Origin: Terriglobia bacterium
GTDB taxonomy: Bacteria > Acidobacteriota > Terriglobia > Terriglobales > Acidobacteriaceae
DNA length: 36,673 nucleotides
Direction: 5' to 3'
Assembly: GCA_021325035.1 (NCBI GenBank)
Contig: JAJPHW010000036.1
Span: 1-36,673, forward strand
Below, piece by piece: positions 1 to 36,673 of the stretch (its first letter is position 1; each line of letters opens with the position of its first letter). The notes beneath the pieces were generated by a model. The model saw only the letters and a list, made by a program, of their open reading frames with translations. It searched no databases and had not been told where the DNA came from. Position numbers and translations under genes: made by a program.

Positions 1-188
1 GGAGATCCCAAGATAGAGGTGAACGCTCCGGTATTGTTCTCAATTCGATAAGCACTAATACCATTCTGAGGGATCGTTACGTAGGCATTGTGAGTCGCAC
101 CGCCTCCGCCACCAAAAACGCCACCGCAATTCGTTAATCCCGCCAGCATGAGTAAGCATGACAACAAGGCTAGGGCCCTGATTTGCAT
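1..188 (-). CDS. Lipoprotein, beta-propeller-like (5' end only)
   Basis: Only the first 62 or so codons lie in the window; the gene runs off the left edge. The start is an ATG at 188 preceded by GAGG and AAGGA-like bases. The N-terminus has a hydrophobic segment ending in a lipobox-like LTNC (Cys20), followed by a glycine-rich stretch, so it is probably a lipid-anchored exported protein. The following residues (AYVTIPQNGISAYRIENNTG) resemble the first blade of YVTN/lactonase-type seven-bladed propellers. Function is unknown; the propeller assignment rests on one blade only. It lies directly downstream of the outer-membrane barrel gene on the same strand. Confidence 0.6.
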   Translation of the reverse strand, partial: MQIRALALLSCLLMLAGLTNCGGVFGGGGGATHNAYVTIPQNGISAYRIENNTGAFTSILGS

Positions 189-215
189 TCCTTCAACCTC
201 TCGATGAAATCGTGT

Positions 216-770
216 TTACTTCAATGTCTTGCCGAAATGAAAGTCTATTCCGGCGGAAACCCGCAGATTGCTTTGGCTCACGTTATAGGTGTGCGTATTC
301 ATGTAGTCGGCCTGAAATACCCTGATAGAAAAACGGTGCAGGAAAGGGTAATCATATCCACCACCAACAGCGATGGAGCGACCCAGGGAACTGCCAACGC
401 CCGGAATCTCATTGCCGTTACGGGCCTTGCCGAATAGCGCGTGAGCAAACCATCTTCCGTGGTATCTCGAAATAGATGCTTCCGGCCCGGCCATAAAAGT
501 GTAGAAGTGCTGGTTTTGAGCAAAAGTTGCGCTCAGGTCGGCCGTGGCGGCAAAATTTGGCGTTATGTGGAATGAGCCTGCCAAATTACCACCGTCCAAG
601 CTCGAATAATCTAAATAACCGTAGCTCTTGGAGTCGAGTCGAAGATATGAATAGCCCCCAAATAGGTCATAACGTGTGGTTTGTGCTCCCGCAGTTTGGG
701 CCCGCGATTGTGTTCCCATAAAGAACAAAAACGATAACACGGCGAGAGCCAGGACTCGATGAAAGGTCAT
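216..770 (-). CDS. Outer-membrane beta-barrel protein
   Basis: A 184-residue protein with a signal peptide (residues 1-25, cleavage probably after SRAQ). The mature part is full of alternating aromatic/polar strands: FGGYSYLR near 37-44, a central GRWFAHALFG, and a C-terminal QADYMNT...SNLRVSAGIDFHFG ending in an amphipathic strand. This is the pattern of small eight-stranded OmpA/opacity-type barrels that are abundant in Acidobacteriota. The frame stays open 71 codons further upstream, but that stretch is basic and lacks barrel character, so I take the ATG at 770 directly before the signal peptide. No strong ribosome site is seen. It is transcribed away from the kinase gene. The substrate or role is unknown. 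Confidence 0.72.
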   Translation of the reverse strand: MTFHRVLALAVLSFLFFMGTQSRAQTAGAQTTRYDLFGGYSYLRLDSKSYGYLDYSSLDGGNLAGSFHITPNFAATADLSATFAQNQHFYTFMAGPEASISRYHGRWFAHALFGKARNGNEIPGVGSSLGRSIAVGGGYDYPFLHRFSIRVFQADYMNTHTYNVSQSNLRVSAGIDFHFGKTLK

Positions 771-1086
771 GATTTTCAATTGGATGCGCGCTATAGGTGA
801 ACTGAGGATTGAAATATACATTCGGGGAGGACTAAAGCAATCTCCTAATAATTTCTGTGGTCTTTTAGATTTTACCCGGAAATTGCCGATTTGCGAGGAC
901 TTATGCGATTTTTGCGGTAGCTTTGATCGGAATGATTTAGTGTCGTAGAAGTAAATAGCGAAATTATCTCTGTGATGGCACAATAAATCCTCCTCCCCAA
1001 CAATATGCCAAACGTAATCATGCTTATGACATTAGGATTTGGGGTCTAGGCCGTCCTAACATGCGGGCGCGTGAAGGGCAACTATC
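771..1086. other. Divergent intergenic region, no gene seen
   Basis: This 316-bp AT-richer stretch separates the outer-membrane barrel gene (minus) from the kinase gene (plus) and should hold both promoters. An open frame on the minus strand crosses it as an extension of the barrel gene, but its composition is not protein-like. I could not identify a convincing -35/-10 pair, RNA gene or repeat. Confidence 0.5.
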
Positions 1087-3639
1087 ATGACCGGCGAAGT
1101 CCTCGGGCATTATCGAATTTTGGAAAAGATAGGCTCGGGGGGCATGGGCGAAGTCTATCGAGCTACGGATGACCGCCTTGCGCGTGAAGTTGCCGTCAAA
1201 GTACTCCAACCCGGTTTTGCCGAGGACCAAGACCGCCTGCGCCGTTTTGAATTGGAGGCGCGAGCAGCCGCGGCGCTGAATCATCCCAACATCCTCGCTG
1301 TTTATGACATGGGCGTACACGAAGGCGCGCCTTATATCGTTTCGGAGTTGTTAGTCGGGAAGACACTACGTTCCTATATCAAAGAAGGCCCGATTCCACT
1401 GCGGCGAGTGACAGATTTTGCCGGACAGATTACACAGGGTTTGGTGGCGGCGCATGAAAAGGGAATTATCCACCGCGATCTCAAGCCGGAAAATATTTTT
1501 GTAACAGTTGATGGGCGCGTAAAAATCCTCGATTTCGGCATCGCCAAGCTCATACAGTTCGACAACAATGAACAATCCGTTACCACTATGACCACACAAA
1601 CCCGCACCGGCTCGGTGTTGGGCACTGTGGCTTATATGTCGCCCGAGCAGTTGCGTGGCAAGGGTGTTGATGCACGCAGCGATATCTTCAGCTTTGGCGC
1701 GATTTTCTTTGAAATGATGACGGGTAAGCGCGCTTTTACGGGCGAGACAAATGTGGACACGATGACGGCCGTGTTAAAGGAAGAGCCGAAGGAGTTGGCC
1801 GACGACTCCGATCGTCTGCCGCCGGCTTACGCGGGAATCGTTCGTCATTGTCTGGAAAAAGAGCCGGCGGATCGCTTTCAATCTGCGCGCGATCTTGCCT
1901 TCGCTTTAAAAGAAGCTGAGCACTATGGGAATGGCAGGACTCTGCCATCCCAACGGAAAACATTGCGCGCACCTAAGTGGATGCCGTGGGTTGCGGCGGC
2001 GGCGTTGCTTGCAACCGGAGGAGGGGTTGTCGGCACGATTCTCAAACCAGCCACAACACCGGAGTATAAGCGCCTGACCTTTGGAAGAGGGACTGTGTAT
2101 TCAGCGAGATTTACGCCTGATGGACGCAGCGTTTTGTACGGTGCGTCATGGAATGGGCATGCATTGCAAATTTATGCAACCGCGCCGAATTCGGATCTTG
2201 CGAATCCGCTGAATCTCAATGGTCATTTGCTGGCGGTATCACGCAACAACGAATTGGCCCTTGTTTTGGGCGGGATCCACGGCTCCCGGCTGGATTTCGA
2301 GCGGGGAACTCTAGCGCAAACACCGATGGCGGGAGGAGCGCCGCGAGAGCTCATGAAGGATGTTACGTGGGCGGATTGGAGCCCATCGGGAGAACTCGCA
2401 GTAGTTAATCGCGTGAATGGGCATGATCGTTTGGAATTTCCTATTGGCAAGTTGCTCTACGAAACCGTAGGAACCGTCAGCAATGTGCGCTTTTCTCCCG
2501 ATGGGCAGCGCATCGCCTATATTGACCATCCGCTTCGTTGGGACGACGGTGGTTCAATATGCGTCACTGACTTAAATGGCAAACATAGAACACTTTCCTC
2601 AGGATGGAGTTCCGCTACCGGGCTGGCATGGTCTCCACGTGGCAATGAAATCTGGTTTACGGCGGTTCAGACTGGCGCCAGTGATCGGCCACTGCGCGCC
2701 GTCACTTTATCGGGTGTGTTGCGCAAAGTTCTTAGCGTGCCGGGTAGTTTTACGATTCAGGATATCGCTCAAGACGGAAGAGTCTTGGTGGCCATGGAAG
2801 GGGAACGTCTGGCTATGGAGTGGGTTTCGCAAAGCCGTGGCCAGCAAAAAGAGCAAGATCTTTCCTGGTTTGATTGGACGGTTGCCAAAGACATTTCGCC
2901 TGATGGACAGTGGGTTTTATTTGAAGAAAGCAGTGAAGCTACCGATGCGAGCAATGCCGTGGCGATGCGCAAGGTGGATGGATCTCCTCCTGTGCATTTG
3001 GGGGATGGCACGGCCTACAATTTCTCTCCCGACGGCAAATGGGTACTTTCCGTGAATTCCAAACCAGCGGAAGTGACTCTGCTCCCAGTGGGCGCTGGGC
3101 GGCCGCGTGTTATTCCACTACCGATGTTGGAAAGCATGCAGTTGGGGGCCAATTTCTTTCCCGACGGGAAGCATGTTCTGGTTAATGCCAACGAGGCGGG
3201 CCAGGGAGTCCGTACCTATATGGTTGAACTTGAGACGGGCATCATTCATCCCGTGACTCCCGAAGGTGTGAGTGCAGTGATGCCCTCGCCGGATGGCAAA
3301 TATTTGGCGGGTGTGACCGCTGATTATAAACTTGCTTTATTTCCTGTGGGAGTCGGCTCGCCGCGTGAAATCAGTACATTGGGTCCGGGAGTAAATACTC
3401 TGCGATGGACGGCGGACGGGAAGGGAATCTACGTTTACCGTTATGGCGAGGTCCCGTTGAAAGTGCAAAGGCTCGATTTGGCCACGGGCAAGTTAACGCC
3501 GGTCCGGGAGCTTGTACCCGAGGATCGCGCTGGAGTCGTTACGATTGGGCCAGTGGTTAGTAGTCGAGATGGGTCAGAGTATGCTTACACCTACTACCAA
3601 ATGTTGTCCGGTCTTTACGTAGTTTCCGGACTGAACTAA
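1087..3639 (+). CDS. Receptor-like Ser/Thr protein kinase with C-terminal TolB/WD40-like propeller
   Basis: An 850-residue PknB-type (Hanks) kinase. The glycine loop GSGGMGEVY is at 16-24, the ATP lysine in VAVK is Lys38, the catalytic loop HRDLKPEN is at 129-136 (Asp131), DFG at 149-151 and SPE at 185-187, so the kinase looks active. One transmembrane helix follows (about 298-319). The rest, predicted to be periplasmic, carries at least six propeller-blade motifs of the FSPDGxxxxY/V type (for example FSPDGQRIAY, ISPDGQWVLF, FSPDGKWVLS, FFPDGKHVLV, PSPDGKYLAG). This kinase-TM-propeller architecture is common in Acidobacteriota, where the propeller is assumed to sense ligands or envelope state; the ligand is unknown. 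A weak AAGG precedes the ATG at 1087. The gene converges on the oxygenase gene with a 7-bp gap. Confidence 0.93.
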   Translation: MTGEVLGHYRILEKIGSGGMGEVYRATDDRLAREVAVKVLQPGFAEDQDRLRRFELEARAAAALNHPNILAVYDMGVHEGAPYIVSELLVGKTLRSYIKEGPIPLRRVTDFAGQITQGLVAAHEKGIIHRDLKPENIFVTVDGRVKILDFGIAKLIQFDNNEQSVTTMTTQTRTGSVLGTVAYMSPEQLRGKGVDARSDIFSFGAIFFEMMTGKRAFTGETNVDTMTAVLKEEPKELADDSDRLPPAYAGIVRHCLEKEPADRFQSARDLAFALKEAEHYGNGRTLPSQRKTLRAPKWMPWVAAAALLATGGGVVGTILKPATTPEYKRLTFGRGTVYSARFTPDGRSVLYGASWNGHALQIYATAPNSDLANPLNLNGHLLAVSRNNELALVLGGIHGSRLDFERGTLAQTPMAGGAPRELMKDVTWADWSPSGELAVVNRVNGHDRLEFPIGKLLYETVGTVSNVRFSPDGQRIAYIDHPLRWDDGGSICVTDLNGKHRTLSSGWSSATGLAWSPRGNEIWFTAVQTGASDRPLRAVTLSGVLRKVLSVPGSFTIQDIAQDGRVLVAMEGERLAMEWVSQSRGQQKEQDLSWFDWTVAKDISPDGQWVLFEESSEATDASNAVAMRKVDGSPPVHLGDGTAYNFSPDGKWVLSVNSKPAEVTLLPVGAGRPRVIPLPMLESMQLGANFFPDGKHVLVNANEAGQGVRTYMVELETGIIHPVTPEGVSAVMPSPDGKYLAGVTADYKLALFPVGVGSPREISTLGPGVNTLRWTADGKGIYVYRYGEVPLKVQRLDLATGKLTPVRELVPEDRAGVVTIGPVVSSRDGSEYAYTYYQMLSGLYVVSGLN

Positions 3640-3646
3640 TTAATTC

Positions 3647-4696
3647 TCAATCAAGCGATCCGGGAAAATCTTTGTGTACATAGTGAAAAAAGATAGAAGT
3701 TGATGACTGCCCATTCCCCAGGCGGTTTCTCGAATGAGGGATTTGGCACCCGCGAAACAGGAGTGCATCGCCTAATCCTTGAAAGACCAGAACCTCACCT
3801 CGTTCAGTATGTAAACGCAATGGCCATGGAGTCTCAAGTTCAGGTTCTGGGGAATAATCTATACACAATGAGACTGTGAACTGGCATTGTTCCCGATCCT
3901 GGTGTTTTTCCAGGACCGCGCCTTGAGAATACGTTGAAAAATAGCTATAAGATGGCTTCAAAGGTTCGCCGACGAGGTCGGATATTTGTTTTGTAAGTTG
4001 TTGATGAAAGAATTTGGCAATTGGTTCATTGTGCGCAATGTAGCGGAGGCCACTCTGCATGTCTCCACACCGGAAGTGTCCGCTTCTTAGATGATGCCGG
4101 TAATAACGCCGTAAGGATGCCAGATGGAAGGGATGAATCAGCTGCGCGACGGGAACGTACCCGTTATCCTGGAATTTCTGACGGCTGTATTCAAGCGCCT
4201 GTCTTCTCTGTTTGTGAGAATGGCTGTGGTTTTCTTCAACCGCGATTCCGGCAGCTTTCAGTACGGAGAGAATATCTTTTGAAATGCCGACTGGTAACTC
4301 AGCGCCAGGTTCGATTCCAGCCAGCAATTCGTTTAGGCGAGGCCCCAACCAGTAGGGCATGGCAGAGTGAGTAAAAGCATCCCAGACCCAAATTATCGAA
4401 TTCGAATTTAGCGATGATCCGCAGGCAAAAAAATCATTCGGAAATTCAACGTCACGCGGTTTGGAGAACGAACATTCGGGGTTGAAAACCCACTTGCAAT
4501 CAGGCGGAGCTTTCTCGAGAACAGAGCTGAGGTACCTCTCTGGTACGAGAAACTCCGGCTGATCGTCAAGGCAACAATAGTAGAGCGATCGAGACGGCGG
4601 AACTGATCCTGACGGACGTGCGGTGACCGTCGGGCCGCCACTCACTAATCGCTCTATCCATTGCAACCAGTCGCTATTTTCTATCTGCGAAACCAT
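3647..4696 (-). CDS. 2OG-Fe(II) oxygenase-like protein, second gene of pair
   Basis: A 349-residue protein. The C-terminal part (about 245-349) fits the double-stranded beta-helix of Fe(II)/2-oxoglutarate oxygenases: a distal Tyr/Ser strand, the HxD metal motif in EKHQDREQ (His265, Asp267), then IPHSRNRL with the third ligand His321 and a nearby Arg (323 or 325) suited to 2-oxoglutarate. The N-terminal 240 residues are not recognised; they contain paired cysteines (CC 41-42) and a stretch around 115-153 that could be a small helical or winged-helix-like unit. Its start overlaps the end of the upstream oxygenase gene by 16 nt, so the two are probably translationally coupled. Prolyl hydroxylation is one possible reaction, but the substrate is unknown. 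Confidence 0.72.
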   Translation of the reverse strand: MVSQIENSDWLQWIERLVSGGPTVTARPSGSVPPSRSLYYCCLDDQPEFLVPERYLSSVLEKAPPDCKWVFNPECSFSKPRDVEFPNDFFACGSSLNSNSIIWVWDAFTHSAMPYWLGPRLNELLAGIEPGAELPVGISKDILSVLKAAGIAVEENHSHSHKQRRQALEYSRQKFQDNGYVPVAQLIHPFHLASLRRYYRHHLRSGHFRCGDMQSGLRYIAHNEPIAKFFHQQLTKQISDLVGEPLKPSYSYFSTYSQGAVLEKHQDREQCQFTVSLCIDYSPEPELETPWPLRLHTERGEVLVFQGLGDALLFRGCQIPHSRNRLGNGQSSTSIFFHYVHKDFPGSLD

Positions 4697-5787
4697 CCGT
4701 TTACCGTAAACCGGCTGTCGGCGAAAACCCGTGAAGGCGTTTCGACCGGAGTAATTTCGTGTGCTAAGGAGCTGGCAAACAATACGGCCTGATTTTGCTC
4801 AGGTTTAATTGAGCGATAGGTCGCTGTTGGCCTATACATACCGCGATCGAATTGAGAATCATAGATGCGCAACTCGCCGCCACCAAAAGGTTTGGGTTCG
4901 CGATGGAAGAAATAGACGAAAGTGATTTCGCGGGTAGCGACTTCTCCTTCGCCGTTATCGTTGTGCCAATGAAAAAAATCACCATCGTTGCTGGCTGTAA
5001 TTTGCGTTTCCACCCGTGTTACTTCAAATTCTGGATGGTTTAGTCTTGCCAAAACACGAGGTAGTGCTTTCCGTAAACGATTGACGATTATCTCGCGATG
5101 CGGTCCTAACTCCATTAGCACCCTGGAGCGCCGGGTTTCATAATCCACAGTGCCACCTGGGACGCCAGGAGAAATGACCTGGCTAATATTGAACTCCATC
5201 TCTTTTTCCAGGGCATATTGCATCAACGCTTGTAGTTCGATTGGAGACAAGAACTCATCAAGAATTACGTAATTCGCCGGCAAGAAGCGCGGTGGCGCTT
5301 CGGGCGAGTTAGTCTCCAGGACAGCAACGGCGGCTTCCCTGCGTTCCACTGAATACCGATGTGGGGTTGCACCCGGCGGATTTGGACCTGGAGGATGGGG
5401 TGGTTCTGGATCGCGAGGCACGGGTGGTGAAGTAACCGGCGGAATTCCTGCACGAATCTCTATGCCCGGTGGATTTGGTCCCGGCGGATGTGGTGGATTT
5501 GGATCGTCAGGTCCGGGTGGGGTCATGGGTGGCGTGCCGAAACGGTATTTAGGCCCACCTTCTAAGAGACTGAGAATGGACTCTCCCAGAACTCGTTGGG
5601 CGCGACGAGATACCACTTCACCTACAGCGCGTGCGATGACTTGTTTGACAGCTTGGCTGCACGTGTTTTCCAGTTTGGTTGTTTCTTGGACAAGTACGGT
5701 CACAAGTTCTTTTTCTTGTGAGCTTAATATCCGATCGTCCGTTGTGAATCGTTCCGCTAAGTTGGTTACGTTGTCGCTGGGGTTCAT
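4681..5787 (-). CDS. 2OG-Fe(II) oxygenase (prolyl 4-hydroxylase-like) with helical N-terminus and Pro-rich repeats
   Basis: A 368-residue protein starting at the ATG at 5787, chosen because GAGGAGG lies about 8 nt upstream; an in-frame GTG at 5808 is less likely. Residues 1-78 are predicted helical and end in LLEGG. Residues 85-140 are proline-rich with two copies of PPHPPGPNPPG (98-108 and 129-139), part of a roughly 31-residue duplication. Residues 168-368 are a clear oxygenase domain of the prolyl-4-hydroxylase/SM-20 type: LDEFLSPIEL, HWHND (iron ligands His275, Asp277), GGGELRIYD, LAHEITPV (third ligand His343) and DSRFTVNGWF (Arg359, for 2-oxoglutarate). It is followed by a second oxygenase gene overlapping by 16 nt. 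The proline repeat could be linker, substrate, or both; that is inference. Confidence 0.85.
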   Translation of the reverse strand: MNPSDNVTNLAERFTTDDRILSSQEKELVTVLVQETTKLENTCSQAVKQVIARAVGEVVSRRAQRVLGESILSLLEGGPKYRFGTPPMTPPGPDDPNPPHPPGPNPPGIEIRAGIPPVTSPPVPRDPEPPHPPGPNPPGATPHRYSVERREAAVAVLETNSPEAPPRFLPANYVILDEFLSPIELQALMQYALEKEMEFNISQVISPGVPGGTVDYETRRSRVLMELGPHREIIVNRLRKALPRVLARLNHPEFEVTRVETQITASNDGDFFHWHNDNGEGEVATREITFVYFFHREPKPFGGGELRIYDSQFDRGMYRPTATYRSIKPEQNQAVLFASSLAHEITPVETPSRVFADSRFTVNGWFRR

Positions 5788-5966
5788 GACACACGCCTCC
5801 TCAATCACTCACGATTAGAAATCTTGCTGTCAGAACAAGAGTATCCAGCAGCCGGAGGAATTCCGGTACACGACGGGGAAAACAAAGGTAGCACAAAATC
5901 GATTTTCTTCAACAGAAAATTCGCAACGCAAGCAAGATTTCTGAGGAAAACACGGCAGTAATTATT

Positions 5967-6662
5967 TTATTTAGCGGCGAGTGCGCCGACCAGAGACGTA
6001 AAAATCTTAAAGCCATCAACACCACCCAGTTCCGGTTCACTCAGACGCTCAGGGTGTGGCATCATGCCGAGAACATTTCGTCCGGCGCTACAAATTCCGG
6101 CGATGTTGTCGAGCGAACCGTTGGGGTTAGCCGATTGACTGATCTGACCGGTAGCTTCGCAGTAACGGAATACGATGCGATTTTCGCGTTGCAACTCAGC
6201 CAATGTTGTCTCGTCACAGAAATAATTGCCGTCCATATGTCCGATGGGGATGGTAAGCACTTCACCCTGGCGGCAGGCATTTGTAAATGGAGTTTCGGTA
6301 TTTTCGACCCTCACATCCACTGGCTTGCAGACGTATTTCAGGCCAGCATTGCGCGTGAGTGCCCCTGGAAGCAAACCAGCTTCGCACAGAATTTGGAATC
6401 CATTACAAATCCCCAGTACCAACCCGCCACCAGCGGCGAATTTGCTGACCGATTCCATCACCGGAGAAAACTTTGCTATCGCGCCTGTGCGCAGATAATC
6501 TCCGTAGGCGAATCCTCCGGGTACGATAATGGCGTCGCAATTTTCCAAATCATGGGACTCATGCCAGAGAAATGTTACGGGCTGTTTGGCGACCTGTTGG
6601 ATAGTCCAATAGGCGTCGTGGTCGCAATTCGAGCCGGGGAAGACGAGCACTCCAAATTTCAT
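5967..6662 (-). CDS. purQ: Phosphoribosylformylglycinamidine synthase subunit PurQ
   Basis: A 231-residue class I glutamine amidotransferase subunit of FGAM synthase, which supplies ammonia to PurL for the fourth step of purine synthesis. The start [15 protein letters not shown] is typical of PurQ. The nucleophile is Cys86 in [10 protein letters not shown], and the His/Glu pair is His203 and Glu205 in MMPHPERL. The length equals that of the stand-alone Bacillus-type PurQ, so the organism should use the PurS/PurQ/PurL three-part enzyme; purS and purL are not in this window. The gene is transcribed away from the neighbouring AI-2E-type gene with a 44-bp gap. Confidence 0.96.
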
Positions 6663-6706
6663 CGCATGCCTCGCCGAGGGAATATAAAAAGTCTAACATG
6701 TGAAGC

Positions 6707-7171
6707 GTGAACCTTTACGAGCACCTTTCACTGACCGGCGACGCTCTTAAAAATTGGGCTATCGCGCAAGCTCAAGATTCTCTTGCTGTTGGCTTGCTTT
6801 GGCTTATCGGTCTGATGATTCTTCGCGTTCCTTTTGCGCCACTTTGGGCATTATTGGCGGCGACACTACAGATTGTTCCCCACTTTGGCCCGATTCTCGG
6901 GCTCATCGGGCCGGTTCTCTCCGCCACCATACGCTGGACGGATTGGGAGCATCCTCTTTACGTTCTCATGCTATACGCCTTCATTGTGGTGATTGATGGA
7001 TTCTTCCTTCAACCTTACTTAATGAAGCGAACCGCGAAGGTTCCTATATGGGCTTCTATTATCACGCCTATCATTCTCGGCACGCTGATCCCATTCTGGG
7101 GATTCCTGCTGGCACCTCCACTATTGGCCGTCATTTATGCATATCGGTCTTCAAGATCGAAGCCAATATAA
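6707..7171 (+). CDS. Short AI-2E transporter family membrane protein
   Basis: A 154-residue membrane protein that matches the C-terminal half of the AI-2E/PerM-type family: ALLAATLQIVPHFGPILGLI (helix plus the conserved P-x-x-G-P motif), a following helix pair ending GFFLQPYLMKRTAKVP, and IILGTLIPFWGFLLAPPLLAVI. Family members normally have about 330-380 residues and around eight helices; here only four or five hydrophobic segments are present. A TGA two codons upstream fixes the GTG at 6707 as the first possible start in this frame, and the DNA further upstream codes for purQ on the other strand. It is either a naturally short variant or a 5'-truncated remnant. The substrate is unknown. Confidence 0.7.
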   Translation: MNLYEHLSLTGDALKNWAIAQAQDSLAVGLLWLIGLMILRVPFAPLWALLAATLQIVPHFGPILGLIGPVLSATIRWTDWEHPLYVLMLYAFIVVIDGFFLQPYLMKRTAKVPIWASIITPIILGTLIPFWGFLLAPPLLAVIYAYRSSRSKPI

Positions 7172-7345
7172 AAGCACGACGGGGGCTCGCTCTCGATTCA
7201 TAATCCTTAACTGTCTTTGCATGGCTTATGGGGAAGGTCAAAACGCCGCCGTGCTGGTTTAATCTTTTCATCTTTGAATGTTCACGAACGCCGTTCCATC
7301 ATTTCAGTTGCGCCCATCCTTGTTTCTCCGCAGGAAACAATCCGA

Positions 7346-8227
7346 TCAGATCGGTCCTTGATAACGGCGCTGCCGAGCCGCGCCGTAGAGAAATAGCGCA
7401 GCGAATATCAAGCCGACCCACAGGCCGGGAGTGCTTAGAAATTTCGCCAAACTTAGGTGCGACATGGCCTCCATGGGTACTTTGCTGGACGTTTCCATGT
7501 CGAAAGGTTCCGGGCCCGAGAGCCGATATCCCAGCCATGAAGTGAAGTGCGAAGCGCGGAATGCTATCTTCTCAACCACCCCAATCGCGACGAAGGGTAG
7601 CGCCGCCCAGAGAAACACCGCCCGCTTTGCCCAACCGGAGACGAGCAGCATCCAGGCGTAGATGGGCGCATACCAAAGCATGTGCACAGTGAAAAGGTGA
7701 TAGAGCAACATCATCAAGTTCTGGAATAGTTGGGGCCACAGAGCGCTGGCGCTCATGCCACTCCCAAGCATGGCAAGACTGCTCAGGGAAAGCATGATCA
7801 ACTGCGCTACTACGACGATCGCGAATGAGAAAAGCGGTAAAAAGACAATAGGAATGCTCGCCTTCGACAGAACAGTTGTGAGATCGGATATTGGTAGTGA
7901 CTTCCAGAACAGAATGCTGCGGTCCCGGCGTTCTCCGTGCAGCGCCTCGAGAGAGTAGAAGATTCCCGCGATAAACGCCGCCCCCATGATCAAAGCGCTG
8001 ACGAAGTGGTAGGGCTCTTCCAGCACGGCACGCCGTTGCCCCAAGTCCGGCGTCGCTAATGCTCGTCCGATCGTGGCGATCAAGAAGGCAAACAATGCAA
8101 TCCCTGCCACTGCTAACGGCAAAACATAGAGGTAGCGGTTCTCCCAAAGTTCACGCTGCACCAACCAGTATAAGGGACGGGTCGGTTGAGGGTTTTCTTC
8201 GCGGATAGTATTCGATTGCATATTCAT
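7346..8227 (-). CDS. ABC transporter permease (ABC-2 type)
   Basis: A 293-residue membrane protein with about six hydrophobic segments (roughly 32-54, 74-92, 124-147, 176-197, 202-217, 266-284). The motif LEALHGERRDRSILFWKSLP (94-112 region), between the second and third helices, is characteristic of permeases that pair with YtrA-regulated ATPases. The ATG at 8227 is preceded by AAGGAG at a good distance. It begins 4 nt after the ATPase gene and is the last gene of the operon. It probably exports or removes something at the membrane (peptide or drug defence is common for this type), but the substrate cannot be read from sequence. Confidence 0.85.
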   Translation of the reverse strand: MNMQSNTIREENPQPTRPLYWLVQRELWENRYLYVLPLAVAGIALFAFLIATIGRALATPDLGQRRAVLEEPYHFVSALIMGAAFIAGIFYSLEALHGERRDRSILFWKSLPISDLTTVLSKASIPIVFLPLFSFAIVVVAQLIMLSLSSLAMLGSGMSASALWPQLFQNLMMLLYHLFTVHMLWYAPIYAWMLLVSGWAKRAVFLWAALPFVAIGVVEKIAFRASHFTSWLGYRLSGPEPFDMETSSKVPMEAMSHLSLAKFLSTPGLWVGLIFAALFLYGAARQRRYQGPI

Positions 8228-8231
8228 CGGG

Positions 8232-9098
8232 CTACTCCTTGAACTTGACCGATTGGCTGCCCATTACCGCAACAAACAAATCGGAAATACTGGGTGTGCG
8301 CGTGTCCCCAAGCGCGGCGAGTTCCTGGCGATTGCCATGGTCGAAAAGTAGAATGCTTCTGCCCAATGCCTGGCGCTCATGCATCGGCTGGATCGCTCTT
8401 GCCGCAGCAAGACTTTCGGGGTGTACCGAGACCTCTATGTAACGCGACTCGAAATCCTCCATGCTGCAATTGAGCACAATGCGGCCGCGATCGATGAACA
8501 TGAGATCAGTGAGGACATGCTCGACGTCCTCCACTTGATGTGTCGTCACGAGAATGGTGCGGTTGCGATCAAAATAGTCATTCAGAAGAGAATCGTAAAA
8601 TTGCTTGCGATAAAGAATGTCGAGACCCAAGGTGGGCTCATCGAGCACCAGCAATTTCGCGTCTATGGCCATCACCAGCGCAAGATGTAATTGCGTCACC
8701 ATGCCTTTGGATAATTCCTTCACTTTGCTGTTATGACGAATGTTTGTCTTTGCCAGAAAACCTTCGGCCTTCGAGCGATCGAATCGCGGGTGGACACCGG
8801 CCACGTACTCGAGTGCCTGCGAAACCCTGATCCACCTGGGCAGGACGGCGACATCGGCGATAAAGCAGACATCGCACATGAGTTGATCGCGCTCGTTCCA
8901 TGGATCGCGTCCTAGCACTTTTAGTTCGCCTTGATATGGCGTGAGACCTAGGATCGCGTTGAGTGCGGTGCTCTTGCCTGCTCCGTTGGGTCCGATGAGT
9001 CCGACGATACGACCTTCGTTGATATGAAAATCGGCCCCGTTAAGCGCGATATTTGTTCCGTAAGTTTTACGCAGGCCGCGGGCTTCGACAACGGTCAT
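8232..9098 (-). CDS. ABC transporter ATP-binding protein
   Basis: A 288-residue nucleotide-binding subunit. Walker A GPNGAGKST is at 36-44, the signature is LSKGM (129-133, a variant of LSGGQ), Walker B LLVLDEP is at 149-155 and the switch His is His187 in TTHQVED. A C-terminal extension of about 70 residues follows, as in other ATPases of drug/lantibiotic-export type. The start at 9098 is chosen because it has GGAG upstream and overlaps the stop of the regulator gene as ATGA; the open frame extends 32 codons further but is not needed. It works with the permease encoded 4 nt downstream. Confidence 0.93.
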   Translation of the reverse strand: MTVVEARGLRKTYGTNIALNGADFHINEGRIVGLIGPNGAGKSTALNAILGLTPYQGELKVLGRDPWNERDQLMCDVCFIADVAVLPRWIRVSQALEYVAGVHPRFDRSKAEGFLAKTNIRHNSKVKELSKGMVTQLHLALVMAIDAKLLVLDEPTLGLDILYRKQFYDSLLNDYFDRNRTILVTTHQVEDVEHVLTDLMFIDRGRIVLNCSMEDFESRYIEVSVHPESLAAARAIQPMHERQALGRSILLFDHGNRQELAALGDTRTPSISDLFVAVMGSQSVKFKE

Positions 9099-9475
9099 GA
9101 TTTTGGCTCCTTCTTTGCGGCTTCCTTGGCAGACTCCAGCAGTTCTTCTGGTGTCAGTCCCAAGCGCTGGATCGTCGCTGAAATCCTTGGCCACTCCTCA
9201 GCCAGAAACTTCTGCCGCTCGCCTTGCAGCAGTAAATTGCGTGCACCGGTGTTGATAAACATTCCCAACCCTCGTCTCTTCTCCACCAACTGCTCGTCCA
9301 CTAATGCTTGGTAGCTCTTGAGAACCGTGAGCGGATTGACCCGGTATTCCGCTGCCACATTGCGTACTGAAGGTAGAGGATCGCCTTCCTTCAGCACGCC
9401 GTCGAGGATCATCGCGACGACGCGATTGCGCAGCTGGCGGTAAATCGGCTGATTGTCGTTCCACTCACGGTCCAT
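9095..9475 (-). CDS. GntR-family transcriptional regulator, YtrA type
   Basis: A 126-residue regulator with an N-terminal winged helix (QPIYRQLRNRVVAMILDGVL, then LPSVRNVAAEYRVNPLTVLKSYQ as the recognition helix region) and only a short helical tail, the hallmark of the YtrA subfamily. YtrA proteins repress the ABC transporter operon that encodes them and are released by envelope or antibiotic stress in characterised cases. Start choice: GGAG sits 6 nt before the ATG at 9475; an ATG at 9478 and a TTG at 9487 are also in frame. The stop overlaps the ATPase start by 4 nt. The likely operator is the palindrome at 10103-10128. Confidence 0.92.
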   Translation of the reverse strand: MDREWNDNQPIYRQLRNRVVAMILDGVLKEGDPLPSVRNVAAEYRVNPLTVLKSYQALVDEQLVEKRRGLGMFINTGARNLLLQGERQKFLAEEWPRISATIQRLGLTPEELLESAKEAAKKEPKS

Positions 9476-9502
9476 CATGGGCTCCAAAAATTCTCACTAA
9501 CG

Positions 9503-10042
9503 TCACTTGGTTCTCTGCAAATCAACATGTGCGCGGACCGGTTTGTCCCCAGGTTGCATATAGGTCCAGTCCTCGGTGTGATGGTTCTCGTCAATGAACG
9601 TAAAGACTGCGTGGTGCATGTGCCCATACTCTGCGCTACCGGCGACATCGAGGAACTCGAATTCCACCGTTTTTCCGTCCGGCGAGGCCTTGCCCACCAT
9701 GCGAGGCCGATTGCCGGCATCGCAATAATGAGTCAGGAGCAGGCGGCCACCGTCCAGATAAAGCATGGTGATGGGATCATCTGGCCTTCCTTCTCCTGTC
9801 ATCTCATGTACTAGCGCGTTTCCCATGGAAGTTGTGCGCAGCGAGACGCGCATGGCCTTGCCGTCAATCTCGGGTGTGGTCGGAAAGGTAGATATATGGC
9901 CTTCCCACGTGCCCGATAGAGTTTTCAATTGGTCGAAGGCTTTTTGAGAGTCAGATTGGGTCGCGGTGGCGTCCGCTGCAAAAGCGGTAACGGCCATCAT
10001 CATTAGAACGAATAGAAGCGAAAGTGCGATGCGTGATTTCAT
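9503..10042 (-). CDS. Exported DUF1579/lipocalin-like beta-barrel protein
   Basis: A 179-residue protein with a clear signal peptide (1-22, ending AFAAD). The mature domain starts with FDQLKTLSGTWEGH and continues with strands containing GNALVHEMTGEG, MLYLDGGRLLLTHYCDAG and EFEFLDVAG. This GTWxG start and up-and-down strand pattern resemble DUF1579-type or nitrobindin/lipocalin-like barrels that bind small hydrophobic ligands. It has a strong AAGGAG site and is the first gene behind the palindrome-covered promoter, 27 nt ahead of the YtrA-type regulator, so it is probably co-transcribed with the transporter and may bind its substrate or inducer outside the cytoplasm. That role is inference. 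Confidence 0.75.
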   Translation of the reverse strand: MKSRIALSLLFVLMMMAVTAFAADATATQSDSQKAFDQLKTLSGTWEGHISTFPTTPEIDGKAMRVSLRTTSMGNALVHEMTGEGRPDDPITMLYLDGGRLLLTHYCDAGNRPRMVGKASPDGKTVEFEFLDVAGSAEYGHMHHAVFTFIDENHHTEDWTYMQPGDKPVRAHVDLQRTK

Positions 10043-10102
10043 GTTGCGTTCTCCTTGATTTTTCTTCTAAGTCGGTATAGCTGCGGAGCGCGCGTCTGCA
10101 AC

Positions 10103-10128
10103 TAGTGTTATAGTTAACTATAACACTA
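10103..10128. promoter_or_regulatory. Perfect 26-bp palindrome, probable YtrA-type operator
   Basis: The left half is TAGTGTTATAGTT and the right half is its exact reverse complement, with no spacer, centred on GTTAAC. It lies 61 bp upstream of the exported barrel gene and inside the promoter region. A perfect dyad of this length is what a dimeric GntR/YtrA repressor would bind, and such a regulator is encoded two genes downstream. Regulator-site pairing is inferred, not shown. Confidence 0.75.
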
Positions 10129-10138
10129 TAATTGTCAA
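10107..10138 (-). promoter_or_regulatory. Promoter of the barrel-regulator-ABC operon
   Basis: On the minus strand a perfect TTGACA (10138-10133) is followed by TATAAC (10112-10107) with a 20-bp spacer, or by AACTAT with a 17-bp spacer. The palindrome covers the spacer and the -10 element, so a bound repressor would block RNA polymerase. The -35 call is firmer than the -10 call. Confidence 0.5.
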
Positions 10139-10168
10139 GAGATTTTTCCGGATAATTTGAAGATTGGG

Positions 10169-10594
10169 CTACGGCTTGGGTTTTTGCAGTGCAATATCGC
10201 GGGTGGCTTGGCATCGGTCGCTGGGATTGAACGTCGCTGTACCTGCCAAATCGCTGCTGGAGGCCTGAAATTCGAGCGGTGGGCGCTTTACGCGCGAGGG
10301 AAGTCCGGTGAATTTCGCTTTCCCATTGACGTTGGTGCTGGCCTGCAAGTCGAGCCGTCGAAACCCGCCGAAGCCATATTCGATGTGAACCTTAATGACC
10401 GCAGCATAGACCGGACCGCTGTCGGCGGTTACGGTAAGCAGCAGGGAACAGGGCCCGGCGCCGCCATCGATGACGGGAACTTGCTGGTCGAGTTGCGAAG
10501 AGTTTTGTGTGCTGGATCGCGCATGCAGATCGCACACCAACCCTGACGCCATAAGGAGACCGAATGTGAGCAATAAAAGCTGCGATCGAAACAT
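10169..10594 (-). CDS. Small secreted protein, carboxypeptidase-regulatory-like fold
   Basis: A 141-residue protein (start at the ATG at 10594, just before a hydrophobic signal segment LLLLTFGLLMASGLVC). After a polar linker, the mature part LLLTVTADSGPVYAAVIKVH...FTGLPSRVKRPPLEFQASSSD has the strand-rich pattern of a single carboxypeptidase-regulatory/Ig-like domain. A cysteine in LVCD might be a poor lipobox, but the more likely outcome is simple secretion. The frame is open 24 codons further upstream without a better start signal. Function is unknown. It is separated from the next gene upstream by a hairpin terminator. Confidence 0.6.
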   Translation of the reverse strand: MFRSQLLLLTFGLLMASGLVCDLHARSSTQNSSQLDQQVPVIDGGAGPCSLLLTVTADSGPVYAAVIKVHIEYGFGGFRRLDLQASTNVNGKAKFTGLPSRVKRPPLEFQASSSDLAGTATFNPSDRCQATRDIALQKPKP

Positions 10595-10651
10595 GCTACT
10601 AAGTGTAGCGCGTATACATTGCTCATCGCCGAGTCGGTTATTTGCGATTAA

Positions 10652-10680
10652 GGAAAGGCGCGGCATAAACGCGCCTTTCC
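10652..10680 (-). terminator. Hairpin terminator after the small Ala/Lys-rich protein gene
   Basis: An 11-bp perfect stem (GGAAAGGCGCG with its complement) closes a 7-nt loop, followed on the minus strand by TTAAT rather than a long U-run. It sits 13 nt beyond the stop of the gene at 10693-10965, so it probably ends that transcript. Confidence 0.65.
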
Positions 10681-10692
10681 CATCATCATTTA

Positions 10693-10965
10693 CTACAAAC
10701 TCGATGCATCTGTTTGAGCGCTGGCGCTCTGTTGAGACTTAGGCTCTGCGGGTTTGGTGGCAGCTTGCGCGGCTTTCGTCACACACGCGTCGTTCTTATG
10801 GGCATACTTGTGCGCCCTCGATGTCTCTTTCTTTTGAACGCCTGCCTGTTGAACGACTGCTGACGCTGGATTGTCCGCCATAAGCGGCGCGTCAGCCGGA
10901 TTATCGGCGAGCGCGAATGAGCTGGCAAGGCAAAGTACGGACGCGAATATGATTCGAGATGTCAT
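10693..10965 (-). CDS. Small exported Ala/Lys-rich protein
   Basis: A 90-residue protein starting at the ATG at 10965 with GGGAG about 8 nt upstream. A signal peptide covers residues 1-20 (cleavage around FALADNP). The mature part is low in complexity, rich in Ala, Lys, Gln and Ser, with one Cys (NDACVTKAAQ) and no recognised domain; NPADAPLMADNPASAV contains a small internal repeat. It could be an envelope-associated or periplasmic small protein. Function is unknown. A hairpin terminator lies directly downstream. Confidence 0.6.
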   Translation of the reverse strand: MTSRIIFASVLCLASSFALADNPADAPLMADNPASAVVQQAGVQKKETSRAHKYAHKNDACVTKAAQAATKPAEPKSQQSASAQTDASSL

Positions 10966-11062
10966 GTTATTTCTCTCCCATTTTGAATTGTGCTCATCCT
11001 GCTTTGGTTCTGGGATTTGCACTCTGTAGTTGATAACCAAGAACGGAGAGATTTATTCCGCT

Positions 11063-11704
11063 TCACGTCGAGATTTTTCGGTATGCGGCCTTCATGAACT
11101 CAGACTCGGCGAGGCGCGAAGGATGCACTTCGCCGCCCAAGCCGAAAAATCGGCTGAAGCTCATGATCAGCGGCTTCCACTTCAACGGGTCAATATGTGG
11201 ACGCTCGCCATTCTCGATAATCAGCGATTCATCCACGTGCAGTTTAGTGATGTGAACTTCAAATACATTCGCGCCTACGTTTTTGCCAAATGAACGGTAA
11301 TCGTGCACTATGCCTTCCATCTGAACAGGGCTTTCCTTCACCCGTGGCGGCGCAACTGATAGAGACTCCACCGGAGTAAGTCCCGCGATGCCGAACTTGT
11401 TGGGTTCGTAGCGATATCCCCATTGGTGCTTTTTCTCTGGCACGGGATCTTTGCCCGTGGTCAGCGCCAGCCGGTCAACCTGCAAAACCATATCCTGCGA
11501 CGGCAAGTTGATGACGCACTCGCGCGTACGAATGAGATTGTCAGAAGTCTGGCCCAACTGGCCGAGACCCAACATACAGCTCCAGCCCAGCCACCACGCC
11601 GAGGACATCGGCGCCAGGTTCGGCGAGCCGTCCGGGTTCAACGAGCTGATGAGGGCGACAGGCGTTCCAAAATAGAGAATGGTCGGTTCAATGGTTCTGT
11701 GCAT
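11063..11704 (-). CDS. Flavin reductase-like domain protein
   Basis: A 213-residue protein of the flavin reductase-like (FMN-binding split barrel, DIM6/NTAB type) family. Features are the N-terminal TPVALISSLNPDGSPNLAPM strand pair with the conserved NxDGxPNxAPxS loop, LGLGQLGQTSDNLIRTRECV with the strand before the conserved E-C-V-I-N segment, and a C-terminal EVHITKLHVDE strand. Such proteins bind FMN and either act as oxidoreductases or supply reduced flavin to partner monooxygenases; which applies here is unknown. The ATG at 11704 has no visible ribosome site. The gene is divergent from the interrupted DUF2007-like gene. Confidence 0.88.
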   Translation of the reverse strand: MHRTIEPTILYFGTPVALISSLNPDGSPNLAPMSSAWWLGWSCMLGLGQLGQTSDNLIRTRECVINLPSQDMVLQVDRLALTTGKDPVPEKKHQWGYRYEPNKFGIAGLTPVESLSVAPPRVKESPVQMEGIVHDYRSFGKNVGANVFEVHITKLHVDESLIIENGERPHIDPLKWKPLIMSFSRFFGLGGEVHPSRLAESEFMKAAYRKIST

Positions 11705-11813
11705 GACTGCACAATATTGAACCGAGCGAATACTCCGCTATCCGATTCCTGTGGTCAAAGTGGATTTGAAAACATTCTTCTTAAATGACATGTTTTGTGT
11801 ATTATTTTTCACC

Positions 11814-11888
11814 ATGAATTTCTTCGACTCGGCGCAGGAATCACGACGGCTCCAGGAATTGTATGCGTAAAAGTGCGATGACGAATGG
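11814..11888 (+). pseudogene. Detached 5' end of the DUF2007-like gene (in-frame stop)
   Basis: An ATG at 11814 opens 18 codons, reading MNFFDSAQESRRLQELYA, and is then stopped by TAA at 11868-11870. The same frame continues without gap as KCDDEWMALAQDGDDLTDA into the gene at 11889. The segment RRLQELYA-x-x-DDE-x-x-ALA reads as one continuous helix-rich N-terminus, so the stop looks like a nonsense mutation or sequencing error rather than a real gene end. A TATTAT box at 11800-11805 would place the transcript start near 11814. Confidence 0.6.
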
Positions 11889-12437
11889 ATGGCCTTAGCG
11901 CAAGACGGAGACGATTTAACCGACGCCGCTAGAGAAGCCTTGCAAAGCGAAATTTCCAGTCGAGGGCTGAAGGTACAAATTCAAGATGAGCCAAAACCGC
12001 AGGCTGAGGAGCCTTCTGGCGACTTTAATCTTTCTGATTCAGAACTGGCTCACGCTGGTAGCGTTTGGAGCTTGGATGAGGCCCGGCAGTTTAAGAAGAT
12101 TCTCGATGATGCCCGCATTCCGTCGTATTTCGGCCCAGACAATGTTGATGACTTAAATGCCCTGCGCGCAGATTTCGATAAGGGGGTTGAAGTAAAAGTC
12201 TGGGAGCCGCAGCAACAGCTTGCGTTTCAATTCTTAAGGATGGGCCTTCCTCCAGAACCCAACCAAGCAACCAAAGAGGAGGATTACGAAGCGCATCGCC
12301 CTAAATGCCATTCGACCGAGATCGTATTACAGGGGTTGGATGAAGAAGTCTCCGAGAGCTCTAGGCCTGATTCCAAGTTCAACTGGAGTTGCGATGCCTG
12401 CGGTTATCAGTGGAAAGACGACGGGGTAGAGGCTTGA
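11889..12437 (+). CDS. DUF2007-like putative signal-transducing protein, main reading frame
   Basis: A 182-codon frame from an internal ATG at 11889. Residues about 47-118 (ELAHAGSVWSLDEARQFKKI...KVWEPQQQLAFQFL) resemble the DUF2007 putative signal-transducing domain: an ascending strand, a helix with E-A, a short DDARIPSYFG strand and a closing VKVW strand. The C-terminus carries a CDACGYQW half of a zinc ribbon, with a CH pair (PKCHSTEIV) as the probable other half. Because the frame continues upstream past an in-frame TAA to an ATG at 11814, the native protein was probably 207 residues. If the TAA is real, translation must restart at 11889, where no good ribosome site is seen. The role is unknown. 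Confidence 0.65.
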   Translation: MALAQDGDDLTDAAREALQSEISSRGLKVQIQDEPKPQAEEPSGDFNLSDSELAHAGSVWSLDEARQFKKILDDARIPSYFGPDNVDDLNALRADFDKGVEVKVWEPQQQLAFQFLRMGLPPEPNQATKEEDYEAHRPKCHSTEIVLQGLDEEVSESSRPDSKFNWSCDACGYQWKDDGVEA

Positions 12438-12572
12438 AATGGCCCTCAAATGGCCAAGATTATGAATATCCGGATGATTGAGACTCGCACACCTACCCAA
12501 CCTTCCTGCCCCTGTGCTATCCTAATAACGTCATATAAGACAATCGAATAGAGACAGGAGTGCATTGCGTAA

Positions 12573-12839
12573 GTGTTAGCCAGAGAGCAAAAGAAGTCCC
12601 TCATAGACCAGTACGCCACCCACGCCAACGATACCGGCAGCCCCGAAGTACAGATCGCTCTGTTGAGTGAGCGGATTGGTCATCTGACGGAACACTTCAA
12701 AACCCACCAGAAAGACCACGGATCGCGCCGCGGCCTTCTCATGCTGGTCAGCAAGCGCCGTAGCTTGCTGGATTACCTCAGGACCTACGATTCCGGCCGT
12801 TACAAAACCGTTGTACAGAAACTCGGCCTCCGCCACTAG
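12573..12839 (+). CDS. rpsO: 30S ribosomal protein S15
   Basis: An 88-residue protein with the full S15 pattern: [23 protein letters not shown], the invariant [23 protein letters not shown] and the C-terminal LGLRH. It binds the central domain of 16S rRNA early in assembly of the small subunit. The start is a GTG at 12573 with AGGAG about 12 nt upstream. It stands directly ahead of pnp, the gene order found in most bacteria. Confidence 0.98.
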
Positions 12840-12938
12840 ATCGCGGCAATTTTTTGCTTGCGCTAAAACTGGAATCTGCAGTACCCCAATGAGGCAATCC
12901 CCATCATGCTGGTCATCAGCCCGTGCTTGTATCTCGTT

Positions 12939-12960
12939 CGGCAGGTGAGCATACCTGCCG
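12939..12960 (+). promoter_or_regulatory. Stem-loop in the pnp leader
   Basis: CGGCAGGT (12939-12946) pairs perfectly with ACCTGCCG (12953-12960) around a 6-nt loop, 53 nt before the pnp start and after rpsO. In enterobacteria a leader stem-loop cut by RNase III is the target of PNPase autocontrol; a like role here is inferred from position only. It lacks a U-run, so it is not an obvious terminator. Confidence 0.4.
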
Positions 12961-13013
12961 CCGCACAGGCTTGCCTACCGCTACGCCTCCGCTTCTACCT
13001 AAAAGGATGAAAC

Positions 13014-15455
13014 ATGAAACCACACGCAACTGAAATTACTGTTGACCTCGCCGGAGGCAAGAAAATCTCATTTGAGACCGGCAAACTGGCCAAACAGGCC
13101 CACGGCGCGACCGTTGTCCGCTCGGGCGAAAACGTAGTTCTTGCCACTGCGACTTCAAACGCCGAACCCCGGGAAGGCATCGACTTCTTTCCTCTGACCG
13201 TGGACTACCGCGAATACACCTATGCCGGTGGGCGCTTTCCGGGAGGCTTTATCAAGCGCGAAGGCCGTCCCAGCGAGCGCGAAATTCTCACCAGCCGCCA
13301 GATTGATCGCCCGATTCGTCCTTTGTTTCCAGAAGGTTTCCGCTGCGAAACCCAGGTCATCTCCTTCGTTCTTTCCGCCGACGCGGAAAACGATCCGGAC
13401 GTGCTCGGCATCAACGGCGCGTCGGCATCGCTGACGATCTCCGACATTCCTTTCAACGGGCCGATTGGCGCGGTGCGTGTTGGGCAAGTGGATGGACAGT
13501 TTGTCATTAATCCTACTTATGCCGAGATGCGTGAAAGCGCTCTGAACATTATGGTCGTCGGCACCGCCGAAGGCATTGTGATGATCGAGTCGGGTGCAAA
13601 GGGCGTGAGCGAAGCCACAGTCGTGGACGCGATCGAGTTCGCACACAACGAAATCAAGAAGATTTGCTTTGCGATTAACGAACTGCGCGGCAAAGTTGGC
13701 AAACCGAAGCGCGCGGTAGTGGCTCCTGAATTTGACCAGGCTTACTACGATCAGCTTAAAGCCAAAATTGGCAAGGAATTGACCGATGCTTGCGACACGC
13801 AAAAGCATCCGAAGATCGAAAGCTACACGCTGATCAAGCAAATCAAAGATCGTGCCATCGAGGCGATTCCGGAAGAAGATGAGGATGGCCGCAAGAAGCT
13901 GAAGAATTATTTTGACACCCTGCGCGAGCGAATTTTCCGCGAGGAAGTCATCAGCCGCAAGCGCCGCCCGGATGGCCGCGCATTCGATGAGATACGCGAA
14001 ATCTGGATTGAAGTCGGCGTTCTGCCGCGAACTCACGGCTCGGCAGTCTTTACCCGCGGCGAAACTCAAGCGTTGGTCACGACCACGCTCGGTACTGCCG
14101 ATGATATGCAGCGCCTTGAGACCTTCCAGGGCGAAGCCAAGAAGAACTTTTTGCTGCACTACAATTTCCCACCGTTTAGTGTTGGCGAAGTTGGCTTCCT
14201 GCGTGGAGCGGGCCGCCGCGAAATCGGTCACGGAGCGTTGGCAGAACGTGCCATCTCCGCAGTATTGCCCACGGCTGAGAACTGGCCTTATGCCATGCGC
14301 GTCGTGTCGGACATTCTTGAATCGAACGGTTCGTCATCCATGGCGACAGTTTGTGGAGCATCACTTTCGTTGATGGACGCGGGCGTTCCGCTCAAGGCTC
14401 CGGTTGCGGGCGTCGCAATGGGCTTGGTGAAAGAAGGCGAGCAATACGCGATTCTTACCGATATCGCAGGCGCAGAAGATCACTACGGCGATATGGATTT
14501 CAAAGTCGCCGGTACAAAAGACGGCATCACCGCATTGCAGATGGACATTAAGGTCGGCGGAATTACTGCGCAGATTATGCGGGAAGCACTGGCGCAGGCG
14601 CAACGCGGACGATTGTTCATTCTGGACAAGATGACCGAGGCTATCTCCGGCGCTCGCGAGAAGGTTTCGTCGTTTGCGCCGCGAATCTATACGCTGCAAA
14701 TTCCAGTGGACAAGATTCGTGACGTCATCGGGCCCGGCGGCAAAATGATTCGTTCGATCATTGAGCAAACCGGAGTGAAAATTGAAGTTGAAGATTCCGG
14801 TAAGGTCAATGTTGCTTCCAATGATGAAGCTTCGGCGAACAAGGCGATTCAGATCATTAAAGATCTGACTGCCACGGCCGAAGTTGGAAAGACTTATCTT
14901 GGGACGGTCACACGGCTTGCCGATTTTGGCGCATTCGTCGAAATCATTCCCGGCACAGACGGGTTGTTGCACATCAGTGAAGTGGCCGAGCATCGGATTG
15001 CCGATGTTCGCGACGAACTGAAGGAAGGCGATCAGGTGCTGGTGAAAGTGCTGGCAGTGGAAGGCAACCGCATTCGCCTGTCGCGCAAAGCAATTTTGAA
15101 AGAGCAGCGCGCAAAGATGGGTGGCGGGGAGGCTCCGCCGGACCATGCTGAAGGCGGCGATGAGCATGCTGCTCCGGTTGAGGCTTCGAACCACGGTGGT
15201 ACTTTGACGATTGAGGGCGGCGCGGATTTCGATGATAACGAGCCGAACTTCAACCGTGAGGGCGCAGCTGTAGCTCCAGCAGGAGATCGTCCGCAGGGCG
15301 AGCGTCATGATCGCGGCCCCGGCCGTGGTGGTGATCGCGGTGGCCGTGGTGGCGGGCGCGGTGGCCGACCTGGTGGTGGCGGCGGACGTGGCCGCGGTCG
15401 TGGAGGCCCGGGGGGCCGTGGTGGCCGTCCTGGTGGCGGTGGCGGAAGACACTAG
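13014..15455 (+). CDS. pnp: Polyribonucleotide nucleotidyltransferase (PNPase) with RGG-rich tail
   Basis: An 813-residue phosphorolytic 3'-5' exoribonuclease, part of the RNA degradosome. Order of domains: first RNase PH domain (about 10-145), helical linker, second RNase PH domain (about 315-540) with the active-site acidic cluster DHYGDMDF (Asp489, Asp493, Asp495), KH domain with GPGG near 573, S1 domain from about 624 to 695. The first conserved block GGRFPGGFIKREGRPSEREI is intact. The last 55 residues (from about 759) are almost only Gly, Arg, Pro and Asp with many RGG/RGR units, an addition not found in E. coli PNPase and likely to bind RNA or drive clustering. AAGGA precedes the ATG by 7 nt. 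Confidence 0.98.
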   Translation: MKPHATEITVDLAGGKKISFETGKLAKQAHGATVVRSGENVVLATATSNAEPREGIDFFPLTVDYREYTYAGGRFPGGFIKREGRPSEREILTSRQIDRPIRPLFPEGFRCETQVISFVLSADAENDPDVLGINGASASLTISDIPFNGPIGAVRVGQVDGQFVINPTYAEMRESALNIMVVGTAEGIVMIESGAKGVSEATVVDAIEFAHNEIKKICFAINELRGKVGKPKRAVVAPEFDQAYYDQLKAKIGKELTDACDTQKHPKIESYTLIKQIKDRAIEAIPEEDEDGRKKLKNYFDTLRERIFREEVISRKRRPDGRAFDEIREIWIEVGVLPRTHGSAVFTRGETQALVTTTLGTADDMQRLETFQGEAKKNFLLHYNFPPFSVGEVGFLRGAGRREIGHGALAERAISAVLPTAENWPYAMRVVSDILESNGSSSMATVCGASLSLMDAGVPLKAPVAGVAMGLVKEGEQYAILTDIAGAEDHYGDMDFKVAGTKDGITALQMDIKVGGITAQIMREALAQAQRGRLFILDKMTEAISGAREKVSSFAPRIYTLQIPVDKIRDVIGPGGKMIRSIIEQTGVKIEVEDSGKVNVASNDEASANKAIQIIKDLTATAEVGKTYLGTVTRLADFGAFVEIIPGTDGLLHISEVAEHRIADVRDELKEGDQVLVKVLAVEGNRIRLSRKAILKEQRAKMGGGEAPPDHAEGGDEHAAPVEASNHGGTLTIEGGADFDDNEPNFNREGAAVAPAGDRPQGERHDRGPGRGGDRGGRGGGRGGRPGGGGGRGRGRGGPGGRGGRPGGGGGRH

Positions 15456-15480
15456 AGCAACAATTATTAGTCAATATACG

Positions 15481-15507
15481 AAGGCCGCGAGAAATCGTGG
15501 CCTTTTA
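15481..15507 (+). terminator. Rho-independent terminator of rpsO-pnp
   Basis: AAGGCCGCGA pairs with TCGTGGCCTT (one G-U pair) around a GAAA loop, followed by TTTT. It begins 26 nt after the pnp stop. Confidence 0.85.
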
Positions 15508-15580
15508 TGTTCTTGGGTTACTTTACTTCTGTCACTTCCTTGTTATTGACCCTGAAAAGCTCCCACCCTAAGATTCTTGC

Positions 15581-16030
15581 ATGCGCAAGCTGATATGGGC
15601 GTGCTTGTTCGTTTTCTTCATCGTGCCACCTTCGTTTGCTCAAGACTCCAACCACCATGGTGACGAAGGCCAAATTCTCGCACTGGAAAATGCCTGGAAC
15701 CAAGCCGAGTTGCAGCACGATCCCGCAGCGCTGCAACTAATTTTGTCCGATGATTTTGTGATTACGGAGCCCGATGGCACTCTGCAAACCAAGCAGCAGC
15801 ATTTCGATTTTGTTCGAGACAAAACATATCACTACGATTTGTTGGTTTCGGAGGATTTTCGAATCAAGGTTTACGGGGATGCTGGAGTCGTGACCGGCAC
15901 TTATCATGAAAAAGGCAAGTACAAAGGCAAGCAATTCGATCGCCGCGGACGATTCACTGATACATGGATTAAATTAAGCGGATCCTGGCGCTGTGTCGCC
16001 AGCCACGACAGCCTGCCGGTTAAGGATTAA
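15581..16030 (+). CDS. Exported DUF4440/SnoaL-like protein
   Basis: A 149-residue protein with a signal peptide (1-20, ending PSFAQ). The mature part has the NTF2/SnoaL-like fold signature of the DUF4440 family: a first helix ILALENAWNQAELQHDPAALQLILSDDFV, then DGTLQTKQQHFDFV, a central strand ASDDxxRIKVYGDAGVVTGTYHEKGK and the closing strands RFTDTWIKLSGSWRCVASHDS. Such proteins may be small-ligand binders or enzymes; no specific substrate can be read here. No clear ribosome site is seen before the ATG. Confidence 0.88.
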   Translation: MRKLIWACLFVFFIVPPSFAQDSNHHGDEGQILALENAWNQAELQHDPAALQLILSDDFVITEPDGTLQTKQQHFDFVRDKTYHYDLLVSEDFRIKVYGDAGVVTGTYHEKGKYKGKQFDRRGRFTDTWIKLSGSWRCVASHDSLPVKD

Positions 16031-16192
16031 GCCCGCTTTGTAAACTACACCCGCTAGGCTAACAACTCTTACCTTCTTGTTAACATTCCTGTTAGCAATC
16101 CCAGTAGCAGGTTCGTCTCTAGCTTAGAAATCCAACCAGAAGCTTCCGGACCCCCGTTGCTTGTGGACATTTTCCTTTTAGGAGGTTGTTCT

Positions 16193-17305
16193 GTGAAAGC
16201 ATTCCGTTTACTCAACGGCGTCGCATTGTTCGCGGCGCTAGCCGGTAGTTCACTCGCGCAACAGGCCCAGGTATCCCAGCCCATGTATGCGCATCCCAAA
16301 CCCATTTACGATAACTCCCACTTCGCTCAAGCCTCCACGGCATTGCAGACATGGAACGGCACATTCCAGTATCAGGGCAATACCGATCATTTCACGATGG
16401 TGGGCACCGATCCCTCCGCCACCAACGTCACCACCACATATACGGTTTACGTAATTCCCGTCAAGATTGGCATTAAGAACAGTAGTGGGCAAATTACTTA
16501 TTTCGATCCCCTAACGAAACTTTCCAATGGGCAGACTGCTGTCCAGAACATGATCGCGTCACCGATTTTCCAGAACCAGGACTACACCATCGGCGGCACC
16601 GATCTGGGCAATACACAGTTTGAAGATGCCTATCAGCGCGGCAACTTCTGGACTGATGTCATGACCAACACGAATTATCACCTTCTGCTAAAGCCGACTG
16701 TTCTGCCGGAAGTGACCGTGGTCGTACCGACGAACAAGGGCAAGACCGGCAATCAGTTTGGGGTGAATGTGGCTGAAGTGGATTACAACTGGTTCGACGC
16801 ACAAGTGCAGGCTGGACTTCCAAAGCTGAAGCAAGTCGGCCCGAACACCTTGCCGTTAATTATGGCCTACAACACCTACTGGACTGAATTGGGCGGCCTC
16901 ATCTGCTGCATCGGCGGATGGCACAACGCCTATGGCAACGCCAACACGCCGCAAACCTATTCCATTTACGGCTACACCAACTCCTCCACTGCGTTTGCTT
17001 CCGACGTTTCTGCTCTGTCGCATGAACTCGGTGAGTGGATCGATGATCCCTACGTGAACAACGTGCAGGGTGCGTGCGGTGGAATTCTCGAAGTCGGCGA
17101 TCCCATCGAGAATGAAACCAATCCGAAATATGGAGACTATACCTACACGCTGGGTGGATTTACCTATCACATCCAGGACTTGGTTAACCTCCAGTATTTC
17201 GGCCAGACTCCTTCTACTTCCAACAACGGCAACTGGACATTCCAAGGCCAAAATGGAAACTTACCGGGCCTCGGCCAGATTGGCGTGTGCTCGTTCGGTC
17301 AGTAG
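16193..17305 (+). CDS. Secreted protein with HExxE motif, putative metalloprotease
   Basis: A 370-residue protein. The start is the GTG at 16193, with a perfect AGGAGG 7 nt upstream; the frame opens 36 nt earlier at a TTG. The signal peptide (1-22) ends SSLAQ. Most of the chain is Asn/Thr/Tyr-rich and strand-like. At 273-290 it reads SALSHELGEWIDDPYVNN: His277, Glu278, Glu281 and the following Asp residues would form an HExxE-type zinc site, with Glu300 in LEVGDP a possible extra ligand. Two cysteines (295 and 366) could form a disulfide. The family is known to me only as unnamed secreted proteins of soil bacteria, so protease activity is a hypothesis. Confidence 0.7.
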   Translation: MKAFRLLNGVALFAALAGSSLAQQAQVSQPMYAHPKPIYDNSHFAQASTALQTWNGTFQYQGNTDHFTMVGTDPSATNVTTTYTVYVIPVKIGIKNSSGQITYFDPLTKLSNGQTAVQNMIASPIFQNQDYTIGGTDLGNTQFEDAYQRGNFWTDVMTNTNYHLLLKPTVLPEVTVVVPTNKGKTGNQFGVNVAEVDYNWFDAQVQAGLPKLKQVGPNTLPLIMAYNTYWTELGGLICCIGGWHNAYGNANTPQTYSIYGYTNSSTAFASDVSALSHELGEWIDDPYVNNVQGACGGILEVGDPIENETNPKYGDYTYTLGGFTYHIQDLVNLQYFGQTPSTSNNGNWTFQGQNGNLPGLGQIGVCSFGQ

Positions 17306-17326
17306 TATTCACGAAAAACTTAGCAA

Positions 17327-17369
17327 TGTCCCGCCCTGTCCCCTGAATCGGGAGGACTGGGGCGGGACA
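17327..17369. terminator. Long GC-rich hairpin between convergent genes
   Basis: TGTCCCGCCC (17327-17336) pairs perfectly with GGGCGGGACA (17360-17369), and an inner GTCC/GGAC continues the stem. It lies between the convergent secreted-protein gene and murA and is followed on the minus strand by TTTTT, so it may terminate both. Confidence 0.7.
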
Positions 17370-17394
17370 GCTTGCTAGGGATTCCAAAGATTTT

Positions 17395-18717
17395 TTATAC
17401 AGTTTGCCCGTGAGCGCTGCGGTCGGTTACGCGGCGGTTTCGTGGAGGAATCATCTCACCGATGCGGCGGATTTGCGCACCGACTCCTCGTAATTTCTCT
17501 TCGATGTTTTCATAGCCGCGGTCGAGATGATAGACGCGGTCAATAATCGTTTCTCCATCGGCGACCAATGCCGCGAGGACGAGCGAGGCCGATGCCCGCA
17601 GGTCGGAAGCCAATACTGCTGCCGCGCTGAGAGGTGTTTTCCCGCGAACAATGGCCCGTCTTCCTTCAATCTTGATGTTCGCCCCCATGCGTACAAGTTC
17701 TTGTGCGTGCATGAAGCGATTCTCGAAGATATTTTCCGTGACGACCGATGTGCCTTCAGCTTGGGTTGCCAAAGCCATATATTGTGCCTGCATGTCAGTC
17801 GGGAAGCCGGGATATTCTTCGGTGACCATGTCCGCCGCGCGAAATGGAGCATCACCCATAACCCGGATCGAATCACCCGAAGTCACAGTTTTGACGCCAG
17901 TTTCTTCCAGCTTTCTTAATAACGCCCCCAGATGACTTGGCTCGCAGTTGGCGATGTTGAGGTCGCCTCCGGTCAGCGCTCCAGCAATGATGAATGTGCC
18001 GGCTTCGATGCGATCTGGAATGATGCGATGGCGTGCTCCATGCAGTTTCGCCACCCCTTGTACGCGAATTGTCGGCGTACCAGCCCCTTCAATTTTTGCG
18101 CCCATCTTGTTGAGAAGATCAGCAAGATCGGCGACTTCAGGCTCCCTGGCGCAGTTCTGCATGACGGTTTCACCGTCAGCCAAAGTCGCCGCCATGAGTA
18201 AGTCTTCGGTTCCGGTAACGGTAATTTTGTCAAAAACAATTTCCGCGCCTTTGAGCCGAGGAGAGCTGGCTTCGACGTAGCCGTGATCTTGCGTGATCTT
18301 GGCGCCGAGACGCTCCAACCCCTTAATGTGAAGATCGATCGGACGAGCGCCGATGGCACAGCCTCCAGGAAGCGAAACGCGGGCCGAACCGCAACGGGCA
18401 ACCAGCGGCCCGAGTACCAGCGTCGAAGCGCGCATCGTCTTTACCAATTCGTAAGAAGCTTCTGGAGCCGCCAGATTCTTGCATTGAATGGTTGTGCGAT
18501 GCTGTGCCCGGCCATAACCTAACTCAACTTCCGCTCCCATGGCAGCGAGCAAATTGCGCGTGGTTTGTATGTCGCGCACTTGTGGGATGTTTTCCAGAAT
18601 GACGGGTTCTTCAGTCAGCAATGCGGCAGCCATGCAGGGTAGAGCAGCATTCTTTGCACCGCTGACACGAATAGTTCCAAGCAGCGGATTACCGCCGCGA
18701 ATAACGAGTTTATCCAT
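17395..18717 (-). CDS. murA: UDP-N-acetylglucosamine 1-carboxyvinyltransferase
   Basis: A 440-residue enzyme that transfers enolpyruvate from PEP to UDP-GlcNAc, the first committed step of peptidoglycan synthesis in the cytoplasm. The start KLVIRGGNPLLGTIRVSGAKN gives Lys22 and Asn23 of the substrate site; the reactive Cys120 is in PGGCAIGARPIDLH, so the protein should be sensitive to fosfomycin. Later landmarks are DRIEAGTFIIAGALTGG and the EYPGFPTDMQAQ substrate loop, with the final repeat of the inside-out barrel intact. The ATG at 18717 is chosen as it fits the family N-terminus; 23 further open codons upstream are unlikely to be coding. Confidence 0.97.
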   Translation of the reverse strand: MDKLVIRGGNPLLGTIRVSGAKNAALPCMAAALLTEEPVILENIPQVRDIQTTRNLLAAMGAEVELGYGRAQHRTTIQCKNLAAPEASYELVKTMRASTLVLGPLVARCGSARVSLPGGCAIGARPIDLHIKGLERLGAKITQDHGYVEASSPRLKGAEIVFDKITVTGTEDLLMAATLADGETVMQNCAREPEVADLADLLNKMGAKIEGAGTPTIRVQGVAKLHGARHRIIPDRIEAGTFIIAGALTGGDLNIANCEPSHLGALLRKLEETGVKTVTSGDSIRVMGDAPFRAADMVTEEYPGFPTDMQAQYMALATQAEGTSVVTENIFENRFMHAQELVRMGANIKIEGRRAIVRGKTPLSAAAVLASDLRASASLVLAALVADGETIIDRVYHLDRGYENIEEKLRGVGAQIRRIGEMIPPRNRRVTDRSAHGQTV

Positions 18718-18816
18718 GACGAGATGAATCCTGTGATGGTTTAGTGAGGCTAATAGCGCACGTCCAATACGTAGCGACATAACCATTGTAGCGAGGACGA
18801 GGCAGCGGCGTGATAA

Positions 18817-18847
18817 CCGGAAGGGAACTGTACATCAGTGCTTCCGG
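18817..18847 (-). terminator. Possible weak terminator after the GH18 gene
   Basis: CCGGAAG (18817-18823) pairs with CTTCCGG (18841-18847) around a 17-nt loop, downstream of the GH18 stop. No U-run follows, so the call is weak. Confidence 0.3.
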
Positions 18848-18894
18848 CGGCCCGATTAGCATATACCGGTCTGTCACCGGGATGCCAGCTAGAT

Positions 18895-19992
18895 TTATTG
18901 CCCTGAAGCTCGAGCAAAGGCCTTATACATGGCGGTCATCAGATTTTGGCTGGTTCCATTGTAGTCTTGGGAAAGTTCCCACATAAATATGCCGCCCAGG
19001 TCGCGATCTTTGATGACGTAAGTCGTCTTGCGGGCCGTCGAGGCCTCGTCATCATAGGTAATGAACGCAGCACGCGAATCGTGGACCAAATAAGGCGCTT
19101 GGGCAAGCGCATCGAAATTGCGTGTCCATGTGCCATTGTTTACCAGCGGCTGAACTTGCGCGAAAGTCACCGATGTCGCGTCGCCGGTGCAGACACAGAA
19201 ATCCCACAGATTGGCGACATTGAAAATATAGCCGTAGAACGCCGCGCCAAGGTTCAGCTTTTCGGCGGGAACTTTAAATTCGGTGAGGAAGTCGTCAATC
19301 GAACTCTTCACGCTGCCTTCCTGTCCGGGATCTTCGGGGCTGAGATAGAGCGGCGAATTATGGCCCGAGTGGTTGGTCCACGGGCCATGGAAGTCGTAAG
19401 TCATAACGTTATAGAAATCGAGAACCGGCGTCATGCCGGGAAAATCATAGACACCCCACGAAAATGGAGTGGACGAAACCGCGGCAGAAATTTGATATTT
19501 CGGAGAGGGAAGCAGTCTTCGTAGTTGTTGGAGCAACAACACAAAGTTTTCTGCCTGCGCTTTGTTGTTGGGAACCTCCCAGTCGAAATCCACGCCGTCG
19601 TATCCAACACTCTGGACAAATTTTTGCAGATTCGCCGCAAACGTTGCGCGAGCATTTGAGTCGCCAACGATGGCAACGAAAAGCTGTGGATCGCCACTGA
19701 CGCAGACTAGAACCTTGACGCCCGCCGCATGAGCATTCTTGAGCAGAGCCGGTTCCAGGAAACCATCGGGAATCCAAAGGCTGCCATCAGCCTTCGCACC
19801 GGGAGCAATATTGCTATGAATGATGTGCGTGAGCTCATTGTAGGGAATATTGGCAGCTGTATAAGGTGGCGTGTTCCATTGATCGCTGAATTCGTAGTAA
19901 GCGAGAAGACGCTTATCTGCCGCGTGGAGAGATGGCGCTAGCATAGTTGCCAAAATTGCTATGAAAAAGACTTTGCGGAGGGATGTACGCAT
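18895..19992 (-). CDS. Secreted glycoside hydrolase family 18 (chitinase-like)
   Basis: A 365-residue protein with a signal peptide (1-24, ending SLHAAD). It has the GH18 barrel signature: the SxGG-like strand VLVCVSGDP (95-102), the catalytic DxxDxDxE motif DGVDFDWE at 132-139 with Glu139 as the acid, and the NVMTYDFHGPW strand. All catalytic positions are present, so it should cleave beta-1,4 GlcNAc linkages in chitin, peptidoglycan-like or glycoprotein glycans; the exact substrate is not decided by sequence. AAGGAG precedes the ATG at 19992 by 9 nt. It lies between murA and murQ but with its own ribosome site and clear gaps on either side. Confidence 0.95.
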   Translation of the reverse strand: MRTSLRKVFFIAILATMLAPSLHAADKRLLAYYEFSDQWNTPPYTAANIPYNELTHIIHSNIAPGAKADGSLWIPDGFLEPALLKNAHAAGVKVLVCVSGDPQLFVAIVGDSNARATFAANLQKFVQSVGYDGVDFDWEVPNNKAQAENFVLLLQQLRRLLPSPKYQISAAVSSTPFSWGVYDFPGMTPVLDFYNVMTYDFHGPWTNHSGHNSPLYLSPEDPGQEGSVKSSIDDFLTEFKVPAEKLNLGAAFYGYIFNVANLWDFCVCTGDATSVTFAQVQPLVNNGTWTRNFDALAQAPYLVHDSRAAFITYDDEASTARKTTYVIKDRDLGGIFMWELSQDYNGTSQNLMTAMYKAFARASGQ

Positions 19993-20087
19993 GCTGGAAT
20001 CTCCTTGCAGCCTAATTAAAACGGTTTAATTGTACAGGAAGACTAAAAAGCGACAAAAGCAAAAATGCATTCGCCAAGTGGGGTTAC

Positions 20088-20996
20088 TTAGGCGTTTTCT
20101 ATGGCTTTCCGAACATTGCCATGGGACTTTCTTAGAGCATCCCTCGCTTGAGCACGTGTCGATCCACGTTTCAGGATGACGAGCGCGGCGGGAACTTGAT
20201 TGTGCGCGGCTTTGAGCGCTGCTTGCGCTTCGGCACGCGTTACTCCCGAAGCGCGTTCGAGAATCGAAATCCCGCGCTCTTCCAACTTTTTGTTTTTTAC
20301 GTGCACATTCACCATCAAGTTGCCATACACGTAGCCCAGTCGCGTCATGGCTCCGGTCGAAAGCATATTCAAAATCATCTTCTGCGCCGTGCCAGCCTTC
20401 ATGCGCGTCGAGCCGGAAACAACTTCCGGACCAACTTCGGCGACAATTTCGATGTGCGCGGCGTTGCCCAACGGTGAATTGCGATTGCAGGTGACCGCGA
20501 TCGTTTTTGCGCCAAGTTTGCGGGCATATTCAATTGCAGCGACGGTAAAAGGTGTGCGCCCACTCGCTGCAATTCCTACAACGACATCCTTCTTATTCGG
20601 CTTTCGTTGTGCGATGGCTCGCTCGCCGAGTTCCCGCGAGTCCTCGTTTGCTTCTACAGCAGCGGCAAGAGCTTTTTCTCCTCCCGCGATGACGAATTGC
20701 ACCATCTTGGGGCTGGTGTTGAAGGTCGGTGGACACTCAGCAGCATCAAGCGCCGCAATGCGCCCGCTGGTTCCCGCCCCGACATAAATAAGTCGTCCGC
20801 GATTTCTTAGCGCAGTCGCAATCAGGTCGATGGCCCTGGCGATTTGCGGGAGGGCGCGTTTAACGGCTGCTGTCACCTTCGCATCTTCGGAGTTGATAAT
20901 TCGCGCGATTTGCAACGCAGATTTTTTGTCGAGATCTTTGGATGCTGGGTTTGTCTGCTCAGTCGAGAGTCTTCGCAAATTTTCTTTCGTTTTCAA
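20088..20996 (-). CDS. murQ: N-acetylmuramic acid 6-phosphate etherase
   Basis: A 302-residue SIS-domain enzyme that removes the lactyl ether from MurNAc-6-phosphate, giving GlcNAc-6-phosphate and lactate in peptidoglycan recycling. It starts with the family signature LSTEQTNP and carries GAGTSGRIAALDAAECPPTF with Glu87 and, in EANEDS, Glu118, matching the two catalytic acids of E. coli MurQ. A small three-helix C-terminal domain (about 245-300) completes the usual length. The start is a TTG at 20996 whose last two bases overlap the stop of the upstream hydrolase gene (TTGA); AGGAG sits about 9 nt upstream. This links murQ translation to a catabolic gene rather than to other recycling genes. 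Confidence 0.96.
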   Translation of the reverse strand: MKTKENLRRLSTEQTNPASKDLDKKSALQIARIINSEDAKVTAAVKRALPQIARAIDLIATALRNRGRLIYVGAGTSGRIAALDAAECPPTFNTSPKMVQFVIAGGEKALAAAVEANEDSRELGERAIAQRKPNKKDVVVGIAASGRTPFTVAAIEYARKLGAKTIAVTCNRNSPLGNAAHIEIVAEVGPEVVSGSTRMKAGTAQKMILNMLSTGAMTRLGYVYGNLMVNVHVKNKKLEERGISILERASGVTRAEAQAALKAAHNQVPAALVILKRGSTRAQARDALRKSHGNVRKAIENA

Positions 20997-21808
20997 CCTG
21001 CACTCTCCTGATTGCGCACGGAATTGTGAAGAGTGCCAATGCCTTGCACAGAGACCTCGACAACATCGCCATCCACCAACGGGCCTACACCCTCAGGTGT
21101 GCCTGTAGCAATCAAATCACCGGGCATAAGCGTCATGAAGTCGGCAATGTAACGAATGACGACATCGAGCGCAAAGATGAAGTCGTGAGTATTGCCTGAT
21201 TGACGAACCTCACCGTTGACACGGGTTTCGATGGGAGCGCCAGCCCATGGGTCGAGTTCATCCCGGCTGATGACTATCGGGCCTACTGGGCAGAATGTGT
21301 CAAAGCCTTTGCCTCGTGTCCACTGCGCATCTTTTTTCTGGAGGTCGCGAGCGGTGACATCATTGACGATTGTGTAACCGAGAATGCAAGTGCGCACGTC
21401 AAAATCTTCAGTGGGGCGAAAACAGCGGCTGCCAATCACGACCCCGAGTTCTCCCTCGAAATCCACTCGCTCCGAGGCGCGGGGCCGAATAATGACGCCA
21501 CCGGGTGCGAGTAGCGAAGACGGCGGCTTCAAAAAGATCAGCGGTTCCGCCGGGGCTTCATTGCCGAGTTCAGCGGCATGCGCGCGATAGTTGCGTCCGA
21601 CACAAACAATTTTCGATGGCGCAACGGGTGCAAACAGGTGCGCCTCGCCAAGCGGCAAGTGAGCGATACGCTTGGTGGGAATATCATCGAGCGACTCTGC
21701 TTGCTCAGGCGGCGAAACGAACGTCCGGGTGATCTCTTCGCGGCCTGCAATCAATTCAACCAAGCCGTAGTGCGGGATTTCGTTCAGCAGGAATCTGCAA
21801 TATTTCAT
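20993..21808 (-). CDS. Fumarylacetoacetate hydrolase family protein
   Basis: A 271-residue member of the short FAH-superfamily, with the metal ligands Glu118 and Glu120 in VDFEGELGVVIG and Asp150 in GYTIVNDVTARDLQ, then GKGFDTFCPVGP and the closing LMPGDLIATGTPEGVGPL. Such proteins act as acylpyruvate hydrolases, oxaloacetate decarboxylases or 5-carboxymethyl-2-hydroxymuconate-type isomerases; sequence does not decide which. The true fumarylacetoacetase (long form) is encoded 98 bp upstream, so this one is likely to have a different substrate. It shares the strand with, and overlaps by 4 nt, murQ. Confidence 0.92.
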   Translation of the reverse strand: MKYCRFLLNEIPHYGLVELIAGREEITRTFVSPPEQAESLDDIPTKRIAHLPLGEAHLFAPVAPSKIVCVGRNYRAHAAELGNEAPAEPLIFLKPPSSLLAPGGVIIRPRASERVDFEGELGVVIGSRCFRPTEDFDVRTCILGYTIVNDVTARDLQKKDAQWTRGKGFDTFCPVGPIVISRDELDPWAGAPIETRVNGEVRQSGNTHDFIFALDVVIRYIADFMTLMPGDLIATGTPEGVGPLVDGDVVEVSVQGIGTLHNSVRNQESAG

Positions 21809-21906
21809 GTGAAGGCAATTTTAGCGCGTCAAAGGACGATAAATAGTGATGAGCGAGAGACGTCGAGAACCAGGGATTCTCTTCGGCGCGCTCAGTAAAT
21901 GGCAAT

Positions 21907-23226
21907 TTACAAGGCAGGCAAGATGGTTCCGCGACATTCGCCTAAGCCGATGCGCCGGAATCCCGGTTTTTCGCAGTAACCGCGAAAAATAACTTCATCG
22001 CCGTCTTCGAGGAATTTACGGGTTTCGCCATTTGGAAGTTGCAATGGTTCCTGTCCTCGCCATGCAAGTTCAAGCAGGCATCCGCGCGAAGACTTCTCTT
22101 TTCCGGAAACGGTCCCGCTGGCCAGCAAATCACCGGGAAGCAAATTGCATCCGTTGCTGGTGTGATGGGTGAGCATTTGCGCTAGTGTCCAATACATATC
22201 GGAAAAATTACTTTCACTCAGGCGAACCGGCGCGATATTTTCATCACGCATCTTTGAAGATTGCAGCAGCACTTCGAGATGAAGATCGAGCCCACCAGTT
22301 TTTTGGTCAGCAGAATCTAAAAGATAAGGCAATGGAGCAGGATCACCCTCCGGACGTGGAAAAGCTGTGGTGCGGAATGGCGTTAAGGCCTCCATAGTCA
22401 CTACCCACGGCGAGAGCGATGTCGCAAAATTCTTGGCTAGAAATGGGCCCAGCGGCTGATATTCCCATGCCTGAATATCGCGGGCAGACCAATCGTTCAC
22501 GAGGCAGACGCCAAAGATGTGATTCCCGGCATCGCCAATTGGAATCGGCTCTCCGAGTTTGTTTCCCGGACTGACGAACATACCCAGCTCCAGTTCGTAG
22601 TCGAGCCGCTTGCTGGGGCCAAATTGTGGAGGTGCATTTCCATCGCTGGTTTGGCCATTTGGTCGCCGTATCGGAGTACCGCTGACAACAAGTGAAGATG
22701 CTCGTCCGTGATAGCCAATCGGTACATATTTGTAATTCGGCAACAATGGATTGTCGGGGCGAAACATACTGCCGACGTTGGTGGCATGAAAGATCGATGC
22801 GTAAAAGTCTGTGTAGTTACCGATCCGTGCTGGAAGAAAGAGTTCAGCATCGGACTGCGGAATGAGATGACGGGCAACTGCGTCCATTGCTTCGTTTTTC
22901 GAGCTGTCAAAAAAAAGAGCGTGCAGTGACTTCCTAAAGTCCCCGCGGTGCTGCGCACTTAACGCCATCAGTGGATTTAGAGAGTCCGCATTGCACGCAG
23001 ATTCGGCCTCAGCCTGAGCCTTGATCGGATAGGATCGGAAATACTTACCGACATCGAAGATTGAATCGCCAATCGCGACTCCCACGCGAGGCGATTCATT
23101 ACTTCCGCGACGCCGGAAGATCCCGTAGGGCAGATTTTGTATTGGAAAATCTGTATCAGGAGAATTCGCAGATTCCACCCAGCTCCGCGCTTTGGGATCA
23201 TGTGTGTAATCGAGCTTTGAACTCAT
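21907..23226 (-). CDS. fahA: Fumarylacetoacetase
   Basis: A 439-residue enzyme of the long, animal/plant-type FAH family that splits fumarylacetoacetate into fumarate and acetoacetate, the last step of tyrosine/homogentisate breakdown. Residues equal to the mammalian site are all there: Asp140 and His147 in NYTDFYASIFHATN, Glu211 and Glu213 in DYELELGM, and Asp245 in LVNDWSARDIQAWEYQPLG. The N-terminal SH3-like domain is present (NLPYGIFRRRG). The start at 23226 is fixed by a 4-nt ATGA overlap with the upstream gene; the frame's 40 extra upstream codons overlap the neighbour and are rejected. It is the fifth gene of the aromatic-degradation cluster. Confidence 0.97.
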   Translation of the reverse strand: MSSKLDYTHDPKARSWVESANSPDTDFPIQNLPYGIFRRRGSNESPRVGVAIGDSIFDVGKYFRSYPIKAQAEAESACNADSLNPLMALSAQHRGDFRKSLHALFFDSSKNEAMDAVARHLIPQSDAELFLPARIGNYTDFYASIFHATNVGSMFRPDNPLLPNYKYVPIGYHGRASSLVVSGTPIRRPNGQTSDGNAPPQFGPSKRLDYELELGMFVSPGNKLGEPIPIGDAGNHIFGVCLVNDWSARDIQAWEYQPLGPFLAKNFATSLSPWVVTMEALTPFRTTAFPRPEGDPAPLPYLLDSADQKTGGLDLHLEVLLQSSKMRDENIAPVRLSESNFSDMYWTLAQMLTHHTSNGCNLLPGDLLASGTVSGKEKSSRGCLLELAWRGQEPLQLPNGETRKFLEDGDEVIFRGYCEKPGFRRIGLGECRGTILPAL

Positions 23227-24152
23227 AGAAGAGACAGGCTCTGTAGATCTTCCAGCGGCTCGGAAAATGAGCAGGAGCCAAAAGATAGTGAGAAAGTTTT
23301 GCGCGCACCGGAGAGTTGTTCGCGAGTTAGGGAGTAGTTCCGCCATCCAATGGAGTCGGAATTCGCAGAAAAGGCTTCTGGCGAAGTTTCATCTAATAAC
23401 TCTATGGCTTCCGAGATATGAAACGTGCTGTTAAGCAAAAACGCAGCGGTCAGAAAGACATTGAGAAAACCATGCATAGTGCCTGATGGGCTGTTTGTTG
23501 CGTAAGTCAGCGGATGCACAGATCGAATCGGGTGGTGCAGTCCTGCAGTAGCTTTAAAAGCTATACGAGATTGCGCACATTGAAGTATGAATTCCGCGAC
23601 AGCCGCCGACGGCGGGATCATCTCGGCAGTTTCCCCTCCTGTGCGAATCTTTGCGCTGCGTCCGCATTGTTTGATTGCTGCAATACATCCCTTCAAGTCC
23701 GCAGAAAGTGGGATCTCAAAAAATGTCTCAAGATTGCTTGGGATCAGCGAATGTGCATGATGGATGTCATCGGGCCTGGCGACCTTCAACTCAATGCTCG
23801 AAATTGCTATGTTTGCGGAATTGTGACGACCGTTGAAGACAAGCACTTGTTTGATGTCTGTCTCGACATCTGAGCTAGAAAGAGCAGACACCGACCACCG
23901 CAAATGCGGCGCAGCCAAATTCATGATTGCATTTTCAAACTCGGCCAAGCGCGCCACGGGAACGATAAATCTCCCAAGCATCCAGCTGAATTTGCCCCTC
24001 GCGTACGTGGCATAGTTTTCTACCGCCTCTTGCATGGGCAACTTTGCTGGAGGGAACAACCCGGCGTAATCCACCAACCCTTCCAATAAAGCAGTTAGAA
24101 CGGAGCTGCGAAGTGTCTCTTCACTACGAATTGTCGGTGAAGCTTGAGGCAT
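23223..24152 (-). CDS. Uncharacterised conserved-looking protein of the homogentisate operon
   Basis: A 309-residue soluble protein without signal peptide or membrane helix, wedged between hmgA (3-nt gap) and fahA (4-nt overlap). No named domain is recognised. Landmarks are LVDYAGLFPPAKLPMQEAVE near the N-terminus, WMLGRFIVPVARLAEFE, a central FFEIPLSADLKGCI strand, and KIRTGGETAEMIPP followed by FKATAGLHHPIRSV, which read like the ends of alpha/beta-barrel strands lined with charged and His residues. The catalytic His pair and buried Lys/Arg are consistent with an enzyme acting on an acidic intermediate. In this position it could be an undiscovered maleylacetoacetate isomerase, since no GST-type isomerase is present in the window; this is speculation. 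Confidence 0.8.
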   Translation of the reverse strand: MPQASPTIRSEETLRSSVLTALLEGLVDYAGLFPPAKLPMQEAVENYATYARGKFSWMLGRFIVPVARLAEFENAIMNLAAPHLRWSVSALSSSDVETDIKQVLVFNGRHNSANIAISSIELKVARPDDIHHAHSLIPSNLETFFEIPLSADLKGCIAAIKQCGRSAKIRTGGETAEMIPPSAAVAEFILQCAQSRIAFKATAGLHHPIRSVHPLTYATNSPSGTMHGFLNVFLTAAFLLNSTFHISEAIELLDETSPEAFSANSDSIGWRNYSLTREQLSGARKTFSLSFGSCSFSEPLEDLQSLSLL

Positions 24153-24155
24153 GGG

Positions 24156-25472
24156 TTATTTCGATTGTCCGAAATGCTTTGGCAAATTCTGCCAGCACTC
24201 GAAGTATTGTTCGTCGAGTTCAGAAGATTCGAGAGCAAATTTCGTCGGGCGGCAAACGAAACGAGTTTCAAACATGAAGGCCAGCGTATCCGCAAGATAG
24301 ACCGGCTTCAATTCCGCGGCAGTCGCTTTTTCGAAGGTCTCACTATCCGGGCCGTGTCCAGCCATGCAGTTGTGCAGGCTGGATCCGCCAGGGACGAAAC
24401 CTTCCGCTTTAGCATCGTATTGTCCGCGAATCAGGCCCATAAATTCATTCATGAAATTGCGGTGGAACCATGGCGGACGGAAGGTGTGCTCGGCGACCAT
24501 CCAGCGAGGCGGGAAAATCACAAAATCAAAGTTCGCAGTTCCAGGAATTTCCGAGGGCGAAGTCAACACTGTGTAAATGGAGGGATCAGGGTGATCAAAG
24601 GTCACTGTATTGATGCACATGAAGTTCGCGAGATCATATTTGTACGGAGCATAATTCCCGTGCCAGGCGACGACCGCCAGCGGCGAATGATCGATCTCCG
24701 CTTCCCACAGGTTGCCCTGAAATTTGCAGATGAGCCGGAAATCACCATCGCGCTCTTCGAATGATGCGACGGGCGTAAGAAAATCTCTTGGATTTGCGAG
24801 ACCGTTTGCGCCAATCGGGCCAAGATCGGGCAACCGCAGCAACGCACCATAATTCTCACAAACATATCCCCGGGCTTCTTTTTCGAGAAGTTCAACCCGG
24901 AACTTTACGCCGCGTTGAATGACAGCAATCTCACCCGGCGCTGCTTCAATTTTTCCGAACTCAGTGTGTAAAAGTAACTTTCCCAACTGCGGGACAATCA
25001 ACATCTCACCATCGGCGTTAAAGAAAAACCGGTCCGTCATGGACTTATTCGCGGTGTAGATATGAATCGCAACGCCGGAATGAATTAACGCATCGCCGTT
25101 GCCAGCCATGGTTGTGATACCTTCCACAAAATCGGTTGGTTTGCTGGGAACCGGAATCGGCTTCCAGCGCATCTGGTTCGGTGGCGTCGGAACCTCGTCA
25201 AACGGCGTGCTGCGCCAATTGCCATTACTGATTTGCTTGAACGGCCTATGCGCGACCGTCGGGCGCAGGCGATAAAGCCACGATCTTCGGTTCGTCGCGC
25301 GGGCAGCGGTAAATGGCGTGCCACTGATCTGCTCTGTGTAGAGGCCAAAAGGGGCTTTTTGCGGCGAGTTCTGCCCTTGAGGCAGCGCGCCGGTGACCGC
25401 TTCGGTTGCGAATTCGTTACCAAAGCCCGTTTGATAGAGCAGGGAAGAGGATTTTCCCGAAGTCTTCGTCAT
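24156..25472 (-). CDS. hmgA: Homogentisate 1,2-dioxygenase
   Basis: A 438-residue non-haem iron enzyme that opens the ring of homogentisate to maleylacetoacetate using O2. Numbered against the human enzyme (offset +2), the iron ligands are His337 and Glu343 in [14 protein letters not shown] and His373 in MAGHGPD; the catalytic base His294 is in TFDHPDPS. The N-terminal [13 protein letters not shown] and the middle [15 protein letters not shown] are family signatures. AGGA stands about 9 nt before the ATG at 25472. It follows hppD with a 27-nt gap. Confidence 0.98.
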
Positions 25473-25499
25473 TTTTAATCCTGTCTGAGAAAGTGATTT

Positions 25500-26585
25500 C
25501 TACAGATTCCCGCGCAGCGCCTGTTCCTGCTCAATCGCCGTGAATAATGCCTTGAAGTTGCCTTTGCCAAATCCGCGGCTTCCTTTGCGTTGAATAATTT
25601 CGAAGAACACTGTCGGACGATCTTCTACAGGCTTCGAGAAAATTTGCAACAGATAGCCTTCCTGGTCGCGATCCACGAGCACGCCGAGTTTTTGTAATGC
25701 GGGAATGGATTCATCTATCGAGCCTACACGCGACGGAAGTTCATCGTAATAGGCGTTGGGTACGCGCAGAAAGTCGAGGCCATTGCTTTGCAGTTTGCCG
25801 ACTGTGTGAATTACATCTTTGGTTTGCAGGGCAATGTGCTGTACTCCCGCTCCTTTGTACGCGTCTATATATTCTTCGATTTGGCTCTTCTTGCGCGCTT
25901 GCGCCGGCTCGTTGATGGGGAACTTTACCGAGTGCGAATCATCCGACATGACGATGCTCATCAGTGCGCTGTATTCGGTCGAAATATCTTTGTCATCGAA
26001 GGTGATGTAGCGATGGAATCCAAAAACATTGGTGTAATAGTCGGCCCAATGCTGCATCTTGCCCAGCTCAACATTCCCCACGATGTGATCAATCCGAAGA
26101 ATTCCGCAATCATCCCCTGCGATGTGCGAATGAGCAAACCCCGGCAAAAATGGCCCTTTGTAATCTTTGTAAGAAATCAGGGAATGAATCGTGTCCCCGT
26201 AAGTGTGCACAGCAGCACGGCGGATGGTTCCATGGGAATCGGTTTCATCGTGCGGCTCCATCGCCGGCTTCGCGCCTCGTTTTACTGCATCAGCAAAGGC
26301 CTTGTCCGCATCCTCAACTTCGAGGGCGATATCGCGCACGCCATCGCCGTGTTTTTTAATGTGATCGGCCGCGGGATGACTCGCGTTCATCGGAGTGGTC
26401 AGTACGATGTTAGCTTTGCCCTGTATCAACGCGTAGGAAGTTTGCTCGCGCTGACCCGTCTCGAGCCCGCTATAAGCGACCTGGGAAAAACCAAACCCTT
26501 TGCGGTAGTAGTAGGCCGCCTGGCGAGCGTTTCCAACCCAAAACTCAACGTGGTGAATGCGTTTTAACTTTAGGGGATTTTCCAT
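25500..26585 (-). CDS. hppD: 4-hydroxyphenylpyruvate dioxygenase
   Basis: A 361-residue two-domain vicinal-oxygen-chelate enzyme that turns 4-hydroxyphenylpyruvate into homogentisate with loss of CO2. The three iron ligands are His167 in RIDHIVGNV, His250 in GVQHIALQT and Glu329 in VFFEIIQR. The C-terminal helix that closes the active site begins with [15 protein letters not shown], as in active enzymes. Length and domain order match bacterial HPPD; a hydroxymandelate synthase is less likely in this operon. It lies 15 nt after the aminotransferase gene and feeds hmgA. Confidence 0.97.
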
Positions 26586-26600
26586 GTCGTCTTTCTCAAC

Positions 26601-27539
26601 CTAAACTGCGACCGCGACCGGCGTCACATGATGAAGCCAGTGCCTCCAAGCCGGATCCTGCCCGGTCTTGGCGCGATTAAAAGCGTCAATCAGCTTGGCA
26701 ACCACTGGTCCGGGCTTGCCACCGCCGATTTTTACGCCGTCCAACTCTGAGAACGGGACGATTTCCGCAGCGGTCCCAGTCACGAAAAGCTCATCGGCGT
26801 TCTTTAAATCTTCGAGCTTCAGAATGCCGACTTCCATCTTATACCCCATGGCGCGAGCAAGTTGCATGACAGAGTCGCGCGTAATGCCGAGAAGAATCGA
26901 AGATTTTTCGTCGTTCGTGTGCACGACACCATCCTTAACAACAAAAACATTGGCAACCGCCGCTTCGGATACATTGCCGTCAACATTCAGCAACACAGCT
27001 TCATCGAACCCGCGAGAAACTGCATCCCGCGTGGCGAGAAATGAGTTTAAGTACTGACCGGTGGCTTTGGCTGTAGGCGGCATCATCCGGGCGTCAAATT
27101 TGACGTAAGGCGAGAGCGTCATACGCCCGCCTTTTTCAAGGCTGCCCTTCGGAACATGCTTAATTCCGCTCCAGGCGAGAATGGCCGTTTCCGTTGGGTT
27201 GTGACCGCGTAGTCCCAGGGACTCGGAGCCGTAATAGCAAAGCGGGCGAATATAGCACTCTTGAAAGTCATTCCGTCGAATGACTTCACAGACTGCATCC
27301 TCAAGCTGCTGTTGGGTGTAAGGAATTTCCAGCCCATAGACCGCCGCCGACTCAAAGAAACGCTTCATGTGCGCATCGAGACGGAATACAGCCGGTCCCT
27401 GCGAGGTCATATAACTGCGCATGCCTTCGAATACTCCGGTGCCATAGTGCAGGGCGTGGGAAGAGATATGGACTTTGCTGTCTTTCCAAGGGACGATTTG
27501 GCCGTTAATCCAGGCCCAATGAGTATTATCGAAAGGCAT
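26601..27539 (-). CDS. ilvE: Branched-chain amino acid aminotransferase (class IV)
   Basis: A 312-residue PLP enzyme of fold type IV. The start WAWINGQIVPW and HALHYGTGVFEGMRSY are the usual IlvE landmarks; the PLP lysine is Lys158 in PTAKATGQYLNS, and EAAVANVFVVKDG and LLGITRDSV line the phosphate and substrate sites. It exchanges amino groups between leucine, isoleucine or valine and 2-oxoglutarate. As first gene of the homogentisate operon it may also convert tyrosine to 4-hydroxyphenylpyruvate, for no other aminotransferase is present here; some IlvE enzymes accept aromatic substrates. Promoter and divergent Lrp-type gene lie upstream. Confidence 0.93.
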   Translation of the reverse strand: MPFDNTHWAWINGQIVPWKDSKVHISSHALHYGTGVFEGMRSYMTSQGPAVFRLDAHMKRFFESAAVYGLEIPYTQQQLEDAVCEVIRRNDFQECYIRPLCYYGSESLGLRGHNPTETAILAWSGIKHVPKGSLEKGGRMTLSPYVKFDARMMPPTAKATGQYLNSFLATRDAVSRGFDEAVLLNVDGNVSEAAVANVFVVKDGVVHTNDEKSSILLGITRDSVMQLARAMGYKMEVGILKLEDLKNADELFVTGTAAEIVPFSELDGVKIGGGKPGPVVAKLIDAFNRAKTGQDPAWRHWLHHVTPVAVAV

Positions 27540-27559
27540 TTGTGCGCACCTCGCTATTC

Positions 27560-27587
27560 TTTATAAATAACTTAGACGGCAAGGCAA
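27560..27587 (-). promoter_or_regulatory. Likely promoter of the ilvE-hppD-hmgA operon
   Basis: On the minus strand TTGCCT (27587-27582) and TATAAA (27565-27560) are 16 bp apart, with the -10 box about 20 bp before the ilvE start. Both boxes are close to consensus, but the call is by eye only. Confidence 0.45.
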
Positions 27588-27628
27588 CGTAAATAGCATA
27601 GACAAGGCATAATCAAATTTGTTATTTA
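27564..27628. promoter_or_regulatory. Inverted repeat in the divergent Lrp/ilvE spacer
   Basis: TAAATAAC (27564-27571) recurs inverted as GTTATTTA (27621-27628), 49 bp apart, in an AT-rich 111-bp spacer between the operon and the divergent regulator. One copy touches the predicted -10 box of the operon. Lrp/AsnC octamers wrap DNA over paired AT-rich sites, so this is a fair candidate target. Confidence 0.45.
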
Positions 27629-27650
27629 GAAAGTAAAGGTATATCTCATA

Positions 27651-28148
27651 ATGACCTTAGATTCGAAAGTTATGGACGATAAGAGCTGGCAGCTTCTCCG
27701 CGAACTTCAGGAAGACGCGCGTTTGACCTACGCGGAGCTGGGACGACGCGTTTCGCTGAGCCTTCCCGCGGTAGCGGAGCGCATTCACAAAATGGAAGAC
27801 GCCGGCATAATCGAAGGCTACCGCGCCGAGATCAATCCAGCTCGCATCGGTATGCCCATCACGGCATTCATTCGCATCAGCATCGTCGGAGATTTCACGC
27901 GGGTCACAAAAGTCGTGCAAGAATTGCCGGAGGTTCTGGAGTGCCACCGCAGCACGGGCGCAGATTCTTTCATTTTAAAAGTTCAAGTCCGCTCGGTGCA
28001 GCACATGGAGTCTGTCATTGACAAGCTCACGCCTTTCGGAACTACTTCGACTTCGGTTGTGTTGTCATCGCCAGTCAAGCGCCGTGTGCTGGGACGATCG
28101 GGGGAGCAAGTTCCCCTGCGCCAGCGCCGCCGCGCAACAAAACGCTAA
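27651..28148 (+). CDS. Lrp/AsnC-family transcriptional regulator
   Basis: A 165-residue regulator. The N-terminal helix-turn-helix is at about 10-50 (LLRELQEDARLTYAELGRR, LSLPAVAERIHKMEDAG), followed by the RAM ligand-binding domain (about 65-145) with the ECHRSTGADSFILKVQVRS strand-loop that holds the amino-acid pocket. A short basic tail (RRVLGRSG...RQRRRATKR) is extra to the family core. It is divergent from the ilvE-hppD-hmgA operon and 67 bp ahead of hutH, so it may control both by sensing an amino acid. Start at the first ATG, with AAAGG about 12 nt upstream. Confidence 0.95.
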   Translation: MTLDSKVMDDKSWQLLRELQEDARLTYAELGRRVSLSLPAVAERIHKMEDAGIIEGYRAEINPARIGMPITAFIRISIVGDFTRVTKVVQELPEVLECHRSTGADSFILKVQVRSVQHMESVIDKLTPFGTTSTSVVLSSPVKRRVLGRSGEQVPLRQRRRATKR

Positions 28149-28215
28149 GCGTTCGCGTGTATCATGCGGAGTGCGGATACTCCTGAAGTCTGAATTCTTA
28201 TCGGTTTAAATATTC

Positions 28216-29745
28216 ATGAAAAACGAAATTGAAATTGGTGGAAATCTGCAAGTGGCCGATGTTGTCCGGGTCGCGAGGGAACACGTCCCCATGCGATTAG
28301 CGGATGCGGCAAAGCCCAAAATCGCCGCAAGCCGTGCCTATGTCGAGCAGCTCGTAGCTGGAAATCAAACGGTCTATGGCCTGACCACCGGATTCGGCAA
28401 ACTGGCTAACATACGAATCGCCCAACGGGATTTGCAAGCGCTGCAACGAAATCTGCTGCTTTCGCACGCATTTGGCACAGGGGAATTACTTTCTACAGAA
28501 GTGGTGCGAGCGATGCTTTTGCTGCGCGCGCAAAGTCTTGCGTTAGGATTCAGCGGCGTTCGACAAGTAGTCATTGACCTGCTGATTTCCTGCCTCAACA
28601 AAGGCGTTCATCCCTCGGTGCCTTCTCAAGGTTCAGTCGGAGCCAGCGGCGACCTTGCTCCCCTCGCGCATATGAGCCTGTTGTTGATTGGCGAGGGCAA
28701 AGCCGAATATCAAGGCGAATGGATGGATGCTCATGAAGCTTTACGTCGCTCTGGGCTGAAGCCAATTGTTCTGGAAGCCAAAGAAGGCCTGGCTCTCATT
28801 AATGGCACGCAGGCCATGACGGGAATTGGATGCTTGGTCGTTCACGATGCACAACGCCTCGCAACTGCTGCCGACATTGCCGGCGCTATGACGATCGAGG
28901 CGCTGAAAGGAACTTTGCGCGCATTCGATGCCAAAGTAAGCCAGGTTCGCCCTCATATTGGCGCCGTACAAGTTTCCGATAACATCCGCCGCATCGGAGC
29001 GAACAGCCCAATTCACAAATCGCACGCGAACTGTGACAAAGTGCAAGACCCTTATTCACTTCGCTGCATTCCACAAGTGCATGGCGCGAGCCGCGATGCC
29101 TTGAAGCATGTCGGCGAAGTTTTAGAACGCGAGATTAACAGCGTGACCGATAATCCTCTAATCTTTCCCAACGAGCAGGAAGTTATCTCCGCTGGCAATT
29201 TCCATGGCCAGCCCGTGGCCTTAGCCATGGATTACTCAAAGCTCGCAATTTCCGAACTCGCCAACATCAGTGAACGCCGCACGGCATTCCTGCAAGATTC
29301 TTCTTTATCGGGATTGCCGCCATTTTTGGCGCAAACCGGGGGCCTACATTCGGGATTGATGATCACGCAGTACACAGCAGCAAGTCTTGTCAGCGAAAAC
29401 AAAGTATTGGCTCATCCCGCCAGTGCCGATAGCATTCCCACCAGCGCCAATCAGGAAGATCACGTTTCCATGGGCACGATTGCTGCGCGTCAAGCGGCAT
29501 GCATCCTCGAAAATGCCAAAACCGTCGTCAGTATCGAATTACTGAACGCTGCGCAAGCGCTCGATTTTCACAAGCCACTCGAACCTGGCCCGGGAGTGAA
29601 AGCCGCTTTAAGTGCCATTCGCGGCCGGGTTGCCTTCGCGGATAGTGATCGAGTAATGATCGATGACTTGAATTCGTTGAGGAACTTAGTGACTTCGGGC
29701 AAGTTGAGGGAAGAGGTTGAGCGGGTCGTTGGCGCTCTCCACTAA
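28216..29745 (+). CDS. hutH: Histidine ammonia-lyase
   Basis: A 509-residue enzyme that converts histidine to urocanate and ammonia. The MIO cofactor forms from Ala143-Ser144-Gly145 in GSVGASGDLAPL; the catalytic Tyr54 is in VYGLTTGFG. The choice of histidine over tyrosine or phenylalanine rests on LLLSHAFGTG (Ser83-His84, where tyrosine ammonia-lyases have His-Leu) and on the QEDHVSMG block, both typical of HutH. No hutU, hutI or hutG is in the window. It follows the Lrp/AsnC gene on the same strand; no strong ribosome site is seen at its ATG. Confidence 0.96.
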   Translation: MKNEIEIGGNLQVADVVRVAREHVPMRLADAAKPKIAASRAYVEQLVAGNQTVYGLTTGFGKLANIRIAQRDLQALQRNLLLSHAFGTGELLSTEVVRAMLLLRAQSLALGFSGVRQVVIDLLISCLNKGVHPSVPSQGSVGASGDLAPLAHMSLLLIGEGKAEYQGEWMDAHEALRRSGLKPIVLEAKEGLALINGTQAMTGIGCLVVHDAQRLATAADIAGAMTIEALKGTLRAFDAKVSQVRPHIGAVQVSDNIRRIGANSPIHKSHANCDKVQDPYSLRCIPQVHGASRDALKHVGEVLEREINSVTDNPLIFPNEQEVISAGNFHGQPVALAMDYSKLAISELANISERRTAFLQDSSLSGLPPFLAQTGGLHSGLMITQYTAASLVSENKVLAHPASADSIPTSANQEDHVSMGTIAARQAACILENAKTVVSIELLNAAQALDFHKPLEPGPGVKAALSAIRGRVAFADSDRVMIDDLNSLRNLVTSGKLREEVERVVGALH

Positions 29746-29762
29746 ATATTTTCGGACAAAAC

Positions 29763-29789
29763 AAAGGCCTCGCCGTTGGCGAGGCCTTT
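29763..29789. terminator. Bidirectional terminator between hutH and the NHL-repeat gene
   Basis: AAAGGCCTCGCC pairs with GGCGAGGCCTTT around a 3-nt loop; TTTCTATTT follows on the plus strand and TTTGTTTTG on the minus strand. It separates two convergent genes. Confidence 0.88.
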
Positions 29790-29805
29790 CTATTTCCAAA
29801 CCGAT

Positions 29806-32685
29806 TTACGACACGGTCAGAGCAATGGATGCAGCATGATTAGTAACGCTCTTGCCATTCGCCTTCAGGGTATAAGACCCCGGCGGCGTGCTCGCAGAGG
29901 TGCTAACGGTCAAAGTTGCGCTGGCAGCGTCAGTCCCATCCAGCGTGATCGAATTCGGCACGATGTTGCAGGTGGACTGCTTCGGCATACCGGTGCAGGT
30001 CAAACTCACCGTCTGGTTGAATCCGGCGCTAGGCGTCAGCGTAATCGTTGACGTTCCCTGATTGCCGGGAGCGACCGTGAGCGAATTTGGCACAGCGGTG
30101 ATGGTGTAATCAGGGCCATATCCAGTCAGATACACGGTCTGCGTCGGGTCCTGATAAGCATTGTCGTTGATGACGACTTTGCCAGTGATGGTGCCGTAAG
30201 TTGTCGGGGTAAAAGTTACGCTGATCGTGCAGGAAAATCCGGGGGGTACCTGATTGTTCGCGCATGGAGTTCCGGTTGTTAGCGCAAACTCGCCAGTGAC
30301 CGTGATTGAGCTGATGATCAAGTCATTGCTGCCGTTGTTGGTCAACTTGAAGCTCAACGGCGCGCTGGTGGTATTGATCAGGGTTGCCGGAAACACGAGC
30401 GATGACGGTGCAATCGTTGCTGAAGGCGTCAGCGTAACAGCGCGCACCGCGTTGTTCGTACCGTCTGCGATATAGAGATCACCATTCGCGTCAATGGAAG
30501 CGCCGTAGTTGTCGAGCTGTGCTTGAAGTGCCAGCCCGCCGTCACCAGCGTATCCGTAGTATTTCGGGTCGCCAACTCTGCCCGTGACTGCCACAACCGG
30601 GTTGCCGGACGCTTTAATGTCAATGCGTTCGATCGTGTAATACAATCCGCTGCCCGCAACATAAACGTTTCCGCCCGCATCCACAATCACGTCCTGCGGG
30701 GTGTTATAGGCAAATTGCAATGCCGGAGCTTTGTTGGGGCCGTAGAGTATTCCGTTGCCCGTGAAAGCAAAGGCGTTAATGATGCCGCCATTCACTACGC
30801 GAATGCGGTTATCGTTGGTATCAGCGATATAGACGTTCCCGAAAAGATCGGGAGCAGCACTGAACGGGCCAGATAATTCTGTGTTTGGCCCGGTAGCGGA
30901 CTGGCCATCACCGCACGCGCCGATTGCAGTGTTTGTGCAAGCGGTACCCGTTCCCGCAAAGGTGCTGATGATGCCAGAGGAGTTCACCATGCGAATCTGG
31001 TTGGCCCTTTGGTCGGCAACGTAGAAATTGCCAAAAGCGTCTGGCTCGACTGTTGTCGGAAACATGAAAGAAGCACTCGTAGCAAGGCCGCCATCGCCGC
31101 AGCTCGGTGCGCAGCTTTTGCCGTTGCCGGCTACGGTGCTAATTACGCCGGAAGTGTTGACCATGCGGATGACGAAGTTATTGCTGTCCGCGATGTACAC
31201 GTTGTTGGAGTTATCCACGGCAACGCCTTCAGGGCCGCTCAATGTCGCTGCTGAGGCAGGGCCGCCGTCACCGGAGTAGGCTGCGATTCCAGTTCCAGCC
31301 AGGGTTGTGATGTTGCCGCCCACCGTAAATTCACGAACGCGGTTATTGGCAGTGTCCGCGATGTAGATGTTGCCGTTGCTATCTATGGCTGTCGCGCGAT
31401 CGCCAGCTAGAATGGCTCCGACAGCAGGGCCGCCATCGCCACCATTGCCGCCGCCAGCAAGTGTATTTATGTTGCCAGAGTTGACTACGCGCACGCGCTG
31501 GTTGCCGGTGTCGGCGATGTAAACGTTGCCGGTTGTGTCAGCCCAGACCCCGCGAATGGAGTTAATCGCAGCCGAAGTCGCTGCGCCGCCATCTCCGCTG
31601 AAATTGCGTGTACCGCTTCCAGCGAAAGTGATGATGTTGCCATTAGCCTGCACTTCCCGAATCTTCGATTCCGGCGGGTCGCTGATATACAAGTTGCCCG
31701 AGGGATCAAAGGAAATCTGCCATGGAGAAGAAATGTTAGCGCTCGTAGGTGGACCGTTATCTCCACAACCCTGGGAAGGAATGCAAGAGTTACCTGTCCC
31801 TGCGTACGTGGTAACGATGCCGGTGGAATTGTTGATCACGCGAATGCGGCGGTCACCAGTGTCCGCGACATATATATTGCCTTGGCTGTCGAGCGCAATT
31901 CCATTCGGCCCATTGAAGGAGGCTGAAAGACCAGGACCTCCGTCTCCGCACGGCGCGGTAGAAGGTGAGCATCTGTAACCCGTACCCGCAATACTGTTAA
32001 TGGTTCCCTTCAAAATTGTGGTCCCGGCCACCACGATGGGGGCCATGGTCACGTTTACGACACGAATGCGGTTGTCATTAGTGTCGGCGATATAAACGTT
32101 GCCTTGTTTATCGGTTGCAACCGCCGTAGGCGCTCCCAAAGTTGCGGAGTACGGGGCGCCGTTGTCTCCGCAGGCGTACGGAGTCTGCGTCGGATCTGCG
32201 CATTGGTGTGCATTGCCTGCGACGACAGAAATCTTGTTGGTTCCGACTGCAACTTTGCGAATTAAATAATCCGTCGTGTCAGCGATGATAATGTTGCCAG
32301 CTTTATCAGATGCGATGCCCGTCGGGCTATTCAAAGTTCCCTGCGTGGCAGGATATCCATTCAGTTTCTGGGGATCTTCTGAAGGATAGCCAGTTCCCGC
32401 AAAAATCGAGATGTTTCCTGACGTGTCAATCTTGTAGATCTGGTTCTGCGCCGGGCCGGACACATAGACGTTGCCTTGGGGATCCTTGGTTACGGAACTG
32501 GGCGCAGCAATATCAGCCATCGGTCCGGTTGCAGTACCGCTGACTTTTCCTCCACCGGCTATGGTGCTAATCGTGTTCTGGGCGGATGCGGAAATTCCAC
32601 ATAGCGAAAGCATGAAAAGGGTCAGGAGAATAGTCGCCAAAGCCTGGCGAATTGCACTCGATTGGCAGCTGGGAGCTAATTTCAT
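29806..32685 (-). CDS. Secreted NHL-repeat protein with ASH-like and Ig-like C-terminal domains
   Basis: A 959-residue exported protein with a signal peptide (about 1-35, ending SASAQN). About twelve NHL repeats fill residues 60 to 750, each with the core D-x-x-GN-x-Y-[IV]-AD-T-x-N-x-[IV]-R (for example DKQGNVYIADTNDNRIRVVN), enough for two six-bladed propellers. A domain of the ASPM/SPD-2/Hydin type follows (about 755-855: LVFPATLINTTSAPLSFKLT...GFSCTISVTFTPTTYG), and then a strand-rich Ig-like domain (857-959). Conserved CGDGGPA motifs between repeats may hold disulfides. Such proteins are frequent in Acidobacteriota and are thought to bind surface ligands; the function is unknown. AGGTG precedes the ATG by about 9 nt. 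Confidence 0.93.
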   Translation of the reverse strand: MKLAPSCQSSAIRQALATILLTLFMLSLCGISASAQNTISTIAGGGKVSGTATGPMADIAAPSSVTKDPQGNVYVSGPAQNQIYKIDTSGNISIFAGTGYPSEDPQKLNGYPATQGTLNSPTGIASDKAGNIIIADTTDYLIRKVAVGTNKISVVAGNAHQCADPTQTPYACGDNGAPYSATLGAPTAVATDKQGNVYIADTNDNRIRVVNVTMAPIVVAGTTILKGTINSIAGTGYRCSPSTAPCGDGGPGLSASFNGPNGIALDSQGNIYVADTGDRRIRVINNSTGIVTTYAGTGNSCIPSQGCGDNGPPTSANISSPWQISFDPSGNLYISDPPESKIREVQANGNIITFAGSGTRNFSGDGGAATSAAINSIRGVWADTTGNVYIADTGNQRVRVVNSGNINTLAGGGNGGDGGPAVGAILAGDRATAIDSNGNIYIADTANNRVREFTVGGNITTLAGTGIAAYSGDGGPASAATLSGPEGVAVDNSNNVYIADSNNFVIRMVNTSGVISTVAGNGKSCAPSCGDGGLATSASFMFPTTVEPDAFGNFYVADQRANQIRMVNSSGIISTFAGTGTACTNTAIGACGDGQSATGPNTELSGPFSAAPDLFGNVYIADTNDNRIRVVNGGIINAFAFTGNGILYGPNKAPALQFAYNTPQDVIVDAGGNVYVAGSGLYYTIERIDIKASGNPVVAVTGRVGDPKYYGYAGDGGLALQAQLDNYGASIDANGDLYIADGTNNAVRAVTLTPSATIAPSSLVFPATLINTTSAPLSFKLTNNGSNDLIISSITVTGEFALTTGTPCANNQVPPGFSCTISVTFTPTTYGTITGKVVINDNAYQDPTQTVYLTGYGPDYTITAVPNSLTVAPGNQGTSTITLTPSAGFNQTVSLTCTGMPKQSTCNIVPNSITLDGTDAASATLTVSTSASTPPGSYTLKANGKSVTNHAASIALTVS

Positions 32686-32839
32686 TATTTACACCTGCGG
32701 TCGGAATTTACTTACACCGGGGGACGGAAACGGCTGGACTTTCTCCAGTTCAACAAAGTTTACGCTGGCAAACTATGCGAGTGCAAGGATTTGGGCCGGT
32801 TCGGACTAGGTAAAAAAGACTCTAAACCGTTGACTCACA

Positions 32840-32870
32840 AAGGCGGGTATCGTACGCACGAAGGCGGGTA
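32840..32870. repeat. 21-bp-spaced direct repeat upstream of the symporter gene
   Basis: AAGGCGGGTA occurs at 32840-32849 and again at 32861-32870, exactly 21 bp (two helical turns) apart and followed in both by similar bases. The spacing suggests an activator or repressor site for the downstream symporter gene, 57 bp further on. Confidence 0.45.
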
Positions 32871-32926
32871 CCTAAACGCCTATTTGCGAGCGCTCTCTCT
32901 GCATGTATATCCAAATGCAGGGGAAC

Positions 32927-34384
32927 ATGAGCGCAGTTGACGTTATCGTCATCGCGATTTATTTGGCTGGAGTTACGCTTTTTGGGCTGCGCTTTCGAAG
33001 CAAACAGCGCGGCCTGAAAGACTACTTTCTTGCAGACCGCAATATCCCTTGGTGGGCAATATCGCTGTCCATAGTCGCGGCGGAAACGAGCACGTTGACC
33101 ATAATCAGCGTTCCCGGCCTGGCTTACGCGAAAGACTTTAGTTTTCTGCAACTTGTGCTCGGTTATCTCGTGGGAAGGGTGATTATCTGTTGGTTGTTTA
33201 TCCCACCCTACTTTCGCGGTGATTTATTTACTGCCTATCAACTGATCGAACGGCGATTCGGGCAAAAACTGCGCTCATTAACGGCCGGTTTATTTCTCGT
33301 AACCCGCGCGGCAGCGGAAGGTGTTCGGGTTTTTGCAGTCGCGATTGTGGTGCGGATTGCGCTGGGTGAGGTGCTGGCCGGCATGAGCGATTTCAATCGC
33401 GATTTGACCGCAATTGGAATCGTCACGCTGCTGACCATGATTTACACATTCGAAGGCGGCATGGCCGCCGTCATTTGGACGGATGTGATCCAGTTGGGGA
33501 TTTATATCGCTGGAACGGTTGTGGGATTCTTTACGATTTTGCATTTAGTACCCGGCGGTTGGGCGACGATTGACTCTATGGCCTCCGCGGCCGGCAAGTT
33601 TCATGTGTTCGATTTTTCATGGAATTTCTTTCAGACCTATACATTCTGGTCGGGGTTGATTGGCGGAGCTTTTTTAACCACGGCCAGTCATGGAACGGAC
33701 CAACTCATTGTGCAGAGGCTGCTGGCTGCTCGCAGTGAACGGCAATCAAAACTTGCATTGCTATCGAGCGGCGTGGTTGTGTTTTTTCAGTTCGGATTGT
33801 TTCTGCTGATTGGAGCCATGTTGTTTGTTTTCTATAAGCTGAATCCGCCTGCGTCGGTATTCCCAAGGACTGACGCGATTTTCCCCACATTCATTGTCAA
33901 CTTCATGCCGATTGGAATTCGCGGGCTTCTGATTTCTGCGATTCTCGCCGCGGCGATGTCGAATCTGAGCGCGGCGCTGAACTCGTTGTCATCAACGTCT
34001 GTGATGGATTTTTATGCTCGGATCAAGCCGCAATCCAGTGAAGAAACAAGACTGAAACTCTCGCGGCTGATCACGGTTGGATGGGGGATTGTATTGTTCG
34101 GGCTGGCCTTGTTTGCACGGCATGGCGGCAAAGTCGTTGAAGCCGGGTTGTCAATCGCATCCGTCGCTTATGGCGCTTTGTTGGGAGCGTTTCTACTGGG
34201 CGTTCTTACTCGACGAGCCAATGAAACCGGCGCAATGGTTGGAATGAGTGTTGGCTTTTTGCTGAATGTTTATTTGTGGCAATTTACCCACGTGCCGTTT
34301 ACATGGTATGTGGCCTTGGGAAGCATGGCGACATTTACGGTTGGGTATGGCTTCAGCTGCCTTACTTTGCACAAAGATATCTGA
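32927..34384 (+). CDS. Sodium:solute symporter (SSS family)
   Basis: A 485-residue inner-membrane protein with about 13 helices. The first helix VIVIAIYLAGVTLFGLRF and the next segment KDYFLADRNIPWWAISLSIVAAETSTLTIIS hold the SSS-family sodium-site residues, and GGAFLTTASHGTDQLIVQRLLAARSER and ISAILAAAMSNLSAALNSLSS are the conserved blocks of helices 6-8. It couples sodium influx to uptake of a sugar, carboxylate or amino acid; sequence does not tell which. Start chosen at ATG 32927 (AGGGG close upstream); an ATG at 32903 adds eight residues. It converges on vapC with a 4-bp gap. Confidence 0.95.
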   Translation: MSAVDVIVIAIYLAGVTLFGLRFRSKQRGLKDYFLADRNIPWWAISLSIVAAETSTLTIISVPGLAYAKDFSFLQLVLGYLVGRVIICWLFIPPYFRGDLFTAYQLIERRFGQKLRSLTAGLFLVTRAAAEGVRVFAVAIVVRIALGEVLAGMSDFNRDLTAIGIVTLLTMIYTFEGGMAAVIWTDVIQLGIYIAGTVVGFFTILHLVPGGWATIDSMASAAGKFHVFDFSWNFFQTYTFWSGLIGGAFLTTASHGTDQLIVQRLLAARSERQSKLALLSSGVVVFFQFGLFLLIGAMLFVFYKLNPPASVFPRTDAIFPTFIVNFMPIGIRGLLISAILAAAMSNLSAALNSLSSTSVMDFYARIKPQSSEETRLKLSRLITVGWGIVLFGLALFARHGGKVVEAGLSIASVAYGALLGAFLLGVLTRRANETGAMVGMSVGFLLNVYLWQFTHVPFTWYVALGSMATFTVGYGFSCLTLHKDI

Positions 34385-34388
34385 GTCT

Positions 34389-34778
34389 CTACCAGATAGT
34401 CTGGAGTAGCGGACTTGCCGCGATATTCGCGTCGCGGGTGACGAGCTTTATTCCCTCGGCGCGAGCTGTGGCTCCGATCAGACGATCGGCAGGGTCACGG
34501 GGATAACTATCAGGAAATTGGGTAGCCAGCGAAGCGATTTCCGGCGTGATGTTTCTTACGATTACACCTTGGATGAGCAATTGAATGGATGACTCAACTG
34601 TTCCGAATGCTTGTATTCGCCCCTTGGAGAACAGGGAAGCCAATTCCCACAAAGTGATCGCGGAAATGGCTAATCCCCCGTCCCGCTCAGCGGCGCGAAT
34701 CGCCTGAGCCGCACGGCGCGAAAGCCGCTTTGGTTCGGATGCCATCCAGACCAAGGCGTGCGTATCCAGCAAAATCAT
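34389..34778 (-). CDS. vapC: PIN-domain toxin (VapC type)
   Basis: A 129-residue PIN ribonuclease. The acidic site is complete: Asp5 in LLDTHALVWM, Glu45 in TLWELASL, Asp98 in PADRLIGATA and Asp116 in VTRDANI. VapC toxins cut tRNA or rRNA at set sites and are held inactive by the partner antitoxin. The start overlaps the antitoxin stop by 4 nt (ATGA), the common arrangement that keeps antitoxin in excess. Confidence 0.94.
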   Translation of the reverse strand: MILLDTHALVWMASEPKRLSRRAAQAIRAAERDGGLAISAITLWELASLFSKGRIQAFGTVESSIQLLIQGVIVRNITPEIASLATQFPDSYPRDPADRLIGATARAEGIKLVTRDANIAASPLLQTIW

Positions 34779-35008
34779 CGCACCGAATCCCAGGCTTCAG
34801 GCGGTTCAATCGGAGATTCGATATCGCCGGTGATTCTGACAATACCTTCCAGCCGGCCTATCAAACTCGGTTTATCGCTTTCGACCGGAACGAGTTTGGC
34901 AACCGGACGTCCACGTTTGGTGATCAAGAGCGGTTCTTTTGTCTTGTTTACGCTTTCCATCAAATTGAGACAGCGAGCTTTGAAATCTCCAGCGGCAATT
35001 TGTTTCAT
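34775..35008 (-). CDS. vapB: Antitoxin (Phd/YefM type)
   Basis: A 77-residue antitoxin. The N-terminal KQIAAGDFKARCLNLMESVN and PLLITKRGRPVAKLVPV match the Phd/YefM DNA-binding fold; the C-terminal part (about 45-77), with GRLEGIVRITGDI and an acidic-Pro end, would wrap the toxin. The ATG at 35008 is chosen; an in-frame GTG at 35014 adds two residues. It likely represses its own promoter together with the toxin through the inverted repeat directly upstream. Confidence 0.92.
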   Translation of the reverse strand: MKQIAAGDFKARCLNLMESVNKTKEPLLITKRGRPVAKLVPVESDKPSLIGRLEGIVRITGDIESPIEPPEAWDSVR

Positions 35009-35026
35009 GGTCACATTAATACGTTC

Positions 35027-35048
35027 ATGGTCATTGTATCATGACCAT
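35027..35048. promoter_or_regulatory. Operator/promoter of the toxin-antitoxin pair
   Basis: ATGGTCAT (35027-35034) and ATGACCAT (35041-35048) form a perfect inverted repeat with a 6-bp spacer; a third half-site, ATGGTCA, lies at 35007-35013. On the minus strand the spacer holds an extended -10 box, TGATACAAT, so bound antitoxin would cover the promoter. Confidence 0.6.
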
Positions 35049-35092
35049 TTATAAAAAAAATAAATTCCGCTAGCAGATTGAAAGCAAGATAC

Positions 35093-35251
35093 TTATTTTG
35101 TGGGTAGAGCCTGTGCTGGTTGCGCTACTGGCGGCTGAAATAGCTTCATGGAATTGTGGACTGTGTTGTAAACACCCCAACCGGCGGGGATTCCAACAAA
35201 CAGCCAAGCTGCGAAGATAAGGACCGGGGAGGATTTTGTTTCGCTATTCAT
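35093..35251 (-). CDS. MFS transporter small subunit-like one-helix protein
   Basis: A 52-residue protein. One transmembrane helix spans about 8-29 (SPVLIFAAWLFVGIPAGWGV), followed by YNTVHNSMKLFQPP and a Pro/Ala/Gln tail. It begins 11 nt after the OFA-family transporter gene; AGGAG of its ribosome site overlaps the transporter's TAG stop. Similar small membrane proteins with an AWLxVGxPxxWGVY core are encoded beside OFA-type transporters in other bacteria (from memory) and are called small subunits; their job, perhaps stabilising the transporter, is not established. This resemblance and the clean ribosome site make the short frame credible. Confidence 0.8.
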   Translation of the reverse strand: MNSETKSSPVLIFAAWLFVGIPAGWGVYNTVHNSMKLFQPPVAQPAQALPTK

Positions 35252-35262
35252 CGCAAACGCTC

Positions 35263-36651
35263 CTATTTTTCTGTCTTGTTTCCAATCTTAGCCGATGAAT
35301 CTGGCAGCCAATATTTTTGCGCTACCGGACGGACCATAAGATTGGAGATGAAGCCTACCACCAGTAGTCCCGCCATGATATGGAGAACGGTCTGGTACGC
35401 TCCCGCTTTGTCAGCGCCATGGGCAAGTTGATATTCACGCGTGTAGTTGACTAGAAGCGGCCCAAGCACCCCCGCAGTGGACCACGCGGTCAGCAATCGG
35501 CCGTGGATGGCGCTGACCTGATACACGCCAAACATATCGCGCAAATAGGCGGGGATCGTGGCAAAGCCGCCGCCATACATCGAGAGCAATATGGCGCAAA
35601 TCGCCACGAATAGCACTACGCTATTCATGTGATCGCCGCCTGTGTACGGCAGCAGAAAATACAAAATGCAACCGAGTGAAAAGAACGTGAAGTAAGTGGC
35701 TTTGCGCCCGATATAGTCCGAGACCGAAGACCAGAAGAACCTGCCGCCCATGTTGAACAAACTAAGTAATCCAACAAATCCGCCAGCTGCGACCGGCCCG
35801 ATAGTTCCTTTGAACAAGTCCTGAATCATGGGAGACGCTTGTTCGATGATGCCGATTCCCGCAGTCACGTTCATGCACAAAACCACCCACAACATCCAGA
35901 ATTGCGGCGTGATGAAAGCAGTGTTGACGTCAACGCTATGAGTAGTGATCAATGCCGACGGTTTTGCAGAAGGCGTCCAATTTGCCGGCTTCCAGCCTTC
36001 GGCGGGGACGCGCACCGTGAAAACGCCGAACATCATGAATAAAAAGTAAAGCGTGCCCATAACCAGGAATGTGTGTGCCACACCTAAATCCGTGCCTGTT
36101 TTGAAGTGCGCCATCAACTTTACGGCGAGCGGCGAACCGATCATGGCGCCACCACCAAAACCCATAATGGCGAGGCCGGTGGCCAAACCGGGGCGATCTG
36201 GAAACCACTTGATCAGGGTGGAAACGGGGGAGATGTAGCCGAGCCCCAAGCCGATGCCTCCGACGATGCCGTAGCCGATAAAAATGATCCAAAGTTGGTG
36301 GGTAACTACGCCGACGTGAGAAATATAGAAGCCCAGCGCAAAACAGACAGCCGAAGCAAACATCGCTTTGCGCGGTCCAGCAGACTCCAGCCATTTGCCG
36401 AACAAAGCCGCCGAGAGACCGAGCATGACAATCGCAAGCGAAAAGATCCAAGCAATCTGCGATTGCTTCCAATCCCCGTCAACGGACTTCGTGATGCCGA
36501 TAAGTTGGCTGAGGGGAATTTTAAATACGCTAAAGGCGTAAACCTGACCTATAGCGAGATGAATGGCGAGCGCTGCGGGAGGGACGAGCCAGCGATTAAA
36601 GCCGGGGTGCGCGATAGTGCGATCGCGGTCGAGAAAAGACAGCAAGGGCAT
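35263..36651 (-). CDS. OFA-family MFS transporter
   Basis: A 462-residue inner-membrane protein with 12 predicted helices, of the oxalate:formate antiporter (OFA) family. Landmarks are AIGQVYAFSVFKIPLSQ in helix 1, FGKWLESAGPRKAMF as the first A-motif loop, GGIGLGLGYISPVSTLIKWFPDRPGLATGLAIMGFGGGA across helices 4-5, and NMGGRFFWSSVSDYIGRK as the second A-motif. It should move a small carboxylate such as oxalate, formate or lactate; the substrate is not decided by sequence. AAGGAG lies 10 nt before the ATG at 36651, so the gene is complete. Only 22 bp of upstream sequence remain in the window. Confidence 0.94.
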   Translation of the reverse strand: MPLLSFLDRDRTIAHPGFNRWLVPPAALAIHLAIGQVYAFSVFKIPLSQLIGITKSVDGDWKQSQIAWIFSLAIVMLGLSAALFGKWLESAGPRKAMFASAVCFALGFYISHVGVVTHQLWIIFIGYGIVGGIGLGLGYISPVSTLIKWFPDRPGLATGLAIMGFGGGAMIGSPLAVKLMAHFKTGTDLGVAHTFLVMGTLYFLFMMFGVFTVRVPAEGWKPANWTPSAKPSALITTHSVDVNTAFITPQFWMLWVVLCMNVTAGIGIIEQASPMIQDLFKGTIGPVAAGGFVGLLSLFNMGGRFFWSSVSDYIGRKATYFTFFSLGCILYFLLPYTGGDHMNSVVLFVAICAILLSMYGGGFATIPAYLRDMFGVYQVSAIHGRLLTAWSTAGVLGPLLVNYTREYQLAHGADKAGAYQTVLHIMAGLLVVGFISNLMVRPVAQKYWLPDSSAKIGNKTEK

Positions 36652-36673
36652 AAGGGGCTTCTCCTTGACTGAC

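Follow-up and report, generated by a model that had tools for sequence, protein, structure and literature searches.

A conserved pair of overlapping oxygenase genes in Acidobacteriota, one of which carries a variable proline-rich repeat array

Introduction

Fused substrate-enzymes are already known for N-methylation, in the borosins, and for copper-dependent cyclisation, in the burpitides. The fused borosins are precursor-enzyme fusions that methylate themselves; in type 0 the core is N-terminal and the enzyme C-terminal, and a dedicated release peptidase is mostly missing (PMC11395268). The fused burpitide cyclases of plants carry core repeats N-terminal to a catalytic copper BURP domain, which forms macrocycles by a metal-dependent oxidation (PMC11253845). 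Fe(II)/2-oxoglutarate (2OG) chemistry on ribosomal peptides is represented by CanE and other hydroxylases of lasso clusters; CanE is a stand-alone enzyme that acts on an Asp residue of a linear ribosomal precursor (PMC8498205). Finally, the prolyl 4-hydroxylase (P4H) of P. putida (PDB 4iw3, 4j25) and PHD2 are single-domain enzymes with an HxD...H site that act on EF-Tu or HIF, and have neither fused repeats nor a partner oxygenase. A fused substrate-enzyme for 2OG-dependent hydroxylation was not found in a search of a limited set of open-access papers.

Here we describe two genes, P1 and P2, on a contig of a Terriglobia bacterium (GCA_021325035.1, JAJPHW010000036.1), the 36,673 nucleotides of which are referred to as the window. 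Like the fused borosins, P1 is predicted to hold a substrate peptide and its modifying enzyme on one polypeptide, in the order of type 0 and without a dedicated release peptidase in sight. However, the borosin alpha-N-methyltransferase has no homology to P1, which instead has a P4H-type 2OG oxygenase, a separate domain ahead of the repeats and another oxygenase as partner. The burpitide cyclases share with P1 the repeats N-terminal to a metal-dependent oxidative domain, but they are plant proteins without homology to P1, and P1 is paired with P2 and contains no hydrophobic signal-like segment by eye. Neither an N-methyltransferase nor a BURP catalytic domain is found in P1, where only 2OG oxygenase families match. 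The chemistry that CanE performs on a ribosomal peptide is also predicted for P1. The closest solved folds for both oxygenase domains are those of P. putida P4H and PHD2, with the same HxD...H site.

Results

The two genes overlap and are tightly coupled

The preliminary description of this DNA had reported two Fe(II)/2OG oxygenase genes, each with an intact HxD...H site, a 16-nt overlap between them and a single strong ribosome site in front. All of this holds; see Table 1.

Table 1. Features of the P1/P2 locus, in positions of the window.
Feature	Position	Strand	Basis
P1, 368-aa precursor-like fusion	4681..5787	-	ORF and translation
P1 residues 1-76, conserved helical N-domain (leader-like)	5560..5787	-	homologue identity, AF2
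P1 residues 80-145, proline-rich tandem repeat	5353..5550	-	sequence; two ~31-aa units ending PPHPPGPNPPG
P1 residues 168-368, P4H-type oxygenase domain, H275/D277/H343/R359	4684..5286	-	invariant residues, Foldseek
P2, 349-aa second 2OG oxygenase, uncatalogued family	3647..4696	-	ORF, database comparisons, AF2 model
P2 residues 36-165, N-terminal domain	4202..4591	-	detected in distant P2 relatives
P2 residues 166-349, oxygenase domain, H265/D267/H321	3650..4201	-	conservation, Foldseek
P1/P2 overlap, 16 nt	4681..4696	-	P2 ATG within P1 GGA-TGG (Gly-Trp) codons
Shine-Dalgarno GAGGAGG	5796..5802	-	8 nt 5' of P1 ATG
Ser/Thr kinase with PD40/WD40 propeller, convergent with P2	1087..3639	+	PF00069, PF07676

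The start codon of P2 is embedded in the Asn-Gly-Trp (NGW) codons of P1, and the GGATGG is kept in 35 of 35 loci, among them that of the window. Of the 35 loci compared, 30 have an overlap of 16 nt; in the others it is longer or the frame is broken. P1 lies directly 5' of P2 in every Acidobacteriota locus with upstream sequence present (34/34; another two of the 36 loci start inside or at P2). The tight coupling that the preliminary description proposed is thus strongly supported. Scans for sigma-70 promoters and terminators around the pair gave no excess over shuffles.

Relatives of P2 are present in 4 of the 61 near genomes and in 17 of the 399 genomes of the class, ten of them over most of the length. 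When the contigs were scanned with the single P2 sequence as query there were no matches, but an alignment as query recovered the loci: among 84,980 species it returned 38, of which 36 are from Acidobacteriota (Candidatus Sulfotelmatobacter, Acidobacteriaceae and Acidiferrales). Such counts are not independent tests, because the loci share a common descent and some come from genomes that were counted more than once. The pair, which is carried by soil Acidobacteria, is seen in dozens of species and is more than a chance arrangement. Co-occurrence of the two genes had been suggested as a check, with single homologues in unrelated contexts as the contrary outcome. In the close Acidobacteriota group P1 and P2 are paired wherever upstream sequence is present, but distant relatives, at ~30-37% identity, also occur singly. 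The coupling is therefore tight only within the close group.

P1 and P2 have P4H-type oxygenase domains

In the AF2 model P1 consists of an N-domain of ~76 residues that forms four helices, a region predicted to be disordered (77-160) and the oxygenase domain. P1 matches PF13640 (2OG-FeII_Oxy_3) in Pfam with an E-value of 6e-18; among PDB sequences a prolyl 4-hydroxylase of Dictyostelium comes closest (E 5e-5), and Foldseek matches the domain to PHD2 and P. putida P4H. H275-x-D277...H343 and R359 are all invariant across 29 homologues, and R359 is likely the 2OG-binding residue. With a double-stranded beta-helix domain, the HxD...H site and this basic residue, P1 has the fold and site of the Fe(II)/2OG oxygenases of P4H type, and it is predicted from fold and context to be a hydroxylase.

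P2 is different, as it has no match in Pfam, not even at superfamily level, no NCBIfam family above cut-off and no relative among PDB sequences. Its AF2 model (pLDDT 84.8) is best matched in the PDB by P. putida P4H (4j25, Foldseek E 7e-10), with PHD2 further down the list. H265-x-D267 is invariant in 37 of 37 sequences and H321 in all 36 that are ungapped there. P2 thus combines a P4H-type fold and an HxD...H site without a family-level sequence match, and it too is predicted to be a hydroxylase. At positions 331-334, ~10 residues after the distal His, it has Ser/Thr and no basic residue; the conserved R323 and R315 could serve instead.

The N-terminus that had not been recognised in P2 was put at 240 residues; it is shorter, ~165 residues, since the boundary of the oxygenase domain in the AlphaFold model and by homology lies near residue 166. 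From a by-eye view and from a distant P2 relative (L034) with a C-terminal PqqD match (E 0.008) came the idea of a PqqD-like RRE in this part of P2. It was rejected: in a profile comparison with 24 PqqD domains (PF05402), hhalign gave a probability of ~2%, hardly more than for columns that had been shuffled, and Pfam shows no match for P2.

A variable proline array lies between two conserved domains

Among the 29 homologues of P1, the N-domain has a mean pairwise identity of ~62% and the oxygenase domain of 64%, while the region between them falls to 23% with gaps counted and 40% ungapped. This inter-domain region is 51-137 aa long and 32% proline. In this respect P1 has the layout of a RiPP precursor, with a conserved leader-like domain followed by a variable core. 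The N-domain was not found outside the P1 architecture, all carriers being P1 proteins or contig-edge or remnant copies.

The repeat unit differs from species to species, with a shared grammar that is mostly [G/A]PQPP[S/G]. Units of PQPPS type are found in most arrays and GPGPK units in Acidiferrales; one array (L002/L055) has a 22-aa unit three times, another (L040) a 26-aa unit seven times. PxPP[S/G/T] was counted 120 times against a mean of 15 and a maximum of 27 in shuffles, an eightfold excess, and Ser or Thr directly follows PxPP in 81 of 149 motifs. Different codons are used at 696 of 1396 residue-identical positions of repeat pairs, in a test biased by the choice of pairs by amino-acid similarity. 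As half of the identical residues have differing codons, the peptide itself appears to be kept, beyond the DNA alone, which indicates that many arrays are more than recent DNA copies.

The preliminary description had proposed the proline-rich stretch of P1 as a possible common substrate. The support is circumstantial, and consists of the hypervariable array between conserved domains and of relatives in peptide clusters, see below. A proline-rich linker would likewise be repetitive, variable and disordered. In the main rival reading, the repeats are no more than a flexible polyproline spacer joining a docking or dimerisation domain to the oxygenase, with P1 and P2 hydroxylating an unlinked protein. 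The predicted disorder and variable length of the region agree with this, and the nearest structures include a P4H-EF-Tu complex, P. putida P4H being a hydroxylase of EF-Tu. However, a spacer has no need for a grammar that is common to unrelated arrays and in eightfold motif excess, and turnover in exact multi-residue units is unusual for linkers. We consider a spacer with the substrate elsewhere possible, but on the whole somewhat unlikely.

A second copy of the repeat, as a candidate substrate in trans, was not found in the genome of the window. A proline-rich frame at 15308-15451 of the window (minus strand) lies antisense to the 3' end of the gene at 13014-15455; it is probably an artefact of composition and no second repeat protein.

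Variants without the array

Three loci (L031, L032 and L085) contain the two enzymes but neither an N-domain nor repeats, so a fused array is not required for the enzymes to work; this also favours the spacer. The pairs of L031 (8656-15999) and L085 (1-6933) come after very large proteins to which Pfam assigns no family. Downstream of L085 is a glycosyltransferase, and this pair is the second one in the assembly that holds L072.

L041, a protein of 164 aa and the only short one with the N-domain, was considered as a stand-alone precursor and rejected, as it is a remnant locus between purQ and a truncated kinase gene. It keeps the N-domain and GPRPPQP repeats; the oxygenase of P1, the whole of P2 and the larger part of the kinase are missing, losses that look like the result of one deletion. 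Free proline-rich peptides near repeat-less or proteobacterial pairs were also sought; the matches are antisense or in GC-rich frames and none is convincing.

Distant relatives are found in natural-product contexts

Among 72,556 plasmid records only six contain a P1-type oxygenase, and each of two queries led to these six. All of them have natural-product-like contexts. An Azospirillum oryzae plasmid (L129, 5892-10345) has a small ORF, an asparagine synthetase (AsnB), lasso B2, PqqD and an embedded P1-type enzyme, a candidate lasso hydroxylase; it places a P1-type enzyme in a lasso-like cluster, the setting of CanE. The Hyphomicrobiales UR115 and Tistrella mobilis plasmids combine a P1-type enzyme with PqqD and asparagine synthetase. 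In UR115 (L098, 7070-13025) a P2-type gene is also present, together with, by eye, ATP-grasp- and sulfotransferase-like genes; this record carries no annotation. The P1-type enzyme of a Pseudanabaena plasmid is near Nif11 and LanM genes and that of a Gloeocapsa plasmid near an NRPS. On the Eleftheria terrae plasmid (L097, 7269-10765), the gene after a P1-type oxygenase encodes a fusion of a sulfotransferase with a P2-type oxygenase. The P1-type gene precedes the P2-type one, as in the Acidobacteriota pair, in both UR115 (Alphaproteobacteria) and E. terrae (Betaproteobacteria).

P2-like genes that have no P1-type partner are found next to NRPS genes, in Pyrinomonadaceae and in three further Acidobacteriota genomes, and two Acidobacteriota have a P1-type gene but no P2. 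The P2-like protein in an NRPS cluster of a Burkholderia glumae plasmid (L099, 7416-8954) is annotated as hypothetical. In one of these Acidobacteriota genomes, from another family (L101, 2694-6476), a P2-like gene lies beside two PqqD-like proteins, which have a hydrophobic segment and Cys-containing tails, and beside genes that are HprK-like by eye. From these neighbourhoods, the P1- and P2-type subfamilies are associated with peptides and natural products.

The relatives bring up a second alternative, a true RiPP pathway with the N-domain as leader and the repeats as cores, where host proteases would free short hydroxylated peptides for export. The layout of a leader with multiple cores would fit such a pathway, as would the presence of P1-type enzymes in clusters of the lasso, Nif11/LanM and PqqD kinds. 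Against it, inspection by eye of ~ten Acidobacteriota loci brought up neither a protease nor an exporter or immunity gene close to the pair, the neighbours being purQ, the kinase and housekeeping-like genes, and the probability of the P2 N-domain against an RRE profile is the 2% given above. A protease for the repeats may be unlinked. Overall, we regard a RiPP pathway as improbable.

A kinase-propeller gene is a conserved neighbour

It had been stated that no other gene of a pathway is nearby. The pair does not stand alone, as the neighbouring kinase-propeller gene is conserved across families: all but one of the 36 loci (L053-L088; 35 of 36) have it in convergent orientation to P2. The kinase is also kept in Acidiferrales, where purQ was not found on the other flank. 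In a genome with 61 kinase matches (G260) the best full-length match adjoins the pair, at 53% against 45% for the next, and the same is true of one with 25 matches (G158; 48% against 45%). The gene is therefore a conserved neighbour and an ortholog, not a nearby paralog. The kinase may be part of the same process as P1 and P2, a functional link that opposite transcription makes uncertain.

This neighbour could point to an oxygen- or 2OG-dependent switch, parallel to PHD-HIF, in which hydroxylation of the repeats controls the kinase-propeller protein or is co-read with it. The near-constant presence of the orthologous kinase, also in the family without purQ, and the Ser or Thr that mostly follows PxPP would fit. 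However, convergent genes share no operon, and the kinase is absent at the leaderless pairs L031 and L085. We find such a switch highly improbable.

Discussion

We suggest, at just under even chances, that the repeats of P1 are hydroxylated by P1 and P2, i.e. that P1 is a fused substrate-enzyme. The N-domain and the P4H-type domain of such a fusion would flank a fast-evolving proline array, the likely substrate of the oxygenase domain. This domain would act in cis or between the subunits of a dimer and hydroxylate residues of the array, with proline as the likeliest target. P2 would be made in matched amount through translational coupling and would carry out a second oxidation on the same array. 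Further points speak against the fused substrate, besides the linker argument and the pairs without an array described above: the first 35 residues of P2 and its N-domain are left without a role, and, as not all repeats are PQPP-like (GPGPK, QPQHPG), a single target residue is not obvious.

It can further be speculated that the locus represents a new class of self-modifying ribosomal peptides, made up of a repeat-fused prolyl-hydroxylase, a second hydroxylase and possibly a dedicated kinase-propeller protein, whose PQPPS-like repeats would be doubly hydroxylated and perhaps phosphorylated. Taken as a whole, this proposal is tentative and rather doubtful.

If P1 is indeed a fused substrate-enzyme, the two genes would be a cassette for sequence-programmable hydroxylated proline repeats in bacteria. 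The P2 family would then gain a function, and the locus would be a test case for the co-evolution of a hydroxylase with its repeats. The P1-type enzymes in lasso-like and Nif11/LanM neighbourhoods form a hydroxylase subfamily of interest for genome mining.
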